A stretch of 64,000 nt of DNA from Ferrimonas balearica DSM 9799 (GTDB lineage Bacteria > Pseudomonadota > Gammaproteobacteria > Enterobacterales > Shewanellaceae), in assembly GCF_000148645.1 (NCBI RefSeq), contig NC_014541.1:124001-188000 (forward strand), read 5' to 3'. Every line of letters begins with the position of its first letter. The stretch's first letter is position 1. The notes beneath the pieces were generated by a model, which saw nothing but the letters and a program-made list of their open reading frames with translations, was not told where the DNA came from and did not search any database. The position numbers and the translations under genes were made by a program. Below, piece by piece: positions 1-64,000 of this stretch.

Positions 1-457
1 CCGGCTCCATCTTGTCCTCGGCCTGACGCATCGCCCGCAGCATGGCGTCGTAGCGGCGACGGGTGTCGCGCAGCTGAGATTCGCTGTCACGGCGCAGGCT
101 GGCGGACTGGTACTGCGCCAACTCGTCTTCCCACTCATCGAACATCGCTTCGGCTACATCGGCCACGGCGTTGATGCGGCTGCTGACGTCGGCGGCGGCA
201 TCGGCGGAGTCTTCATATTCGCCCTTCACTTTGTCGTAGGCCGCTTCCAGATCGCCGCCGTCGAAATTGATCAGGGTTTTCATCTGCTCCAGCGCCGAGC
301 TGAATTGCTCCTGCGCCTCCTGCTGGCTCTCCTGGGCGTCTTCAACCCGGTCCACCAGAATCTCCCGCTTGTGGTAGCCCACCTGCTCAGCAGCGGCGTA
401 ATAAGCGCTCTGACAACCGGTCAGGGCCAGAACAAACAGCAAGGGTAACACTCTCAC
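1..457 (-). CDS. DUF2959 family lipoprotein (C-terminus cut by window edge)
   Basis: The first 152 codons are visible and the 3' end lies outside the window. The protein starts with a short signal peptide ending in a lipobox (LTGC, Cys about residue 14), so it should be a lipoprotein. The remainder is acidic, Ala/Gln/Glu-rich and predicted to be coiled-coil. The block YYAAAEQVGYHKREILVDRV followed by DAQESQQEAQEQFSSALEQ is typical of the DUF2959 family as I know it from marine gammaproteobacteria; its function is unknown. I chose the GTG at 457 because AAGGAG sits about seven bases upstream. It follows the small membrane protein at 468-689 by 10 bp, so the two are probably cotranscribed. Confidence 0.8.
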   Translation of the reverse strand, partial: MRVLPLLFVLALTGCQSAYYAAAEQVGYHKREILVDRVEDAQESQQEAQEQFSSALEQMKTLINFDGGDLEAAYDKVKGEYEDSADAAADVSSRINAVADVAEAMFDEWEDELAQYQSASLRRDSESQLRDTRRRYDAMLRAMRQAEDKMEP

Positions 458-467
458 AATGAGCTCC

Positions 468-689
468 TTAACCGCGATAGCGGGCAGCGTCGACGATGCA
501 CCAGATGTGCAGCGGGATGGCGATGATAAAGGGGACGTACAACACCGCCGCCAGGGCATAGAAACCGCCGACAAAGATAAAGAACAGGAACGCCGCCAGA
601 ATGCGGCCCTGAACCAGCTGGCCCAGGCCAGCAATAAAGAAACTGCAGATGGCGGCCAGCACGTTTCCGGCGGAACCTTGTTGGGTCAT
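468..689 (-). CDS. small TM2-like membrane protein, 73 aa
   Basis: A 73-residue hydrophobic protein with two predicted membrane helices (about residues 10-30 and 35-58). The pattern GLGQLVQGR near residue 20 and the C-terminal HIWCIVDAARY resemble TM2/DUF5683-type small membrane proteins, in which a GxGQ turn and a terminal D-A-x-R-Y recur; that family match is by eye. The ATG at 689 is preceded by GAGGAGGGGG at good distance, so I prefer it to the longer reading starting at 740. Its function is unknown. It lies directly upstream of the DUF2959 lipoprotein gene. Confidence 0.65.
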   Translation of the reverse strand: MTQQGSAGNVLAAICSFFIAGLGQLVQGRILAAFLFFIFVGGFYALAAVLYVPFIIAIPLHIWCIVDAARYRG

Positions 690-800
690 AACCCCCTCCT
701 CAATGCGTCTCGCCAGAGCGAATAACGCGAAGTACAACAATAAGTAAATGTTGGTCCAATGTTGTATGCTGCCGCCATAACCTTTGAATTGGAAGCATAG

Positions 801-1670
801 ATGAACCGGTTACAGGACTGGGTGCGCCAACTGATGCAGTTGAGCTGGCGCGAGGTGCTGGGCTTTTTCCCCTATCTGTGGCGCCGAGTTGGCGAAAATG
901 GGCTCCAAGTGACGGCGGGTCACCTGGCTTATGTCTCTCTGCTGTCGCTGGTGCCGATGCTGGCGGTGGTGTTGTCGGTGTTCTCGGCGTTCCCCGGTTT
1001 TGCCGGTGTGCGAGCCGATCTGGAAGCCTTCGTCTACAACAACTTTGTCCCCACTGCCGGGGAAACCGTGCAGCTCTACCTGAGCCAGTTCGTGGATAAC
1101 GCGTCGAGGATGACGGCGGTAGGGGTGCTGTTTCTGGCAGTGGTCGCCCTGATGTTGATCAGCAACATCGATAAGGCCCTGAACCGCATCTGGCGGGTGA
1201 AGACCCGGCGTCGTGCCATCTACTCCTTCTCCATGTACTGGATGATCCTGACCCTGGGGCCGATGCTGATGGGCGCCAGCATCGCCGTGACCTCCTATCT
1301 GGTGTCGATGAAGCTGTTCTCTGACACCGGCCTCAGTGGCGCCTATGCTTTCCTGATTGCGCGCTTGCCGTTCCTGTTGTCGGTGAGTGCCTTTGCTCTG
1401 CTGTACCTGCTGGTGCCCAATACCCGGGTGCGCTTCCACCATGCGGTGATCGGTGCCTTTGTGGCGGCGTTGCTGTTTGAGGCGGGTAAGCGGGGCTTTG
1501 CCTGGTACGTGACCCAGTTTCCCTCTTATGAGGCGATCTATGGTGCCTTGGCCACCATTCCGATCCTGTTTCTCTGGGTCTACCTGTCCTGGCTCATCGT
1601 GCTGTTGGGGGCGGAAATCACCGCAGCACTGCCGGAGCACTTTCACCTGAACGACAAGGAGTCATCATGA
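801..1670 (+). CDS. YihY/virulence factor BrkB family inner-membrane protein
   Basis: A 289-residue polytopic membrane protein with about six predicted helices. The N-terminal region with [20 protein letters not shown] and the middle [18 protein letters not shown] are hallmarks of the YihY/BrkB family (formerly misnamed ribonuclease BN). The C-terminal segment [20 protein letters not shown] also fits, and the length matches the family. The biochemical role of the family is not settled; a transport or envelope role is usually assumed. The stop overlaps the start of the next gene by four bases (ATGA), showing translational coupling with the lipoprotein at 1667. Confidence 0.88.
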
Positions 1671-2197
1671 AACGATCCATTGCCGCTGTGCTGCTCTCCA
1701 CCGCACTGCTGGGCGGTTGTGCTTCCCTGACCTCGTCCGGCACCATGCTGGACCTGGCGGGTAAGACCAACCAGGAAGCCACTGACGCGCTGGTGACGGC
1801 GTTGACCGACAAGCAGTACAAGGTGCAGCGGGTCAGTGGTCAGAGCCTGATGGTGGAGTACGACAACAGCCACTTTATGATGCAGCCGAAGCTGACTGAA
1901 GATGGCCTCGACCGCATCGTCATCACCAAGTATTACGTGCTGCACCCCGACCTGGCGCAGACCCCGGAGCTGCTGCTGTTGATCGGCCAGCTGAACCAGC
2001 GCATGGACTTTGCCAAGTTCGTGTTGATCGAAGAGGGCCGCGGGGTGGAAGTGCGGGGTGCCGCCACCTTTGTCGACACCATCAGCGTCGAGGAACTGAC
2101 CCGCTTTATGGATTGGACCGACGCCGGTCTGCGGGCGCTGCGTGAAGCCTTCCCTCAGGCCACGCCGGCCGCTAAAGAGGTGCGTTTCGGCGCCTGA
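1667..2197 (+). CDS. YbjN-like lipoprotein
   Basis: A 176-residue protein starting with a lipoprotein signal (LLGGCASL, Cys about residue 18). The mature part (about residues 35-165) has the look of the YbjN/type III secretion chaperone-like fold: the segment [20 protein letters not shown] is followed by strands and a helix ending [18 protein letters not shown]. The fold assignment is by pattern only and no enzymatic motif is seen. It overlaps the BrkB-family gene by ATGA and is followed by a strong intrinsic terminator, so these two genes form a unit. Confidence 0.7.
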
Positions 2198-2214
2198 GCC
2201 AAGCTTGCAGTTTG

Positions 2215-2247
2215 AAACCGGGCCAGCGATGATGGCCCGGTTTTTTT
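2215..2247 (+). terminator. intrinsic terminator after the YbjN-like gene
   Basis: Inverted repeat AAACCGGGCCA / TGGCCCGGTTT with a seven-base loop, followed by a run of seven T. It separates the upstream two-gene unit from dtd. Confidence 0.85.
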
Positions 2248-2273
2248 ATGGGGTTATGAGGAGTGCTGGTGCG

Positions 2274-2711
2274 ATGATCGCCCTGATCCAACGAGTGAGT
2301 GAGGCCCGGGTTGTGGTGGCCGGAGAAACCATTGGCGCCATTGAGGGCGGTCTGCTGGTGCTGCTGGGGGTGGAGCGTGACGACGATGAAGCGCGCCTGC
2401 GTAAGCTGGCGGACAAGGTGATGAAGTACCGCATCTTCTCCGATGCCGACGGCAAGATGAACCTGAATGTGCAGCAGGCGGGCGGGCGCTTATTGGTGGT
2501 AAGCCAGTTTACCCTGGCGGCTGACACTGAGAAGGGGCTGCGTCCCAGCTTCTCCAGTGCCGCCCACCCCAGCGAGGCTGAGCGCCTCTATGAAGCCTTT
2601 GTGGCCTATTGCCGCAGCCAGGGCATGGCGGTGGAAACCGGCCAGTTTGGCGCCGATATGAAGGTCTCCCTGACCAACGACGGTCCGGTGACCTTCTCCC
2701 TGCGCGCCTGA
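2274..2711 (+). CDS. dtd: D-aminoacyl-tRNA deacylase
   Basis: A 145-residue protein of the usual DTD length. It removes D-amino acids (and glycine mischarged on tRNA-Ala) from tRNA in the cytoplasm. The two signature motifs are intact: SQFTL at about residues 77-81 and the cross-subunit NDGPVTF with its Gly-Pro pair at about 135-141. The start MIALIQRV is the family's conserved N-terminus and has AGGAG ten bases upstream; longer in-frame extensions run through the terminator and are not credible. It converges on cheV with a one-base gap between the stop codons. Confidence 0.96.
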
Positions 2712-2712
2712 T

Positions 2713-3576
2713 TCAGGCGCCGGCACCGCGGCCGATGGCGGCCAGCAGGGCGTGCGGGTCGAACTTGGTTAACCCCTCGTTGGCGCCCGCCGCCTGGGTG
2801 ATGCGCTCGCAGATCACCGGATTCAGCGAACTGTGCAGGATCACGTAAGCCGGGCGCAGGTGGTCATCGGCGCGCACCGACAGCGCCAGTTGGTAGCCAT
2901 CCAGTTCCGGCATCTCAATGTCTGAAACCAGGATCTGCACCGGTGTGCCGGCGTCGGCCTCGCGCTTGAGCACGCTCAGTGCCGCCCGGCCATTGGGGGC
3001 GCTGAGATAATCGATTTGATGCGCCTCCAGCGCGCGGGCCATCTGCTTGCGGGCGAAACGGGAGTCGTCGCAGATCAGGATTTTCTGGGCGCGAATGCGG
3101 GCCAGGCTGGCCGGGTCGAGTGCGGGGATGGTGGTGTCACCGGGATGGATCTCGCCGACAATGCGCTCCAGGTCCAGCAGTTGAACCAGGCGGTTCTGCT
3201 CATCCCGGAATACGGCGCTGCTGAAGGTGCGTTGGCCCAGCCCCTTGGGCAGTGCAGCGATGGCGGCAATTTCCACCGCATGAATCGCCTCAATGGTGCC
3301 CACCAGCAAGCCATAGAGTGTGCCCTGAATCTCGCAGACCACCACGCTTTGCGGCGGCTCCCCGGTCAGGCCGATGGCGCGGTTCAGGTCGACCACTGCC
3401 AGGGTTTCACCGCGCAGGGTCAGGGTGCCGGCGATGGCCGGATGGCTGCCGGGCAGGCGGTTAAACTGACTGAGGGTGACGATTTCGCGCACCTTCAGAG
3501 TGGAGAAGGCGAACAGCTGGTTGTGGGCCAGGGAGAACACCAACAGTTCCTGACGGGCGGCAGAGCCTTGATCCAT
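2713..3576 (-). CDS. cheV: chemotaxis coupling protein CheV (CheW-REC fusion)
   Basis: 287 residues with a CheW-like domain (about 10-150), which couples chemoreceptors to CheA, and a receiver domain (about 165-285). In the receiver the acidic pair is DD at 170-171, the phosphoacceptor is Asp219 in SDIEMPELDGY, and the conserved Lys is in LTKFDP, so phosphorylation should be possible. CheV is thought to tune receptor array output through its phosphorylated receiver. The ATG at 3576 gives the standard N-terminus (MDQGSAARQELLVF); AAGGACG lies upstream. No other che gene is nearby, which is common for cheV. Confidence 0.93.
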   Translation of the reverse strand: MDQGSAARQELLVFSLAHNQLFAFSTLKVREIVTLSQFNRLPGSHPAIAGTLTLRGETLAVVDLNRAIGLTGEPPQSVVVCEIQGTLYGLLVGTIEAIHAVEIAAIAALPKGLGQRTFSSAVFRDEQNRLVQLLDLERIVGEIHPGDTTIPALDPASLARIRAQKILICDDSRFARKQMARALEAHQIDYLSAPNGRAALSVLKREADAGTPVQILVSDIEMPELDGYQLALSVRADDHLRPAYVILHSSLNPVICERITQAAGANEGLTKFDPHALLAAIGRGAGA

Positions 3577-3699
3577 ATGCAAAACGTCCTTGGGGCAGGG
3601 AGAGGCTACCGTGCCATCGCTGGCGAGGGAATGTCCAATGGTCAGTGCAGTTTTGCGGCCCAGATCCGCTAATCTGGCGCCGGTTGATTGGAGAAGATG

Positions 3700-4140
3700 A
3701 TGCACACTCAATGGATTCAGCAGCTGACCGCGCTGTGGCACAGCACCATTCCCATTGCGGCGCAGATGGGGATCCGCGCCACCGACTTTGATGGCGACAC
3801 CCTCACCACTGAGGCGGATTTCGCGGCCAACCAGAATCTGCACGGCACCATGTTTGCCGGCAGCATCTACAGTCACGCCACGCTGACCGGCTGGGGCCGG
3901 GTCTGGCTGGCGCTGCAGGCCCAGGGGCTGGCGGGGGACATTGTTCTGGCGGAGGGACAAATCCACTACCGCAAGCCGGTCACTGAGGCTCCCCAATGCC
4001 GCTGCACGGCGCAAGCCGTCGACCTGTCGGCACTGCGGGAGGGCCGCAATGCCCGGGTGTCACTGACGGTGACACTGGGCCAGGCTGCCCGCTTTGAAGG
4101 TCGGTTTGTGGTGCTGCCCGTTGTGCCCTCCGAGCCATAA
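3700..4140 (+). CDS. YiiD C-terminal-type (hotdog) thioesterase
   Basis: About 146 residues matching the stand-alone thioesterase domain found at the C-terminus of YiiD. Conserved features are the stretch ANQNLHGTMFAGSIYSHATL (about residues 44-63), expected to carry the active-site helix, and the later VLAEGQIHYRKPV strand. Such proteins are presumed acyl-CoA or acyl-ACP thioesterases with unknown natural substrate. The start is ambiguous among TTG 3688, ATG 3697 and ATG 3700; the last has the best distance from GGAG. It is divergent from cheV and ends in a strong terminator. Confidence 0.82.
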   Translation: MHTQWIQQLTALWHSTIPIAAQMGIRATDFDGDTLTTEADFAANQNLHGTMFAGSIYSHATLTGWGRVWLALQAQGLAGDIVLAEGQIHYRKPVTEAPQCRCTAQAVDLSALREGRNARVSLTVTLGQAARFEGRFVVLPVVPSEP

Positions 4141-4167
4141 AAAAACCGGCCTGATGGCCGGTTTTTC
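4141..4167. terminator. bidirectional intrinsic terminator
   Basis: AAAAACCGGCC / GGCCGGTTTTT with a short loop lies between the convergent thioesterase gene and the DUF3014 gene. A-run and T-run on either side allow use in both directions. Confidence 0.85.
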
Positions 4168-4180
4168 TGTCTGTTGCCCG

Positions 4181-5044
4181 TTACTCGTTGAGGGCGGCCT
4201 TAAAGCGGCGCAGCAGTGATTTGACCTTGCGGGCGTTATCGGGGCCCATGCGGATCATCACCTTCTGAGCGTCGCTGAGCTCCTCGATGGCCGGGTCAGC
4301 AAACTGGTAGTTAACGCTGTGGCTCAGCAGCTCCAGCGGGGTGTCGTACTCGGGAGCGGCCAGCAGCTCGTCCATGCCATCAACGATGGCGGAGCGGAAC
4401 TGACCGGCGCCGTAACCCAGCTCCTGGAAGGCACTCTCCATCAGCGGTTCAACCAGCATAAAGTGGTCACGCAGCTTGGTTTCATCCAGTCGGTAGAGGA
4501 ACTCGGCGTACTGGTCGAAGCGGCGGTAGCCCTCAGGGTCGAGATAGAACTTGCCGTTCATCTCCAGGGCTTTGAAGTTGTCCTTCAGCGGGGTGAACGG
4601 CCCCTGCTGACGCATCACCTCGCCACCGGCCAGGTTGTCGACAAACACCACGAAACGACGCACCAAGTTGTCGTCCTGCAGCGCACCACCCAGCTGCATA
4701 CCATCGCTGACGGCATTGATCTGCTCTTTGGCAAAATCGTCGCTGTCGTTCAGGGGCGGCAGCGGATCGGGCTCGGGCATCGGCTCGGGGGTGGGTTCCG
4801 GGATCGGTTCCGGCTCAGGCTCCGGTTCCGGGATCGGCTCCGGCACAGGCTCGGCGGGCAGGGGCTGCTCCGGCAGTGTCGGCTCAGGGGCCGGCAGGGC
4901 AGGGACAGGCTCGGTTGGCGTCGGGGCCTGGCTGTCGCGCATAAAGAAATACCAGGCGCCACCACAGGCCAGGATCACCAGGATCACCAGCACCATGGCC
5001 ATCTGATTGGTACCGTTGCGCTTCGCGTCGTCATCTTGATACAT
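4181..5044 (-). CDS. DUF3014 family membrane-anchored protein with Pro-Glu repeat
   Basis: A 287-residue protein: short cytoplasmic tail, one membrane helix (about 15-35), a low-complexity segment rich in Pro-Glu-Pro units (about 40-105), then a globular domain (about 110-287). The globular part includes YLDPEGYRRFDQYAEFLYRL and the C-terminal LSDAQKVMIRMGPDNARKVK, which I recognise as DUF3014. The function of the family is unknown; the rigid Pro-rich stalk suggests that the C-terminal domain is held away from the membrane in the periplasm. The ATG at 5044 follows AGGA at good spacing. It lies 69 bp after the recG start side of the same strand's upstream neighbour. Confidence 0.8.
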   Translation of the reverse strand: MYQDDDAKRNGTNQMAMVLVILVILACGGAWYFFMRDSQAPTPTEPVPALPAPEPTLPEQPLPAEPVPEPIPEPEPEPEPIPEPTPEPMPEPDPLPPLNDSDDFAKEQINAVSDGMQLGGALQDDNLVRRFVVFVDNLAGGEVMRQQGPFTPLKDNFKALEMNGKFYLDPEGYRRFDQYAEFLYRLDETKLRDHFMLVEPLMESAFQELGYGAGQFRSAIVDGMDELLAAPEYDTPLELLSHSVNYQFADPAIEELSDAQKVMIRMGPDNARKVKSLLRRFKAALNE

Positions 5045-5113
5045 CTTAAGATCCTATCTCCCTGATTGTTCCTACCATTTTGGTCAAATCCCTGAGTCTG
5101 TCCAGTGACATCC

Positions 5114-7210
5114 TCAGGCCTGACTGTAAATTTCTCGTCCACCGAGCCAACGATCGATGATGGCGGGCACCCGGGAAGGGTAGCGGTCCATCAGGTGCTG
5201 GGCCAATCGCTGAACCTGTGGGATCAGCGCGGCATCGCGCACCAGGTCGGCGATCTTGAGGTCTGCCAGGCCGGTCTGACGGGTGCCAAGCACCTCGCCG
5301 GGGCCGCGGATCTCGAGGTCGCGCTGGGCGATAACAAAACCGTCATTGCTCTCCCGCAGCACCCCCAGGCGGGACTGGGCGGTTTTGGAGAGCGGTGGAT
5401 GGAACAGCAGCACACAGTGGCTGGCGACGGCGCCCCGGCCCACCCGGCCCCGAAGCTGATGCAGCTGGGCCAGCCCCAGGCGCTCCGGGTTTTCGATGAT
5501 CATCAGGCTGGCATTGGGCACATCCACCCCCACCTCGATCACCGTGGTGGCCACCAGCAGGTGCAGTTCATTGGCTTTGAAGGCGTTCATCACCTGCTGC
5601 TTTTCGTCCGCCTTCATGCGGCCGTGTACCAGGCCGATGTTCAGCTCCGGTAACCGCTCGGCCAACTCGGTGGCAGTGTCTTCGGCGGCCTGGCACTGCA
5701 GGACTTCGGACTCTTCAATCAGAGTACAAACCCAATACGCCTGGCGGCCATTGCTGCACGCCTGTCGCACCCGTTCGACCACGTCGTCGCGGCGACTGTC
5801 CGGGATCGCCACCGTGGTGATGGGGGTCCGGCCGGGCGGCAGCTCGTCGATCACCGAAACATCGAGATCGGCGTAGGCGGTCATCGCCAGGGTGCGGGGG
5901 ATCGGGGTGGCAGTCATGATCAGCTGGTGCGGGTAACAGCCGTCCTTCAGCCCCTTCTCACGCAGGGTCAGGCGCTGGTGCACGCCAAAGCGGTGTTGCT
6001 CATCGACAATCACCAGCGCGAGGTGGTGGAACGCCACCTGACTCTGGAAGATGGCGTGGGTGCCCACCACCATACGGGCTTCGCCACTGGCGATGCGCTC
6101 CAGTGCGGCTTCCCGGGCTTTACCCTTCAGTTTTCCGGCCAGCCAGGCCACCGGCAGGCCCAGGGGCTCAAACCAGTTGGCGAAGGCCTGGGCGTGCTGC
6201 TCGGCCAGCAGCTCGGTGGGGGCCATCAGCGCCACCTGATAGCCCTGGGAGATGGCGTGCAGGGCGGCCAGAGCGGCCACCAGAGTCTTGCCAGAGCCCA
6301 CATCGCCCTGAACCAGTCGCATCATGGGTTCACTCTGGTTCAGGTCGGCGGCAATCTCGTTGACCACTCGCTGCTGGGCCCCGGTGGGCTGGAATGGCAG
6401 GGCGGCGAGGAAGCGCTGCAGCAGGTTGGTGTCCGGTTGCAGAGGCAGGGCCTTATGGCTGCCGGAGTCCGCCCGCAGTTTCAGCATCGACAGGTTCTGG
6501 GCCAGCAGCTCCTCCATCACCAGTCTCTGTTGGGCCGGGTGCTCCCCGGACTCCAGTTGGGTCAGGCTGGCGTCCGGCGGTGGGCGGTGGATAAAGTGCA
6601 GGGCATCCGACAGGGGCAGCTGATGTGGATAGAGCCCCTCCGGCAGCAATTCCGGCAGCGGGTGATGACGCAGCAGAGTCAGGGCTTCGTCGGTCAATTT
6701 GCGCAGAATCGCCTGCTTCAATCCCTCGGTGGTGGGATAAACCGGGGTCAGGCTCTCCTCCAGCAGAGGGTGGGTATGTTCGCCCAGAACATGGTACTCC
6801 GGGTGCACCATCTCAATATGACGCATGCCCGCGCGGGCTTCGCCAAAGGCGCGCACCCGGGCGCCGACCACGAAGCTGTCCTTCTGGGCCAGAGCAAAGT
6901 TGAAGAAGTGGAGACTGATGGTGCCGCTGCCGTCGGCCAGCTGCACGGTCATGCGGCGGCGTCTGCCATAACTGACGTTGGCGGAGAGGACTTCGCCCTC
7001 GACAGTGGCATTCTGGCCCGGCGTCAGGGCGGCGACGGGCCAGATGCGGGTACGGTCTTCGTAACGCAGCGGCAGGTGCAGAAGCAGGTCGCCGACACTG
7101 CGAACCCCCAGGCGGAGCAGTTTCTCCGCCAGCTTGTCACCCACCCCCTTGAGGGTGGTGACGGGCAGGGTGTTGAGTTTGTCCACCGAAGCCGGTGTGG
7201 ATGTGGTCAC
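5114..7210 (-). CDS. recG: ATP-dependent DNA helicase RecG
   Basis: 698 residues, the family's usual length. RecG reverses stalled replication forks and processes R-loops and Holliday junctions. The N-terminal wedge/OB region spans about 60-160. The helicase core has Walker A GDVGSGKT at 302-309, the DEQH box around 403-406, the TAT motif (MTATPIPRTLAM) and the motif VI segment QLRGRVGRG. In enterics recG follows trmH directly; here an acyl-CoA synthetase gene sits between them. No terminator is seen between recG and the DUF3014 gene. Confidence 0.98.
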   Translation of the reverse strand: MTTSTPASVDKLNTLPVTTLKGVGDKLAEKLLRLGVRSVGDLLLHLPLRYEDRTRIWPVAALTPGQNATVEGEVLSANVSYGRRRRMTVQLADGSGTISLHFFNFALAQKDSFVVGARVRAFGEARAGMRHIEMVHPEYHVLGEHTHPLLEESLTPVYPTTEGLKQAILRKLTDEALTLLRHHPLPELLPEGLYPHQLPLSDALHFIHRPPPDASLTQLESGEHPAQQRLVMEELLAQNLSMLKLRADSGSHKALPLQPDTNLLQRFLAALPFQPTGAQQRVVNEIAADLNQSEPMMRLVQGDVGSGKTLVAALAALHAISQGYQVALMAPTELLAEQHAQAFANWFEPLGLPVAWLAGKLKGKAREAALERIASGEARMVVGTHAIFQSQVAFHHLALVIVDEQHRFGVHQRLTLREKGLKDGCYPHQLIMTATPIPRTLAMTAYADLDVSVIDELPPGRTPITTVAIPDSRRDDVVERVRQACSNGRQAYWVCTLIEESEVLQCQAAEDTATELAERLPELNIGLVHGRMKADEKQQVMNAFKANELHLLVATTVIEVGVDVPNASLMIIENPERLGLAQLHQLRGRVGRGAVASHCVLLFHPPLSKTAQSRLGVLRESNDGFVIAQRDLEIRGPGEVLGTRQTGLADLKIADLVRDAALIPQVQRLAQHLMDRYPSRVPAIIDRWLGGREIYSQA

Positions 7211-7278
7211 GGGCGGCGATCCGAAAATACTGTAAATATGATCAGATAATAGCAGCCCGCGCCTGTGGGATCAGCCCC

Positions 7279-8925
7279 TTAGAGTTCGGCTTCCCACATC
7301 ACTTTATTGCCCTTAAGACCGGCGACGCGATCACTGAAGCGCTGCTCCAGAACATGGCGTTTGATCTTCAGGGTCGGGGTCAGCACTTCGTTCTCCACAT
7401 CCCAGGGCTCAGCGACCACCAGAACGCCACCCAGGGTCGCGTGGCTCTCCATCTGGCCGGAGACCATGTCGGCGGTCTCCGCCAGCGACTGGCGCACCTC
7501 GTCACGGGGCATCAGGCTGGCGCCTTCGGACAACTGCACCAGCGCCACCGGGTAGGGCAGGCCGGAGCCGATCACGCACACCAGCTCGATGTGGTTGTTC
7601 TGGGCCAGCTTGCGCTCCAGTGGCACCGGCGCCACAAACTTACCCTTGGCGGTCTTGAAGTTGTCTTTGACCCGGCCGGTGATGGTGACGAACTGCTCGT
7701 CATCGATGGTGGCCTGGTCGCCGGTGCGGAAGAAGCCGTCTTCGGTAAAGGCTTCGGCGGTGGCTTCCGGGTTTTTGTAGTACTCGGTAAACAGGCCGGG
7801 GCTCTTGAACAGCAACTCCTGATTGTCGCCAATCTTCACTTCGCACTCAGTACCGGGCTTGCCCACAGTGCCGACCTTATCGGGGCGGTAGGGGAAGTTG
7901 AGGGTGGCGTAGGCGCCGTTCTCGGTCATGCCCCAGGCTTCGGTGATGTCCATGCCGATTTTGCGATACCAGTGCAGCAGCGCGGGGGATACCGGGGCGG
8001 AACCACAGCCCAGCACCTTGGCTGCGTTGAGGCCCAGCTGGGTGCGGATCTTGCGGGCCACCAGGGCGCTGATGATCGGCAGTTTGAGCAGCAGGTCGAG
8101 CTTGGACGCGCCAACCTTATCAATGATGTTCTTCTGGAACAGGGTCCAGAGTCGCGGTACCGACAGGAAGAAAGTGGGCTGGGCCACTTTGACGTCGTCG
8201 ACAAAGGTGTCCAGGGCTTCGACAAAGTAGACGGTGCCGCCGCTGTAGAAGGCGGTGCCTTCGATGTAGACGCGCTCGGTGATGTGGGCCAGAGGCAGGT
8301 AGGAGATGACCCGGTCCTGCGCCGTGGCGCCGAGGTGGTTGGACACGGCAGTGCCAGCCCAGGAGTACGCGCGGTAGGTTTCGACGGCCCCTTTGGGGTT
8401 ACCGGTGCTGCCGGAGGTGTAGATGATGGTCATGATGTCATCCAGCTCCGGACGGGCATCGTCCAGCGGCTCACTCATCTCCAGCAGCTGATGCCACTGG
8501 TACTGCACCGGCAGGGTCGGGAAGCTCATGTCAAAGCGCAGCAGGTCCTGGCTGATGGCATCGGCCTGCAGCTCAGGGTTGTCCAGTTTGCCGATAAAGA
8601 TCGCCTTGGCTTCGGAGTGCTTGAGCACGTAGCGAATGGTATCGGCGTTGGCGGTGGGGTAGATCGGGATGCTGATAAAGCCCCCGGCCTGCAGCGCCAG
8701 ATCGGTGATAAACCATTGGGCGCAGTTCTTTGAGAGGATGGCGACCTTATCGCCCCGTTTCAGTCCCAACTGGCGCAATGCACCAGCCAGTCGGTAGGCG
8801 GCTTCACGGGTCTGGGCCCAGGTGAGGTCATGCAGCTGACGTTCCCGGGGTTGGCGGAGGAACACGGTATCTCCCTGTACCGCGCACCAGTGATCCAACA
8901 TCTGAAGAGGCGTTTGTAAGGTCAT
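7279..8925 (-). CDS. AMP-dependent long-chain acyl-CoA synthetase
   Basis: 548 residues of the adenylate-forming superfamily (FAA1/long-chain fatty acid-CoA ligase branch). The P-loop is YTSGSTGNPKG at 169-179, the A5 motif is EAWGMTENG, and the hinge region FFRTGDQATID and catalytic-lysine region TAKGKFVAPVPLE are also present. It should activate fatty acids to acyl-CoA at the inner membrane. The ATG at 8925 starts close to the conserved N-terminus. It is placed between trmH and recG, which are adjacent in the enteric gmk-rpoZ-spoT-trmH-recG cluster, so it probably arrived there by insertion. Substrate chain length cannot be judged. Confidence 0.9.
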   Translation of the reverse strand: MTLQTPLQMLDHWCAVQGDTVFLRQPRERQLHDLTWAQTREAAYRLAGALRQLGLKRGDKVAILSKNCAQWFITDLALQAGGFISIPIYPTANADTIRYVLKHSEAKAIFIGKLDNPELQADAISQDLLRFDMSFPTLPVQYQWHQLLEMSEPLDDARPELDDIMTIIYTSGSTGNPKGAVETYRAYSWAGTAVSNHLGATAQDRVISYLPLAHITERVYIEGTAFYSGGTVYFVEALDTFVDDVKVAQPTFFLSVPRLWTLFQKNIIDKVGASKLDLLLKLPIISALVARKIRTQLGLNAAKVLGCGSAPVSPALLHWYRKIGMDITEAWGMTENGAYATLNFPYRPDKVGTVGKPGTECEVKIGDNQELLFKSPGLFTEYYKNPEATAEAFTEDGFFRTGDQATIDDEQFVTITGRVKDNFKTAKGKFVAPVPLERKLAQNNHIELVCVIGSGLPYPVALVQLSEGASLMPRDEVRQSLAETADMVSGQMESHATLGGVLVVAEPWDVENEVLTPTLKIKRHVLEQRFSDRVAGLKGNKVMWEAEL

Positions 8926-9098
8926 GCTGGCTTCCTTAGCGTGTTATCGTGCTTTGTTGTTGTGGCCGGTGTGCGGCGCTTTATTGATTCCCTAGTATGG
9001 CGAGTTAATCTGGGCTAGGCGAAGTAAAAACGGGTCTAACCAGTGGATAAACTAACGGTTTATTCACAAACTTGGTAGCGAAACGGTGGGGAATTGCA

Positions 9099-9124
9099 CA
9101 AAAAGCAACGGCCCTTTCGGGCCG
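9099..9124 (-). terminator. intrinsic terminator after trmH
   Basis: On the minus strand a CGGCCC-GAAA-GGGCCG hairpin with a GNRA tetraloop is followed by TTGCTTTTT. It starts about 14 bases after the trmH stop codon. Confidence 0.75.
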
Positions 9125-9137
9125 CATTAATTGGGGG

Positions 9138-9845
9138 TCAGTCGTCCAGGTGCTGCCAGGCAGACGGGCTCATCTGCACCTTCTGCCACCACGCTTCCGG
9201 GGCCTGGATCTGGCCCTCCTCATCGATGCGCGGGTAGGGCAGGCCCTTCTGGCGGCAGATCCTGGCGAAGATGGGGTGGCCCCCTTCAAACAGCAGACGC
9301 TGGCATTCCGCCTCATCAAGTCGACGCTGACCATACATGCCCGCCGCCTGGCGCTGACGCTGGGCTTCATACAGCAGCAGGGCAGAGGCCACCGACACAT
9401 TGAGGGATTGCACCATCCCCACCATCGGCACAATCACGTCATGGTCCGCCAATGCCAGCGCTTCCTGGCTGATGCCGGTTTTCTCCTGGCCCATCAGGAT
9501 GGCGGTGGGCTTGGTGTAGTCGATACTGCGAAAGTCCACGGCCTTCTCGGACAGGTTGGTGGCGATCACCTGCATCCCCTGCTCACGCATTCGCGCCACC
9601 GCATCGCCGATGCTCTGGTGGCGATTCACCTTAACCCATTGCTGACTGCCGGTCGCGGTACCGCCGCGCAGGCGATTGTCTTCGCCAAGAAACACCGCGT
9701 GAACTTCGGGCACACCGATGGCATCGGCGGTTCGGATCATGGCAGAGAGGTTATGGGGCTTGTGCACGTCTTCCAGGCAGATGGTCAGGTCAGGCTGACG
9801 CATATCCAGCATGGCGTTGATTCGGGCGAGGCGTTCGGGGCTCAT
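9138..9845 (-). CDS. trmH: tRNA (guanosine-18-2'-O)-methyltransferase
   Basis: 235 residues of the SPOUT superfamily; it methylates the 2'-OH of G18 in the D-loop of tRNA using SAM. The knotted C-terminal part is clear: NLSAMIRTADAIGV (motif 1), ILMGQEKTGIS (motif 2) and VPMVGMVQSLNVSVASALLL (motif 3). The C-terminal extension to about residue 235 is typical of TrmH proper rather than RlmB. The ATG at 9845 has AAGGACG five bases upstream, and longer extensions lack support. It lies downstream of spoT in the same direction. Confidence 0.95.
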   Translation of the reverse strand: MSPERLARINAMLDMRQPDLTICLEDVHKPHNLSAMIRTADAIGVPEVHAVFLGEDNRLRGGTATGSQQWVKVNRHQSIGDAVARMREQGMQVIATNLSEKAVDFRSIDYTKPTAILMGQEKTGISQEALALADHDVIVPMVGMVQSLNVSVASALLLYEAQRQRQAAGMYGQRRLDEAECQRLLFEGGHPIFARICRQKGLPYPRIDEEGQIQAPEAWWQKVQMSPSAWQHLDD

Positions 9846-9861
9846 GGATCGTCCTTGTGTT

Positions 9862-9886
9862 AGCAAACGAGGGCCAGAGGCCCTCG
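9862..9886 (-). terminator. hairpin between spoT and trmH, possible weak terminator
   Basis: Perfect CGAGGGCC / GGCCCTCG eight-base stem with a three-base loop, followed on the minus strand by only TTTGC. It may attenuate or process the spoT-trmH transcript rather than end it fully. Confidence 0.5.
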
Positions 9887-9911
9887 AAAACAATGCAATG
9901 GATGACCGCAC

Positions 9912-12017
9912 TCAGCTGCGTGCGCGGGCGGCCTTCAACACTTCCGGCATCACCCGGATTTTGCGCAGTACGTTGGCCAGGTGCACCCGGTTCTGTACCG
10001 TCAGGGTCAGGTTGATGACGTAGATGCGCCCATCCTTCTCATCGGTGTTGAGATTGTGGATGTTGGCGTCGGCACCGGCAATGATGGAGGTGAGCTTGGC
10101 CAGCGCACCCTGGTGGTTGACGATCTCGATGCGCAGGCCGGTGACGTACTCGGCGCCAGGCTCATCGGTCCATTCCACCGGCAGGAACTTATCGGCTTCC
10201 TGCTCCAGGTTGCGGCGGATGTTGCGGCAGCTGTCGATGTGCACCACCAGGCCCTTGCCGGGGCTGACGTGGGCCACCACGTCGTCGCCGGGAATGGGGC
10301 GGCAGCACTTGGCAAAGGAGACCAGCATCCCCTCGGCACCCTTGATCGCCAGCTTGCTGTCCGGATTGTTGGCTTGGCTGGCACTTTCGCCACGCAGGCG
10401 TTGTGCCACCACCAGGCTCATCAGGTCACCCAGGCCGATGGCGGCCAGCATATCGTCCAGACTGTCGTGGCGGGATTCGCTGATCACCTGTTCCAGCTGG
10501 GCGGGTGGGATGTCGCTCAGGTTCAGTTCGCCAAGGGCGTGGTTCAGCAGACGCTTGCCCAGGGCGATGGATTCGGTCTGTTCCAGGTTTTTCAGCACCT
10601 GGCGGATCTTGGTCCGGGCTTTGGCGGTCACCACAAAATTGAGCCAGGCGGCGTTCGGACGCGCACCGGGGGCGGTGATGATCTCGACGGTCTGGCCCGA
10701 GGACAGCGGCATGCTCAGCGGGTAGGCGTGGCGGTTGACCCGCGCGCCGACGCAGCTGTTGCCGATGTCGGTGTGTACTGCGAAGGCGAAGTCCACCGCG
10801 GTGGCGCCCAGGGGCAGTTCCAGGATCTTGCCGGTGGGGGTAAAGACGTAGATCTCGTCCGGGAACAGATCGGACTTCACGCTTTCAATGAATTCGAACG
10901 AGTTGCCGGCGCTTTGTTGCAGCTCCAGCAGGCTCTGCATCCACTTGCGGGCCCGCACCTGAGTGGTGGTGGCTTCCGCTTCGCCCTTGTTCTTGTACAG
11001 CCAGTGGGCGGCCACGCCTTTGTCCGCCATCTGGTCCATATCTTCGGTTCGGATCTGCACCTCAACCGGCACTCCATGGGGGCCGAACAGGGAGGTATGC
11101 AGGCTCTGGTAACCGTTGGCCTTGGGGATGGCGATGTAGTCTTTGAAGCGGTTGGGGCGCGGCTTGTACAGGGTGTGCATGGCACCGAGCACCCGGTAAC
11201 AGGTGTCGATGTTGGCGACAGTGATCCGGAAGGCGTAGATGTCCATCACCTCCTGGAACTGCAGCTCCTTGTTGACCATCTTGTTGTAGATGGAGAACAG
11301 GTTTTTCTCACGGCCCTGTACGGTGGCGGGGATGCCGCTCTCTTCGAGGCGACCGGCGATCTCCGCTTCGATGCTCTGCATCAACTCTTTGCGGTTCCCC
11401 CGGGCAGCCTGCACCACCTCTTTGAGCACCCGGTATCGCATCGGGTAGAGGGCGCGGAAGCCAAGATCTTCCAGCTCGTTCTTGATGTTGTGGATACCAA
11501 GACGATTGGCCAGGGGGGCAAAGATTTCGAGGGTCTCCCGGGCGATGCGGCGACGTTTGTCGGGACGCAGCGACCCCAGGGTACGCATGTTGTGAGTGCG
11601 GTCGGCAAGCTTGATCAGGATGACGCGAATATCCTGCACCATCGCCATCACCATCTTGCGGAAGTTCTCCGCCTGGGCTTCTTTGCGATCGCGGAATTTC
11701 AGCTTGTCGAGCTTGGAAACCCCCTCAACCAGCTCTGCCACCTGGGCACCAAACAGCTCTGCCAGGTCTTCCTGGGTCAGTTCAGTGTCTTCGATAACAT
11801 CGTGGAGGAGGGCAGCCATCAGCGTCTCGTGATCAAGACGCATCTCGGCGAGGATGCGGGAAACCGCAACCGGGTGGGTAATATAGGGGTCGCCGCTGGA
11901 TCTCAGCTGCCCGTCGTGGGCATCACGCGCCGTGATATAGGCTTGTGTGAGCTGTTCAACCTGCTCGGGTTCCAGGTAGCTGGCAGCCAGTTCCTTCAGG
12001 CCTTCAAACAGGTACAA
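9912..12017 (-). CDS. spoT: bifunctional (p)ppGpp synthetase/hydrolase SpoT
   Basis: 701 residues. Order of domains: HD hydrolase (about 25-200, with HPVAVSRILAEM and the ALLHDVIED box), synthetase (about 230-350, with GYQSLHTSLFGP and VEVQIRTEDMD), TGS (about 390-450, DEIYVFTPTGKI) and a C-terminal zinc-finger/ACT region (about 560-701, AKCCRPIPGDDVV). The intact HD box supports SpoT, not RelA, whose hydrolase is degenerate. The start is TTG, encoding MYLFEGL, matching the start I remember for enteric spoT. It lies 15 bp after rpoZ, the classic order. Confidence 0.97.
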   Translation of the reverse strand: MYLFEGLKELAASYLEPEQVEQLTQAYITARDAHDGQLRSSGDPYITHPVAVSRILAEMRLDHETLMAALLHDVIEDTELTQEDLAELFGAQVAELVEGVSKLDKLKFRDRKEAQAENFRKMVMAMVQDIRVILIKLADRTHNMRTLGSLRPDKRRRIARETLEIFAPLANRLGIHNIKNELEDLGFRALYPMRYRVLKEVVQAARGNRKELMQSIEAEIAGRLEESGIPATVQGREKNLFSIYNKMVNKELQFQEVMDIYAFRITVANIDTCYRVLGAMHTLYKPRPNRFKDYIAIPKANGYQSLHTSLFGPHGVPVEVQIRTEDMDQMADKGVAAHWLYKNKGEAEATTTQVRARKWMQSLLELQQSAGNSFEFIESVKSDLFPDEIYVFTPTGKILELPLGATAVDFAFAVHTDIGNSCVGARVNRHAYPLSMPLSSGQTVEIITAPGARPNAAWLNFVVTAKARTKIRQVLKNLEQTESIALGKRLLNHALGELNLSDIPPAQLEQVISESRHDSLDDMLAAIGLGDLMSLVVAQRLRGESASQANNPDSKLAIKGAEGMLVSFAKCCRPIPGDDVVAHVSPGKGLVVHIDSCRNIRRNLEQEADKFLPVEWTDEPGAEYVTGLRIEIVNHQGALAKLTSIIAGADANIHNLNTDEKDGRIYVINLTLTVQNRVHLANVLRKIRVMPEVLKAARARS

Positions 12018-12032
12018 CGGCGACCTCCGGAA

Positions 12033-12311
12033 TTACAGGGTACGACCTTCGGCGATCGCGGCAACGGCAGCCAGTTCGGCCGCTTCTTGCTCGCGCTGCG
12101 CCTGACGCTCTTGCTCGTCCAGGGCGGCAGAGTTGATCAGGCCTTGCTCGATTTCGCGCAGGGCAACCACGGTTGATTTATCGTTTTCCACTTCCACCAG
12201 CGCCTCTTTGCCCTGTACGGACAGTTGGCGAGCGCGACGTGCCGCTACCAGGATCAGGTCAAAACGGTTGCCGATCTTGTCTACGGCGTCTTCTACAGTA
12301 ACCCGTGCCAT
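12033..12311 (-). CDS. rpoZ: RNA polymerase omega subunit
   Basis: 92 residues, the usual size. It helps assembly of the RNA polymerase beta' subunit and forms part of a ppGpp binding site. The conserved N-terminal half [20 protein letters not shown] and the RARQL segment followed by acidic and basic residues are plain. The start ATG at 12311 has GAGGAG upstream. It is cotranscribed with gmk upstream (59 bp gap) and spoT downstream, placing the ppGpp enzyme next to its target. Confidence 0.97.
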
Positions 12312-12370
12312 TACGAGGAGCTCCTGATTAAGTTGGAAAAAAATGACGCAAAATTGTACATGAATGTCGG

Positions 12371-12994
12371 CTAGTCTGCCAACAGATCATCTAGCATACC
12401 ACCGTGTGCCTCAACCTGCCTAGCAAGGCGAGTGCGCTCTGCGCAAACAATGGCGCGTAACTCACTCAAAGCGGTATCAAAATCGGCGTTCACCAGCAGG
12501 TAGTCGAACTCACCGTAGTGGGAGATTTCGCTCTGGGCTTCCGCCATTCGGCCGGCAATGATCTCGTCGCTGTCCTGACCGCGGCTGCGCAGACGGCGTT
12601 CCAGCTCGGCCCGGGAGGGCGGCAGAATGAACACGCCGATGGCGTCCGGGATCTGCGCCTTGACCTGACGGGCGCCCTGCCAGTCGATGTCGAGGAACAC
12701 GTCGATGCCGCGATCCAGAGTTTGCTCGATGGTGATGCGGGAGGTGCCGTAGTAGTTGCCGAACACTTCCGCCCACTCGAAGAAGGCGCCCTGTTCGATC
12801 AGCGCTTTGAACTCGTCAACGTCAACAAAGTGGTAATGGACGCCATTCTCCTCCCCCGGGCGCATGGCACGGGTGGTGTGAGACACGGACACCTGCATGT
12901 CGGCCGGTTTGTCGTTCAGCAGTGCGCTGATAAGGGAGGATTTCCCTGCGCCACTGGGGGCAGAGAGGATAAAAAGGTTACCACGACGTGCCAT
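12371..12994 (-). CDS. gmk: guanylate kinase
   Basis: 207 residues; converts GMP and ATP to GDP and ADP. The P-loop is [11 protein letters not shown] at about 10-20. The GMP-binding region includes [20 protein letters not shown] (about 38-57), and the lid/adenine region includes IFVLPPS-like [19 protein letters not shown]. The ATG at 12994 is the conventional start. It is the first gene of the gmk-rpoZ-spoT run. The roughly 270 bp upstream, shared with the divergent Dps-type gene, presumably hold promoters for both. Confidence 0.97.
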
Positions 12995-13268
12995 GGTGCT
13001 CGGGATCCTGACGCTGGGGGCAGGAACACAGTGTAGCGCCTGCCAGGGTTAGGTCGGGGCAGGGCCCCAACGGCAAAATTTGAGGCGCGAAATGTTAACA
13101 CGGCTGTGGCGACGGGCCAAGAAGCGTTCGCCAGAACAAAAAGTGCGCCAGATCCGGTTATTTTAATCGCCCACTCAGATTGTGGTAATTGCTTCTATTC
13201 GTTTTTGACTTTTGCGTGGCGGATCTATTCTGTGCCTGAGCAATGATTCTTGTAACGAGGCAACGACA

Positions 13269-13748
13269 ATGAACACCAACCTGATTGGACTGGACAAAGT
13301 GGGCGCAGAGGCCCTGGCTGAACAACTGAACCACCTGCTGGCCAACTACCAGGTGCTGTACATGAACGTGCGCGGCTTCCACTGGAACGTGCAGGGCGCC
13401 AACTTCTTCGAGCTGCACGCCAAGTTCGAAGAGATCTACGACCAGCTGCTGCTGAAAGTGGATGAAATCGCTGAGCGCATCCTGACCCTGGGTCACCAGC
13501 CTCGTCACGGCTTCTCCGATTACCTGCGGATGAGCCAGATCGACGAAGTGAAAGGGGTGCGTGACGGCCATGTGGCGATTGAGCACATCCTCAGCGCCTA
13601 CACCTTGCTGCTGAGCCAGCAACGCAAAATCCTGTCCCAGGCCAGTGAGCTGGGCGACGAGGGCACCGTTTCGCTGATGAGTGACTACATCAGCCAGCAG
13701 GAGAAAGAGTCCTGGATGCTGTCCGCCTATCAGGGCCGTGGCGCCTGA
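13269..13748 (+). CDS. Dps-like ferritin (DNA-starvation protein)
   Basis: 159 residues of the Dps family, which store iron and detoxify peroxide as dodecamers. The ferroxidase-type residues are visible: His38 in RGFHWNVQG, His50, and the acidic residues of FEEIYD at about 53-58, with the characteristic FHWN tryptophan. The N-terminus is short with few lysines, so direct DNA binding is doubtful. The ATG at 13269 is preceded by ACGAGG. A possible TTGACT / TATTCT promoter lies about 40-60 bases upstream, with short spacing. Its 3' end overlaps the convergent HprK-like gene by 19 bp. Confidence 0.92.
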   Translation: MNTNLIGLDKVGAEALAEQLNHLLANYQVLYMNVRGFHWNVQGANFFELHAKFEEIYDQLLLKVDEIAERILTLGHQPRHGFSDYLRMSQIDEVKGVRDGHVAIEHILSAYTLLLSQQRKILSQASELGDEGTVSLMSDYISQQEKESWMLSAYQGRGA

Positions 13749-14698
13749 GCGTCGCCTTCGGTTGGTGTCGCTGCCTGTAACCATTGTCGGAGCGATTGAC
13801 AGCCGACGGTAATGTCGATGGGTTGCGGCACCAGATAGTGACGGGCGCCAGTGAGCGGCAGGTCGTCAGGCAGGGAGACAGGGTCTCCCTGCCACTGATC
13901 CAGCGCTGCGAACTGGGCAAAGGCGTCCCGCTGCTGTTGCACCAAGGCCTGGCGCAACGCGGTTGGTGAGATTGGCTGATGTTGCCATTGCTCACCGGGG
14001 CTCAGCCAGGCCAACCGGTCCGGTCGCAATGTCAGCGCCAGTTGGCCCGGATAGAGGGTTTCCACTCCTGCCCGCCATTGGGCTTCGCCGGTACGCCGTG
14101 CTGGCCGCTCCGGTTGGCCCAGCATACCAGGCAACCAGGGGTGGCTGTGCAGGTGGTGGGCACGCAGGTAGAAGTGATCCTGCAGGCAGTAGGCCTGGCC
14201 ATGAAGAAACAGGAACTTGTCCTCGGCCAGCAGCTGCCATTGCTGCTCCATCAGGCGCAACACCAGTTGGGTTTTACCCACCCGCTTGGCCCCCAGCAAC
14301 ATCAGGGTATGTTGCCCATTCCCCAATACCGCACCGTGCATCAATGCGCCGCCCTGGCGCGCCATCAGGATGCGTAACGCCCACAGCAGGCCAAAGTGAA
14401 GGCGGCCATAGTGGGGCGCTCTGACCAGCAGGCGGAATCCCCGTTCGGTGGCCTGAATCACCAGGCGTTTTCTGGACCGGCCCAACCAATGGGCGCCAAT
14501 CTCATCAAACACCCATCCGGGACGGGATCGCAGTCGGTAGCCCGGTGCATCCAGTATCCCCAGCTCAATCTCCCAGGGGGCGGCGCTGGCATCGCCACGA
14601 AAGCGGCCAAAGCGCTCCATCAATGGCGTCAGCAGGGGTTGGGGCAGGTGGCCGGTGATGCGCACCAGGTTATGAAGATTAAGCTCGACGTTTTTCAT
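13730..14698 (-). CDS. HprK-like P-loop kinase of the exopolysaccharide operon
   Basis: 322 residues. The middle carries a P-loop, GAKRVGKT at 136-143, directly after a LMHGAVLGNG strand-turn. A LLAEDKFLFL segment follows about 18 residues later. This arrangement (H-G-A-x-L, Walker A, then L-L-x-E/D-D) matches HPr kinase/phosphorylase C-terminal domains and the HprK-related kinases that occur in polysaccharide loci. No HPr gene is nearby, and a Lys-Arg replaces the usual Ser-Gly in the P-loop. It is the last gene of the operon, overlapping the flippase by ATGA. Target unknown. Confidence 0.65.
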   Translation of the reverse strand: MKNVELNLHNLVRITGHLPQPLLTPLMERFGRFRGDASAAPWEIELGILDAPGYRLRSRPGWVFDEIGAHWLGRSRKRLVIQATERGFRLLVRAPHYGRLHFGLLWALRILMARQGGALMHGAVLGNGQHTLMLLGAKRVGKTQLVLRLMEQQWQLLAEDKFLFLHGQAYCLQDHFYLRAHHLHSHPWLPGMLGQPERPARRTGEAQWRAGVETLYPGQLALTLRPDRLAWLSPGEQWQHQPISPTALRQALVQQQRDAFAQFAALDQWQGDPVSLPDDLPLTGARHYLVPQPIDITVGCQSLRQWLQAATPTEGDAQAPRP

Positions 14699-16110
14699 CC
14701 ATGAATCCGGTCAGGCTGGTGGGCGCGCCACCAGAACAGCGGGGCCGCCAGGGCGACCAACAGCAATTGGCAGGAGACGGTGGCCCACAGGGGCCAGTCG
14801 CCGGGCAGGGGCAGATTGTCCAGCCCGGCCCAAAGCAGCCCCATCAGGGCAAAGGGCAGCAGCAGGGCCAGTGAGCGGCTCAGCATCGGCGCATTGTCGA
14901 AGCGGCGGCAGAGGAAGCGGCCCAGCACCAGCGCCAGGGCGGCATAGCCCAGGCTGAAGCCGATGGAGACGGTTTCCAGCCTGGGCCACCACTGCATCGC
15001 CAGTGCGGTGGCAGCCACAACCAGGGGAACCACCAACCACGCAGAACGAGCTGCACTGGCCTGCCAGCGCTCCGCCACAATCAGGCCCCGGGCCGGGTAG
15101 CCCAATGCCAGAAAGAAGCTGCCGACGGCCAGCCACTGGGCGGAGTGCAGGGCCGGGCCATATTGCGGCAGGCCATATTGAATCACCGCGGGCAGCAGCA
15201 GGACCGCCGGCAGGATCAGCAGCGGCATCAGCCAGGCGCTGCGATGCATCGGACGCCAGTAGTGGCGCTGCAACCGTTGCTGCCGGTGGTTTTCCCGCTG
15301 TTGCTGCATCAGTTTGGGTTCGCTCACCTCCCGGGCGGCGCCGGGCAGGTTCATCAGTGGGCCCAGCAGCATGGTGCCGAGGGTGTAGTAACCCAGTGCT
15401 TCCAGCCCCAGCAGCGAGGACACCAGCAGTTTGTCCACCAGTCGCAGGCTGAGACTGACCAGCTCCAGCATCAGGATGGGAAAACCGAGTCGCACCTGAT
15501 CAACAAACTGCTGCCACTGCCAGGGCTGGCGTTTGGCCGGGCTGCCTTGCCGGGCTGACCAGAACAGCAGCATCAGGCACAGTGGCAGAGCCAGAAACGC
15601 GCCAACCAGACCCAGGGTCAGCAACAGGCCGACGGTAAGGACAAACTGCAGCAGGTAGCGCCAGGCGGTGATGCGGGCCAGAACGCCAAACTGTTGCTCG
15701 CTTTTGAGCTCCGCCAGGCGGTGGTCGAAAGCCCACACCAGCAGCACAGAAGCCGCCGCGCAGACCAGACCAAACTGAGTCATGCCATCATCGGTGCCCC
15801 ACACCGCATAGCCAATGATGGCGAGGGCCAGCAGCGCGTTCAGCAGCAGCGACCCCCAGTACACGCTGTTTTTCAGGCTGTCGATGCCGTCGGTCTGGCC
15901 CTGCCCCTGCAGTTGCGGCACCTGATAGCGCAGGCTGGAGCGGGCGCCCAGGTGCAGGTAGGTGCTGTAGGTGGGGAACAGGTTCAGCAGGGCGTACAGG
16001 CCCAACGCCTCCGGCCCCAGCAGCTTGGGGCGCAGAAAGGCAGTGATGACACCCAGCGCATGGCGCAGCCCCCGGCTGGCGGCCAGCTGGGCGACGGTCT
16101 TGCGACTCAT
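14695..16110 (-). CDS. wzx: Wzx-type oligosaccharide flippase
   Basis: 471 residues with about twelve to fourteen predicted membrane helices, typical of the MOP/PST polysaccharide flippase family. The N-terminus (LRPKLLGPEALGLYALLNLF, about 26-45) and the middle LRLVDKLLVSSLLGLEALGYYTLGTML-type region fit the family's inside-to-outside carrier fold. It should move undecaprenyl-linked repeat units across the inner membrane. Start and stop overlap its neighbours by four bases each, so it is translationally coupled within the operon. Wzx members are assigned by topology, not by catalytic motif. Confidence 0.85.
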   Translation of the reverse strand: MSRKTVAQLAASRGLRHALGVITAFLRPKLLGPEALGLYALLNLFPTYSTYLHLGARSSLRYQVPQLQGQGQTDGIDSLKNSVYWGSLLLNALLALAIIGYAVWGTDDGMTQFGLVCAAASVLLVWAFDHRLAELKSEQQFGVLARITAWRYLLQFVLTVGLLLTLGLVGAFLALPLCLMLLFWSARQGSPAKRQPWQWQQFVDQVRLGFPILMLELVSLSLRLVDKLLVSSLLGLEALGYYTLGTMLLGPLMNLPGAAREVSEPKLMQQQRENHRQQRLQRHYWRPMHRSAWLMPLLILPAVLLLPAVIQYGLPQYGPALHSAQWLAVGSFFLALGYPARGLIVAERWQASAARSAWLVVPLVVAATALAMQWWPRLETVSIGFSLGYAALALVLGRFLCRRFDNAPMLSRSLALLLPFALMGLLWAGLDNLPLPGDWPLWATVSCQLLLVALAAPLFWWRAHQPDRIHG

Positions 16111-17237
16111 GGCTGTGTCACCTCAGTGACCGGCCCAATGCCCTGGTGGTTCAGCGCAGCGAGGCGCACCTGTTTCACGCCTGCCGGCAGAGCCACCGGC
16201 CCGCGCTCGACCTCTTCGGTGTGGTCATCGAACCAGATGCGATAGCGGTTGGCGCCATCGACCGCCTGCCAGTGCAGCTGGCCCTGCTCAATGCGCGCCT
16301 CAGGGGCGACCTGAGGGGTCTGGGTGGTCAGGTCGAGCAGCCGGAACGCCTGATAGGGGATGCGGCGCAGGGTGCGCTTGTGCAACTCACCGTTCCAGTG
16401 GGCGGTGCCTTCAAATTCGGCGTACAGCTTGGGGTGGCCGCTGCCGTCGATCAGGATCATGCCGTAGCGCTGCAGGGCGCGGGCGATGATGCGTTCGGTG
16501 GCGGTCAGCTGCCAGCGGTCGAAGTCGGCCTCGCCGAGGTTGGGGTCCAGTTGCAGCCGGGCGCCCATCGGCAGGTAGTGGGGTTCGAAGCGTTTGCCGT
16601 CACTTTTGGTGGCCGGCGCGATGTGGACCGGATTGGGGTAGTTGATGCCCAGTGCGATGGCGTGATCGATATGGCCCTGACGGATCTCCCAGGGCCGCAC
16701 CAGTCCAATCAGGTAAGGCACTCCAGCGCCACGGCTGATAAAGCCGCTGGGGGGGATGCCGCTCCAGCGGGTGTTGTAACGATACCCATTGACCGCTTCC
16801 CAGCTGCCGTCGGCCCGCTCCCGCGCCTGCCAGAAGCCCCACTCGTCGCCGCTGACCGGGTCCCACAGCACAATCTGGCCATCGCTGCCCTTGGCGGCGC
16901 GGGCGCCATCGGGCAGTGGCGCCTCCAGCGTGGTGCGCTTGATCAGGGTGAGGTCGCGGTTGTCGTTGGTGACCTGGGAGAACACGCCGGACAGGTGCAC
17001 CGGTTTCATCGGGGTATCCGCATCGATGCGGTACACCGGCAGGGTGTACTGGTTCGGGTCGATGCCGAACACGCCGCTCATCTGGTCGAGATAGAACGCG
17101 GAGTTGCGGTCGATCTTCGGGGACTCGCCAATGGGCAGATTCCACGGGCTGTCGGGATGGTAGGGCCGCACCGCCGTGGGGTCGGCCTGAGCCAGGGTGG
17201 ACACGGCCAGCAACAGAGCACCAAACACGGCTTTCAT
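16107..17237 (-). CDS. exported protein of unknown function with C-terminal FnIII-like domain
   Basis: 376 residues with a signal peptide (about 1-18, cleaved after AQA). The body (about 25-300) contains SPWNLPIG, VLWDPVSGDEWGFWQA, a Gly/Pro-rich turn and GHIDHAIALGINYPNP; I have seen similar arrangements only in uncharacterised secreted proteins. The last 70 residues (LHWQAVDGANRYRIWFDD and VRLAALNHQGIGP) look like a fibronectin type III domain. Many Trp, Asp and His residues suggest a carbohydrate-active or carbohydrate-binding protein. Its position inside an EPS operon supports a periplasmic role in polymer modification or turnover; this is inference. Confidence 0.6.
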   Translation of the reverse strand: MKAVFGALLLAVSTLAQADPTAVRPYHPDSPWNLPIGESPKIDRNSAFYLDQMSGVFGIDPNQYTLPVYRIDADTPMKPVHLSGVFSQVTNDNRDLTLIKRTTLEAPLPDGARAAKGSDGQIVLWDPVSGDEWGFWQARERADGSWEAVNGYRYNTRWSGIPPSGFISRGAGVPYLIGLVRPWEIRQGHIDHAIALGINYPNPVHIAPATKSDGKRFEPHYLPMGARLQLDPNLGEADFDRWQLTATERIIARALQRYGMILIDGSGHPKLYAEFEGTAHWNGELHKRTLRRIPYQAFRLLDLTTQTPQVAPEARIEQGQLHWQAVDGANRYRIWFDDHTEEVERGPVALPAGVKQVRLAALNHQGIGPVTEVTQP

Positions 17238-18412
17238 CGGGCAACCTCCGCCCGGGCCAGCAGGCGCTCGGCGTCAGCGGGCTCGATGGCACTGTCATTA
17301 AAGTAATCAATCGGGTGCAGATAACTCATCAGGTATTGGCGCAGCCGTCGCGGGGTAAAGTCAGCGTAGTGAGAGCGTCCCAGCACCCGCAGGGGTTTGT
17401 CCAGCAACATCGCTTCCAGCCCCACCGTGGAGTTGATGGTCACCACCTGGCTGGCCTGCGGCAGCAGCTGCGTCATCGGCGCCCGGCACAGGTGCCAGCC
17501 CTGTGCCGCACTTTGCTGTTGCAGCCATTGCAGGACGGTGGCGTCCGGTTCCGCCGGGTGGGGTTTGATGCACAGGGCCAGACCCGCATCCCGGGCCTGT
17601 TCGGCCGCGATGGCGATGGCCTGGCGGTTGTCGATGTCGCTGTTAAAGCACAACTGACTGTCGCTGCTGACCTGCATGGGGTAGAGCAGAAAGGGGGCGT
17701 CCGGGGGCGTGGCGCTGGCGGTGAGTGGCTGGCGTCGGGCCTGCCATTTACGCCAGGCCCGTTGCCACAGGGGCTGGTCGGCACTGAGTCCACCGAGCCA
17801 ATATCCCAGCTGGTCACGCCACCATTGGGGATTAACCTGTTTGACCTGCGCGCTTTGTGGCGGTTGTTGGTGACGTTGCAGGTAGGCGCTGCGCCACGAT
17901 TCGAACTGGTCGACGGGGTCCGCCAGGGCATCCAGCAGCTGTGGCTGGCGGGCGAGGCGGGAACGGGCATTCACCCCTTCCGGGTCGGCAAACAGTTTGC
18001 CGGGAAAGTTGCCCAGCTCCAGATAGAGCACCGGCAGGCGGTGGTGGCGGGCAAACGCCGTCATGGTTTGCTCAATGGTGCGGCAGCCATTCCAGATCAG
18101 CAGCGTGGTGTGCGGGTCGCAGTACTGTGTCAGGGCGAACCAGACTGCCCGCTGCAGGGCCAGCCAATGGCGGGGCCCGCGCCAATTCAGCGCCGCTTCC
18201 AGACCGACTTCAATCCCACTCTGGAGGGTGTCATCCATCGTGGCAGCACCGCGTTGCAGCCAGTGGCAGGGCACCCCATCACGGCGGGCCAGTTGTAACA
18301 GGGATAGACGACCGGTGATCAGCTGCCAGCGGTGTTCCGGCAGCGCCTGCTGCAGGCGTCGGAAGAACCGGTAGCGTTCCAGACAGTCGACATGAACCAG
18401 ATACGCACTCAT
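17234..18412 (-). CDS. capsule polysaccharide biosynthesis (KpsS/KpsC-like) protein
   Basis: 392 residues. The C-terminal half has the two hallmarks of the Capsule_synth family: KPHPAEP at 283-289 and NSTVGLEAMLLDKPLRVLG starting at 327. KpsC/KpsS proteins are beta-Kdo transferases that build the linker in ABC-transporter capsules. Here the surrounding genes are Wzx/Wzy-type, so this protein may instead be a Kdo or other glycosyltransferase for the repeat unit. The ATG at 18412 starts a hydrophobic strand (MSAYLVHVDC) and leaves a 7-bp gap to the GT4 gene; the in-frame extension upstream would overlap that gene by about 95 bp. Confidence 0.72.
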   Translation of the reverse strand: MSAYLVHVDCLERYRFFRRLQQALPEHRWQLITGRLSLLQLARRDGVPCHWLQRGAATMDDTLQSGIEVGLEAALNWRGPRHWLALQRAVWFALTQYCDPHTTLLIWNGCRTIEQTMTAFARHHRLPVLYLELGNFPGKLFADPEGVNARSRLARQPQLLDALADPVDQFESWRSAYLQRHQQPPQSAQVKQVNPQWWRDQLGYWLGGLSADQPLWQRAWRKWQARRQPLTASATPPDAPFLLYPMQVSSDSQLCFNSDIDNRQAIAIAAEQARDAGLALCIKPHPAEPDATVLQWLQQQSAAQGWHLCRAPMTQLLPQASQVVTINSTVGLEAMLLDKPLRVLGRSHYADFTPRRLRQYLMSYLHPIDYFNDSAIEPADAERLLARAEVAR

Positions 18413-18419
18413 ACAGAAA

Positions 18420-19511
18420 CTACTCAAGGGCGGCGTGATAGGCCGCCAGGGTGTGTTGCAGCTGGGCCTGTGGGCTGAATTGCGCCAGCAATCGGGTGCG
18501 GGCGGCGTGGCCAAGAGTCGCTCCCTGTTCGGGAGCGGTCAGCAGCTGTTGGATGCCCGCTGCCAGCGCCGCGGCGTCGGGGGCCACCAGCCGGGCCTCC
18601 ACGCCATCGTCAAACAGCTCGGGGATGCCGCCGACGGCGGTGGCCACCATGGGCTTGGCCAGTGCGGCGCCCTCCAGCAGGACCAGCGGAGTGCCCTCGG
18701 TGTCGGAGCTGAGCACCAGCAGATCAGAGGCCGCCATCAGTCGCTGAGTCTCGCTGTGGGGCAGGGTGCCGGTAAACACCACATCACTGCCCAGTTCGCG
18801 CCGTTGGGTCTGCAGGGTGGCCATCAGGCTGCCTTCGCCGACGACGATGCCCTGTGCCTCGGGCAGACGCGCCATCGCGTCAACAAAGCGGTCCACCCGC
18901 TTGGCGGATTCCAGTCGCGCCACCAGCAATACCCAGGGGCGTTGGGGGGCCAGCGCCAGCGAGGTGGCCAGCTCGTCCCGGTTAACCTCGAGGGTGGGAG
19001 CCGGGGCCACGGCGTTGGCCACCAGATGGATCCGCTCTGCAGCCACGCCCTGCTGGCGCAGGGCCTGCCCAATGGCATCGGACACCACGATAAGCGGCCC
19101 TTCGGGGCGCAACCAGCGACTCAGGCGGGCGTACAGCGCGCCGCGCCACTGTTGGCGATACTCGTCGGCGTACCAGGAGTTGAGTGTGGTGATGTGGGCC
19201 ACACCACAGCGCTGACTGGCCCAGTGGGCCCAGAACTGACTTTGGATATTGTGGCTGTCGATCAGCGCTATCTGATGCTCGCGGCAGGCCCGGCACAGTC
19301 GGGACAGCAAGCGAGGGTCCGCTTTGTGCTGCCCCAACCCCAGCACCGGCAACCCCCGCGCTTTGGCTTCGCGGTAGACGGCGCTGTCGGTCAGGGCACC
19401 CAGCCAGGCCCGGCCCGGCGGATAGTTGGCCAACAGGCCCAGTACACGACTGCTGGCCCCGCCAAAGTGACGGGACAGGTCGAGCAGCAGAACTCGGGGC
19501 GCGTCACGCAT
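18420..19511 (-). CDS. glycosyltransferase family 4
   Basis: 363 residues with a GT-B fold. The N-terminal nucleotide-fold strand is VLLLDLSRHFGGAS, with the Gly-Gly loop for substrate. The C-terminal half carries the retaining GT4 motif around SSDTEGTPLVLLEGAALAKP, where the Glu residues bind the sugar nucleotide, followed by VATAVGGIPEL. It should add one sugar of the EPS repeat unit on the cytoplasmic face. Donor and linkage cannot be told. The start codon overlaps the stop of the OmpA-WD40 gene by one base (TGATG). Confidence 0.9.
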   Translation of the reverse strand: MRDAPRVLLLDLSRHFGGASSRVLGLLANYPPGRAWLGALTDSAVYREAKARGLPVLGLGQHKADPRLLSRLCRACREHQIALIDSHNIQSQFWAHWASQRCGVAHITTLNSWYADEYRQQWRGALYARLSRWLRPEGPLIVVSDAIGQALRQQGVAAERIHLVANAVAPAPTLEVNRDELATSLALAPQRPWVLLVARLESAKRVDRFVDAMARLPEAQGIVVGEGSLMATLQTQRRELGSDVVFTGTLPHSETQRLMAASDLLVLSSDTEGTPLVLLEGAALAKPMVATAVGGIPELFDDGVEARLVAPDAAALAAGIQQLLTAPEQGATLGHAARTRLLAQFSPQAQLQHTLAAYHAALE

Positions 19512-21661
19512 CAGGGGCGACGCACCAGCCGGAATCCGGTAAAGAAGGCGCGGGTTTCCGGCAGGTCGTACTGACGACGCTGGCAGCTCTGGAAGCGGCC
19601 ACCGGTATCCCAGCCACCGCCCCGCTCCACCCGGTGGGTGTCGGCGCTAAGGAAGTGGTACTCGTTGTCGCCGATAAACAGCGGATTATGGCGTCGATGG
19701 GCCTGGTAACCGGCCTTATCGTAGACGTCCAGTGTCCACTCCCAGACGTGGCTGTTCAGGCCCGACAGGCCGAGAGCGTTGTTCGGTAACGCGCTGACCG
19801 GCATATGGATCGCCTCACCGGTTTTGACCTTTGCCGGGTTGGAGGGCAGCTCATCCGCGGCGGCGGCCACCTCGTCGTTGCCGAAGTTGGTGTTCTGGCC
19901 GCCGTTGCGACAGGCGTATTCAAATTCGGCCTCGGTGGGCAGGCGGAACTCATACTCACTCGTGGCGTTAAGCTTGCAGGTGAAGCGTTGGGCATCGAAC
20001 CAGGACACCTGCTCAACCGGGTGGTCACCGCCCAGCGCGTAGCGGGAGGGGTTGCTGGGCATCAGAGTTTGCCACTGGTCCTGGGTCAGTTCGGTTTGCG
20101 CCATCCAGAACCCATCCACACACACTTCGTGTGCCGGGGTTTCGTCTTTGGCGCAGGACTGGGACCCACTGTCACAGCCCTGGATATAGCAGCCACCCTC
20201 AACCCAGACAAAGGGTACGCCGGTGGTGGGCTCACGCCAGATCTCCCCGGCCTGGCCCGGCTGGGGCTGATGGTCCGGGCGGGCCAGATCCTGCTGGCGC
20301 ACCAGTTCAAAACGGTCGCTGTCCCACTGTGACAGCGTCGCTTCACCGGCCCCGTTCAACAGGTGGCCGTTGGCGTTAAAGCTGAGGCGATGGATGGTGC
20401 CTTCGGTGGGGCGTTGCTGCAGTCGACGGCCACTGGCGGTATCCCAAACCACTAGCTGCTGGTTGCTCCAGGCGGTCGCCAGGCGCTGGCCGTCCGGGCT
20501 GAAGGCCAGAGCGGTAATGCCGTGGGCGGAGGGGTGGCTCAGGGTATGGGACTCACCCGCTTCGGTATCCAGCAGCACCAGTTCGCCGTTACCCCCGGCC
20601 ACGGCCAGGAAGCGGTCATTGCTGGAGTACGCCATATCGTTGATGCGCCCGTGCAGCAGTTTTTGCTCAGACACCTTAGTGCGGGTGGCCAGGTTCCACA
20701 GGCTCAGGTTGCCGCCGATGTCACCCAGTGCCAGACGTCGACCATTGTGGTTGGCGGTCAGTGCACTCAGCGGCAGGGCCCCCTCGGTATCGAGTTTGTG
20801 CTGGCGGGCGTCGGTCAGATCCCACAGGGCGGCGCTGTGATCATGGCTGGCGCTGAACAGCCATTTGCCGTCCTGGCTGAAGGTGATGTCGACCACGGTG
20901 TCGTCGTGGCCATAGCGGGTGTTGATCAGGTCACCGGTGGCGAGGTCCCATAAGCGGACAGTGCCATCCAGATGACCACTGGCGGCGAGGCGCCCATTGG
21001 GGGAGATGGCGGAGGCCATCACCGGGCTGTCATTCACTTCGGTGGTGTATTGGGGACAGCCTTCGGCCAGTTGCCACAGGGCCAGGCGCCCGCTGGGGTC
21101 GGAAGCCAGGGCAAGACCGCCGTCCGGTGAGAAGCTGGTGGCCGGGCCGACAGCGGGTTGGCCACCCTGCGCGCCAAGGGCATAAAGCGCAGCCAGGGTG
21201 ATCTCCACCCGGCGGTTTGCCGCCATGCCACGGGCGCTGTCGTTGCTTTGCAGCGGCTGGGTTTCGCCAAAGTAGCGGGACTCAATGCGGATGTGCTGTT
21301 CCGGCATCAGGCTCGTCAGAAACTGCGCGACCGATTGGGCCCGACGCTGCGACAACCCCAGGTTGTACTCTTCAGCCCCGGCGCTGTCAGTGTGGCCGCT
21401 GATGGCCAGTGCCATCTGACCGTCCAGCATCGGCGCCAGTTTAGCGGCCAGCTGGGTCAATGCCTGTTGATCGGCTTGCGACAGGGTGGCGCTGTCGGTA
21501 TCAAAGTGCACGTTCAGGGTGATCTGCTGGCGTTGTCCCGAGATCAGCGCATCGGTGTCCGCCTGCCATTGTCCGGCGAGCGGGGCTGCCTGGGCACCGG
21601 CGACCAGCATCAGGCTGGCGGCCAGCAGGCTCAGTCGGGGCCATCGAGGGGTGCTAGTCAC
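19511..21661 (-). CDS. OmpA - WD40 propeller - SUMF1-like fusion protein
   Basis: 716 residues with a signal peptide (about 1-25). First comes an OmpA-type peptidoglycan-binding domain (about 45-155), with HFDTDSATL, GHTDSAG and NLGLSQRRAQSV. Then come seven WD40-like repeats (about 165-455; each ends in a Trp-Asp-like dipeptide such as RLWDL, ALWDL, SLWNL and VVWDT), enough for a closed propeller. Last is a SUMF1/FGE-sulfatase domain (about 475-716) with FRLPTEAEFEYACR, HVWEWTLD and RVERGGGW. The two catalytic cysteines of true formylglycine enzymes are not in place: after RGGGW the sequence is DTGGRFQSC. It is therefore probably a binding protein, anchored in the periplasm at peptidoglycan. 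Confidence 0.85.
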   Translation of the reverse strand: MTSTPRWPRLSLLAASLMLVAGAQAAPLAGQWQADTDALISGQRQQITLNVHFDTDSATLSQADQQALTQLAAKLAPMLDGQMALAISGHTDSAGAEEYNLGLSQRRAQSVAQFLTSLMPEQHIRIESRYFGETQPLQSNDSARGMAANRRVEITLAALYALGAQGGQPAVGPATSFSPDGGLALASDPSGRLALWQLAEGCPQYTTEVNDSPVMASAISPNGRLAASGHLDGTVRLWDLATGDLINTRYGHDDTVVDITFSQDGKWLFSASHDHSAALWDLTDARQHKLDTEGALPLSALTANHNGRRLALGDIGGNLSLWNLATRTKVSEQKLLHGRINDMAYSSNDRFLAVAGGNGELVLLDTEAGESHTLSHPSAHGITALAFSPDGQRLATAWSNQQLVVWDTASGRRLQQRPTEGTIHRLSFNANGHLLNGAGEATLSQWDSDRFELVRQQDLARPDHQPQPGQAGEIWREPTTGVPFVWVEGGCYIQGCDSGSQSCAKDETPAHEVCVDGFWMAQTELTQDQWQTLMPSNPSRYALGGDHPVEQVSWFDAQRFTCKLNATSEYEFRLPTEAEFEYACRNGGQNTNFGNDEVAAAADELPSNPAKVKTGEAIHMPVSALPNNALGLSGLNSHVWEWTLDVYDKAGYQAHRRHNPLFIGDNEYHFLSADTHRVERGGGWDTGGRFQSCQRRQYDLPETRAFFTGFRLVRRP

Positions 21662-22812
21662 TGATCATTCTCCTTTGCAGTGTGCGCTGAGCCTTTTTCC
21701 GGCTCCCACTTTGGGGCGGCTCGGCCGGTGATAAAGTCGAACCAACCCAGCAGCATGCCGATGTTGGCCAAAATAAAATAGGTTGCCTGCTCCGCCACTC
21801 GTTGCAATGCACGGGGCCCGAGCCAGGGATGGAGCGCGGCCAGGCCATAACCGGCCAGTTGCAGGACCAACAGCAGTGCCGCGATGGGGTGAGTTGGCGC
21901 CAGCAAAGCGCTGCCCAGCAGCAGGCCCAGCAGGGCCAGAGGCAGCAGGCGACGCCCCACCTTGTTGATCCAGAGTCCGGTGGCCACCTGGCCGTAACGC
22001 CAGGGGTTGAGCAAGCGGCGATGGTGGCGCAGTCCATTCAGGCTGGCACCGACGATCCGCCTGCGGCGGGGGATCTCCTGCGCCATGCGATGGACCGGCA
22101 GCGGCACCCGGGCAATGGCGCCGGGAGCAAACACAAAGCGCTGTCGCTGGGCAATCACGCTGAGGGCGGCGTACAGGTCATCGGTTACGGCGGCGGGAAT
22201 CGGCTGGTAGAGCCGACGCCAGAGCGCGTAAAGCTTACCGTCGTTGCTGGTCAGGCTGCCCCGGGCGCTCTCCCCCAGTTTGATGCGGCTGTCCCAGTCG
22301 ATGTAGTCGGACTGGGCCTGGGCCAATGCTGAGCTGCCCTGAACCCGGCGCTGTCCGCACACGCCGCCGATGCCGGGCTGGCACAGCGGGGAAATAAGGG
22401 CACACAGGGCATTGTCATCCAGCAGGGCGTCCACATCGGAGAACACCAATACCTCGCCACTGGCCTGTTCTGCCAGGGCATTAAGTCCGGCAATTTTGCC
22501 GTGGTGCTCGGTGCTGCGCAGCAGGGTGGTCGCGGGCCAGCGCGCCACCCGTTCGGCGGTGTCGTCGCTGGACCCATCGTCGTACACCAGCACCTGCGGT
22601 GTCGGCCCGGGATAGTGAAGGCCAAAGGTGTTGGCCAGCTTGGCGTCGATGCGGTCTGCGCCGTTTCGTACCACGATAAGGACCGACAGGCTGGGCCAGG
22701 TGGTGGGGGCCGGTATCGTTTGCGGGGCATGACGACTTTGGCGCAGGCACCAGAGCGGATAGCCCAGCAATACCAGAACCAGCAGAGCGAGGCTGAGCGA
22801 CAGCAGCATCAT
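21658..22812 (-). CDS. membrane glycosyltransferase family 2
   Basis: 384 residues. An N-terminal membrane helix (about 2-22) precedes a GT-A domain (about 45-260) with VLIVVRNGADRI, YDDGSSDDTAERV and the metal-binding FSDVDALLDD, plus a QRQRF acceptor motif near residue 200. Two or three further membrane helices follow (about 275-355). This layout, cytosolic GT2 between membrane segments, is that of processive or polyprenyl-linked glycosyltransferases. It should extend the EPS repeat unit on its lipid carrier. It overlaps both neighbours by ATGA. Confidence 0.87.
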   Translation of the reverse strand: MMLLSLSLALLVLVLLGYPLWCLRQSRHAPQTIPAPTTWPSLSVLIVVRNGADRIDAKLANTFGLHYPGPTPQVLVYDDGSSDDTAERVARWPATTLLRSTEHHGKIAGLNALAEQASGEVLVFSDVDALLDDNALCALISPLCQPGIGGVCGQRRVQGSSALAQAQSDYIDWDSRIKLGESARGSLTSNDGKLYALWRRLYQPIPAAVTDDLYAALSVIAQRQRFVFAPGAIARVPLPVHRMAQEIPRRRRIVGASLNGLRHHRRLLNPWRYGQVATGLWINKVGRRLLPLALLGLLLGSALLAPTHPIAALLLVLQLAGYGLAALHPWLGPRALQRVAEQATYFILANIGMLLGWFDFITGRAAPKWEPEKGSAHTAKENDQ

Positions 22813-24179
22813 TCGGCACGCTCCGCATCCCGGCGCAGCAGGGCCGCCACCGGCAGGATCAACAGCCAGTACTTATGGTGGGTGTCACTGAAGATCATCA
22901 GGTAGGCCAGCAGGGTCAGGAACATGATGCGATAGCTGGCCACCAGATCAGCCTGGGCCCACTGGCCCAGCGACTGCCAGCGTCGTTCGCTGAAACGCAG
23001 GTCCTGCCAGCCCCGGTACTGGATGGCGAGGAACAGGGCAAAGCCGATCAGACCTGACCCTACCAGCACCTCCATATAACTGTTGTGGGCGAAACGACGA
23101 TCGCTTTTGCCCTCGCGGCTGAACTCTTTGGCCTCGTCCGAGCGCACATAGCGTTCCGGGAAGGTGCCCGGGCCATGGCCCAGCAGTGGGGCATCGGCCA
23201 GGCTGTCCCAGCCCACCACCAGATAGGAGGCCCGTCGGCTCAGGGATTTGTCACCGCTGTCGGTGATGCTGAGCTGACGCTCCCAGAAGCTTTGGGGCAG
23301 GGTCATCATGGTGGCTGCCCCGCCCAGTGCGACCAGCGCGATCACCACCCCCAGCAGGCGCACCTGCAGGCGATGGCGGTAGTGCCAGACCAGTTGGGCG
23401 GTACAGATCATCAGCATCAGTACGGCGCCACGGGAGTAGGTGGACGCCACGGCCAGCAACGACACGATGATCAGGGCGACGTAGAGGGATTTCTGTCGTT
23501 TCAGGGGGCTGTACAGCACCCGATGCACCAGCAGGGGCAGACCAAACAGCAGCATCAGGCCCATGTTGTTGGGGTCGCGGGTGCCGCCCAGGCCGCGGCT
23601 GATGTCGCCCTTCTGCGCGGCCAGCCCCTCCAGCCCCAGCGCTGAGCCCAGCAGGGCCAGCAGGGCGCCGATGCCGATGCTGACGATCAGCACATTGGGC
23701 AGGTGGCGGTAGAGGTCCTCACGTCGCAGCAGAAACAGTGGCAGGGCGATAAACACGCACCCGGCCAGCCACAACAGCAGGTCTTTGACGGCGACACTGC
23801 CATAGGGGCTGAACACCACGGACACCAGATTGACCGCCAGAAACAGCGCAAACAGAGGCCAGAACCGGGCGCGGGCATCGGACAGCTGGCGGCGGCGCAC
23901 CAGCAGGTCGATGGCGATGATGACGATCAACAGCGCGGCCACCAGCCAGGCGATGTCGATGCGGTCGCCGAGGATTTTTCGGTAGGCCCCGAAGGGGATG
24001 GTGGCCACCATCAGCAGAAAGCCCCAGTGGGGTGACCGCGCGACCACCAGTGACAGCAGCAGGGCAAAGGCGGGCACCCAGGCGGCCCAATAATAGGGGG
24101 TGACCAGCATCCCCAGTGTGGCCAGCAGCAACCCGGTCAGGAGTGTGGTGAGAACCAGATTGTTGCCCAGTCTGCCCAT
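22809..24179 (-). CDS. wzy: O-antigen ligase/Wzy-like polymerase
   Basis: 456 residues with about ten to twelve predicted helices, and one large periplasmic loop (about 300-360) that contains DSLADAPLLGHGPGTFPERY. That block is the conserved Wzy_C signature shared by O-antigen ligases (WaaL) and some Wzy polymerases. The arginines and the later HNSYMEVLVGSGLIGFALF also belong to it. Inside an EPS operon with Wzx, Wzz and Wza, polymerase is the more likely job. The gap to the sugar transferase stop is 3 bp. Confidence 0.85.
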   Translation of the reverse strand: MGRLGNNLVLTTLLTGLLLATLGMLVTPYYWAAWVPAFALLLSLVVARSPHWGFLLMVATIPFGAYRKILGDRIDIAWLVAALLIVIIAIDLLVRRRQLSDARARFWPLFALFLAVNLVSVVFSPYGSVAVKDLLLWLAGCVFIALPLFLLRREDLYRHLPNVLIVSIGIGALLALLGSALGLEGLAAQKGDISRGLGGTRDPNNMGLMLLFGLPLLVHRVLYSPLKRQKSLYVALIIVSLLAVASTYSRGAVLMLMICTAQLVWHYRHRLQVRLLGVVIALVALGGAATMMTLPQSFWERQLSITDSGDKSLSRRASYLVVGWDSLADAPLLGHGPGTFPERYVRSDEAKEFSREGKSDRRFAHNSYMEVLVGSGLIGFALFLAIQYRGWQDLRFSERRWQSLGQWAQADLVASYRIMFLTLLAYLMIFSDTHHKYWLLILPVAALLRRDAERAE

Positions 24180-24182
24180 GGT

Positions 24183-25184
24183 TCAGCTCATAAAGTATTT
24201 GCTGAGGAAGTAACGGTTCAGCGGCGTGGCTTCGGCAATGCGCACCAGATAACAGTGGGGCTCTTCCGGCGTGCTGCGGGCGCTGATCACGGTGCCGCGC
24301 ACCCGGCACAGCTTGGTGCGGAAACGGGCCTTGCGGATAAAGTGGGTGCGCAGAACCAGCTCCAGCTCGGCCTCAGGGTTCTCCAGCGGATGGGACAGGG
24401 CGATCAACATGGCATCGTAAGTGATGTTGACGATGTGGCCCTGCACCGGCGGCTGACACTGGATATGGACTTTGGCGTAGCGTGGCTTATGGCGGCGGGT
24501 ATGGCGCCGCTCGCTCCACTGTTGGCCGAACATGACACGGCCGCCGGTGATCTTCAGCAGGCGCCAGCAGTGGCGCACCAGACGCTGGGTCAGCACCAGG
24601 CTGGCCTGGAAGAAGAACAGCAGGTCGGAGTGCAGTCGACGGCGGTTGATGTAGACGTTGTCGATAAAGCTGCGGATGCGCTTATCGGTGCCGTGGGGGG
24701 TAAACAGCTGGGAGTAACCCAGCATGCCCGGGGCGACCCGAAAACGGTGGTCGTAAAACGGGATCTCGCGGCACATGGTTTCGTACACCGCTGGCCGTTC
24801 CGGGCGCGGGCCAATCAGCGCCATATCGCCTTTGATCACGCACAGCACCTGGGGCAGTTCATCCAGATGGGTATCGCGCAGGAACTTACCAAAAGGGGTT
24901 TCCAGCTGCTGGCTTGGCTTGAGCAGGTTGGCCCCGATGATCGCTTCGGCATTGGGCACCAAGGTGCGGAACTTATACAGCGTGAACAGCTTACGATCTT
25001 TGCCCAGACGGGTGCCGCGGTAAAACACCGGGCCGCCATCCTGCAGCTTGATGATCAGGGCAAACACCAGGCCCATGGGCAGGGCGCACAGCAGCATCAG
25101 CCAGGCGGCTGTCAGCTCCAGCGTTCGGCTCCAGCGCTGTTTGGGAAACAGCGCACTGATGGAACGGGACACAATCTGACTCAT
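24183..25184 (-). CDS. priming sugar transferase with PilZ-like C-terminal domain
   Basis: 333 residues. The first 205 form a bacterial sugar transferase (polyprenyl-phosphate phosphohexose transferase, WcaJ/PglC type): a re-entrant helix at about 25-47, FTLYKFRTL, THLDELPQVLCVIKGDMALI and GPRPERP. It starts the repeat unit on undecaprenyl phosphate. Unusually there is no long N-terminal membrane domain. The extra C-terminal 120 residues begin ERRHTRRHKPR, continue GHIVNITYDAML and then alternate strands, which resembles a PilZ domain (RxxxR and D/NxSxxG motifs), although the final Gly is Ala here. c-di-GMP control is therefore possible but unproven. Confidence 0.83.
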   Translation of the reverse strand: MSQIVSRSISALFPKQRWSRTLELTAAWLMLLCALPMGLVFALIIKLQDGGPVFYRGTRLGKDRKLFTLYKFRTLVPNAEAIIGANLLKPSQQLETPFGKFLRDTHLDELPQVLCVIKGDMALIGPRPERPAVYETMCREIPFYDHRFRVAPGMLGYSQLFTPHGTDKRIRSFIDNVYINRRRLHSDLLFFFQASLVLTQRLVRHCWRLLKITGGRVMFGQQWSERRHTRRHKPRYAKVHIQCQPPVQGHIVNITYDAMLIALSHPLENPEAELELVLRTHFIRKARFRTKLCRVRGTVISARSTPEEPHCYLVRIAEATPLNRYFLSKYFMS

Positions 25185-26620
25185 CGATGACCTTTGGCAG
25201 TGGGCTGAGGGGCGGCATCGATCTGCGGAATCGACAGCAGGGTCGGCAGACCGAGGTGGCGCTCGGAGTCCTCGGCACGCTTAAAGCTGTGGTCGAAGAA
25301 CTCGTTGATAAAGCCGATGCAGACACCGGTGATCAATGCCACCAGCAAGCCCAGCGGCAGCATGGTTTTCCAGCGCGGGAACAGGGGCTCCAGCTGAGCC
25401 TCCGGCGGCACCAGTACCACCACCTGAGCATTGAGGTGTTCGTCGCTGAATCGACTCTGGATCTGGGCCTGTTCGCGGCGCTTGTAGAAGGTTTCGTAGG
25501 AGAAGCCCAGCAGCTTAATCTCCTGGTCCAGCCGCTCCATCTGCAGCTTCACTTGCTGCAGTTCGACGTTGCGCTGGCTCAGGGTCAGCATCTTCTGGTT
25601 CAGGCTGTTGATGTCGGCGCGCAACAGCGCCACCTGATCAGCCAGTTCCTGCTGCAGGGTGCCGATCTCGTCACGCAGGATTTGGTAGGTCTGCTCAATC
25701 TGGTGATCCAGCGCCTCGGCCGGTGGCGATTCCGGCAGATACACCTGTTCCAGCTCGGTTTGACGGGCCACCAGCATCTGGATCTCAGTGGTCAACTTCT
25801 GCACCGTGACATTATCGATAAAGGAGAAGTAGTGCAGGGCATTCTCGTTCAGCGCCTGGGTCAGCTTCTGCTCACGGTGATTAAGGCTCTGCGCTTCCTG
25901 CTCCAGTCGGCTGTGCTGCAGCTTCAGTTCGCGAAGCAGCGTCAGATTCTGCTCGATCTCCTGAGCGGGCGCGGCCGCCTGGTGGGTCTCGATCAGCGCC
26001 ATCTTCTCAGCCCGGCGTTGCTGCAGCTGACTGCTGTAGTCTTCGGTCTGCTGGGTAAACAGGTCACGCAGGGTGTCCGGCTCAAACACCGTGCTGCGGT
26101 AGGACAGGTAGCTGTTGATCACCGCCGTCAGCAGGGCATTGCCCTCTTCCGGATCAGACCAGGCCAGGCTGATCCGGATCACCTTGGAGGAGGGCACCAC
26201 TTGCGTGGTCAGCTTGGCTTCCAGGCCACGGGTGGCTTTAACCAGATCGGCTTCCTCTTCCGGCGCCTGCCACAGCCCCTGCTCAACCATCTTGTTCACC
26301 GCGCGGCGCAGTACCGCCTGCGAGGTGATGATGGCGACTTCGGAGTTCAGGTCATCCTCGTTGACCGGGTTGACCCGCAACATGGTCTCTTCCAGCATCT
26401 CCGGTGACGTCTCCACCTGCTTGGACTTGAGCAGCACGGTGGAGTCGATCTGGTAAACCGAGGGCCAGAACAGCAGCACCGCCAGTACGGCGAGGAACAC
26501 CAGCGCCGCGACCCGCTGGATCAGCCATTTCTGCATAAACAGGATGGTGACCAGCTCCCGCAACGGGTTCTCGGTGCCCTGGGCATTTCGCTCCCAGGAA
26601 GCGTTGCTCACGTTCTGCAT
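25181..26620 (-). CDS. wzz: polysaccharide co-polymerase Wzz/GumC family
   Basis: 479 residues: two membrane helices (about 33-53 and 425-445) bracket a long periplasmic region, much of it heptad-rich coiled coil (about 190-390). The N-terminal Wzz block (VLLKSKQVETSPEMLEE and VAIITSQAVLRRAV) is clear. No kinase domain is fused, so this is the split type in which the tyrosine kinase is separate, here the product of 27626-28303. It sets polymer length and links polymerisation to export. It overlaps its neighbours by one and four bases. Confidence 0.9.
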   Translation of the reverse strand: MQNVSNASWERNAQGTENPLRELVTILFMQKWLIQRVAALVFLAVLAVLLFWPSVYQIDSTVLLKSKQVETSPEMLEETMLRVNPVNEDDLNSEVAIITSQAVLRRAVNKMVEQGLWQAPEEEADLVKATRGLEAKLTTQVVPSSKVIRISLAWSDPEEGNALLTAVINSYLSYRSTVFEPDTLRDLFTQQTEDYSSQLQQRRAEKMALIETHQAAAPAQEIEQNLTLLRELKLQHSRLEQEAQSLNHREQKLTQALNENALHYFSFIDNVTVQKLTTEIQMLVARQTELEQVYLPESPPAEALDHQIEQTYQILRDEIGTLQQELADQVALLRADINSLNQKMLTLSQRNVELQQVKLQMERLDQEIKLLGFSYETFYKRREQAQIQSRFSDEHLNAQVVVLVPPEAQLEPLFPRWKTMLPLGLLVALITGVCIGFINEFFDHSFKRAEDSERHLGLPTLLSIPQIDAAPQPTAKGHR

Positions 26621-27639
26621 CAGTTGTCACTCGGTCGGAAGCTGAAGCCCCAGCCGCGGTACAGCAGCAATACATCAGCAAGCTGACGCATCACCGCGGA
26701 GGCGGTGGCCAGGGAGGTGCTTGGGACGTACACCACGTCGTCGGGCATCAGGTAGAAGTGGCTGCTGCCGGCGCCCAGCTGCAGCGCGCTGTCCAGATCA
26801 ACCCGGGTGCCCACCAGTTTCTTGCCCTGGCGTCGTACCACGACAATGTGGTCGAGGCGCGCGGACTGACTGTGGCTGCCGGCCATGGCCAGCGCCTGTG
26901 CCACCGAGGTGGGTTTGCTGATCTTGATGGCGCCGGGCTTGCCGACTTCACCCAGGACGTAGATCTGGGATCCGGCGTGTTTCTCCAGGAACAGGTCCAC
27001 GTGCAGGCTGTTGCTGATCTTGCTGTAGTTATCGTTCAGCTCAGCGTTGACCTGCTGGATGGTGCGGTCAGCCACGTACAGGTCACCCACCATCGGGAAG
27101 GTAACGAAGCCATCCGGGCGCACGGTGACCAGACGGCTCAAACCACGTGAGGCGGTGTGCAGGTCCTTTTTCAGCTCGCGGATCTGGGTCAGATACTCCG
27201 GCAGAGTGACGTAGATCTGCGGGTCGCGCAGGATGGTGCTGTAGGCGGCACGCAGCTCGGCAGTCAGCTCGTCGGTGGTCTTGTTGTAGACGTTGACGGC
27301 GCCGATGTAGGGCAGGGCGACGGTGCCATCGGGCAGGATTTTCTGCTCCTGATCCAGCTCCGGCGCATTCACAAAGCGGACAGACACGGTATCGCCCAGC
27401 GAGATGCGGTAGGCCTTCTCCCGGGACCAGGTCTGGATCTGGAACAGCACGTCGAGCTGGTCGCCCGGTACGATGCGGTACTGAGAGAGGATCTGGAACT
27501 CCGGCTCGGTAAAGGAGAAGGTGTCCTGAGACAGGGTGACCTCTTCGCCGATCGGAAAGTCATTGGTGGCACAGCCCGACATTACAAACAGTGTCAGGGC
27601 CGCCAACAGGGTGCGGAACAAAGCGTTAGAACTTGCCAT
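26620..27639 (-). CDS. wza: outer-membrane polysaccharide export lipoprotein Wza
   Basis: 339 residues with a lipoprotein signal (VMSGCATND, Cys about 22). The polysaccharide export (PES) domain follows with YRIVPGDQLDVLF (about 55-67) and VRFVNAPELDQEQKILPDGT, then SLBB/soluble-ligand beta-grasp domains including VTVRPDGFVTFPMVGDL and IYVLGEVGKPGAIKISKPTS. It should form the ring that carries the polymer through the outer membrane. The last residues end in a short amphipathic tail, as in E. coli Wza. It overlaps the BY-kinase-like gene by 14 bases. Confidence 0.93.
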   Translation of the reverse strand: MASSNALFRTLLAALTLFVMSGCATNDFPIGEEVTLSQDTFSFTEPEFQILSQYRIVPGDQLDVLFQIQTWSREKAYRISLGDTVSVRFVNAPELDQEQKILPDGTVALPYIGAVNVYNKTTDELTAELRAAYSTILRDPQIYVTLPEYLTQIRELKKDLHTASRGLSRLVTVRPDGFVTFPMVGDLYVADRTIQQVNAELNDNYSKISNSLHVDLFLEKHAGSQIYVLGEVGKPGAIKISKPTSVAQALAMAGSHSQSARLDHIVVVRRQGKKLVGTRVDLDSALQLGAGSSHFYLMPDDVVYVPSTSLATASAVMRQLADVLLLYRGWGFSFRPSDN

Positions 27640-28303
27640 AGAGACGGCCCGGTACGTAGTAGCGACGTTGATTCATCACGGTGCCGATGACGTGACCACC
27701 GGCGCTGTTGAGGCGCTCCAGCGCCACTTGAGCCACCTGCCATTTGGTGACCTCGCACTGCAGCACCAGCAAGGTGGCTGCAACATGTTGGTGGATGGCC
27801 TGGGTTTCCGGGGTATCCAGCACCGCAGGGCCGTCGACAACCACCACCTCATACTGAGCCAGCAGTGCCTGCCAACGGGCTTTCAGCGACTCACTGCTCT
27901 GTTGCCAGAGGGTGCGGGGCCCCTCGCCCCAGGGCATCACATCAAGGCGTTCAAATTCCGATGGGTGGGGTTGGGCGCTGTCATCACCCAGCAGGTATTG
28001 CCCCAACCCTTTGCTGCCGTCCAACTGAAACAGGCGCGCTAGTGGGCTGGTGGCGGCATCCGCACTGACCAGCAGCACTTTCGAAGCACTGTGTTGCGAC
28101 AGGGCGTAAGCCAGGGCAATGGCGGTGGTGGTTTTGCCCTCGCCCCGACGGGCGCTGGTGACCAGTAACGAATCGGGCAGGGCGCCCTTTTCCGGCTGAA
28201 ACAGATTGCCACGCAATGGCGCAAGTTGGCGCTGGCTGGCAAACAGGATTCGGCGCGCGTCGTCCGTGAGTACCCCGGATGACTCAGCTATAGCATTCGG
28301 CAT
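27626..28303 (-). CDS. CpsD/CapB-type tyrosine kinase-like ATPase
   Basis: 225 residues, the size of separately encoded bacterial tyrosine kinases. Walker A is SARRGEGKT at 50-58 and Walker B VVVVDGP ends near 159. The Walker A' segment reads LLVSADAAT (about 77-85), where the usual first Asp is Ser but Asp82 is kept. The C-terminal tail has Tyr215, Tyr216 and Tyr222, a reduced tyrosine cluster. It is predicted to phosphorylate itself and thereby control Wzz. The ATG at 28303 has AAAGGACG upstream; the GTG 33 bp earlier lacks spacing. It is the first gene of the operon. Confidence 0.82.
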   Translation of the reverse strand: MPNAIAESSGVLTDDARRILFASQRQLAPLRGNLFQPEKGALPDSLLVTSARRGEGKTTTAIALAYALSQHSASKVLLVSADAATSPLARLFQLDGSKGLGQYLLGDDSAQPHPSEFERLDVMPWGEGPRTLWQQSSESLKARWQALLAQYEVVVVDGPAVLDTPETQAIHQHVAATLLVLQCEVTKWQVAQVALERLNSAGGHVIGTVMNQRRYYVPGRLYGKF

Positions 28304-28376
28304 CTTGCGTCCTTTCGGTCGGCGAGTTTGGTTCACTCCAACGAATGATCTCGCCTGTCATTTAGTTCTGCGCGCC

Positions 28377-28404
28377 ATTCTACCATGTTGAAAAACATCA
28401 ACAA
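28377..28404 (-). promoter_or_regulatory. promoter of the exopolysaccharide operon with inverted repeat
   Basis: On the minus strand TTGTTG and TAGAAT stand 16 bases apart, 74 bases upstream of the first EPS gene. Overlapping the -35 is an inverted repeat TGTTGA-six bases-TCAACA (28386-28403), a plausible operator. No regulator gene is adjacent. Confidence 0.5.
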
Positions 28405-28556
28405 AATCGCACGTGCTGTAAGAGATTTGCTACTCGGGTGGCAAATTAGACATGAGAACGTGTTTGTCGCGCAATAAAAAAGCTGAAACGGGGAGGGGTT
28501 TGGAGTGGTTGGAGTTGTGTGATGACTCTATTCACCCGTGCGCTCAGAAGTCATTG

Positions 28557-28568
28557 TGCGGTAGCGTG
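28557..28568 (+). promoter_or_regulatory. ops-like element
   Basis: TGCGGTAGCGTG matches the RfaH recruitment element (GGCGGTAGCGTG) at 11 of 12 positions. However, it points away from the EPS operon and towards the yicC terminator, so its function here is doubtful. A chance match is possible. Confidence 0.25.
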
Positions 28569-28720
28569 AAGGGCTGCCATCCCGCTTGGCGGCGTGCCCA
28601 AAAAGTCAGCTATCACATCGCCCGAAATCATACGACGCACGGTGCTGTGAGCAGTACTGCGGATTATCGATTGCGCTTATCGTTCGCCAGGGTGGCAAAA
28701 GCGGCTGCGGTTGATTGGTC

Positions 28721-28757
28721 AAAAGAAAAAGGCCCGCGGGACAACTCCCTGCGGGCC
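28721..28757 (-). terminator. intrinsic terminator after yicC
   Basis: GGCCCGC / GCGGGCC stem. On the minus strand it is followed by a CTTTTTCTTTT tract, about 30 bases after the yicC stop. The plus-strand T tract is weaker. Confidence 0.8.
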
Positions 28758-28788
28758 TTCTTTGTGACACCGTATCGCGGCCGAGCCG

Positions 28789-29649
28789 TTACTCGATGTT
28801 CTGGATCTGCTCGCGCATCTGCTCAATCAGCACTTTCAGCTCTACTGCCGCGGCGGTGATGTCGGCGCTGATGGACTTGGAGGCCAGGGTGTTCGACTCG
28901 CGGTTGAACTCCTGCATCATAAAGTCGAGGCGGCGGCCACAGGCGCCCCCTTTCTTGAGGATTTTGCGGGTCTCGGCCACGTGGGCGTCGAGGCGGTCGA
29001 GCTCTTCGGCCACGTCCATCTTCTGGGCCAGCAGAATCATCTCCTGCTCGAAGCGGGCGGGGTCCAGCTCCTCTTTGATGTCGGCCAGACGGTCGTTCAG
29101 CTTCTGACGCTGCCATTCCATGATCTGCGGCATGCGCTCACGAACGTAGGCAGACTGGGTGCTGATCCCTTCCAGACGCTGCTGGATCATCGCTTCCAGG
29201 GCCTGACCTTCGGAGGCGCGGGCGTCGACAAAGTCATCCACCACATCGTCAAACTTGGCCAGCAGGTCCTGGCTGATCTGGTCCATGTCCTGCTCGCCAC
29301 TTTCCAGCACACCGGGCCACTTCAGCAGGTCGACCAGCTGGATCTGGCCGATGCCGGCCATGGTGTGCAGTTGCTGGGCTTTTTCCACCAGCTGGCGCGC
29401 CAGGGACTCGTTCATATTGAGGGTGTCCACCTGCTGGGCCAGATCGAACCGCAGGGTGACTTCCACTTTGCCTCGAGTCAGGCGCTGACGCAGGCGCTCG
29501 CGCAGTACCGGCTCCAGGCCGCGCATCTGCTCGGGCAGGCGCAGGTAGGTTTCCAGGTAACGCTGGTTAACGGAGCGAATTTCCCAGGAGGCGGTGCCCC
29601 AGTCGGCTTTGAGTTCACCGCGGCCGTAGGCGGTCATGCTGTGGATCAT
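28789..29649 (-). CDS. yicC: YicC family endoribonuclease
   Basis: 286 residues, the same length as enteric YicC. The N-terminus MIHSMTAYGRGEL and the C-terminal EFNRESNTLASKS and LKVLIEQMREQIQNIE are the conserved ends of the family, which acts as a hexameric endoribonuclease on some small RNAs and mRNAs. The ATG at 29649 is chosen because it gives the family's M-I-x-S-M-T-A-Y start; the TTG seven codons upstream is less likely. It is divergent from rph, as in E. coli. Confidence 0.94.
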   Translation of the reverse strand: MIHSMTAYGRGELKADWGTASWEIRSVNQRYLETYLRLPEQMRGLEPVLRERLRQRLTRGKVEVTLRFDLAQQVDTLNMNESLARQLVEKAQQLHTMAGIGQIQLVDLLKWPGVLESGEQDMDQISQDLLAKFDDVVDDFVDARASEGQALEAMIQQRLEGISTQSAYVRERMPQIMEWQRQKLNDRLADIKEELDPARFEQEMILLAQKMDVAEELDRLDAHVAETRKILKKGGACGRRLDFMMQEFNRESNTLASKSISADITAAAVELKVLIEQMREQIQNIE

Positions 29650-29740
29650 GTCGAGGTATGCCCGAATCAAATCGAAGTGCTGCCAGTATACTCACTCGGT
29701 TTGGTGAATACACCGTCGACGCGTGGATTCCGGGAGGCGA

Positions 29741-29769
29741 TACCGTCTCGTCGCGACTGCCGCTATAAT
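29741..29769 (+). promoter_or_regulatory. possible promoter for rph-pyrE
   Basis: A perfect TATAAT at 29764-29769 lies 33 bases upstream of the rph start. The matching -35 position (TACCGT) is poor, so the promoter may need an activator or be extended. Confidence 0.4.
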
Positions 29770-29801
29770 GGCGCCTCTTTCCCACTAAGCAGGTTAACGA
29801 T

Positions 29802-30518
29802 ATGCGTTCGAATGGCAGAGCTGCGGACCAGGTGCGTCCGGTTTCCATCACCCGAAACTTTACGGCTCATGCCGAAGGATCCGTGCTGGTTGCGTTTGGT
29901 AACACCAAGGTGATCTGTACCGCTTCGGTCGAAGAGAGCGTGCCGCGTTTCCTGCGTGGAAAAGGCCAGGGCTGGATCACCGCCGAGTACGGCATGCTGC
30001 CGCGCGCCACCCACAGCCGCAACGACCGCGAAGCGGCCCGTGGCAAGCAGAGTGGCCGCACTATGGAGATCCAGCGCCTGATCGGTCGCAGCCTGCGCGC
30101 CGCCGTGGATCTGGAAGCTCTGGGTGAAGTGACCATCACCATCGACTGTGACGTCATCCAGGCTGACGGCGGTACCCGCACCGCCGCCATTACCGGTGCC
30201 TGTGTGGCGCTGATGGATGCCATTGACCACCTGAAGGCCAAGGGCGTCCTGAAGGTCAGCCCGCTCAAGCAGCAGATTGCCGCCATCTCGGTGGGCGTTG
30301 TTGGTGAGCACGCGGTGTGCGATCTGGATTACGTGGAAGATTCCAGCGCTGAGACCGATATGAACGTGGTGATGGCCGAGGATGGCCGCATCATTGAGGT
30401 GCAGGGCACCGCAGAGGGCGAGCCCTTCACTTATGAGCAGATGCTGGAGATGATGGCCTTGGCCAAAACCGGCATCGAACAGCTCATTGCCGCTCAGAAA
30501 GCGGCTTACAACAATTGA
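29802..30518 (+). CDS. rph: ribonuclease PH
   Basis: 238 residues; phosphorolytic 3'-5' exoribonuclease that trims tRNA 3' ends. Clear family blocks are [16 protein letters not shown] (about 1-16), [20 protein letters not shown] (about 57-76), [10 protein letters not shown] and [18 protein letters not shown] (about 116-133). The protein is full length, unlike the frameshifted rph of E. coli K-12. It is followed by a hairpin and then pyrE, the classic rph-pyrE operon. Confidence 0.97.
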
Positions 30519-30532
30519 TAATATTGAATAAA

Positions 30533-30562
30533 ACGCGGCCCCTTTGAGGGCCGCGTCTTTGT
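30533..30562 (+). terminator. rph-pyrE intercistronic attenuator
   Basis: ACGCGGCCC / GGGCCGCGT hairpin with a six-base loop and a short GTCTTTG tail, 22 bases before the pyrE start. It occupies the place of the E. coli pyrE attenuator, where UTP-dependent pausing during rph translation controls read-through; regulation here is inferred from that. Confidence 0.7.
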
Positions 30563-30577
30563 ACCCAGGAGTCTGAT

Positions 30578-31219
30578 GTGAAAGCCTACCAAAAAGCCTT
30601 TATCGAATTTGCCCTTGAGCGCCAGGTGCTGCGTTTTGGCGAGTTCACCCTGAAGTCCGGCCGGACCAGCCCCTACTTCTTTAATGCGGGTCTGTTTAAC
30701 CGCGGCTCCGATCTGGCCAAGCTGGGCCGTTTCTACGCTGCCGCCCTGGCGGATTCCGGCATCGATTTCGACCTGCTGTTCGGCCCGGCCTACAAAGGCA
30801 TCCCGATCGCCACCACCACTGCGGTGGCGCTGGCCGACCATCACGAGATGGACCTGCCCTACTGCTTTAACCGCAAAGAGGCCAAAGACCACGGCGAAGG
30901 CGGTAACCTGGTGGGCGCTGAGCTGAAGGGTAAGGTGATGCTGGTGGATGACGTGATCACTGCCGGTACCGCCATCCGTGAGTCCATGGAGATCATCCAG
31001 CACAACGGCGCAGAACTGGCCGGTGTTCTGATCGCGCTGGACCGTCAGGAGAAGGGCAAGGGCGAGCTGTCTGCCATTCAGGAAGTGGAGCGTGACTTTG
31101 GCTGCCAGGTGGTGTCCATCGTGACCCTGTCCGACCTGATCAGCTTCCTGGCGGAGCAACCGGGCCGTGAAGCGGAACTGGCAGCGGTAAAAGCCTACCG
31201 TGAGCAGTACGGCATCTGA
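30578..31219 (+). CDS. pyrE: orotate phosphoribosyltransferase
   Basis: 213 residues; makes OMP from orotate and PRPP in pyrimidine synthesis. The PRPP-binding loop [13 protein letters not shown] (about 122-134) and the catalytic flexible loop [12 protein letters not shown] (about 101-112) are intact. The start is GTG ([11 protein letters not shown], the conserved N-terminus), with CAGGAG seven bases upstream; an ATG two bases earlier is out of frame. It sits behind the attenuator hairpin after rph, and a terminator follows the stop. Confidence 0.97.
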
Positions 31220-31234
31220 GTCGGTCGCTCAAAC

Positions 31235-31264
31235 AAAAAACGCGCCATTAAGGCGCGTTTTTTT
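31235..31264. terminator. bidirectional terminator between pyrE and slmA
   Basis: AAAAAACGCGCC / GGCGCGTTTTTTT with a five-base loop between two convergent genes. Confidence 0.88.
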
Positions 31265-31276
31265 ATGGGCTTTGGC

Positions 31277-31870
31277 TCAGCTTTGCAGCAGCTGGCGCTG
31301 AATAAAGGCCCATTGTTCGGAGAAGTTCTTGGTCGGCAGTTCCTTAAACTCACTGCGAACAAATTGGGCGATGCGGCCCTCGGCCCAGGACAGCAGCAGG
31401 TTGGCCAGCATCCCCTCTTCCAGGTAGAAGCCCTGGCCCTCACGCAGGCTCTTTTCACGCAGCGCTTGCTTGAGGTTGGTTTCCACCTTGTTGAACAGCA
31501 GGTTGATGCGGCCGCGCAGGCGGTCCTGCTCGCCGGTCAGGGCGTCGCCGGTCAGCAGACGGGTAATGCCCGGATTGCGTTCGGCGAAGGTCAGCAGCAG
31601 CTGCAGCATCAGCTGGCAACGCACCATGGTGTCCTTCTCTTCCTGCATGACCAGATTGATGCGGGTCAGCAGAGACTCCTCGATAAACTCGATAAGTCCC
31701 TCGAACATGCGGGCTTTGGACGGGAAGTGGCGATACAGAGCCGCCTCCGATACGCCGACTTCCGCCGCCAGTTTGGCGGTCGTGATGCGCTGGCCCGGAG
31801 AGGTCTCCAGCATTCGCGCCAGGCACTGCAGAATATGCTCGCGGCGGTTTTTCTTGTTGTTAGTTGCCAT
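31277..31870 (-). CDS. slmA: nucleoid occlusion factor SlmA
   Basis: 197 residues of the TetR fold. SlmA binds specific chromosomal sites and blocks FtsZ ring assembly over the nucleoid. The helix-turn-helix [20 protein letters not shown] (about 28-47) plus [18 protein letters not shown] is nearly identical to the enteric protein. The ATG at 31870 gives the usual [14 protein letters not shown] start; longer extensions run into dut. Its place next to dut and pyrE is the conserved slmA locus, and it is probably cotranscribed with dut and coaBC. Confidence 0.96.
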
Positions 31871-31889
31871 GTGGGCAGCAAACTCCGTC

Positions 31890-32348
31890 TTACTGGGTCC
31901 CTGAGTGACCAAAGCCCCCTTCACCGCGGGAAGAGGCGTCGAAATCATCCACCAACTTGAACTCGGCTTGCACCACCGGCACGAACATCAGCTGGGCAAT
32001 GCGCTCACCAGGATTGATGGTGAAGCTGTCCTGACCCCGGTTCCAGCAGGAAACAAACAGCTGGCCCTGGTAGTCGGAATCGATCAGGCCGACCAGGTTG
32101 CCCAGCACGATGCCGTGCTTATGGCCCAGGCCGGAGCGCGGCAGAATGGTGGCGGCAAGGCCAGCGTCGCCGATGTGGATAGCCAGGCCGGTAGGCACCA
32201 GCTCAGTCTGACCCGGCTCCAGGGTCAGGGGCGCGTCCAGCATGGCGCGCAGATCCATCCCTGCGGAACCGGGGGTGGCGTAATCGGGCAGGGGCCATTC
32301 GGTCCCCAGGCGGGGATCAAGGATCTTCAGTTCAATCGGCGTTTTCAT
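31890..32348 (-). CDS. dut: dUTP diphosphatase
   Basis: 152 residues; hydrolyses dUTP to dUMP and keeps uracil out of DNA. The trimeric dUTPase motifs are present: [11 protein letters not shown] (motif 1), [12 protein letters not shown] (motif 3 region, after GDAGLAATI), [14 protein letters not shown] (motif 3) and the C-terminal Arg-Gly-rich arm [13 protein letters not shown] (motif 5). The start overlaps the coaBC stop by four bases (ATGA), so the two are coupled, as in E. coli. Confidence 0.97.
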
Positions 32349-33547
32349 TGGCAGGCTAGGTGATCCGCAATGGTGTCTAACATCAATCGTGCCTGTTGCC
32401 CCTTGTCGCTGTGGCCGAGGCTCTTATGGCCGTCGGCCCAGTACAGGGTCAGGGCGTTATGGTTCGCATTAAAGCCCTGGTCTGGCTTGGACACGTCGTT
32501 GGCGGCGATCAAATCCAGCCCCTTACGGGCCAGTTTGTCGCGGGCGTATTGTTCCACATTATCCGTTTCAGCGGCAAACCCGACCGTGAAGGGACGGGGC
32601 TGTTGCTGGGCAACCGTGGCAAGGATATCGGGGTTGCGCACCAGCTCAACCACCATTCGCTCATTGGACTTCTTGATCTTGTTGTCGGCCACGGCCAGGG
32701 GGCGGTAGTCCGCCACGGCAGCGCAGCCGATAAAGATGTCCTGACCGGGCAGGGCAGCCAGTACCGCTTCAAGCATCTGCTCGGCGGATTCCACATCGAT
32801 GCGGGTGACGCCGGCGGGCGTGGCCAGAGACACCGGCCCGCTGACCAGGGTTACCTCGGCGCCCAAGGCCACCGCTTGCTCAGCCAGGGCAAAGCCCATC
32901 TTGCCGGAGCTGTGGTTAGACATAAATCGCACCGGATCCAGCGCCTCCCGGGTGGGGCCGGCGGTCAGCAGCAGCTTCTTGCCCGCCAGCGGTTTGGGCC
33001 CGGCGTTCAGGGCTTCAACGGTGGCGGCGGCAATCGCTTCCGGTTCCCACATCCGACCCGGGCCCACTTCGCCACAGGCCTGGTCGCCACTGTCCGGGCC
33101 CCACAGGATGACGCCCCGCTGTTGCAGGGTGGCCAGGTTGGCCTGGGTGGCGGCATGCAGGTACATCTGCTGGTTCATGGCCGGGGCCAGGTAGACCGGT
33201 GCTGAGGTGGCCAGACAGGCGGTGGTCAGCAGGTCATCAGCCATGCCGGCGGCCATACGCGCAATCAGGTTGGCACTGGCCGGCGCGATGATCACCGCAT
33301 CGGCCCAGCGGGCCAGGTCGATATGACCCATGGCGGACTCGGTGGCCGGGTCGAGAATGTCATCCACCACCGGATGGCCGGAGACCGCCTGCAGGCTCAT
33401 CGGTGTGACAAAGGCTTTGGCGCCCTTGGTCAGCACCACGCGGACATTGGCGCCTTGCTCGCGCAGGCGTCGTACCAGGATGGGGGCCTTGTATGCGGCA
33501 ATGCCACCGCTGACCCCAAGCAGGATGTTGCGATTCGATAGGCTCAT
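32345..33547 (-). CDS. coaBC: bifunctional phosphopantothenoylcysteine decarboxylase/synthetase
   Basis: 400 residues of coenzyme A synthesis. The N-terminal flavoprotein CoaC half (about 1-190) has [15 protein letters not shown], the [20 protein letters not shown] stretch and PAMNQQMY with the PxMNxxMW-type motif. The C-terminal CoaB half has [25 protein letters not shown], and [13 protein letters not shown]-like [16 protein letters not shown]. The ATG at 33547 is the family's start ([11 protein letters not shown]); a long in-frame extension upstream overlaps radC and is not coding. It is divergent from radC. Confidence 0.97.
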
Positions 33548-33621
33548 GCTGTTAGCCGGTTGCCCAAAATTGGGCCTAAGATAACACAGATATGGGATGA
33601 ACTCGGCAAGGACGGCTGCCC

Positions 33622-34305
33622 ATGGACGGTAAATCGATAGCCCAATGGCCCGCGTCAGAACGACCTCGAGAACGTTTACTGAAACAGGGGCCGGAAGCGT
33701 TAAGTGACGCCGAATTGCTGGCGATTTTTCTTCGCACCGGCGTGCCGGGCACCAGCGCTGTGGCCCTGGCCCGGCAGTTACTCGATGAGTTTGGCGATTT
33801 GGGTCACTTGTTGAATGCGTCGAAGCAACAATTTTGCGCAATTCGTGGCCTTGGCGAAGCGAAATACGTACAATTGCATGCCACCTTGGAACTGGCCCGC
33901 CGCTATCTTGCGGTGCAGTGGCAACGCGGTGAACCGCTGACCTCGCCACAGGCCGTCCGGGATTACCTTCGGCATCGCCTTCAGGGGTTGGAAGAGGAAC
34001 GTTTTATGCTGCTGTTGTTAGACAGCCAGCATCGCGTGCTTCAGACCATTGAACTCTCACGCGGCACCATTGACGCGGCCCAGGTTTACCCCCGGGAAGT
34101 GGTCAAGACTGCGCTGAAAGCGAATGCGGCGGCGGTGATACTGGCCCACAACCACCCTTCTGGGGTGGCCGAGCCCAGCCAAGCCGACCGTCATATTACC
34201 GGCCGAATCCAGCAGGCTCTGGCCCTGGTGGACGTTTCCGTACTCGACCACCTGGTGGTCGGACGGGGACAATCCTGCTCCTTTGCCGAACGAGGTTGGC
34301 TGTGA
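33622..34305 (+). CDS. radC: RadC family protein (JAB/MPN+ domain)
   Basis: 227 residues. An N-terminal helix-hairpin-helix region (about 1-90, with [20 protein letters not shown] and [12 protein letters not shown]) precedes a JAMM metalloprotease-like domain. Its metal-binding motif is HNHPSG at about 176-181 with Asp189 eight residues on. The role of RadC remains unclear; a DNA-repair role was proposed and later doubted. Divergent from coaBC and upstream of rpmBG, the conserved order in gammaproteobacteria. Confidence 0.95.
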
Positions 34306-34331
34306 AAGCCGATCTTGTCGGCGTCGATCGC

Positions 34332-34360
34332 TTGATCTTTACCAGGCGATCTTGTATAAA
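34332..34360 (+). promoter_or_regulatory. sigma-70 promoter of rpmB-rpmG
   Basis: TTGATC and TATAAA stand 17 bases apart, 75 bases upstream of the rpmB start and just after the radC stop. This is the clearest sigma-70 promoter I see in the window. Confidence 0.7.
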
Positions 34361-34435
34361 ATGCGCCCTTCGTGTGCCTCGGGCGACGGCCATACGAGGC
34401 ACAGTGATAGCTCGAGCAAAGTTTTGGAGACTGAA

Positions 34436-34672
34436 ATGTCTAAAGTATGTCAAGTTACTGGCAAGCGCCCGGTAACCGGGAACAACCGTTCCCACGCTAA
34501 CAACGCTACCAAGCGTCGTTTCCTGCCTAACCTGCAAACCCACCGTTTCTGGGTTGAAGGTGAAAAGCGTTTCGTTAAGCTGCGTGTTTCCACCAAGGGC
34601 ATGCGCATTATCGACAAGAAGGGCATCGAAGCTGTTCTGACCGAACTGCGCGCCCGCGGCGAAAAGATTTAA
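34436..34672 (+). CDS. rpmB: 50S ribosomal protein L28
   Basis: 78 residues, the normal length. The start [17 protein letters not shown] and the segments [13 protein letters not shown] and [18 protein letters not shown] are diagnostic of L28. The ATG at 34436 has TTGGAGACTGAA upstream. Codon use is strongly biased (CGT, CTG, AAG), as expected for a highly expressed gene. It is followed after 11 bases by rpmG. Confidence 0.98.
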
Positions 34673-34683
34673 GGAGCTGAACG

Positions 34684-34854
34684 ATGGCTAAGAAAGGCAT
34701 TCGTGAGAAGATCCGCCTGGTTTCCTCTGCTGGTACCGGTCACTTCTACACCACCGACAAGAACAAGCGTAACATGCCGGAAAAATTCGAGATCAAGAAG
34801 TTTGATCCGACCATCCGTCAGCACGTTATGTACAAAGAAGCCAAGATCAAGTAA
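34684..34854 (+). CDS. rpmG: 50S ribosomal protein L33
   Basis: 56 codons: [20 protein letters not shown], then [20 protein letters not shown] and [16 protein letters not shown]. This is L33 of the zinc-free type, because the paired Cys-x-x-Cys motifs of the zinc form are absent. AAGGAG lies upstream, seven bases from the ATG. It is cotranscribed with rpmB and ends just before a strong terminator. Confidence 0.98.
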
Positions 34855-34873
34855 TTGATTTTTGCCTCTCGCG

Positions 34874-34899
34874 AAAACCCGGCCTCGGCCGGGTTTTTT
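34874..34899 (+). terminator. intrinsic terminator of rpmB-rpmG
   Basis: AAAACCCGGCC / GGCCGGGTTTTTT stem with a tiny loop, 20 bases after the rpmG stop. Confidence 0.9.
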
Positions 34900-34932
34900 G
34901 TTATCCGGGCAACGGGTTTCTTAAATAACATT

Positions 34933-34955
34933 ATGCAAATGATAATTGTTTGCAT
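34933..34955. promoter_or_regulatory. Fur-box-like palindrome overlapping a promoter
   Basis: ATGCAAA-TGATAATTG-TTTGCAT is a 23-bp palindromic site. Its inner 19 bases match the Fur consensus (GATAATGATAATCATTATC) at 13 positions, including the core AATGATAAT. GATAAT at 34941-34946 can also serve as a -10, with TTCTTA 17 bases upstream as a weak -35, so bound Fur would block RNA polymerase. A second possible promoter is TTGCAT (34950-34955) with TATGGT 17 bases on. Confidence 0.7.
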
Positions 34956-35064
34956 TTGGTGTTGGGGCGGAGTATGGTGGTTTTGTGATGACAGCATTTT
35001 TCATCGCATCCCTGCAAAAACTCACACAGCTTCGGCCTTCCCATTTGGGAAGGCCGCTTTTTTT
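34953..35064 (+). ncRNA. candidate iron-regulated small RNA (RyhB-like position and layout)
   Basis: About 112 nt lie between the Fur-box promoter and a near-perfect intrinsic terminator, with no credible reading frame of their own. The 80-codon open frame across the region lacks a ribosome site and starts before the rpmG terminator. The middle (34989-35012) contains TGACAGCATTTTTCATCGCA and then TCC, which loosely resembles the RyhB core as I remember it (GACATTGCTCACATTGCTTCC). It is unpaired with the terminator stem and could pair with ribosome-binding sites. Size, terminator and Fur site all fit a RyhB-type RNA. The alternative is a Fur-regulated leader with an attenuator for the gene at 35137. 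Confidence 0.6.
35033..35064 (+). terminator. strong intrinsic terminator of the candidate small RNA
   Basis: CGGCCTTCCC / GGGAAGGCCG, a perfect ten-base stem with a four-base loop, then C and seven T. It is about 70 bases upstream of the next start codon, so it does not belong to rpmG, which already has its own terminator. Confidence 0.88.
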
Positions 35065-35136
35065 AAGTGGCTGACAAACCGGCCGATAAAGGGTTGAATG
35101 GGTTCAGTTCCACCATTCGCTTGGAGGAGGCAGGGT

Positions 35137-35604
35137 ATGGCTCGATCCCGAAGAACTTATAACAACTGGCTCATTTTTCTGGTGATAGGGGCTGGTGCAT
35201 TGCTGTTTTCCACTGGTCGACTCACCGGTCCGAACAGCAACAGCTTTCCTTTGCTGCCTGAGTCAGCTGAGATCGAAGCGCTGGTTTATGGCGACCTGGT
35301 GGTGCGCGCCGAAGCCGATGGGGTTCGCTCCAGCCCGGTGGTCAGTGAAGCCCGCCTGAATGCTCTGCTGGCGGCCTGGCGTTCGGCCCGCCTGGTACCG
35401 GTGGGCGAACCGCAACCGCTGCCTGACAGCCCGGTACAGGTGGATGTCTACCTGGATGATGGTTCCGCACCGCAAACCGCGTTACTGTACCCGCAACAAG
35501 CGGCTGTGAAGATGTTGGGGCAGTCTCAGTGGTGGCGCCTGGTGAACCAGGAGATGCAGCATCTGCTGCCCCCCGACAACACGGCCGCTCCTGCATCGAA
35601 ATAA
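35137..35604 (+). CDS. hypothetical membrane-anchored protein
   Basis: 155 residues. A basic N-terminus (MARSRRTYNN) and one membrane helix (about 11-29) precede a globular part expected in the periplasm. That part has beta-rich segments such as EIEALVYGDLVVRAEADGVR and QVDVYLDDGSAPQTALLYP. I do not recognise a family. The ATG at 35137 has GGAGGAGG six bases upstream. It lies 9 bp before mutM in the same direction and may be cotranscribed with it. Confidence 0.7.
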   Translation: MARSRRTYNNWLIFLVIGAGALLFSTGRLTGPNSNSFPLLPESAEIEALVYGDLVVRAEADGVRSSPVVSEARLNALLAAWRSARLVPVGEPQPLPDSPVQVDVYLDDGSAPQTALLYPQQAAVKMLGQSQWWRLVNQEMQHLLPPDNTAAPASK

Positions 35605-35613
35605 GGAGACGTC

Positions 35614-36426
35614 ATGCCGGAGTTGCCGGAGGTAGAGGTCACCCGCCTGGGGATTGCCCCCCATCTTGAGGGCCGGGTGGTGGAAGAGGTTATTGTCCGC
35701 AATCCCCGGCTGCGCTGGCCGGTTGACCCGCTAATCCAACAACTGGTCGGCCAGACCATCCTCAGCGTCACCCGACGCGCCAAGTACCTGCTGGTGGATA
35801 CCGAGGCCGGGGTGTTGATACTGCACCTGGGCATGTCGGGCAGCCTGCGGGTGTTGGATCCGGTGCCTGAGCCGGGCAAGCATGATCATCTTGATTTGGT
35901 GCTCGACAGTGGTGCGGTGCTGCGCCTCAATGACCCGCGCCGTTTTGGCGCCGCCATCTGGTGGCAGTTGCCGCTGGATGCCCAGCCATTGCTGAACAAG
36001 CTGGGGCCGGAGCCATTAACGGCCGCGTTCAACGCCGAGCAGCTGGCGGCCGCACTGAAAGGCAAGACCAGCGCCATCAAAACCGCCCTTATGGACAATC
36101 ACGTGGTGGTGGGTGTGGGGAACATCTACGCCAATGAGGCGCTGTTTGCGGCAGGTATCCACCCCAAACGGGCTGCAGGCAATCTGAGCAAGGCCCGGTT
36201 GGCCAAGTTGGTGGAGGAGGTCAAGGCGGTGCTGGCCCGGGCGATTCAGCAGGGGGGCACCACCTTAAAGGATTTCACTCAGGCGGACGGCAAGCCCGGT
36301 TACTTTGTGCAGCAGCTTAATGTCTACGGCCGGGGTGGCCAGGCCTGCGTTCAGTGTGGCGCGCAGCTGAAAGAGATTAAGCTGGGCCAGCGGGCCACCG
36401 TTTACTGCGGCCACTGCCAGCGTTAA
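35614..36426 (+). CDS. mutM: formamidopyrimidine-DNA glycosylase
   Basis: 270 residues; removes 8-oxoguanine and formamidopyrimidines and nicks the abasic site. The catalytic Pro2-Glu3 (MPELPEVEV) is intact. The Lys in the LGMSGSL/K region, the helix-two-turn-helix motif [17 protein letters not shown] and the C-terminal zinc finger (CVQCGAQL then YCGHC) are also present. The ATG at 35614 has AAGGAGACGTC upstream. It converges on coaD with four bases between stop codons, the usual mutM-coaD arrangement. Confidence 0.98.
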
Positions 36427-36430
36427 TCAT

Positions 36431-36925
<495 letters not shown>

Positions 36926-36940
36926 TCACTGATGAAAGGA

Positions 36941-37912
36941 TTACGGGCTAGTGTAGCCAGATACCGCGTCGGAACCCAGAGGGCCATCCCATTGTTGGGC
37001 GAGCTGCTTAATGGCGACATCGAGCTGATTGGCCGGTTGCCCTATCGGCGCCTCGGTCAGGCTGAGCACAGCCTGCGTCAGCGCCTGGCGTTGAACGGAT
37101 TCGGTGCCGATACCCAAGCGGTGACAGCCCTTTTGCAGCGGGGTGCCCGGTTCGGTCAGGGCCAGGGTAGGCCGTTCGGCGTGGGCACCGCACAATAGCC
37201 AGTGCCACTGGTCGCTGATGATGGCGCGGGCTTGATTCAGGTGTTGCTGTAAGGCCGTTTCGTCCTGCTCCGGCAACAAGGTTACGCCCCGTAATCCGGG
37301 GGGCGGGCTGCCATTGAGCCAAAGGTAGACCGGGCACTGGCGCTGAATGGACACCACCTGGGCCACTTCACTGACCAACTCCCGCTCGGCAGGGCTGAGT
37401 CGTTGACTCAACAGGAACAGATAGCCGGGCAGGGCATCCGTGGTGCCCGTCACCGGTGGTCGCCACAGCGAATAGGTGGTGGGCCGTGGCCGATGCCACA
37501 GTGCCAGTTTGAGTCTGGTGAGCAGTGGCAGGGCGGCACCGTCCAGCAACCAGATGTCGTCCACCTGGCTGCGGCGTGGCAGGTTGGCCAGCTGGTGCGG
37601 CAGCAGGGTGAGGATCACTCGGGCACCGGCCAGAGGCCATGATGGCGGGAGGGGACAGTGACTGATCACTGTGGTGCCGGGGTGGCGGGCCAAAAAGTGG
37701 GGAATCGCCTTAAAGGCCAACTGATTGGGCAGTTGCTGATAACCCGCCCACTGAACCGTAACTTCAGTATGCTGCGCCAGCGCCATGGCCAGCGCCCGGT
37801 AGCTGGCCAGCAGCGCTTCCCCCTGCCAGCCCGTTGGGGGCAACAACAGTACCGTGGCTTTCGATGTGGCGTTCCCAGCCGAATGCGTTTCCATTCCCTT
37901 CATCTCACCCAT
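36941..37912 (-). CDS. unrecognised protein beside the LOS core cluster
   Basis: About 323 residues. I do not recognise a family. It begins with a hydrophobic strand (ATVLLLPPTGWQGEALLASY, about 17-36) that could be the first strand of a Rossmann-like GT-B fold. Later regions include VVSIQRQCPVYLWLNG and ARAIISDQWHWLLCGAHAE, reminiscent of the second half of a GT-B enzyme, but no catalytic motif is evident. Start choice is ambiguous: the ATG at 37912 has AGGTC upstream; 37897 is also possible. A glycosyltransferase-like role in LOS synthesis is a guess based on position. Confidence 0.6.
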   Translation of the reverse strand: MGEMKGMETHSAGNATSKATVLLLPPTGWQGEALLASYRALAMALAQHTEVTVQWAGYQQLPNQLAFKAIPHFLARHPGTTVISHCPLPPSWPLAGARVILTLLPHQLANLPRRSQVDDIWLLDGAALPLLTRLKLALWHRPRPTTYSLWRPPVTGTTDALPGYLFLLSQRLSPAERELVSEVAQVVSIQRQCPVYLWLNGSPPPGLRGVTLLPEQDETALQQHLNQARAIISDQWHWLLCGAHAERPTLALTEPGTPLQKGCHRLGIGTESVQRQALTQAVLSLTEAPIGQPANQLDVAIKQLAQQWDGPLGSDAVSGYTSP

Positions 37913-38060
37913 TGATTTGACCTGACTTTCTGATGGTAGCGTCAATATCGTCCGGAATGTATTGCTGGAACCCGGCTTAGCCTGCGGGCAGCCCCGCCAG
38001 TGGCTATCCTAGGTTCCATAATGACCCCTGATGTTAGATCAGTTTAGTGACGGGCAATAA

Positions 38061-38090
38061 AAAAGGCCGGGTCATTGCCCCGGCCTTTTG
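38061..38090 (-). terminator. terminator after the GT8 gene
   Basis: AAAAGGCCGGG / CCCGGCCTTTT with a short loop, four bases after the GT8 stop on the minus strand; on that strand it ends in CCTTTTTTATT. Confidence 0.85.
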
Positions 38091-38094
38091 GATT

Positions 38095-39150
38095 TTAGTG
38101 GTCCCGCAACAGCGTGATGCCGAACAGCTTGATGTGCTTCTGGTTCTTGTCGAGTCGGAAGTCGAACAGCCAGTTAAGCAGCCCCTTGGCGGTTTTCAGT
38201 TTTTTACTCAGGTCCTGCTGATATTTCTGGTTAATCTCTTCGGCAAAGGGGGTGCGGCTGGCGGCATCCCACCACAGCTCGGAGGCAAACAGGTTCTTGT
38301 CATTCCAGGGCTTGCGGCGGCCAGAGTAGTGAATGATGGCCGGGTTTTCGAACTCGGGCTGGAACTCGGAGAAATCCAGGCCCAGGCGCAGGAAGCGACG
38401 CTTAATCTTGTTCACGTTCTTCACCTGGCAGTTGTATCGGGTCGGCAGGAACGCGACCTTGCCGGCAAACACCGCATTGAAGATGTCCTGATTGTGGTAG
38501 TTCACCTCGGTGTGGAACACCTCCAAGGGGATATTGGTCAGGGTATCGGACAGTTGGTCCTTCACCTTCTCTTCCCGCATCCGCTTCAGGTTCAGCAGCT
38601 GCACGCCCGCATTGAAGTAGTTCTCGCTGCTCTTGCCAAACAGGTCCTGAAAGTTCTGCGGGAACGGCTTGCCGGAGCGGGAGGATTTGAGAGACCCCAG
38701 CTGGGCGTGGGTCAGCATTCGCACCACCGCGCCGTACTTGTCCTCGATATCGGTATCAAAGGCCGGTTGCAGGTTCTGGCGCACGATGACATCAACGTCG
38801 ATATAGAGCGCCTTGTCGAACTCGGGGAAGGCTTCTGCCACAAAGAACAGACCGTAAGTGCCGGCAGTGATGGTGTTCTTTTTGCTGCCGTGACGGTAGG
38901 GCGCCAGTTTGGCCAGCTCGTCAGCGTAGTGCTCCACGATGTCGAAGATGTGGATCTGAACCTGATCCAGCGTGTCGGCAAACTGCTGCAGTTTGGCTTT
39001 GCTTTCCGGGCGGATGCCGGAATCCAGGATCAGAAAGTTCACCTTGGTGCCCGGGGCCAGGAAGTGGACAATATTCTGCATGGTGACGGCCATGTACTTG
39101 GAATAGTTGTCGTCGCCGGACAGCACGATGTTCATCTGCGGGTGGGTCAT
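38095..39150 (-). CDS. glycosyltransferase family 8 (LPS galactosyl/glucosyltransferase type)
   Basis: 351 residues with a GT-A fold. The N-terminal MNIVLSGDDNYSKYMAVTMQ (about 6-25) is the nucleotide-binding start seen in WaaI/WaaJ-type enzymes. The DxD motif is in KALYIDVDVIV (about 109-119). Later FNAGVQLLNLKRMREE and the C-terminal IIHYSGRRKPW are the other GT8 signatures. It should add a hexose to the LOS core from a UDP-sugar. It is transcribed alone, away from the plus-strand run at 39406, with its own terminator. Confidence 0.92.
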   Translation of the reverse strand: MTHPQMNIVLSGDDNYSKYMAVTMQNIVHFLAPGTKVNFLILDSGIRPESKAKLQQFADTLDQVQIHIFDIVEHYADELAKLAPYRHGSKKNTITAGTYGLFFVAEAFPEFDKALYIDVDVIVRQNLQPAFDTDIEDKYGAVVRMLTHAQLGSLKSSRSGKPFPQNFQDLFGKSSENYFNAGVQLLNLKRMREEKVKDQLSDTLTNIPLEVFHTEVNYHNQDIFNAVFAGKVAFLPTRYNCQVKNVNKIKRRFLRLGLDFSEFQPEFENPAIIHYSGRRKPWNDKNLFASELWWDAASRTPFAEEINQKYQQDLSKKLKTAKGLLNWLFDFRLDKNQKHIKLFGITLLRDH

Positions 39151-39405
39151 GGTTTAGCCTTGCTTTTACGGTCTCGGGTGCCGACTGTGGCGCTCGGCAC
39201 CGGCGGCGGATTGCGGCGTAGTATACCTGAATTGCCTGAGATGTTTCCCCTCCCGGTCCGGCCCTTAAAACCACAGCCCGAGCGTACAAAACCGCGTGGA
39301 GATGTGCACTGGCGCGGCATGGCATGGATGAAGCGACACAGCAAATACGGTACTCTAGCGACCAACTTTTCCCGGCCTCGGTGCTGGCCCTGCCAGAGAT
39401 AGGAC

Positions 39406-40314
39406 ATGCGGATTCAAGACCAGTTAACGATTTACATCTTCTCCTTCAATCGTGGACGTTTTCTCAGCAACGCCATCGACTCCTGTTTGCGTTACGCGCC
39501 CGGCGTGCCGGTACACGTGATTGACGACAACAGCGATGACCCGGATACCCTTGCGGTGCTGAACAATCTGCCTGAAGGGGTCAGCTGGGTGAAGCCGCAG
39601 GCCCGCGGTGATGACCGCCACGGTGGTCTCTACAACAACATGCAGCAGGCGCTGGACAGCGTCACCAGCGAGTGGATTCTGTTTATCCAGGACGACATGC
39701 AGCTGGTGCGTCCACTGGAGCAGGATGATGCCCAGTACATCGCGGATTTTTTCCAGCAGTTCCCCGAAAAGGGGTTTCTGAATCCGGTGTTCCTAAAAGG
39801 GCAGCGCCATAAGCGCGACAACCGAATCACCCGCGTTTTCGAGGATTTCCACGGCTATTACCGTCATTATCCTGAGAAGAAAAACCCCCGCGGCATCAGT
39901 TATGCCGATGTGGTGATTGGCCATGCCGGTCGCCTTAAGGCCAAGGGCTGGCAGTTCAGTGCCAGTGAGCAAACCAATGCCAGTCAGGCCAATGAGATGT
40001 TTGGCGGCATGGGCTTTATGGCGCACCCCTTTGTGATGTTTCTGCCTCAGGTGCCGGTGTACCGGGGCAAAAAGAAAACCGCGGCGGTGGCGCTGGCGGA
40101 GAAGTGGTCTGGCATGGAGCCAAAGCGCTTTGTGGAACAAAGTGCCGAGCACTGGGCCGGGTTTAAGCGCCGTCCGCTGACCGAACTGCCGGTGGCCGAA
40201 ACCTATCTGCAGTGTGTCGACCCCAAGGTGAAGACCCCCTACCAGTACAGTGCGGTGAACGCGTACTGGCCGCTGCGGGCCTGGCACAAACTGGCTTTGC
40301 TGTTGAACAAATAA
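39406..40314 (+). CDS. glycosyltransferase family 2 (LOS core)
   Basis: 302 residues. The GT-A start is LTIYIFSFNRGRFLSNAIDS (about 7-26), followed by HVIDDNSDDPDTLAVL; the metal motif is probably FIQDDMQLV (about 91-99). The C-terminal half has no other match. The start ATG at 39406 has a weak Shine-Dalgarno (GATAGGAC). It heads a five-gene run in the same direction (39406-43790). Acceptor and donor cannot be determined. Confidence 0.83.
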   Translation: MRIQDQLTIYIFSFNRGRFLSNAIDSCLRYAPGVPVHVIDDNSDDPDTLAVLNNLPEGVSWVKPQARGDDRHGGLYNNMQQALDSVTSEWILFIQDDMQLVRPLEQDDAQYIADFFQQFPEKGFLNPVFLKGQRHKRDNRITRVFEDFHGYYRHYPEKKNPRGISYADVVIGHAGRLKAKGWQFSASEQTNASQANEMFGGMGFMAHPFVMFLPQVPVYRGKKKTAAVALAEKWSGMEPKRFVEQSAEHWAGFKRRPLTELPVAETYLQCVDPKVKTPYQYSAVNAYWPLRAWHKLALLLNK

Positions 40315-40362
40315 GACGTCGTCCCGCCCTGTTGGCGGGGCCATTCCTGTCGAGGTTACCCC

Positions 40363-41220
40363 GTGATTTTTTACGACTTCCTGAACCGCATCCTGCCCGG
40401 TCATCTGGGCACCAAACTGCGCTTCTACAAAAAGTTGTCCTACCCGCTGTCACTGTCTGACCCGAAAACCTTCAATGAGAAGGTGCACTGGCGCAAGATT
40501 TACGACCGCAACCCGCTTTTCACCCTTTGCGCCGATAAGTTGCTGGCCCGGGACTACGTCAAAGAGAAGATCGGCGAGGAGTACCTGATCCCGTTGCTGT
40601 ACAGCGGCGAGCACATTGATGCTGAAACCCTGAAGGGGCTGGATGGCGAGTTTGTGGTGAAAGCCAACCATAACTCAGGTCCTGTGCACATGGTGCAGGC
40701 CAACCAACCGGTGGACTTCGATGCCATCGCCGCCAACATCAACAAGCAGCTGCAGAAGCCCTATGCGGTGAAGAACGGCGAGTGGTGGTACAAGCCGATC
40801 CCGCGTCGGGTGCTGGTGGAGCGGCTATTGCGTGGCGAGCAAGGGCAGTGGGCGGAGGATTACAAGTTCTTCGTTTTCAACCGCAATGGCGAGTCAGAAG
40901 TGGTGCTGCAGATGACTTACGGTCGTGAGAAGGGGGCCACCATCACCTTCTATGACGAGCAGTTGGAGATCCTGCCATTCGAGATCCACGTCAAGAACGA
41001 CTACGTGCCTTTCGTTAAGCCGAAGAACTTTGACAAGATGGTTGAGTTGGCCAAGAAGCTGGCTGAGGATTTCGACTTCTGCCGGGTCGACTTCTACAAC
41101 GTCGACGGCGCCATCTACTTCGGCGAGATGACCTTTGCGCCGTCCGGCGGCACTGCGCCCTTTAAGCCGCAGGAGTTCGACCGCTGGATGGGCGACAAGT
41201 GGCAGTTGCCCAAGCGCTGA
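40363..41220 (+). CDS. TupA-like ATP-grasp protein
   Basis: 285 residues of the ATP-grasp family named after TupA (teichuronopeptide synthesis). Typical elements are DPKTFNEKVHWRKIYDRNPL (about 33-52), CADKLLARDYVKEKIG, FVVKANHNSGPVHMV (about 97-111), EDYKFFVFN and FCRVDFYNVDGAIYFGEMTF (about 237-256). Such proteins are thought to join amino acids or similar groups to polysaccharides with ATP. The start is GTG (MIFYDFLN). It is placed in the LOS cluster between a GT2 and another GT-A gene, so it may decorate the core with an amino acid. Confidence 0.82.
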   Translation: MIFYDFLNRILPGHLGTKLRFYKKLSYPLSLSDPKTFNEKVHWRKIYDRNPLFTLCADKLLARDYVKEKIGEEYLIPLLYSGEHIDAETLKGLDGEFVVKANHNSGPVHMVQANQPVDFDAIAANINKQLQKPYAVKNGEWWYKPIPRRVLVERLLRGEQGQWAEDYKFFVFNRNGESEVVLQMTYGREKGATITFYDEQLEILPFEIHVKNDYVPFVKPKNFDKMVELAKKLAEDFDFCRVDFYNVDGAIYFGEMTFAPSGGTAPFKPQEFDRWMGDKWQLPKR

Positions 41221-41323
41221 TCTGCAAACTCGGCTGGCGATGAAAGAGGCCGTTTTTTCAGGCTATAATCGCCGGCTTTACTGACCGATACCGGGCCCAG
41301 ACCCGGTAAACAGAGTGGTTTCT

Positions 41324-42235
41324 ATGACAGAGCGACACGCATCAGAGTTCACCCTTGGCGAGAAGATCGTCGAGGCCAGCCTGCGTTTGGCAGCATCTGG
41401 TGGTATCCCGGGCCGGTGGTTCAATAAAGCGTTGCCGGAACAGAGTGCCCTGACGCCTGCCGAGGCACCGCTGACCCTGGAGATTGTCAGCCACTGTTGG
41501 AAGTATTCCGAGTTTCAGCTGTATCAGCTGAGCTCGCTGGTCAACTACCCGCCCACCGCCCTTCAGGTGGTGCACACCGTGTTCTACTCCGAAGAGGATG
41601 AGGACACCGTGCGGCTGCTCGATTTCTTCCGGACGATGTCGGTGGAGAACGTTCGCTGGAATTTCCAGCCGATGGCCAAGGAGGAGCTGTTCCGTCGGGC
41701 CATTGGCCGTAACCGTGCCGCCAAGGCTACCGAAGCGGATTGGGTTTGGTTTACCGACTGTGACGTGGTGTTCCACGAAGGCGCGCTGGACGCTTTGGCC
41801 AAACAGCTGGAGGGGCGTCAGGACTACCTGGTCTACCCGCAACAGATGCTGGCCACTGAGCTGCTGTCCAAAGATGATCCGCTGATCCTGGAAGCCAAGC
41901 GTCACCCCCGCCTGATGGAGCTGGATCTGACCCGCTTCTCCGTGCGCAAGTTCAGCCGTGCCACCGGACCGATTCAGATCGCCCACGGTGATGTGGCTCG
42001 CGCCTGCGGTTACTGCCCGGACCTCAAGGTGTATCAGAAGCCGATGCCGCGCTGGAGCAAGTGCTACGAAGACCGCGCCTTCCGCTGGTTGCTGGGCACT
42101 CAGGGCACGCCGATTGAGGTGCCGAATGTGCTGTTTATCCGCCATGCCGAGAAGGGGCGCTACCAGCAGGGCAGCCAACTCTCGCTGCTGCGCAAGACCA
42201 TCCGCCGCATCAAGTCAGCGCTGATTGGCCGCTGA
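41324..42235 (+). CDS. GT-A-type glycosyltransferase
   Basis: About 303 residues. The N-terminal core starts LTLEIVSHCWKYSEFQLYQL (about 46-65), and the metal-binding motif is FTDCDVVFHEGALDAL (about 143-158). A GPIQIAHGDVARACGYCPDL segment follows, then ERAF-like EDRAFRWLLG, typical of acceptor loops in galactosyltransferase-like enzymes. Family assignment is less certain than for its neighbours. The ATG at 41324 is nine bases inside a possible GTG start at 41315. It ends in a hairpin terminator. Confidence 0.75.
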   Translation: MTERHASEFTLGEKIVEASLRLAASGGIPGRWFNKALPEQSALTPAEAPLTLEIVSHCWKYSEFQLYQLSSLVNYPPTALQVVHTVFYSEEDEDTVRLLDFFRTMSVENVRWNFQPMAKEELFRRAIGRNRAAKATEADWVWFTDCDVVFHEGALDALAKQLEGRQDYLVYPQQMLATELLSKDDPLILEAKRHPRLMELDLTRFSVRKFSRATGPIQIAHGDVARACGYCPDLKVYQKPMPRWSKCYEDRAFRWLLGTQGTPIEVPNVLFIRHAEKGRYQQGSQLSLLRKTIRRIKSALIGR

Positions 42236-42250
42236 CACGCCACTGCGCTG

Positions 42251-42278
42251 AAACCGCCCGCTTTTTTGCGGGCGGTTT
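42251..42278 (+). terminator. hairpin terminator after the GT-A gene
   Basis: AAACCGCCCGC / GCGGGCGGTTT with a T-rich loop; the trailing T tract is short (TTTGCCGTTTT), so it may be only partly efficient. Confidence 0.6.
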
Positions 42279-42331
42279 GCCGTTTTGGCCCGGCCACGTA
42301 CACTGAACTTTTCCCGCAAAGAACGTCCGTT

Positions 42332-43348
42332 ATGCACCGTTACCTGTTCTACATCGAGCAACCCTACTCCTTCTCCATTCTCCGTCCATTGCAGGCCAAA
42401 ATCCGCGAGCAGGGCGGGGAAGTGCGCTGGTTTCTCAAGGGCGACAAGGTGCAGCACAGCGGGTTGGCTGACGATGAAACTGCGCTGATGAGTGTGGCGG
42501 AGGTGCAAGCCTACCAACCCCGTGCGGTGTTTGTGCCGGGCAACGTGGTGCCGGATTTCTTCCCCGGCGTTAAGGTGCAGGTGTTTCACGGGCTGGAGTG
42601 GAAGAAAAAGGGCCACTTCCGCATTCGCGGCTTCTTTGACCTTTACTGCACCCACGGCCCCATCACCACCGACCGCTTCCGAAAACTGGGGCAGCAGCAC
42701 GGCGATTACTTCGAGGTGATCGAAACCGGCTGGCCCAAGATGGACCCCTACCTGGGGCAGCAGAGCCACCAGCGTACTGACCCGCCCACTGTAATCTACG
42801 CGCCCACTTTCTCGCCGGCCCTGACTTCGGTGCCGGACCTGTTTCCCCAGATCAAATCACTGAGTGAGCAGGGCACGTTCCGTTTCGTGGTGAAGTTCCA
42901 TCCCAAGATGGACCCGGAGTGGGTGGCCCGGTATCGCGCCATTGAAGGCCCGTTCCTGCAGGTCAGCAACGAGGCGGACCTGCTCAAAGTGTTTGGTGAG
43001 GGGGACGTGGTGCTGTCGGACACCTCCAGTGCGGTGACTGAAGCCCTGATGCTCGGCAAAGTGGTGGTGACTTATAAGAACAGCCAGCCGCAGCCGTGCC
43101 TGTTGGACTTCGCTGACCCGACCCAATTAGCGTCTCAGCTGACCCAGGGGCTGGCACCCAGCGCGGCCCTGAACGCAGAGATTGAGCAGTATCTGGGGCA
43201 GGTGCATCCGCAACTCGATGGCGGTGCCAGCGAGCGGGTGCTGGTGGCGGTGGAACAGGTGGTGGCCCAGGGGGTGCGGCCCAAGCCCTGGAATCTGCTG
43301 CGCAAATGGAAAATCCGTCGCGCCCTGGGCTACTACCACTGGCGCTGA
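42332..43348 (+). CDS. CDP-glycerol glycerophosphotransferase family protein
   Basis: 338 residues with a GT-B fold. The conserved Glyphos_transf elements are VFHGLEWKKKGHF (about 84-96), VVKFHPKMDPEW (about 186-197) and SDTSSAVTEALMLGKVVVTY (about 227-246). Family members such as TagB/TagF move glycerol phosphate from CDP-glycerol to a glycan. The next gene encodes an enzyme that makes CDP-glycerol, which strongly supports this activity. The ATG at 42332 has a poor Shine-Dalgarno; a longer upstream frame lacks conservation. Expected effect: glycerol phosphate on the LOS core. Confidence 0.85.
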   Translation: MHRYLFYIEQPYSFSILRPLQAKIREQGGEVRWFLKGDKVQHSGLADDETALMSVAEVQAYQPRAVFVPGNVVPDFFPGVKVQVFHGLEWKKKGHFRIRGFFDLYCTHGPITTDRFRKLGQQHGDYFEVIETGWPKMDPYLGQQSHQRTDPPTVIYAPTFSPALTSVPDLFPQIKSLSEQGTFRFVVKFHPKMDPEWVARYRAIEGPFLQVSNEADLLKVFGEGDVVLSDTSSAVTEALMLGKVVVTYKNSQPQPCLLDFADPTQLASQLTQGLAPSAALNAEIEQYLGQVHPQLDGGASERVLVAVEQVVAQGVRPKPWNLLRKWKIRRALGYYHWR

Positions 43349-43391
43349 AGGGTTACGCTATACCCCGTTTCCGTCTGACCGAGTCTGCTCA

Positions 43392-43790
43392 ATGCGCATC
43401 ATCACCTTTGGCACCTTTGATATGTTCCACGTCGGCCACCTCAATATCCTTGAGCGGGCCCGATCGATGGGCGACAGCCTGGTGGTGGGGGTGTCCTCCG
43501 ACGCACTGAACTTTGCCAAGAAGGGGCGCTACCCCATCTGCAACCAGGATGACCGCATGCGCATTCTGGCGGCGCTGGCCTGCGTGGATAAGGTGTTTGT
43601 TGAGGAATCGCTGGAGCAGAAGGCAGAGTACATCCAGCGCTATGGCGCTGATTGCCTGGTGATGGGCGACGACTGGAGCGGCAAGTTCGACCATCTCAAT
43701 ACCCTGTGTCAGGTGCAGTACCTGCCCCGCACCCCGGCCATCTCCACCACCGAGCTGATCGAAGTGGTGCGCTCCGCCCCGCCCCGTTAA
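43392..43790 (+). CDS. tagD: glycerol-3-phosphate cytidylyltransferase (TagD-like)
   Basis: 132 residues; makes CDP-glycerol from CTP and glycerol 3-phosphate. The cytidylyltransferase motif GTFDMFHVGHLNIL (about 6-19) contains HxGH, and the second motif RTPAISTTEL (about 116-125) matches the R-T-x-G-I-S-T-T signature with Ala for Gly. Length fits TagD. It lies 43 bp after the glycerophosphotransferase gene, so the two form a working pair. Its stop overlaps the convergent GT4 gene by four bases. Confidence 0.9.
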   Translation: MRIITFGTFDMFHVGHLNILERARSMGDSLVVGVSSDALNFAKKGRYPICNQDDRMRILAALACVDKVFVEESLEQKAEYIQRYGADCLVMGDDWSGKFDHLNTLCQVQYLPRTPAISTTELIEVVRSAPPR

Positions 43791-44896
43791 GCCAGTTCCG
43801 CAGCCAACGCCTTATAGATCGCCAAGGTCGCTTCTACCCCCTGTTCCACATTGAACTTGTCGATGATGCGCTGCTTAGCGGCAGCGCCAAAGCGCGCGGT
43901 CAGAGCCGGGTCCTGATAGAGCCGGTAGATGGCCTCCGCCAGTGCCCTCGCGTCGCCGGGGGGCACAATCAACCCCGTTTCTCCATCCGCCACCAATTCA
44001 GCGTTACCGCCGGTGTCCGACATGACGGCCGGGGTGCCGTAGGAGTTGGCCTCCAATACCGCCCGGCACAGCCCTTCGCGCTTCAGGGTGGGCAGCACCG
44101 TCAGGTCGCTGGCGGCGGCCACTTCCGGGGCATCATTGCGCCACCCCAGCGGGTGGATCTGGTTCGGGCAGCCACTGTTGGCGATCATCTGCTGAATCTT
44201 CGGGTTGTCGGGCTCAGCGCCCACCAGCAGCAGATGGATATTGTGTCCCGCTGGCCAGATGTGGGTGGCGTCCATCAGCACCTGCAGCCCCTTACGGGGG
44301 CGCAGATTGGCCACCAGTGAAACGGTAAATGCCCCCTCCGGCAGGTTCAGGGCGCTGAGGTCCGCCGGGGGATTCTGGTACCAGCTGGGGTCATGCCCCT
44401 TGTACACCGTGGCCAGCCGCTTTTCCGGTTGGCGCACGTGGCGGGCCAGATCCTGTTCGACCGCTTTGGCGACGCAGATGATCTTATCGATGCGCGGGTG
44501 CAGCATGGAGAGGTAACTGGATGGGTCGAAGCGGCGAATGTTGCCGGTTTGGCCCCGATAGGCGATGACTTTGACGGGCAGGCCGATGGCGGCAGTAGCC
44601 CCGTTACTGACCGGCGTGTTGGAAAACAGGTGGAGCAGTTGGATGCGGTGACTGCGGATCACCCGGCGGATATGGCGAATGGCGGAGAGGGAGAGCTTGC
44701 GCTCAAGCGGCTGCGGGATCACCTCGATTCCCCGTTCCCGGTAGTAGTCTTCGAGAATGCTGCCAGGGTTGCACATCACGGTGACCCGCACCTGTCCGGT
44801 CTGGTGCAGCGCCGCAATCTGGGCGGCCTCCGGGCGGATTGGATTGATGTTGCTGCGGTACTCTCGCTCGATTACAAGGACGCGGACTGGGGTCAT
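43787..44896 (-). CDS. glycosyltransferase family 4 (LOS core)
   Basis: 369 residues, GT-B fold, GT4 type. N-terminal part: VRVLVIEREYRSNINPIRPE. C-terminal donor site: LVANLRPRKGLQVLMDATHI (about 190-209), then LPTLKREGLCRAVLEANSYG with the two Glu of the EX7E motif, and TPAVMSDTGGNAELV. The ATG at 44896 has GAGGCAAAGC upstream; the earlier in-frame start lacks one. The overlap with tagD at the 3' end is convergent. Sugar specificity is unknown. Confidence 0.9.
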   Translation of the reverse strand: MTPVRVLVIEREYRSNINPIRPEAAQIAALHQTGQVRVTVMCNPGSILEDYYRERGIEVIPQPLERKLSLSAIRHIRRVIRSHRIQLLHLFSNTPVSNGATAAIGLPVKVIAYRGQTGNIRRFDPSSYLSMLHPRIDKIICVAKAVEQDLARHVRQPEKRLATVYKGHDPSWYQNPPADLSALNLPEGAFTVSLVANLRPRKGLQVLMDATHIWPAGHNIHLLLVGAEPDNPKIQQMIANSGCPNQIHPLGWRNDAPEVAAASDLTVLPTLKREGLCRAVLEANSYGTPAVMSDTGGNAELVADGETGLIVPPGDARALAEAIYRLYQDPALTARFGAAAKQRIIDKFNVEQGVEATLAIYKALAAELA

Positions 44897-45009
44897 GCTT
44901 TGCCTCGGGTGGTTCACCAAGGCACTAACTTACCCGCTGTATGCTGTCTGTAAACAGAACAAAACGGGGATCGCTCTGCGATCCCCGTGATTTCTGCACT
45001 TTTTCTGAT

Positions 45010-46011
45010 TTAGATCTGGTAGAAGCTTCGGTACCAGTCGGCAAAACGCTGCAGGCCATCGGCCAGTGAGGTGTCCGGGCTGAAGCCGACGGCGTCGCGC
45101 AGGTTGTCGGTGTCGGCGTAGGTGGTGTACACGTCACCGGGCTGCATCGGCATCATGTTGAGATTGGCTTCAACGCCCAGAGCCTTTTCCAGCGTCTGGA
45201 TAAAGGTCAGCAGTTCCACCGGCTGGTGGTTTCCGATGTTGTAGAGGGCGTAGGGCGCGGTGGAGCGATCAGGACGGTCGCAGTCGCGCTCAGCGTCGGC
45301 GCTCGGAATCGCTTCCATCACCCGCAGCACCCCTTCAACGATGTCGTCGATGTAGGTGAAGTCGCGGCTCAGTTTGCCGTAGTTGTACACATCGATGGGC
45401 TCACCGGCGAGGATCTTCTTGGTGAACTTAAACGCGGCCATATCCGGGCGACCCCAGGGGCCGTACACGGTGAAGAAGCGCAGGCCGGTGGTCGGGATGC
45501 CGTAGAGGTGGCTGTAGGTGTGCGCCATCAGCTCGTTGGACTTCTTGGTGGCCGCATACAGGCTGATGGGGTGGTCTACCGCATCGGCTTCGGAGAACGG
45601 CACCTTCTTGTTCATGCCGTACACCGAGGAGGAGCTGGCGTAGACCAGGTGCGGCACCTTGGTCTGACGGCAGCCTTCCAGAATGGTCACCATGCCGGTC
45701 AGGTTGCTGTCGACGTAGGCCATCGGGTTGTCGAGGGAGTAACGTACCCCGGCCTGAGCCGCCAGGTGCACCACACGGTCGAACTGATGGTTCTGGAACA
45801 GCGCGGCCATCGCCTCGCGGTCAGAGAGGTCGGTACGGCTGAACTCGAAGTTGTCCTGGGCGGTCAGCTGAGCCAGTCGCGCTTCCTTGAGGCTGACGTC
45901 GTAGTAATCATTGAGGTTGTCCAGACCCACCACCTGGTGGCCCTGTTCAAGCAAACGGCTGCTGACGTAAAAGCCGATAAAACCAGCGGCGCCGGTCACC
46001 AAAATTTTCAT
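45010..46011 (-). CDS. UDP-glucuronate 4-epimerase-type NAD-dependent epimerase
   Basis: 333 residues, short-chain dehydrogenase/epimerase fold. NAD-binding VTGAAGFIGFYVSSRLLEQG (about 5-24), active-site Ser-rich ASSSSVYGMNKKVPFSE with catalytic YAATKKSNE (Tyr-x-x-x-Lys, about 151-159) and TTGLRFFTVYGPWGRPDMA. The last block with GRPDMA is characteristic of UDP-glucuronate 4-epimerases. It should convert UDP-glucuronate to UDP-galacturonate. Two bases separate it from ugd upstream, which supplies the substrate, so they form a pathway pair. Confidence 0.9.
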   Translation of the reverse strand: MKILVTGAAGFIGFYVSSRLLEQGHQVVGLDNLNDYYDVSLKEARLAQLTAQDNFEFSRTDLSDREAMAALFQNHQFDRVVHLAAQAGVRYSLDNPMAYVDSNLTGMVTILEGCRQTKVPHLVYASSSSVYGMNKKVPFSEADAVDHPISLYAATKKSNELMAHTYSHLYGIPTTGLRFFTVYGPWGRPDMAAFKFTKKILAGEPIDVYNYGKLSRDFTYIDDIVEGVLRVMEAIPSADAERDCDRPDRSTAPYALYNIGNHQPVELLTFIQTLEKALGVEANLNMMPMQPGDVYTTYADTDNLRDAVGFSPDTSLADGLQRFADWYRSFYQI

Positions 46012-46013
46012 GT

Positions 46014-47354
46014 TTACTCCTGGGTAATGCTCAGGCCGCGGCCAATCCCATAGTAATGGAAGCCGCGCTTGGCCAGACGCTCGGGATCGTACAGGTTTCT
46101 GCCGTCAAAAATCACGGGCTGGCGCAATTCCTGCTGAATAAAATCGAAATCGGGGGCGCGGAAAGCCTGCCATTCGGTGCAGATCACCAGCGCATCGGCC
46201 CCCTTGAGAGCCGCTTCCTTGGTGCCCATCAGCACCAGATTGTCGCGATGACCGAAGATGCGCTGGGTCTCCTCCATTGCTTCCGGGTCATAGGCCTGCA
46301 CTCTGGCGCCGGCCTCCCACAGTGCAGCCAGCAACACCCGACTGGGCGCTTCGCGCATGTCGTCGGTGTTGGGCTTAAAGGCCAGTCCCCACAGGGCGAT
46401 GGTTCTGCCCTTGAGGTCGTCGCCGAAGTGGCGGCGGATGTTGCGCATCAGCACGGTTTTCTGGTCGTCGTTGACCTGCTCCACCGCCTTGAGGATCTTG
46501 GCGTCATGGCCGATGCCGTCAGCGGCGCGGATCAGCGCCTGCACATCCTTGGGAAAGCAGGAGCCGCCATAACCGCAGCCGGGGTAGATAAAGTGGTAGC
46601 CGATGCGGGGGTCTGAGCCGATGCCCCGGCGCACCGCTTCGATATCGGCGCCCAGCTTTTCGGCCAGGTTGGCCATCTCGTTCATAAAGGAGATCTTGGT
46701 GGCCAGCATGCAGTTGGCGGCGTACTTGGTCAGTTCAGCGCTGCGCACGTCCATGATGACGGTGCGTTCCTGCTGGCGATTAAAGGGTTCGTACAACTCC
46801 CGCATCACCTCAATGGCCACCTCATCATCACTGCCGATCACGATACGGTCCGGCCGCATGCAATCGGCAACCGCGGCGCCCTCTTTGAGAAACTCCGGGT
46901 TGGAGACCACCTGAAAGGCGACATCCGCGCCGCGTTCTTTCAGCACACTGGCGATCCGTTGCCGCACTTTGTCGGCGGTGCCCACCGGCACCGTGGATTT
47001 GTCCACCACCACTTTGGGGCTGTCCATATGGCGGGCGATGGTGTCCGCCACCGCCAGAACGTACTGGAGATCGGCGCTGCCATCCTCATCCGGCGGAGTG
47101 CCCACGGCGATAAACTGCACTTTGCCGTGGTGAACCCCGGCGGCGGCGTCGGTGGTAAAGGTCAGGCGACCGGCATCGTGGTTGTGGCGCACCATCGGCT
47201 CAAGGCCGGGTTCGTAGATGGGGATCAGGCCCTGATTCAATCGGTCGACCTTGTCCTGATCGACATCCACACAGCACACCTCATGGCCCACGTCGGCCAG
47301 TACCGACGCTTGTACCAGGCCCACGTAGCCCACACCAAATACCGTTACTTTCAT
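46014..47354 (-). CDS. ugd: UDP-glucose 6-dehydrogenase
   Basis: 446 residues; oxidises UDP-glucose twice with NAD to UDP-glucuronate. The NAD fold begins [20 protein letters not shown] (about 3-22). Catalytic Cys lies in [18 protein letters not shown] (about 253-270) and the Lys in the [18 protein letters not shown] block. The C-terminal UDP-binding region has [16 protein letters not shown]. All catalytic residues are in place. It is followed directly by the epimerase and together they supply uronic acids for the LOS core or for EPS. Confidence 0.96.
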
Positions 47355-47425
47355 TCGCCCACCCCTCAGTCAGGAAAACCGGAAGAAATCCAAATGCATT
47401 AACAGTATATGCCGTGATTTCAGGC

Positions 47426-48478
47426 TTACCGGCTGAGGGCCCGGTTTATTGCCGCCATGACACTGGCGGTGTCGATGCTGGCCATCAGCTCCGGGCCTTT
47501 GGCCCGGGTGCCCCAACGCAGTTGAGACAGCGGTTTGCCCTGTTGGTTCTCGACGTGTTGCTGGTAGCAGCTGACGGTGGTGTCGCCCTGGCCATAGGGG
47601 CCGGTGCGACTGGGGTTGGAGTGGGCCATCAGGGCCACTACCGGGGTGCCCTGAGTGACCGCCATATGGGCCGGGCCGGTATCCGGAGCCAGCACCACTT
47701 TGGCGCGGCGCAGCAGCGCCAGCAGGGATTTCAGACTGGTCTGGCCGACCAGATTGAGCAGCGGTTGTCGGGCCTGCGCTTCAATGGCACGAGCCAGTTC
47801 ATGCTCGTGTTGTGCCGGGCCGCCGCACAACAGCACCTGGTAGCCTTGTGTGACCAACTGGTCAGCGACTTCGGCGTAGCGCTCCGGCAGCCAGTTGCGC
47901 TCGGCCTTGCTGGCGGAGGCACAGATGATGGCGGTGGGACGGTCATCGGGGATCTGGGTCAGGGCAAACGCTTGATCGTCTTCACCGACCGGGATCTGCC
48001 AGCGGGGCTGGGTGTCGGTCACGCCGAGGTGGCGGGCAAAGCCCATAAAGCCTTCCAGCACATGGGGTTCGTGCTGGGCGGCGATGCGTTGATTGGTGAA
48101 CAGCCACTGGCCCTCTTTCGCCCGGCTCTTGTCGAAGCCCAATTTGACCTTCGCCCGGATCCCCAGCGAGGCGACGGAAGCACGCAGTGCCACCTGCATA
48201 TGCAGCAGCACATCAAACTGGCGGCCACGGAGCCGTTGCCACAGTTCACGATAGCCCTGCACGCCTTTGGACTTATCGAACGGCACCAGTTCGACGCCGG
48301 GCAGGCCAGCCAGTAGACTGGCTTCAACCTTGCCAACGACCCAGGTGAGTTCGGCGTCGGGATGACGACGTTGTATCGCCTGCACGGCCGCCACCGCATG
48401 GCAGACATCGCCAATGGCGGACAAGCGTAAAACCACGATGCTTCGCGGTGATTCAGGCAGGGTGGGGAGTTGGGGCAT
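47426..48478 (-). CDS. glycosyltransferase family 9 (heptosyltransferase I-like)
   Basis: 350 residues. N-terminal IVVLRLSAIGDVCHAVAAVQ (about 14-33) is the GT9 start with the Gly-Asp pair; LTWVVGKVEASLL follows. The C-terminal donor site has APDTGPAHMAVTQGTPVVAL (about 265-284), the typical D-T-G-P/S-x-H-x-A motif of ADP-heptose transferases. It should add the first L,D-heptose to Kdo of lipid A-Kdo. It is divergent from kdkA, which acts on the same Kdo. WaaC is the likeliest equivalent, but WaaF or WaaQ cannot be ruled out. Confidence 0.85.
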   Translation of the reverse strand: MPQLPTLPESPRSIVVLRLSAIGDVCHAVAAVQAIQRRHPDAELTWVVGKVEASLLAGLPGVELVPFDKSKGVQGYRELWQRLRGRQFDVLLHMQVALRASVASLGIRAKVKLGFDKSRAKEGQWLFTNQRIAAQHEPHVLEGFMGFARHLGVTDTQPRWQIPVGEDDQAFALTQIPDDRPTAIICASASKAERNWLPERYAEVADQLVTQGYQVLLCGGPAQHEHELARAIEAQARQPLLNLVGQTSLKSLLALLRRAKVVLAPDTGPAHMAVTQGTPVVALMAHSNPSRTGPYGQGDTTVSCYQQHVENQQGKPLSQLRWGTRAKGPELMASIDTASVMAAINRALSR

Positions 48479-48547
48479 CAGGAACGCAAAATTTGCCGAG
48501 GTGCATCAAGTGTAAATAAAATACCCGGCTCTACCAAGGAAAAGCCC

Positions 48548-49279
48548 ATGAAGATCCTCAACTTCCCCCCACATCGCGTCTATCTGGCGGAGGCCGCTCC
48601 GGCGACCCTCGATGCCAACTGGTTTGAGCCAGCATGGCTGCGTGAGCAGGGGTGGGTGACCGGCAGCTCTGACAGCTCCGGCCGTAATCCGGCCTGGTTT
48701 TTCCAGCAGGATGACCGCCGCTATGTGCTGCGCCATTACTGGCGTGGTGGGTTGCCGGGCAAGCTGTTTAAAGACGGTTATCTCTACCTTGGTGAGCAGC
48801 GCAGCCGGCCCTGGCAGGAGTTGAGCCTGATGGTCGCGCTGAAAGCGAAGGGACTGCCGGTGGCCACGCCGGTGGCGGCGCGCCTGACCCGCACCGGGCT
48901 GAACTACCGCGCCGACCTGCTGACCGAGATGCTGCCGCAGAGCCAGGATATGGTGAAGCACCTGTCTGGCGGGGCGATGGCCGCAGCGCGTTGGCAGGCG
49001 TTGGGCGCCGTGCTGGCGCGCTTTCATCGCGAAGGGGTGTACCACGCGGATCTCAACGCCCGCAACATCCTGCTTAGCCAGGGAGAGTTCTTCCTGATCG
49101 ATTTTGACCGGGGAGAGCTGCGCAACCCCGCCACCGACTGGCAACAGGCCAATCTGGCACGACTGCGTCGCTCTTTGCTGAAGGAGCAGGGCCGGGTGGC
49201 CGGCCTGCACTATGATGATGCGGCCGACTGGGCCGCATTGATGGCGGGTTACAACAGCGAACTGGCCAGCGCCAGCTGA
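48548..49279 (+). CDS. kdkA: 3-deoxy-D-manno-octulosonic acid kinase
   Basis: 243 residues with a small protein-kinase-like fold. Catalytic loop YHADLNARNILL (about 161-172), then FFLIDFDRGELR (about 178-189), equal to the HxD..N and DFD motifs of KdkA/WaaP kinases. It phosphorylates O-4 of the single Kdo of LOS, as in Haemophilus and Shewanella. The presence of KdkA suggests that only one Kdo is attached by WaaA here; this is inference. Its 3' end overlaps waaA by 31 bases in convergent orientation. Confidence 0.93.
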   Translation: MKILNFPPHRVYLAEAAPATLDANWFEPAWLREQGWVTGSSDSSGRNPAWFFQQDDRRYVLRHYWRGGLPGKLFKDGYLYLGEQRSRPWQELSLMVALKAKGLPVATPVAARLTRTGLNYRADLLTEMLPQSQDMVKHLSGGAMAAARWQALGAVLARFHREGVYHADLNARNILLSQGEFFLIDFDRGELRNPATDWQQANLARLRRSLLKEQGRVAGLHYDDAADWAALMAGYNSELASAS

Positions 49280-50508
49280 CGCTCGGTGGCACCGCGATTG
49301 GTGTCCACCACTCGCTGGCCCTGATGGCCCATCTGTTCGGCCTGCTTGCGCAGGGACAGCAGGTGCTCCAGCTGGTCGGCCAGTTCATCGGCGTTGTTGA
49401 CCAGCGTCATGCCACCGGCCTGCAACAGGGCCTGGCCAATCTCCTGGAAATTGAAGAAGTGCGGGCCCATCAGCACCGGCTTACCTAGTGCCGCCGGTTC
49501 CAGCGGATTGTGGCCTCCGCGCTCAATCAGGCTGCCACCGACAAACGCCGCATCCGCCAGTCCATACAGGGTGAGCAGCTCGCCCATGGTATCGCCAATC
49601 ACCACCTGCACCGACTCCTCGACACTGTCGCCGCCGGTGCGCCGTGCGGTCACAAAGCCGGCTTGTTGAGCCAGGGCTTCGGCGTGGTCAAACTGCTCCG
49701 GATGGCGCGGCACCAGCAGCAGTAACAGGTCCGGATGCAGGCGCAGCAGGGCGCGATGGGCCGACAGAGCTTGCTCGAACTCGCCGGGGTGGGTGGAACC
49801 TGCACACCAAATTTTGCGCTGGCCAAAGCCCTGCTCACGGGCCTGACGCAGGTCGGCGAGGTTGGCGCGGCTCAGGTCGAGATCAAACTTCAGGCTGCCG
49901 CAGATGGTCAGCTTGGCCGGATCCAACCCCAGGGTGACCAACCGGGCACCATCTTCCGCGCTCTGTGCCGCCACCGCATCCAGCTCGCCCAGCATGGGAC
50001 GGGTCAGTCTGGGGAAACGGGCGTAGCCACGGGCACTGCGCTCGGACATGCGGGCGTTGGAGAGCATCACCGGCACCCGCTGGCGATGGCACTGGTGAAT
50101 CAGGTTTGGCCACAACTCAGTTTCCATCAGCACCACCATGGCGGGACGGACACGGCGGATAAAGCGGCGGGTGATAAAGGGCAGGTCCAGCGGCAGATAG
50201 GCGTGGGCCACGCTGTCGCCGAAGCGTTGTTTGACCTGCTCTGAACCACTGGGGGTGAAGGAGGTGACCAGCACCGGCTTGTCCGGGTAGCGGGCCCGAA
50301 GCGCTTCAATCAACGGTACCGCTGCCAGGGTTTCCCCCATGGAGGCGCAATGCACCACGATGGCGTCATTGACCTTGGGCAGGGTCAGGCCAAGCCGTTC
50401 GCCCCAGCGCTGCCGGTAGGCGGGCGCCTTGCGGCTGCGCCAAAGCAGGTAGGCGAGAACAACGGGGAGAAGCAGGGTCAGCACCAGGCTGTAGAACAGG
50501 CGGTTCAT
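49249..50508 (-). CDS. waaA: Kdo transferase
   Basis: 419 residues, GT-B membrane-associated enzyme that adds Kdo to lipid IV-A. One N-terminal membrane anchor (about 4-22) precedes HCASMGETLAAVPLIEALRA (about 53-72), whose Glu is the conserved base, and METELWPNLIHQC (about 124-136). In the donor half, AGSTHPGEFEQAL, FVGGSLIERGGHNPLEPAAL and the following Pro-x-x-x-Gly-Pro match WaaA. The ATG at 50508 gives the normal MNRLFYSLVLT start. Linked to coaD through the LOS cluster, as usual. Confidence 0.96.
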   Translation of the reverse strand: MNRLFYSLVLTLLLPVVLAYLLWRSRKAPAYRQRWGERLGLTLPKVNDAIVVHCASMGETLAAVPLIEALRARYPDKPVLVTSFTPSGSEQVKQRFGDSVAHAYLPLDLPFITRRFIRRVRPAMVVLMETELWPNLIHQCHRQRVPVMLSNARMSERSARGYARFPRLTRPMLGELDAVAAQSAEDGARLVTLGLDPAKLTICGSLKFDLDLSRANLADLRQAREQGFGQRKIWCAGSTHPGEFEQALSAHRALLRLHPDLLLLLVPRHPEQFDHAEALAQQAGFVTARRTGGDSVEESVQVVIGDTMGELLTLYGLADAAFVGGSLIERGGHNPLEPAALGKPVLMGPHFFNFQEIGQALLQAGGMTLVNNADELADQLEHLLSLRKQAEQMGHQGQRVVDTNRGATERQLALASSLL

Positions 50509-50669
50509 TGCAGGTCCAAAAGGGCGTTTGCGTTGATGATAGGGAAGGGCAGGGGGGCTTTCAAATGCTAACGATTTGTTGACCTTATCCATCCCGGCTA
50601 ACTGCGCGGCCATTGGCCTGATATGGCGGCAATGCTACTCTAGCGGCCATCTTATGGACAGGTGACAGT

Positions 50670-51305
50670 ATGAAAACCAAAGATCGCATCATTGAGGCCA
50701 GTTGCGAGCTCTTTAACGAGCACGGCGAACGGGCCGTCACCACCAATCATATTGCCGCGCATCTGGGCATCAGCCCGGGCAATCTGTACTACCACTTCCG
50801 CAATAAAGAGCAGATCATCCGGGCCCTGTTTGCCCAGTATGAGGCTTACCTGGAGGAGGCGTACGGCCCCAGCGACGACGAGACCGCGTTCGGCGTGATG
50901 AAGCGCTACCTCGACGGGATGTTCGAAGGGATGTGGCGCTTTCGCTTTCTGTACGCCAGCCTGCCGGAGATCCTGGCCCGTGACCCGGAACTGCACAAAC
51001 GTTACCTGCAGGCCCACCACCGGGTACTGGAAACCGCCACCAATAACCTGCGGATGCTGAAGGCCCAGGGGATGATGGTGATTGATGATGCTTATCTGGA
51101 TGAGTTTGCCGAGGGCATCAAGATGGTGGTCACCTTCTGGATCAGTCACCTTTACACCCAGGCTCTGGATAAGCCCATCACTGAGCAGGGCGTGTCTCAG
51201 GGCGTACTGCAGATTTTGGCCATGTTCCACGGTTATATTGCGGAGCCGGCCCGCGCCGACTTCGAGCGCCTGGTGGCGCATTACCGGGCTTTGGCCCACG
51301 GTTGA
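50670..51305 (+). CDS. TetR/AcrR family regulator
   Basis: 211 residues. N-terminal helix-turn-helix AVTTNHIAAHLGISPGNLYY (about 22-41) followed by HFRNKEQIIRALFAQYEAYL; the rest is a helical ligand-binding domain with no recognisable inducer pocket. It resembles regulators of the type found next to fatty-acid or transport genes, but no clear target lies beside it. It is divergent from waaA and 125 bp upstream of kbl in the same direction, so control of kbl-tdh is conceivable but not shown. No operator palindrome was identified. Confidence 0.85.
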   Translation: MKTKDRIIEASCELFNEHGERAVTTNHIAAHLGISPGNLYYHFRNKEQIIRALFAQYEAYLEEAYGPSDDETAFGVMKRYLDGMFEGMWRFRFLYASLPEILARDPELHKRYLQAHHRVLETATNNLRMLKAQGMMVIDDAYLDEFAEGIKMVVTFWISHLYTQALDKPITEQGVSQGVLQILAMFHGYIAEPARADFERLVAHYRALAHG

Positions 51306-51429
51306 CACCCGGGCTTGTCGGGCCAGTCTCCGATAAGCTGCAATCCCCCGCAGTGGCGGCTAAAATGGGCGCCACTCTGACCCAGCGTCAAGCCAACAAT
51401 AACAACGAGACGGACCCATAGGAGACAGC

Positions 51430-52626
51430 ATGTCCACTTCCGCCTTTTACCAGCAGATCCGCGACCAGCTTGAGCAGGTCAAAGCGGACGGCCTGTACAA
51501 GAACGAGCGCGTTATCACCACCGCGCAGCAGGCGGCCATTGAGGTGGCCAGCGGCGAGCAGGTAATCAACTTCTGCGCCAACAACTACCTTGGCCTGGCC
51601 AACCACCCGGCCCTGATCGAAGCGGCCAAGGCGGGTCTGGACGACCACGGTTTCGGCATGGCCTCCGTGCGCTTTATCTGCGGCACTCAGGACATCCACA
51701 AGGTGCTCGAGCAGAAGCTGTCCGAGTTCCTGGGGATGGAAGACACCATCCTGTACTCCTCCTGCTTTGATGCCAACGCGGGTCTGTTTGAAACCCTGCT
51801 GGGCCCGGAAGACGCCATCGTCTCCGACGCGCTCAACCATGCCTCCATCATCGATGGCGTGCGTCTGTGTAAAGCCAAGCGCTTCCGTTACGCCAACAAC
51901 GACATGGCGGAACTGGAAAGCTGCCTGCAGCAAGCGCGCGAAGCGGGTGCCCGCAACATCCTGATCGCCACCGATGGCGTGTTCTCCATGGATGGTGTGA
52001 TTGCCAAGCTGCAGGCGGTGTGTGACCTGGCCGAAAAGTACGGCGCCCTGGTGATGGTGGACGATTCCCACGCCGTGGGTTTTGTCGGCGAAGGCGGCCG
52101 TGGTACCCACGAGTACTGTCAGGTGATGGACCGTGTCGACATCATCACCGGCACCCTGGGTAAAGCGCTGGGTGGCGCCTCCGGCGGTTTCACTTCCGGC
52201 AAAAAAGAGGTGATCGACTGGCTGCGTCAACGCTCCCGTCCCTACCTGTTCTCCAACTCCCTGGCTCCGGCCATCGTATCCGCCTCCATCCAGGTGCTGG
52301 ATATGATGAAAGAGGGCGATGCCCTGCGGGCGCAACTGTGGCAGAACGCCGCTTACTTCCGTGAGCAGATGAGCGCCGCGGGCTTTACCCTGGCGGGGGC
52401 TGACCACGCCATCATCCCGGTGATGATCGGTGACGCCGCACTGGCTTCAGAGTTCGCTGACCGCCTGCTGAAGGAAGGGATCTACGTGATCGGCTTCTCC
52501 TTCCCGGTGGTACCGAAAGGCCAGGCCCGCATTCGTACCCAGATGTCTGCCGCCCACACCCGTGAGCAGCTGGACAAGGCGATCGAAGCCTTCACCCGCA
52601 TTGCCAAAGAACTGGGCATCATTTGA
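51430..52626 (+). CDS. kbl: glycine C-acetyltransferase (2-amino-3-ketobutyrate CoA ligase)
   Basis: 398 residues of the PLP-dependent alpha-oxoamine synthase family; splits 2-amino-3-ketobutyrate with CoA into glycine and acetyl-CoA. Substrate/PLP residues: [14 protein letters not shown] (about 46-59), [10 protein letters not shown] (about 210-219), and the PLP lysine in [17 protein letters not shown] (about 240-256). The ATG at 51430 follows CCATAGGAGACAGC. It is paired with tdh (12 bases between stop and the tdh start), the classic threonine-to-glycine operon. Confidence 0.97.
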
Positions 52627-52637
52627 GAGCATTGATG

Positions 52638-53663
<1,026 letters not shown>

Positions 53664-53681
53664 GTGCCTGAATAACATTTG

Positions 53682-53713
53682 AAAAAAGCGCCTCCTCCGG
53701 AGGCGTTTTTTTT
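53682..53713 (+). terminator. intrinsic terminator of kbl-tdh
   Basis: AAAAAAGCGCCTCC / GGAGGCGTTTTTTTT with a three-base loop, about 20 bases after tdh. Confidence 0.9.
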
Positions 53714-53808
53714 GTGAAACGCTTCACGGGCTGGTGAAAAAATGCTCGGCAATGGTGCCGTTACGGCGCACGCTCAAACTCTTTTGTCGTGGTCCATAGG
53801 GAGATGGA

Positions 53809-54069
53809 ATGCGGCGCTCACTCGCGATGCTGTTGTTGTTGCTCAGCCTGCCTTTGTGTGGGCTAAGGGTCGTTGAGTGTCATGTGGCCTTACCATCCGA
53901 GCGGGGCATCAGTATCGAAACCAACACACCCGAGACACTGACCGCTCCCCCGTTTTTTCTGCCCTCTTTGACCCAGCCCGCGCTGACGCCGCGCTACCCG
54001 GGGCTGCCACTGCCCACCTACCTTGAACCTCTGCCAAGGGCCCATTTCCGTCCTCCGATCGTGGCGTGA
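53809..54069 (+). CDS. small predicted exported protein
   Basis: 86 residues. A Leu-rich signal peptide (about 5-24) is followed by a Pro-rich tail (FFLPSLTQPALTPRYPGLPL, about 48-67) with no recognisable domain. A ribosome site (AGGGAGATGG) stands directly before the ATG at good spacing, which is my main reason to call it. It lies between the tdh terminator and the YccT-like gene. It could be a non-conserved open frame. Confidence 0.45.
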   Translation: MRRSLAMLLLLLSLPLCGLRVVECHVALPSERGISIETNTPETLTAPPFFLPSLTQPALTPRYPGLPLPTYLEPLPRAHFRPPIVA

Positions 54070-54131
54070 CCCACCCCCAAATCCACACCTGATGTCATGA
54101 TTGACCGGGCCCGGCCCGGTGGAGGAACACA

Positions 54132-54545
54132 ATGAACAAGTCTCTGGTAATGATGGGTCTGGTGGCCCTGATGATGGCACCGGCCGGTGCGGCAGCAACC
54201 CTGACCCTGGCGGAAGGACTGTTGCCGACGGCCATTGATGGCGTTCCCCTGTTGGGGGATGAACAACAACTGGAGATGGCGGGCGGTGAACGGGTGCTGA
54301 GCCTGCGTTACCACCACGTTTTTGCTGACCCGTTTGCCCCTACGGCAGTCTCCAGTCCGGTATGGCTGATGAAGCTGAACCTGCCCCAGGAGGGACGCTT
54401 TCAACTGGCGGTGGAGGCGCCGGAGCGGGTGTCCGACTGGCCACAGTTTATCCGTATGCCCCGGTTATTCCTGGTCGATGAACTGGGTCAGCGCACCGCA
54501 TTGGAAGCGCGAACGGTGGAGCAGTGGATGGCAACCCTGCTGTAA
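54132..54545 (+). CDS. DUF2057/YccT-like exported protein
   Basis: 137 residues with a signal peptide (about 1-20, ending APAGAAA). The first mature segment ([19 protein letters not shown], about 22-40) and [14 protein letters not shown] (about 56-69) match the DUF2057 family. The E. coli member (YccT/CsgI) affects curli formation, but the function of the wider family is unknown. The ATG at 54132 follows TGGAGGAACACA. A terminator follows the stop. Confidence 0.75.
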
Positions 54546-54550
54546 GCCAG

Positions 54551-54573
54551 AGGCCCCGCGAGGGGCCTTTTTT
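54551..54573 (+). terminator. terminator after the YccT-like gene
   Basis: AGGCCCC / GGGGCCT stem with a four-base loop and five extra T. Confidence 0.82.
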
Positions 54574-54640
54574 CGCCGGGGGTTTGCTGTCCTCCCGGCC
54601 AAATCAGTACACTGGGGCATCGCATTATCTAGGACACACT

Positions 54641-54958
54641 ATGAGTCAGTACCAGTGTTTGCCCCTGCCCCAGTTCGACGCGCTGCTGGCGGAACGCCCG
54701 GCCCAGATTGTCGATATTCGGGACCCGAACGCCTTTGCCGCCGGCCACATCCCCGGTGCCCAGCATCTGCATAACGGCAATCTGGCGGAGTTTATCCTCA
54801 ACGCCGAGTTTGATGAGCCGCTGGTGGTCTGCTGCTACCACGGCATCTCCAGCCAGAGTGCGGCCGCTTATCTGGCGGAGCAGGGCTTTGAGGAGGTATA
54901 CAGCCTCGATGGGGGCTATGAAGGCTACGCCAAAGCCAAAGGGCTGATGGCACCATGA
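54641..54958 (+). CDS. glpE: thiosulfate sulfurtransferase GlpE
   Basis: 105 residues, single-domain rhodanese. The active-site loop is [12 protein letters not shown], whose second Cys (about residue 66) accepts the sulfur; [18 protein letters not shown] (about 22-39) is the other rhodanese motif. The ATG at 54641 gives the standard short N-terminus. The stop overlaps glpG by ATGA, the same coupling found in other gammaproteobacteria. Confidence 0.94.
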
Positions 54959-55776
54959 CGGAGGTCGGCGTACTGGGCGATCCGCGCGCGGCCCAGGCGT
55001 TGGTGGACTACCTGCGCAGCCAGGGCATTGAAGCCCGGTTGCTGGCGGCTGAGGACGGCTACGCCGTCATGGTCGAAGACGCCCAGCATCACCGGGGCCG
55101 CGAGGAGTTCGAACGGTTTGTCGCTGACCCGCACAACAAGCGTTACCTGGCCGCATCCTGGCAGTCCGGCGACGCGAAAGTGCAGTTCCAGTACGGTGGT
55201 GGTGGCAGCCTGTGGCGCAGCTTCCTGTCCGGTGCAGGCCCGCTGACGCTGTCACTGCTGGTGGTGGTGTCCGCCATTTGGGTGTTCTGGATCCTCGGCT
55301 TTGACCAGCTGATTTTCAGCTGGACGCACTTCTTCCCCAGTTGGGATGCGATGGGGGAGGGCCAGTGGTGGCGCTTGTTTACCCCGTCGCTGATCCACTT
55401 CTCCGCCATGCACGTCATCTTCAACCTGTTGTGGTGGTGGTATCTGGGGGGACGCATCGAGCGGGTGCGAGGCACCGGCACCCTGCTGATCCTGCTGCTG
55501 GTAGCGGGCACCCTGCCTAACCTGGCTCAGTTTGCTTTTTCCGGCCCCAACTTTGGTGGCTTGTCCGGCGTGGTGTATGCGCTGGTGGGCTATTGCTGGA
55601 TCAGCGGCCGACTGGACCCGCGTTCGCCGCTGGCGTTACCGCCGGCCTACGTTGGCTTCCTGCTGCTGTGGTTGGTGATGGGCTTTGCCGGCTTTATGAA
55701 TATGGCCAACGCCGCGCACCTTGGCGGCTTACTGGTGGGGATGGCACAGGCGGTGTTTGACCGACGTCGCCAGTAA
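54955..55776 (+). CDS. glpG: rhomboid intramembrane serine protease
   Basis: 273 residues with a cytosolic N-terminal domain (about 1-85) and six membrane helices. The catalytic Ser is in [12 protein letters not shown] (GxSG, about 202-213) and the catalytic His in [12 protein letters not shown] (about 252-263). The WR motif region ([20 protein letters not shown]) with its two conserved His is also present. It cleaves membrane proteins; physiological substrates here are unknown. Coupled to glpE; a bidirectional terminator follows. Confidence 0.96.
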
Positions 55777-55778
55777 CC

Positions 55779-55807
55779 AAAACGCCCGGGCTGAGCCCGG
55801 GCGTTTT
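55779..55807. terminator. bidirectional terminator between glpG and the FliL-like gene
   Basis: AAAACGCCCGGGCT / AGCCCGGGCGTTTT with a one-base centre, between convergent genes. Confidence 0.9.
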
Positions 55808-55811
55808 GCGT

Positions 55812-56225
55812 TTAATCGTAGAGGTATCGCGTGAACAGCAGGTTGGCCACCAGAGGCTGGCCCACCTCTTTAGCGAGCAGGTTGTTGACCGTCTCAAAGC
55901 AGTCACGGCGGATCTCTTCGCGACCGCTGAGCGATTTGATCTTCTCCTCCGGCTGCTGGCCGAGGATCTCGACGATAGTCGCGCGGATCAGTGGAGCGTG
56001 GTGCTCTACCATCTCTACCGTATCGGCGTCCTTCAGCATCAGCTCAACACTGACCCGGACATAGCCCAGGCGTTTGCGCGGGGAGACGTAGTTGGTGACG
56101 ATCTCCGGCTCCAGGCCGTAGTAACCGTAGTTGTCATGGGCGATCTCGCCGCCTTCCTGGGCTGCTACCGCACTGCCTGCACCCAGCAGCGCTGCCAGCA
56201 TAAGCATCCATCTAACTGTTTTCAT
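55812..56225 (-). CDS. FliL-like exported protein
   Basis: 137 residues with a signal peptide or membrane anchor (about 5-22). The domain that follows has GLEPEIVTNYV, LGYVRVSVELMLKD, EMVEHHAPLIRATIVEILGQ and a terminal NLLFTRYLYD, the order seen in the FliL periplasmic domain (stomatin-like). No flagellar gene is nearby, and homologues beside glpG are usually not in the flagellar cluster, so it may act outside the motor. The ATG at 56225 is chosen for the signal sequence; the longer form adds an unlikely leader. Confidence 0.8.
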   Translation of the reverse strand: MKTVRWMLMLAALLGAGSAVAAQEGGEIAHDNYGYYGLEPEIVTNYVSPRKRLGYVRVSVELMLKDADTVEMVEHHAPLIRATIVEILGQQPEEKIKSLSGREEIRRDCFETVNNLLAKEVGQPLVANLLFTRYLYD

Positions 56226-56347
56226 TGTGACAATCTGCTGCCTGTACCAGTGGCCTATGGTAGCGCATTTTTGTCTCAATAGGGCTATCTTGGCATGGCC
56301 GTGGTTTTTGCTACCATGGGCGCCATATCATGCCACAGGAGTCCCAG

Positions 56348-56881
56348 ATGCAGGCCCTTATTGCCGCCATGGAGCAACCGCTTCCCCCGGCCCTGGCCAG
56401 TTGGTTGCAGGACAGAAACTCACTGACCCTCAGGTTGAAAACCCAGTGTCGTCAATTCGACGTACAACGGCTGGCGGAAGGGCGTGAGTTGGCACTGGAT
56501 TCCGGCCCCGGCTGGCAGGTGGGCGACCCGCTGTGGCAGCGGGAAGTGCTGCTGTTACTCGATGGCGTTCCCTGGGTGTATGCGCTGACTGAGGTACCGC
56601 TGGCCACCCTGGCCGCCGGGGACATTGATTTCCCCAGCCTGGGCGAGCGTCCGCTGGGCGAACTGTTGTTTACCAATGACCGGCTCAGTCGGGGAGAGCT
56701 GCACCTGACCCGGCATGATCACAAGAGTCGTGCGGGCCGGGTGGCGTTGGAGTTGGGGCAGAATTTCAGCGAACCCCTGTGGGGACGCAGCCGCCAGTTT
56801 ACCCTTTCCGGACGCCCACTTAGGGTCAACGAAATCTTCCTGCCCGCGGCGGAGCAAGCCCTGAAAGCCGGGTTGGACTAA
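56348..56881 (+). CDS. ubiC: chorismate lyase
   Basis: 177 residues; releases pyruvate from chorismate to give 4-hydroxybenzoate, the first step of ubiquinone synthesis. Active-site elements are QREVLLLLDGVPWVYALTEV (about 52-71), with the chorismate-binding Arg, and PLGELLFTN (about 90-98), plus LWGRSRQFTLSGRPLRVNEI and a terminal E-x-F-L-P. The ATG at 56348 has CAGGAGTCC at proper spacing; an upstream in-frame ATG (56330) lacks one. ubiA, often next to ubiC, is not here; a terminator follows instead. Confidence 0.93.
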   Translation: MQALIAAMEQPLPPALASWLQDRNSLTLRLKTQCRQFDVQRLAEGRELALDSGPGWQVGDPLWQREVLLLLDGVPWVYALTEVPLATLAAGDIDFPSLGERPLGELLFTNDRLSRGELHLTRHDHKSRAGRVALELGQNFSEPLWGRSRQFTLSGRPLRVNEIFLPAAEQALKAGLD

Positions 56882-56908
56882 AACGCTATCCTATTGAGTT
56901 GAATCCCA

Positions 56909-56935
56909 AAACTCTCCTCCCGGAGGAGGGTTTTC
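56909..56935 (+). terminator. terminator after ubiC
   Basis: AAAACTCTCCTCC / GGAGGAGGGTTTT stem-loop, 27 bases after the ubiC stop. Confidence 0.75.
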
Positions 56936-57022
56936 CCGAGTGAATCTTTTCCGTGATCCTGGCCTCGTTAACCTGTATCGGCATTGGAATTGTGTGAACT
57001 TTGCGTCACACTAACCGTCAAT

Positions 57023-57451
57023 ATGGACATGAAACTTTCCCCGATGCGACTGTTCAGCACTTTGATGCTGGTTGTTGCCCTGATCAGTCAGGGTGCGGTT
57101 GCTCGTGTCCATTTGATGCCCGATATGAGCCCGGCCGAGATGAGCGCCATGCACGCCCATCACGAGATGGCGGCTTCAACCTCCCAACATGATGGGATGG
57201 CCCACTGCAAAGCGCAGTCCGTCGCTACCCATGACTGTTGTGAGTCGATGGCTCAGCCCGACGATTGTCACGATGCCAACGCACCCTGTAATGGCGAGTG
57301 CGGCATGTGCAAAGTGTTCAGTCCCGCTGGTGTTGCTCTGCTGACCACAGCCCTGCAACCCTGGCAACCCTCCCCTGAGCGCGCCCTGCCTCAGCCCAAG
57401 TTTTTCCATTCTGTGGCCCTGTCTCAGGACAGCAAGCCGCCCATAGCCTGA
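57023..57451 (+). CDS. Cys/His/Met-rich exported protein (DUF2946-like)
   Basis: About 142 residues with an N-terminal hydrophobic segment (about 8-25). The next part is rich in Met, His and Cys: HLMPDMSPAEMSAMHAHHEM, then CKAQ, DCCESM, DDCHDANAPCNGECGMCKV. Such composition, its length and its place at the head of a Cus cluster suggest a DUF2946-type periplasmic metal-binding protein; I am not certain of the family. The start is uncertain between ATG 57023 and 57029. It lies 129 bp before the next gene. Confidence 0.65.
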   Translation: MDMKLSPMRLFSTLMLVVALISQGAVARVHLMPDMSPAEMSAMHAHHEMAASTSQHDGMAHCKAQSVATHDCCESMAQPDDCHDANAPCNGECGMCKVFSPAGVALLTTALQPWQPSPERALPQPKFFHSVALSQDSKPPIA

Positions 57452-57506
57452 TCACCCATTCATACCCGCGATCCCAGACGACTTTGACACCCGTCTGAGC
57501 AATACC

Positions 57507-57538
57507 GATCCCCGCTCCCCCGCGAGGACGCGGGGATC
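57507..57538. promoter_or_regulatory. nine-base inverted repeat in the leader of the metal-domain gene
   Basis: GATCCCCGC and GCGGGGATC stand 14 bases apart, 43 bases before the ATG of the next gene. Upstream, TTGACA (57484-57489) is flanked by CAGACG and CGTCTG. Either could be an operator or RNA hairpin; no T run follows, so it is not a standard terminator. Confidence 0.4.
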
Positions 57539-57580
57539 ACCGGCCACTAAGGCCAACAATGAATGAATTTGGAGTGATCC

Positions 57581-58132
57581 ATGACCAAGCTGTACTCCCG
57601 TGCCGTGGCGGTGTTCGCCCTGGCCCTTTCTCTGACTCTGTCTCCCCTGGCGCTGGCCAACATGGGGCATCATGGCGACCATGCCGCGCACCAGGCGCAA
57701 GAGGCCCAGCACTGCCCGCATGGCAAGCAGGATGGCGAGCGCAAAGGCTGCTGCGGCCAGGCCAAAGGCGAGTCCTGCCCTCACGCCGGTAAGGGCCATG
57801 CTGCCCATCAGGGCGATACCCACGCCTGCCCTATGCACCCCAAGGTGACCGGTGTGGCCGGTGACGACTGTCCGAAGTGCGGCATGAAGCTGGAGCAGGT
57901 TGCCCAGGCGGACACCCACGTGTGCCCGATGCACCCCAAGGTGACCGGTGTGGCTGGCGACGACTGCCCGAAGTGCGGCATGAAGCTGGAGCAGATGGCT
58001 CAGGCTGATACCCACGTTTGCCCGATGCACCCGAAGGTGACTGGTGTGGCTGGCGACGATTGCCCCAAGTGCGGCATGAAGCTGGAGCCTAAGCGCGGTC
58101 AGGGTGGTCACGGCCACCACGCGCACCACTAA
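57581..58132 (+). CDS. exported protein with three heavy-metal-binding domains
   Basis: 183 residues. A signal peptide (about 1-26, ending ALAN) is followed by a His/Cys-rich linker (GHHGDHAAH, HCPHGKQ, GCCGQ) and three nearly identical 32-residue copies of a heavy-metal-binding domain. Each copy reads DTH(A/V)CPMHPKVTGVAGDDC then PKCGMKLE (Cys at 5, 19 and 22 of the unit). The tail is HGHHAHH. The domain is otherwise found at the front of CusB/CzcB adaptors. I infer a periplasmic copper-binding buffer or chaperone that loads the efflux pump. Confidence 0.85.
   Translation: MTKLYSRAVAVFALALSLTLSPLALANMGHHGDHAAHQAQEAQHCPHGKQDGERKGCCGQAKGESCPHAGKGHAAHQGDTHACPMHPKVTGVAGDDCPKCGMKLEQVAQADTHVCPMHPKVTGVAGDDCPKCGMKLEQMAQADTHVCPMHPKVTGVAGDDCPKCGMKLEPKRGQGGHGHHAHH
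57815..58087 (+). repeat. 96-bp tandem repeat, three copies (heavy-metal-binding domains)
   Basis: Units start at 57815, 57911 and 58007, exactly 96 bases apart; the third is truncated after 81 bases. The copies differ at few positions, mostly synonymous, which indicates recent duplication within the gene. Confidence 0.9.
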
Positions 58133-58149
58133 GCAGGAGGGAGCCTGTC

Positions 58150-59895
58150 ATGTGCAACAAGTGCTCATGCGGCGGCCAGGACCGCCAAACCAAACGGAAA
58201 ACCCAGGTAGCGACCGCCATTGTGATCGCATTGGCCCTGACTCCGGTGATCTGGACCCTTGCTCAGGCTGCGCCGGGACAGGCTCCCCAGGTGACCCAAA
58301 GTGCCGCAGAACACGCGGCCCACACTCACGCTTGCCCGATGCACCCGGAACAGACCGGTGTTGAAGGCGACCGTTGCCCCATCTGCAACATGTTCCTGAC
58401 TGAGGTGGAGGGGGAGGGTCACGCCGATCACGGTGCGGTAACCCACACCCACGCTTGCCCGATGCACCCGCAAGAAACCGGGGTTGAAGGCGACCGTTGC
58501 CCCATCTGCAACATGTTCCTGACTGAGGTGGAGGGGGACCACGCCGATCACGGTGCGGCGACCCACACCCACGCTTGCCCGATGCACCCGGAAGAGACCG
58601 GGGTTGAGGGCGACCGTTGTCCCATCTGCAATATGTTCCTCACCGAAATGGAGGAGGAAGAGCAGGTCGACCCCCACGCCGGGCACACCATGCAACTGGA
58701 CCCCCTGCCGTCCGCTCCCGCACTGGAACAGGCGGTCAGCGGTGGTGAAGCCACCATCAAGTACGTGTGTCCCATGCACCCGCAGATCGTCTCCGACGAG
58801 CCCGGCACCTGCCCCATCTGTGGCATGAACCTGGAGAAAGTGGAGATGGGCGCGGCCAGTGAAGAGGTGGTGGTGGGCGTTTCCGGCGGCCTGCAACAAG
58901 CCCTCGGTGTGCGGACTGAAACCGTTGAGCGCGGCACCCTGTGGCGCTACATCAAGACCCTCGGCACCGTGCAGTACAACGAAGACGCCATCTCACACAT
59001 CCACACCCGGGTAACCGGTTGGGTGGAGAAACTGGCGGTGAACTCCGTGGGCCAGCAAGTGGCGCAAGGCCAGCTCCTGTACGAGCTGTATTCGCCGGAA
59101 CTGGTGAACGCTCAGGACGATTACCTGCAGGCGCTCGACTACCTGGGGCAGGACCCGGTCCGAGGCAAAGAGTTGCTGCGCAAAGCCAAGCTGCGCCTGG
59201 AGCTGCTCGGCATCAGCGACAAGGTGATTCAGCGTCTTGAGAAGACCCGACAAAGCCTCTATCGCGTGCCCTTCTACGCCCCCCACAGTGGCGTGGTCAG
59301 CACCATGGACATTCGTGACGGCATGTACATTGAGCCGGGCAAAACCCAGATCGAGCTGGTGGATCTGTCCACCGTCTGGGTTATCGCCGATGTCTTTGAA
59401 AATGAACAGAGCTGGCTGGAAGTGGGGCGTCCGGCGGACGTGACCGCGGCGGCTCAGGGTCTGTTCGAGATTGAGGGTGAGATCGATTACATCTACCCGG
59501 AACTGGATCCGGTCACCCGCTCACTGCAGGTGCGGGTCAAACTGCCGAACCCGGAGAATCGTCCCGGCGGCCAACTGCGTCCCGGTTCTCTGGTGGATGT
59601 GGAGCTTTACGGCGGTCCCCGCCGTGGCCTGCTGACTGTGCCTGCTGAAGCCCTGATTCTGACCGGCCGGGAGAACCGGGTGGTGGTACAGCGTGCCGAC
59701 AACAGCTTCGCGTCCGTACCGGTTCGCCTTGGCATGATGAGCCAGGGCAAGGCTGAAATTCTGGAAGGCCTGAATGAGGGCGATAGGGTGGTGGTGTCCG
59801 GCCAGTTCCTGATCGACTCCGAAGCCAGCATTCAGGGCAGCCTGCGTCGCATGAGCCAGCCAGCGGCTGATGCCCACAGCGGCCATCAGCACTAA
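58150..59895 (+). CDS. cusB: CusB-type RND efflux adaptor with four heavy-metal-binding domains
   Basis: 581 residues. A Cys-rich start (MCNKCSCGG), then a membrane helix or signal (about 20-40), three closely spaced domains of the form HACPMHP...GDRCPICNMFLTE (about residues 58-180) and a fourth, more typical one ending GTCPICGMNLEKV (about 205-236). The membrane-fusion part follows (about 240-575): HIHTRVTGWVEKL, the helical hairpin around YSPELVNAQDDYLQALDYL, the lipoyl region FYAPHSGVVSTMD, and beta-barrel VWVIADVFENEQSWL. It links CusA to the outer membrane and passes copper to it. It is 17 bp after the preceding gene and 12 bp before cusA. Confidence 0.92.
   Translation: MCNKCSCGGQDRQTKRKTQVATAIVIALALTPVIWTLAQAAPGQAPQVTQSAAEHAAHTHACPMHPEQTGVEGDRCPICNMFLTEVEGEGHADHGAVTHTHACPMHPQETGVEGDRCPICNMFLTEVEGDHADHGAATHTHACPMHPEETGVEGDRCPICNMFLTEMEEEEQVDPHAGHTMQLDPLPSAPALEQAVSGGEATIKYVCPMHPQIVSDEPGTCPICGMNLEKVEMGAASEEVVVGVSGGLQQALGVRTETVERGTLWRYIKTLGTVQYNEDAISHIHTRVTGWVEKLAVNSVGQQVAQGQLLYELYSPELVNAQDDYLQALDYLGQDPVRGKELLRKAKLRLELLGISDKVIQRLEKTRQSLYRVPFYAPHSGVVSTMDIRDGMYIEPGKTQIELVDLSTVWVIADVFENEQSWLEVGRPADVTAAAQGLFEIEGEIDYIYPELDPVTRSLQVRVKLPNPENRPGGQLRPGSLVDVELYGGPRRGLLTVPAEALILTGRENRVVVQRADNSFASVPVRLGMMSQGKAEILEGLNEGDRVVVSGQFLIDSEASIQGSLRRMSQPAADAHSGHQH
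58321..58683 (+). repeat. tandem repeat of about 120 bp, three copies in cusB
   Basis: Units start at 58321, 58444 and 58564 (spacing 123 and 120). Each codes HTHACPMHP, GVEGDRCPICNMFLTE and a His/Asp-rich linker. DNA identity between units is very high in the first 80 bases. The spacing change comes from one codon in the linker. Confidence 0.88.
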
Positions 59896-59907
59896 CAGGA
59901 GGCGACG

Positions 59908-62900
59908 ATGTTAGAGAAAATCATCAGCGCCTCCCTGCGTCAGCGGGCGATGGTGCTGGTCATCACCGCGGTGTTGGCCATCTATGGCTGGCAGGCGATG
60001 CGCACCACACCGCTGGACGCGCTGCCGGACCTGTCCGATGTGCAGGTGATCATCAAAACCGCCTACCCGGGGCAGGCGCCTCAGTTGGTGGAAGACCAGA
60101 TCACCTATCCGCTCTCTACCGCCATGCTGGCGGTGCCCGGCGCGCAGACCGTGCGTGGCTTCTCCATGTTTGGGGACAGCTTCGTTTACGTCATCTTTGA
60201 AGATGGTACCGACATCTACTGGGCCCGCTCGCGGGTGTTGGAGTACCTGTCCCAGATCCAGGGGCAACTGCCCCCGGGCGTCACCCCCTCTCTGGGGCCG
60301 GACGCCTCCGGTGTGGGCTGGGTGTTCCAGTATGCGCTGGTGGATCGCACCGGCCACCAGGACCTGGCCCAGCTGCGCTCGCTGCAGGATTGGTTTATCA
60401 AGCTGGAGCTGCAGAGCGTCGCCGGTGTCTCCGAAGTGGCGACCGTCGGTGGCATGGAAAAGGCGTATCAGATTGTGGTGGATCCCCACAAACTGGCGCT
60501 CTATCAGCTTGACCTGATGGCGGTGAAGCAAGCCCTCGATAACGCCAACGCCTCCGTGGGTGGCTCAGTGATCGAGATGGCGGAAGCGGAGTACATGATC
60601 ACCGCGTCCGGCTACCGCCAGACCCTCCAGGATTTTGAGGAGATCCCACTGGGCATCGTGTCCGAGTCCGGCACGCCGGTACTGATGAAGGACGTGGCCC
60701 AGCTGCGCACCGGCCCGGCGGCCCGCCGTGGCATTGCCGAACTGGATGGCCAGGGTGAAGTGGTGGGCGGCATCGTGGTGATGCGCTATGGCGAGAACGC
60801 CCTGGCCACCATCGACAACGTCAAAGCCAAACTCGCTGAGATTGAATCCGGTCTGCCCGAAGGGGTGGAGCTGGTGATCACCTATGACCGTTCCCAGCTG
60901 ATCCTGAACGCCGTGGACAACCTCAAGAACAAGGTGATTGAGGAGATGGTGGTGGTGGCGCTGGTGTGCCTGGTGTTCCTGCTGCATGCCCGCTCCACGC
61001 TGGTGGCGGTGATCACCCTGCCGTTGTCGATTCTGGCCAGCTTCATTGTAATGGGCTGGATGGGGGTGAACGCCAACATCATGAGCCTCGGCGGCATCGC
61101 CATCGCCATTGGTGCGGTGGTGGACGCGGCCATTGTGATGGTGGAGAACGCCCACAAACACCTGGAGCACTACCGGGAGGAGCACGGCAAGGCGCCGGAA
61201 GGCGATGCCCACTGGCAGTTGATCAAGGAAGCGGCGGTCGAAGTTGGGCCTGCGCTGTTCTTCAGCCTGTTGATCATCACCCTGAGCTTTATTCCGGTGT
61301 TTGCGCTGGAGGCTCAGGAGGGGCGTCTGTTCCACCCGTTGGCCTACACCAAAACCTTTGCCATGGCGGCCTCGGCCATCCTGGCGATCACCCTGATCCC
61401 GGTTTTGATGGGCTACTTTGTGCGGGGCAAGATCCCGGATGAGCAGAAAAACCCCATCAGCCGCTTCCTGATCGCGCTTTATCAGCCGGTACTGAAGCTG
61501 GTGCTGCGCTTCCCCAAGGTCACTCTGATGTTGGCCGTGGTGGCTCTGGCCAGCGCCTACTACCCGATGAGCAAGATGGGTTCCGAGTTTATGCCGGAGC
61601 TGGAGGAGGGCGACCTGCTCTACATGCCCACCACGCTGCCGGGGGTGAGTGCCGGTAAGGCGGGGGAGATCCTGCAGCAGACCGATCGACTGATCAAAAC
61701 CATCCCGGAAGTGGCCAGAGTGTTCGGCAAAGTGGGACGGGCGGACACCGCGACCGACCCGGCACCGCTGACCATGCTGGAAACCACCATCATGCTCAAG
61801 CCCCGCTCTGAGTGGCGCGAGGGGCAGACGATGGAAGGGATCATTGCGGATCTGCAGCGCACCGTAAAAGTGCCGGGGATCACCAATGCCTGGGTGCAGC
61901 CGATCAAAACCCGCATCGACATGCTCTCCACCGGCGTGCGAACGCCGGTGGGGGTGAAGATCTCCGGCGCGGACGTGGAAGAGCTGCAGCGCATCGGCGC
62001 CGAAGTGGAAGCGATTCTGGCCCCGCTGCCGGGCACCACCTCCGCGTTTGCCCAACGGACCGGCGGTGGCCGCTATCTGGATATCGACCCCAAGCTGACC
62101 GTGGCGGCCCGTTACGGCATGACGCTGAGAGACGTGCAGGACGTAGTTCAGATGGCGATTGGCGGCATGACCATGGGGGAATCGATCCAAGGTCAGGAGC
62201 GCTATCCCATCAATATCCGCTACCCCCGTGAGTTGCGTGACGACATCGAGAAGCTGCGTAACCTGCCGGTGCTGACCAAAACCGGCAAGTATGTCCCGCT
62301 GCAAACTCTGGCGGACCTCTCCATCCGGGATGGTGCCCCGATGCTGGCGAGCGAGAATGGCCGTCTGATCTCCTGGGTATTCGTGGACATCGACAGCAGT
62401 GTCCTCTCCATCGGTGAGTACATCACCCAGGCTCGTGAAGCGATGAACCAGCAGCTGCAACTGCCGCCTCGCTACTCCGTCAGCTTTGCCGGTCAGTACG
62501 AGTACATGCAGCGGGTGGAAGCCAAGATGGAGATGGTGATCCCGATGATGCTGGCGGTGATTTTCCTGCTGCTGATGATGACCTTTGGCTCGGTGGTTCA
62601 GGCCAGCATCATCATGCTCAGCCTGCCGTTTGCTCTGGTGGGGTCTGCCTGGCTGCTGTTTGGTCTGGGCTACAACCTCTCCGTGGCCGTGGCCGTGGGG
62701 ATGATCGCCCTGGCGGGGGTGGCCGCAGAGTTTGGTGTGGTGATGCAGGTGTATCTGAACAACACCATCAAAGCCCATGAGAAGAAGGGCCTGATGCGCC
62801 ATGAGCAGGATCTGAAAGACGCCCTGATTGAAGGGGCGGTGATGCGGATCCGGCCCAAGGCGATGACCGTGGCCACCATCTTCTTTGGTCTGCTGCCGAT

Positions 62901-63054
62901 CATGTGGGGCAGCGGTACCGGTAACGAGGTGATGCAGAAGATCGCGGCACCCATGGTGGGTGGCATGGTGACGGCTCCGTTGCTGTCGCTGTTCGTGATC
63001 CCGGCCATCTACCTGTTGATCTACCGTCGGGGATTGGCCAAAGCCGATGCCTGA
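59908..63054 (+). CDS. cusA: Cu(I)/Ag(I) RND efflux pump CusA
   Basis: 1048 residues with the 12-helix RND layout. Proton relay region: GGIAIAIGAVVDAAIVMVEN (about 394-413). The three methionines that bind Cu(I)/Ag(I) in CusA are all in context: SEFMPELEEGDLLYMPTTLP (about 557-576), APLTMLETTIMLKP and TRIDMLSTGVRTPVG. These mark the monovalent-copper type, not the CzcA divalent type. It pumps copper from the periplasm or cytoplasm outwards. Immediately preceded by cusB. No CusC-type outer-membrane channel gene lies in the cluster. Confidence 0.96.
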   Translation: MLEKIISASLRQRAMVLVITAVLAIYGWQAMRTTPLDALPDLSDVQVIIKTAYPGQAPQLVEDQITYPLSTAMLAVPGAQTVRGFSMFGDSFVYVIFEDGTDIYWARSRVLEYLSQIQGQLPPGVTPSLGPDASGVGWVFQYALVDRTGHQDLAQLRSLQDWFIKLELQSVAGVSEVATVGGMEKAYQIVVDPHKLALYQLDLMAVKQALDNANASVGGSVIEMAEAEYMITASGYRQTLQDFEEIPLGIVSESGTPVLMKDVAQLRTGPAARRGIAELDGQGEVVGGIVVMRYGENALATIDNVKAKLAEIESGLPEGVELVITYDRSQLILNAVDNLKNKVIEEMVVVALVCLVFLLHARSTLVAVITLPLSILASFIVMGWMGVNANIMSLGGIAIAIGAVVDAAIVMVENAHKHLEHYREEHGKAPEGDAHWQLIKEAAVEVGPALFFSLLIITLSFIPVFALEAQEGRLFHPLAYTKTFAMAASAILAITLIPVLMGYFVRGKIPDEQKNPISRFLIALYQPVLKLVLRFPKVTLMLAVVALASAYYPMSKMGSEFMPELEEGDLLYMPTTLPGVSAGKAGEILQQTDRLIKTIPEVARVFGKVGRADTATDPAPLTMLETTIMLKPRSEWREGQTMEGIIADLQRTVKVPGITNAWVQPIKTRIDMLSTGVRTPVGVKISGADVEELQRIGAEVEAILAPLPGTTSAFAQRTGGGRYLDIDPKLTVAARYGMTLRDVQDVVQMAIGGMTMGESIQGQERYPINIRYPRELRDDIEKLRNLPVLTKTGKYVPLQTLADLSIRDGAPMLASENGRLISWVFVDIDSSVLSIGEYITQAREAMNQQLQLPPRYSVSFAGQYEYMQRVEAKMEMVIPMMLAVIFLLLMMTFGSVVQASIIMLSLPFALVGSAWLLFGLGYNLSVAVAVGMIALAGVAAEFGVVMQVYLNNTIKAHEKKGLMRHEQDLKDALIEGAVMRIRPKAMTVATIFFGLLPIMWGSGTGNEVMQKIAAPMVGGMVTAPLLSLFVIPAIYLLIYRRGLAKADA

Positions 63055-63094
63055 GTGACGGTGCCGGGCATGGCCCGGCCCGTCTGAGTTTGCT

Positions 63095-63134
63095 GGTGCA
63101 GATTTGAGGCTGCCTAACCCTGAAGATCTGCACC
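63095..63134. promoter_or_regulatory. long inverted repeat upstream of the cueR-like gene
   Basis: GGTGCAGAT and ATCTGCACC stand 22 bases apart, ending 45 bases before the regulator's start. It could be an RNA hairpin or a MerR-family operator. No matching -35/-10 pair with 19-base spacing was found, so the role is open. Confidence 0.4.
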
Positions 63135-63178
63135 GGCGCGGCGGCGTTATGCCGCCACCCTTTGTGGAGGACTGCACG

Positions 63179-63601
63179 ATGAAAATCGGACAGGTTGCAC
63201 GAGAAACCGGCTTGAGCGTCAAGGCGATACGCTACTACCACGACATTGGTCTGGTGGTGGCTCAGCGGGGCGACAACGGCTATCGCGCCTATTCCGCGGC
63301 ACAGCTGGAGCAACTGCGCTTTGTTGCCCGCAGTAAAGCGTTGGGGTTCAGCCTGGAACAGTGCGCTGAGCTGCTCTCGCTGCAAAGCCGCTCTGATCGC
63401 ACCGCCGCCCAGGTGAAAGCGCTGGCGGTGGACCAGCTCGCCCTGGTGAGGGAAAAGATTGCACAACTGCAGGCACTGGAAGCCCGACTGAATGGATTGG
63501 TGAACCAATGCCAGGGAGGCAACACACCGGAATGCCCGATCTTGGACTCCCTTTGTGGTGAATCCGGTAAGACGGCCAATGCCCCCTGTTGTAAGGAGTA
63601 A
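63179..63601 (+). CDS. cueR: CueR-like MerR-family copper regulator
   Basis: 140 residues. Winged helix: KIGQVARETGLSVKAIRYYH (about 2-21) and NGYRAYSAAQLEQL, then the dimerisation coiled coil. The metal-binding loop has CQGGNTPEC, the Cys-x7-Cys spacing of CueR, followed by LDSLCGESG and a terminal CCKE. The residue equal to Ser77 of E. coli CueR, which separates +1 from +2 metal sensors, is Ala, not the Cys of ZntR, consistent with Cu(I). The ATG at 63179 has GGAGGACTGCACG upstream. It likely activates the cus genes and the next gene. Confidence 0.88.
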   Translation: MKIGQVARETGLSVKAIRYYHDIGLVVAQRGDNGYRAYSAAQLEQLRFVARSKALGFSLEQCAELLSLQSRSDRTAAQVKALAVDQLALVREKIAQLQALEARLNGLVNQCQGGNTPECPILDSLCGESGKTANAPCCKE

Positions 63602-63604
63602 CCG

Positions 63605-64000
63605 ATGAAGAAACTGACGCTGACCGCCCTTTTGGTTCTGGGGCTGAGCGCCTGTGGACAGAGTGAAACCGCCAAACAAGCCGAGGCCTTTTCGGCACTC
63701 GACCATAAGGCGGCAGTACTGCAGGGACACCAGTGGTACAAAAACAACGATGGGATTGTGGTTCGGGTTCATCCTGACCGGGTGAATGCCACGTTTTCTG
63801 ATGGCACCGAAGCGGATGTTGCCATTCCGAACGGGGAGTTCTACCTCTCAATCGCCCCCTGGGCGACCTTTACCCATCCCTGCGGCAACCACGTGCCCAC
63901 CGGCTGCACCGGTGAGCTGATTGGCCAGCCGATGCACGTCAGTGCCGTGGATGTGGACAGTGGTGAGGAGGTCATCAATAAGATGATCACCACCCAACAC
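63605..64000 (+). CDS. cueP: CueP family periplasmic copper-binding lipoprotein (cut at window end)
   Basis: The first 132 codons are visible. Lipoprotein signal: LGLSACGQS (Cys about residue 18). The conserved block FTHPCGNHVPTGCTGELIGQ (about 88-107) has two Cys and two His in the spacing of CueP (THPC..H....C.GEL). CueP in Salmonella binds periplasmic copper and supplies it to superoxide dismutase. It follows the regulator after 3 bp, so it is in the same transcript. The C-terminus with the rest of the domain lies outside the window. Confidence 0.82.
   Translation, partial: MKKLTLTALLVLGLSACGQSETAKQAEAFSALDHKAAVLQGHQWYKNNDGIVVRVHPDRVNATFSDGTEADVAIPNGEFYLSIAPWATFTHPCGNHVPTGCTGELIGQPMHVSAVDVDSGEEVINKMITTQH

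Follow-up and report, generated by a model that had tools for sequence, protein, structure and literature searches.

Ferrimonas can respire iron minerals, and the decaheme surface cytochromes of iron reducers are costly in iron. HrrF, PrrF, NrrF and IsrR are iron- or Fur-controlled small RNAs that are unrecognised as RyhB by sequence. In Shewanella oneidensis, ryhB reportedly escaped Rfam and was found via synteny (PMC2964681), and S. oneidensis RyhB lowers mtrC and mtrA (PMC2964681, PMC5826389). The latter source also mentions as 'data not shown' that mtrC still falls under iron limitation without ryhB, from which an extra iron-dependent regulator was inferred and left unnamed (PMC5826389). 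MicA and RybB are sigma-E-dependent RNAs that repress omp genes, and the published sigma-E motifs are GGAACTTTT and GTCAAA (PMC1804206).

Here we compare with these systems a locus between rpmG and an open frame at 35137 of Ferrimonas balearica DSM 9799, in a 64-kb window (the whole stretch of DNA analysed, 64,000 nucleotides, whose positions are used throughout) taken from a single-contig genome of 4,279,159 bp (G000). The original prediction, made from the letters alone, placed at this locus a Fur-controlled small RNA of RyhB type, possibly too diverged for models. No paper linking Ferrimonas to RyhB or to a small RNA was found in a literature search that was thin on subscription journals, and no report of a non-RyhB small RNA acting on mtrC or omcA was recognised among the matches listed, subscription journals being mostly outside that search.

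Results

Layout and conservation of the element downstream of rpmG

The rpmG gene (34684-34854) lies 5' of the candidate small RNA and has its own terminator, an 11-bp stem on the plus strand (34874..34897; an inverted repeat with 100% complementarity followed by a T run) that closes the preceding transcript. Further downstream are a 23-bp Fur-box-like palindrome, ATGCAAATGATAATTGTTTGCAT (34933..34955), and an intrinsic terminator (35033..35064, plus strand) with a perfect 10-bp stem at 35033-35056 and a T run to 35064. All three elements are as the original prediction described them. The frame at 35137, on the 3' side, has no Pfam family and is followed by mutM. The original prediction saw no credible ORF in between. 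Open frames there do not exceed 80 codons, and a small protein starting at the ATG within the RNA was set aside because this frame is shifted or lost in the three relatives (by eye).

GATAAT had been proposed as the -10 element. It was set aside because it has no -35, whereas a site further downstream holds its position in all four genomes that carry the element (see below). This site consists of TTGCAT (34950..34955, plus strand; 3/6 to consensus), which is overlapped by the palindrome, and TATGGT (34973..34978, plus strand; 4/6 to consensus, by eye). By eye, the -35 is kept in 4/4 genomes and the -10 reads TATGGT, TATGGT, TATAGT and TACAGT, with a spacer of 17 nt, or 18 nt in G004. Because a generic sigma-70 promoter scan found nothing at TTGCAT-N17-TATGGT, the promoter is placed by comparison between genomes. 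This comparison suggests TTGCAT-N17-TATGGT (34950-34978) as the promoter, with transcription beginning near 34985 and the RNA measuring about 80 nt rather than 112 nt. No sigma-E motif was seen by eye upstream of 34985.

The predicted RNA (34985..35064, plus strand, 80 nt) was delimited by comparative alignment of the four Ferrimonas genomes. It begins with a 5' hairpin, GUGAUGA/UCAUCGC (34985..35007, plus strand), replaced by GCGGC/GCCGC in G004. The hairpin is followed by an unpaired seed, UCCCUGCAAA (35009..35018, plus strand), whose complement forms the Shine-Dalgarno region of three genes for decaheme cytochromes, by CUCACACA (35021..35028, plus strand), which by eye is common to the RyhB-like core, and by the terminator. 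The fold of 34953-35065 beats 199 of 200 shuffles (z -2.9), and the mean unpaired probability of the seed region is 0.70-0.96. An unpaired conserved seed and an intrinsic terminator ending in a U run are two features that the predicted RNA has in common with Hfq-dependent trans-acting small RNAs.

We located rpmG in all 14 Ferrimonas genomes and inspected the 420-450 bases that follow it. The element follows rpmG in four genomes with identical RpmG, the source genome G000, G003, G007 and G004, and no such element was seen over the same span in the other ten. In the four-genome alignment, 20/24 columns of the palindrome are invariant vs 0/14 columns immediately upstream, and the 9-nt CCCUGCAAA (4/4 genomes) and CCCTGCAAA are invariant as well. 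The terminator stem is maintained through paired changes; in G003 and G007, for example, its second pair is A-U instead of G-C (by eye). The order of palindrome, -10, seed and terminator is constant and their spacing nearly so, while the flanks have diverged.

A covariance model of promoter plus RNA was run on 152 genomes of the family. It returned the four rpmG-locus copies at 111-156 bits, these being the very sequences used to build it, and nine weak matches of 25-42 bits outside the rpmG locus, some of which are bare terminators or bare Fur-like boxes and were discarded. No convincing copy was found outside Ferrimonas with this model in the 152 genomes. The original prediction had staked itself on conservation in relatives; box, seed and terminator are indeed kept, within 4/14 Ferrimonas genomes. 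Conservation in these four genomes gives good support to the original proposal that a small RNA under Fur control lies in the gap separating rpmG from the 35137 gene.

The palindrome as a putative Fur site

The match of the palindrome to the Fur consensus GATAATGATAATCATTATC at 13 of 19 positions, starting at 34935, was reproduced, but it has little significance by itself: six places in the window reach 13/19 where 0.9 are expected under a first-order Markov model, the five others all lying within frames of at least 180 codons. The palindrome stands out because it is conserved and rare in the genome, not by its score. Within 3 mismatches, the 23-mer has one other place in the 4.28-Mb G000 genome, upstream of a small membrane-protein-like frame. 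Twelve G000 sites, the window site included, lie within 3 mismatches of ATGATAATNATTATCAT, a shortened version of the motif, and the reversed control gave none. Two of these precede TonB-dependent receptors, one precedes FeoB (by Pfam) and one a RyhB-like gene, and ATGATAATNATTATCAT therefore behaves as a Fur motif in this genome; the sites L090, L091 and L095 fall within longer frames. Fur is predicted to bind the palindrome.

Relation to RyhB

The RyhB covariance-model search suggested by the original prediction gave no support for membership: RF00057 had no gathering-level match in the 64-kb window and none listed at E values up to 10 over 34800-35160, and with strict filters Rfam RyhB was found in 0/14 Ferrimonas genomes. 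RF00057 also misses a RyhB-like locus of the same genome, which makes Rfam a weak membership test. This locus, near G000:C1:4205919, has a Fur-like box and, after it, ..GCACATTGCTCACACATTGG.. and a terminator. The surrounding region is L297 (G000:C1:4205500-4206700), and L076 (G008) holds two tandem copies with the core CATTGCTCACAC that RF00057 misses too. The gene beside the RyhB-like locus is presumably elbB, although Pfam gave no family, and a nearby gene is presumably polA. Known ryhB genes lie downstream of VC0106/SO4716, and the neighbours of the window element are rpmG and the 35137 gene.

Neither the RyhB core CAUUGCUC nor the core CATTGCTC is present in the window RNA, and the likeness of its middle to the RyhB core, part of the original prediction, is real for CUCACAC(A) and does not extend beyond it. 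As for RyhB, a putative Fur box lies at its predicted promoter. In duplex calculations with sodB, a 25-nt piece of the RyhB-like RNA reached -20.0 kcal/mol vs a weak -8.0 for the unpaired region of the window RNA. With the three cytochrome leaders considered below, the RyhB-like RNA reached -3.9 to -8.8 kcal/mol. A looser run, in which a 46-nt 5' part of the RNA was paired with 150-nt leaders and long loops were allowed, gave -15.5 to -27.5 kcal/mol for the window-type RNAs on sodB (G000 -16.1; G004 strongest, -27.5), and -13.5 to -24.9 for the sodB genes of the other ten genomes, all with the G000 RNA. We set this run aside as non-discriminating and read its values as long-loop artefacts, though they are nonzero. 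After Rfam at gathering and relaxed thresholds, 60 relatives and sodB pairing had been considered, RyhB membership was rejected as the best reading, and the window RNA is probably not a classical RyhB. The 'RyhB-type, too diverged for models' part of the original prediction is not supported, in view of the missing CAUUGCUC, the weak sodB pairing and the RyhB-like gene elsewhere.

Predicted cytochrome targets

We compared 88 decaheme leaders from 14 genomes, with starts chosen by a script rule; low-scoring decaheme matches, and those starting far into the profile, were omitted. The seed complement, TTTGCAGGGA, has its first base 14 or 16 nt ahead of the start in 12/12 leaders of a three-gene block in the four genomes, and the exact 10-mer occurs in 0/24 other decaheme leaders fetched from these genomes; the G004 RNA matches the site over 9/10 seed bases. 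Among the other ten genomes, 4/52 decaheme leaders have exact TTTGCAGGGA (two in G006, two in G011), and eight more carry the 8-letter versions TTGCAGGG or TGCAGGGA at that position. The idea that the seed site is present only where the RNA is present was therefore rejected, G006 and G011 having an exact site and no RNA. Because the site occurs in Ferrimonas genomes without the RNA, the ribosome-site sequence is older or more widespread than the RNA, which may have arisen to fit it.

The three predicted target genes of G000 are adjacent, start at 1524821, 1527351 and 1529988, and encode proteins with ten CxxCH motifs each. Against NCBIfam TIGR03507 (OmcA/MtrC family), the first and third score above the cut-off, and the middle one, taken by itself, falls below it in all four genomes (108-129 bits vs 209.3). 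Their Pfam domains are MtrC-MtrF_N in the first, MtrC/MtrF II/IV in the middle and OmcA-like_N in the third. The cluster holds five decaheme genes, two of them without the seed site.

When the unpaired region of each genome's RNA was paired with that genome's own three leaders, the 12 duplexes ranged from -17.0 to -26.8 kcal/mol, and six other G000 decaheme leaders gave -5.4 to -14.9 with the window RNA. When the G000 seed region was mononucleotide-shuffled 2000 times, one of the shuffled sequences reached the weakest of the three G000 targets. As a background, 63 ATG starts in the window (frames of at least 200 codons, spurious ones included) had a mean of -9.7 kcal/mol (sd 2.9), and the best of them, at -20.5, does as well as the best G000 target. 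Because of this one start, energy alone is indecisive and conserved complementarity carries the argument.

Other copies of the seed

Genome-wide counts of TTTGCAGGGA are 71 for the four genomes together (reversed control 10) and 62 for the remaining ten (control 33), composition alone predicting about six copies per genome. G008 (15 copies, control 2) and G009 (10, control 4) are also rich in the 10-mer, and its excess is for this reason not a clean mark of the four-genome clade; the G008 and G009 copies that were read mostly do not stand before terminators. In G000 the 10-mer has 19 places: one in the window RNA, two in a sigma-E-like array, three in a second array at 525 kb, five at apparent 3' ends before terminator-like hairpins, three at Shine-Dalgarno sites and five others. 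By the copy-number standard for DNA-uptake sequences, 19 copies are too few, and this idea was dropped.

Two overlapping weak covariance matches at one G004 locus, flanked by genes that we take to be topB and sixA, led to the first array. At L224 (G000:C1:1853100-1854200, minus strand), L225, L226, L206 and L246, units that end in a terminator and carry CATCATC(C)TCCCTGCA or a near variant are arranged in tandem arrays. A seed-plus-T-run pattern found CATC(C)TCCCTGCA units, three each in G000, G003 and G004 and two in G007, and a single unit each in G001, G010 and G011, its reversed control matching twice in 152 genomes; it also matched in a second genus of this family, in 29 genomes, where many matches look like chance. 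The array lies beside a SixA-like gene in the four close genomes. Seven other genomes have weaker SixA-like matches, next to which no array was seen, and the remaining three have no SixA match. By eye, GGAACT..GTC sigma-E-like motifs stand upstream of most array units, and the third G000 unit fits worse. A longer piece of a sigma-E-like unit gave -26.9 to -32.0 kcal/mol on the three predicted targets, and -23.2 and -31.0 on two other decaheme leaders. Rfam searches of four arrays (L246 excluded) and the RyhB-like locus gave sub-threshold matches only, the best being anti-hemB at 28.6 bits vs a cut-off of 49.5, and Rfam MicA matched neither the window RNA nor the arrays. We take UCAUCAUCUCCCUG to resemble the MicA seed.

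A second tandem array is present at L324 (G000:C1:524000-527500, minus strand), L307 (G007), L296 (G003) and L298 (G004). Its units contain TCCCTGCAAA, a TCATCATC stretch and a terminator, with a site spacing of 246 bp in G000 and 221 bp in G007, and no clear promoter was seen. TCCCTGCAAA also stands before terminator-like hairpins at apparent 3' ends in G000 (L280, L283, L284, L285, L287), with look-alikes in G003 (L148, L156, L290, L292), G004 (L301, L304), G007 (L134, L142, L310), G006 (L337, L338) and G002 (L326). These copies are kept between genomes amid diverged flanks, several of them about 60 nt past a decaheme gene, and are possibly 3'-end-derived small RNAs. Among the ten Ferrimonas genomes without the element, 50 of the 62 copies of the 10-mer were read and 8 stand before a terminator-like hairpin, including two in G006 and one in G002 that lie about 60 nt beyond decaheme matches. 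G006 therefore has the target site and the seed in decaheme 3' ends, and neither the window RNA nor the array pattern.

Two further elements were noted. A near-identical GGTGTTAGGTTCRTTATCATTTCCCTGCAAAAGGCGGCGTC...GCCTTTTTTTAT occurs in L348 (G005), L353 (G013), L357 (G012) and L374 (G008), four Ferrimonas genomes without the window RNA, and is a further seed-plus-terminator candidate. In another genus of the family, presumably Shewanella, CATCTCCCTGC followed by a AGAGGTCTGG..CCAGRCCTCT terminator comes after a frame ending in NKK..KHAK (L116 in G093, L118 in G097, L121 in G103), and G067:C2:6329-6374 is a further listed match.

Discussion

We consider it likely that 34985-35064 encodes a trans-acting small RNA that is repressed by Fe-Fur and silences three MtrC/OmcA-type decaheme mRNAs when iron is scarce. 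Upon iron shortage, Fur would come off the palindrome that overlaps the -35, and transcription of the RNA would follow. Its seed UCCCUGCAAA would then pair with the Shine-Dalgarno region UUUGCAGGGA of the three adjacent decaheme mRNAs and block their translation, which would spare ten haem irons per protein together with outer-membrane export capacity. The RNA would act beside the separate RyhB-like RNA that is predicted to pair with sodB, not in its place. Transcription, Hfq use and the direction and effect of the regulation are what we infer from comparative sequence analysis.

The proposed RNA shares with RyhB an upstream Fur-like box (-26 to -44 in S. oneidensis, about -50 to -32 here), an intrinsic terminator and an iron-sparing logic (PMC2964681, PMC5826389). 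Unlike RyhB, it has no Rfam match and no CAUUGCUC core, lies at a different locus, directs its seed at decaheme Shine-Dalgarno sites and coexists with a RyhB-like gene. The likeness to MicA and RybB lies in the seed-sharing Ferrimonas array, whose GGAACT/GTC-like motifs resemble the published GGAACTTTT/GTCAAA (PMC1804206). The predicted targets of the Ferrimonas RNAs are outer-membrane proteins, as in that class. In contrast to MicA and RybB, the window RNA has a Fur-like box, no sigma-E motif that we could see and no Rfam MicA match. It differs from HrrF, PrrF, NrrF and IsrR in its predicted MtrC/OmcA surface cytochrome targets and in a seed shared with a sigma-E-like array. The window RNA thus appears RyhB-like in control and sigma-E-RNA-like in seed and target class, and a member of neither group.

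Other readings of the locus were weighed against this one. The RNA could be Fur-repressed and act mainly on other mRNAs such as those of porins or TonB receptors, the cytochrome match being generic Shine-Dalgarno complementarity; the seed does hold CCCU, which fits many Shine-Dalgarno sequences, and one of the 63 background starts reaches -20.5 kcal/mol. We regard this as unlikely, since the three clear Shine-Dalgarno sites among the 19 G000 places of the 10-mer all belong to genes of a single cytochrome cluster, and these three genes have the 10-mer in each of the four genomes. Two of ten G000 places checked separately (L281, L288) have a possible, unconvincing start 16-25 nt further on. That the RNA is instead a true but strongly diverged RyhB orthologue acting on the usual iron-using mRNAs (sodB, sdh) is distinctly improbable. 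Such an orthologue would account for the Fur-like box, for CUCACACA in common with the RyhB-like core and for the looser sodB duplex of down to -27.5 in G004, and Shewanella ryhB also escapes Rfam (PMC2964681). However, a better candidate, with a Fur-like box and the CAUUGCUC core, exists elsewhere in the genome, and the window RNA lacks CAUUGCUC and pairs poorly with sodB through its unpaired region. Rfam misses RyhB in all 14 Ferrimonas genomes and is by itself indecisive here.

That there is no RNA gene at all, the palindrome and the second terminator having no transcript function and acting, for instance, in Fur control of the downstream gene or as a terminator in reserve, is very hard to credit. 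The promoter hexamers are admittedly weak, at 3/6 and 4/6, and were missed by the scan, but palindrome, -10, seed and terminator hold their order and near spacing amid diverged flanks, and the terminator separates the Fur-like site from the 35137 gene. The Fe-Fur-repressed, cytochrome-silencing RNA is therefore the reading we retain. More tentatively, and with somewhat more doubt than confidence, we suggest that the same ten-letter seed UCCCUGCAAA, placed in several RNAs under independent control (the Fur-box RNA, sigma-E-like array units, and 3' ends, some of them of decaheme cytochrome genes), converges in every case on MtrC/OmcA ribosome-binding sites. Extracellular electron transfer would then be a hub at which RNAs bring together iron, envelope stress and other cues.

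If the cytochrome-silencing reading is true, the window RNA would make a specific candidate, from a related iron-reducing bacterium, for an extra iron-dependent mtrC regulator of the kind proposed in S. oneidensis. The seed shared with the sigma-E-like array would show separate stress systems meeting on one operon through one pairing element.
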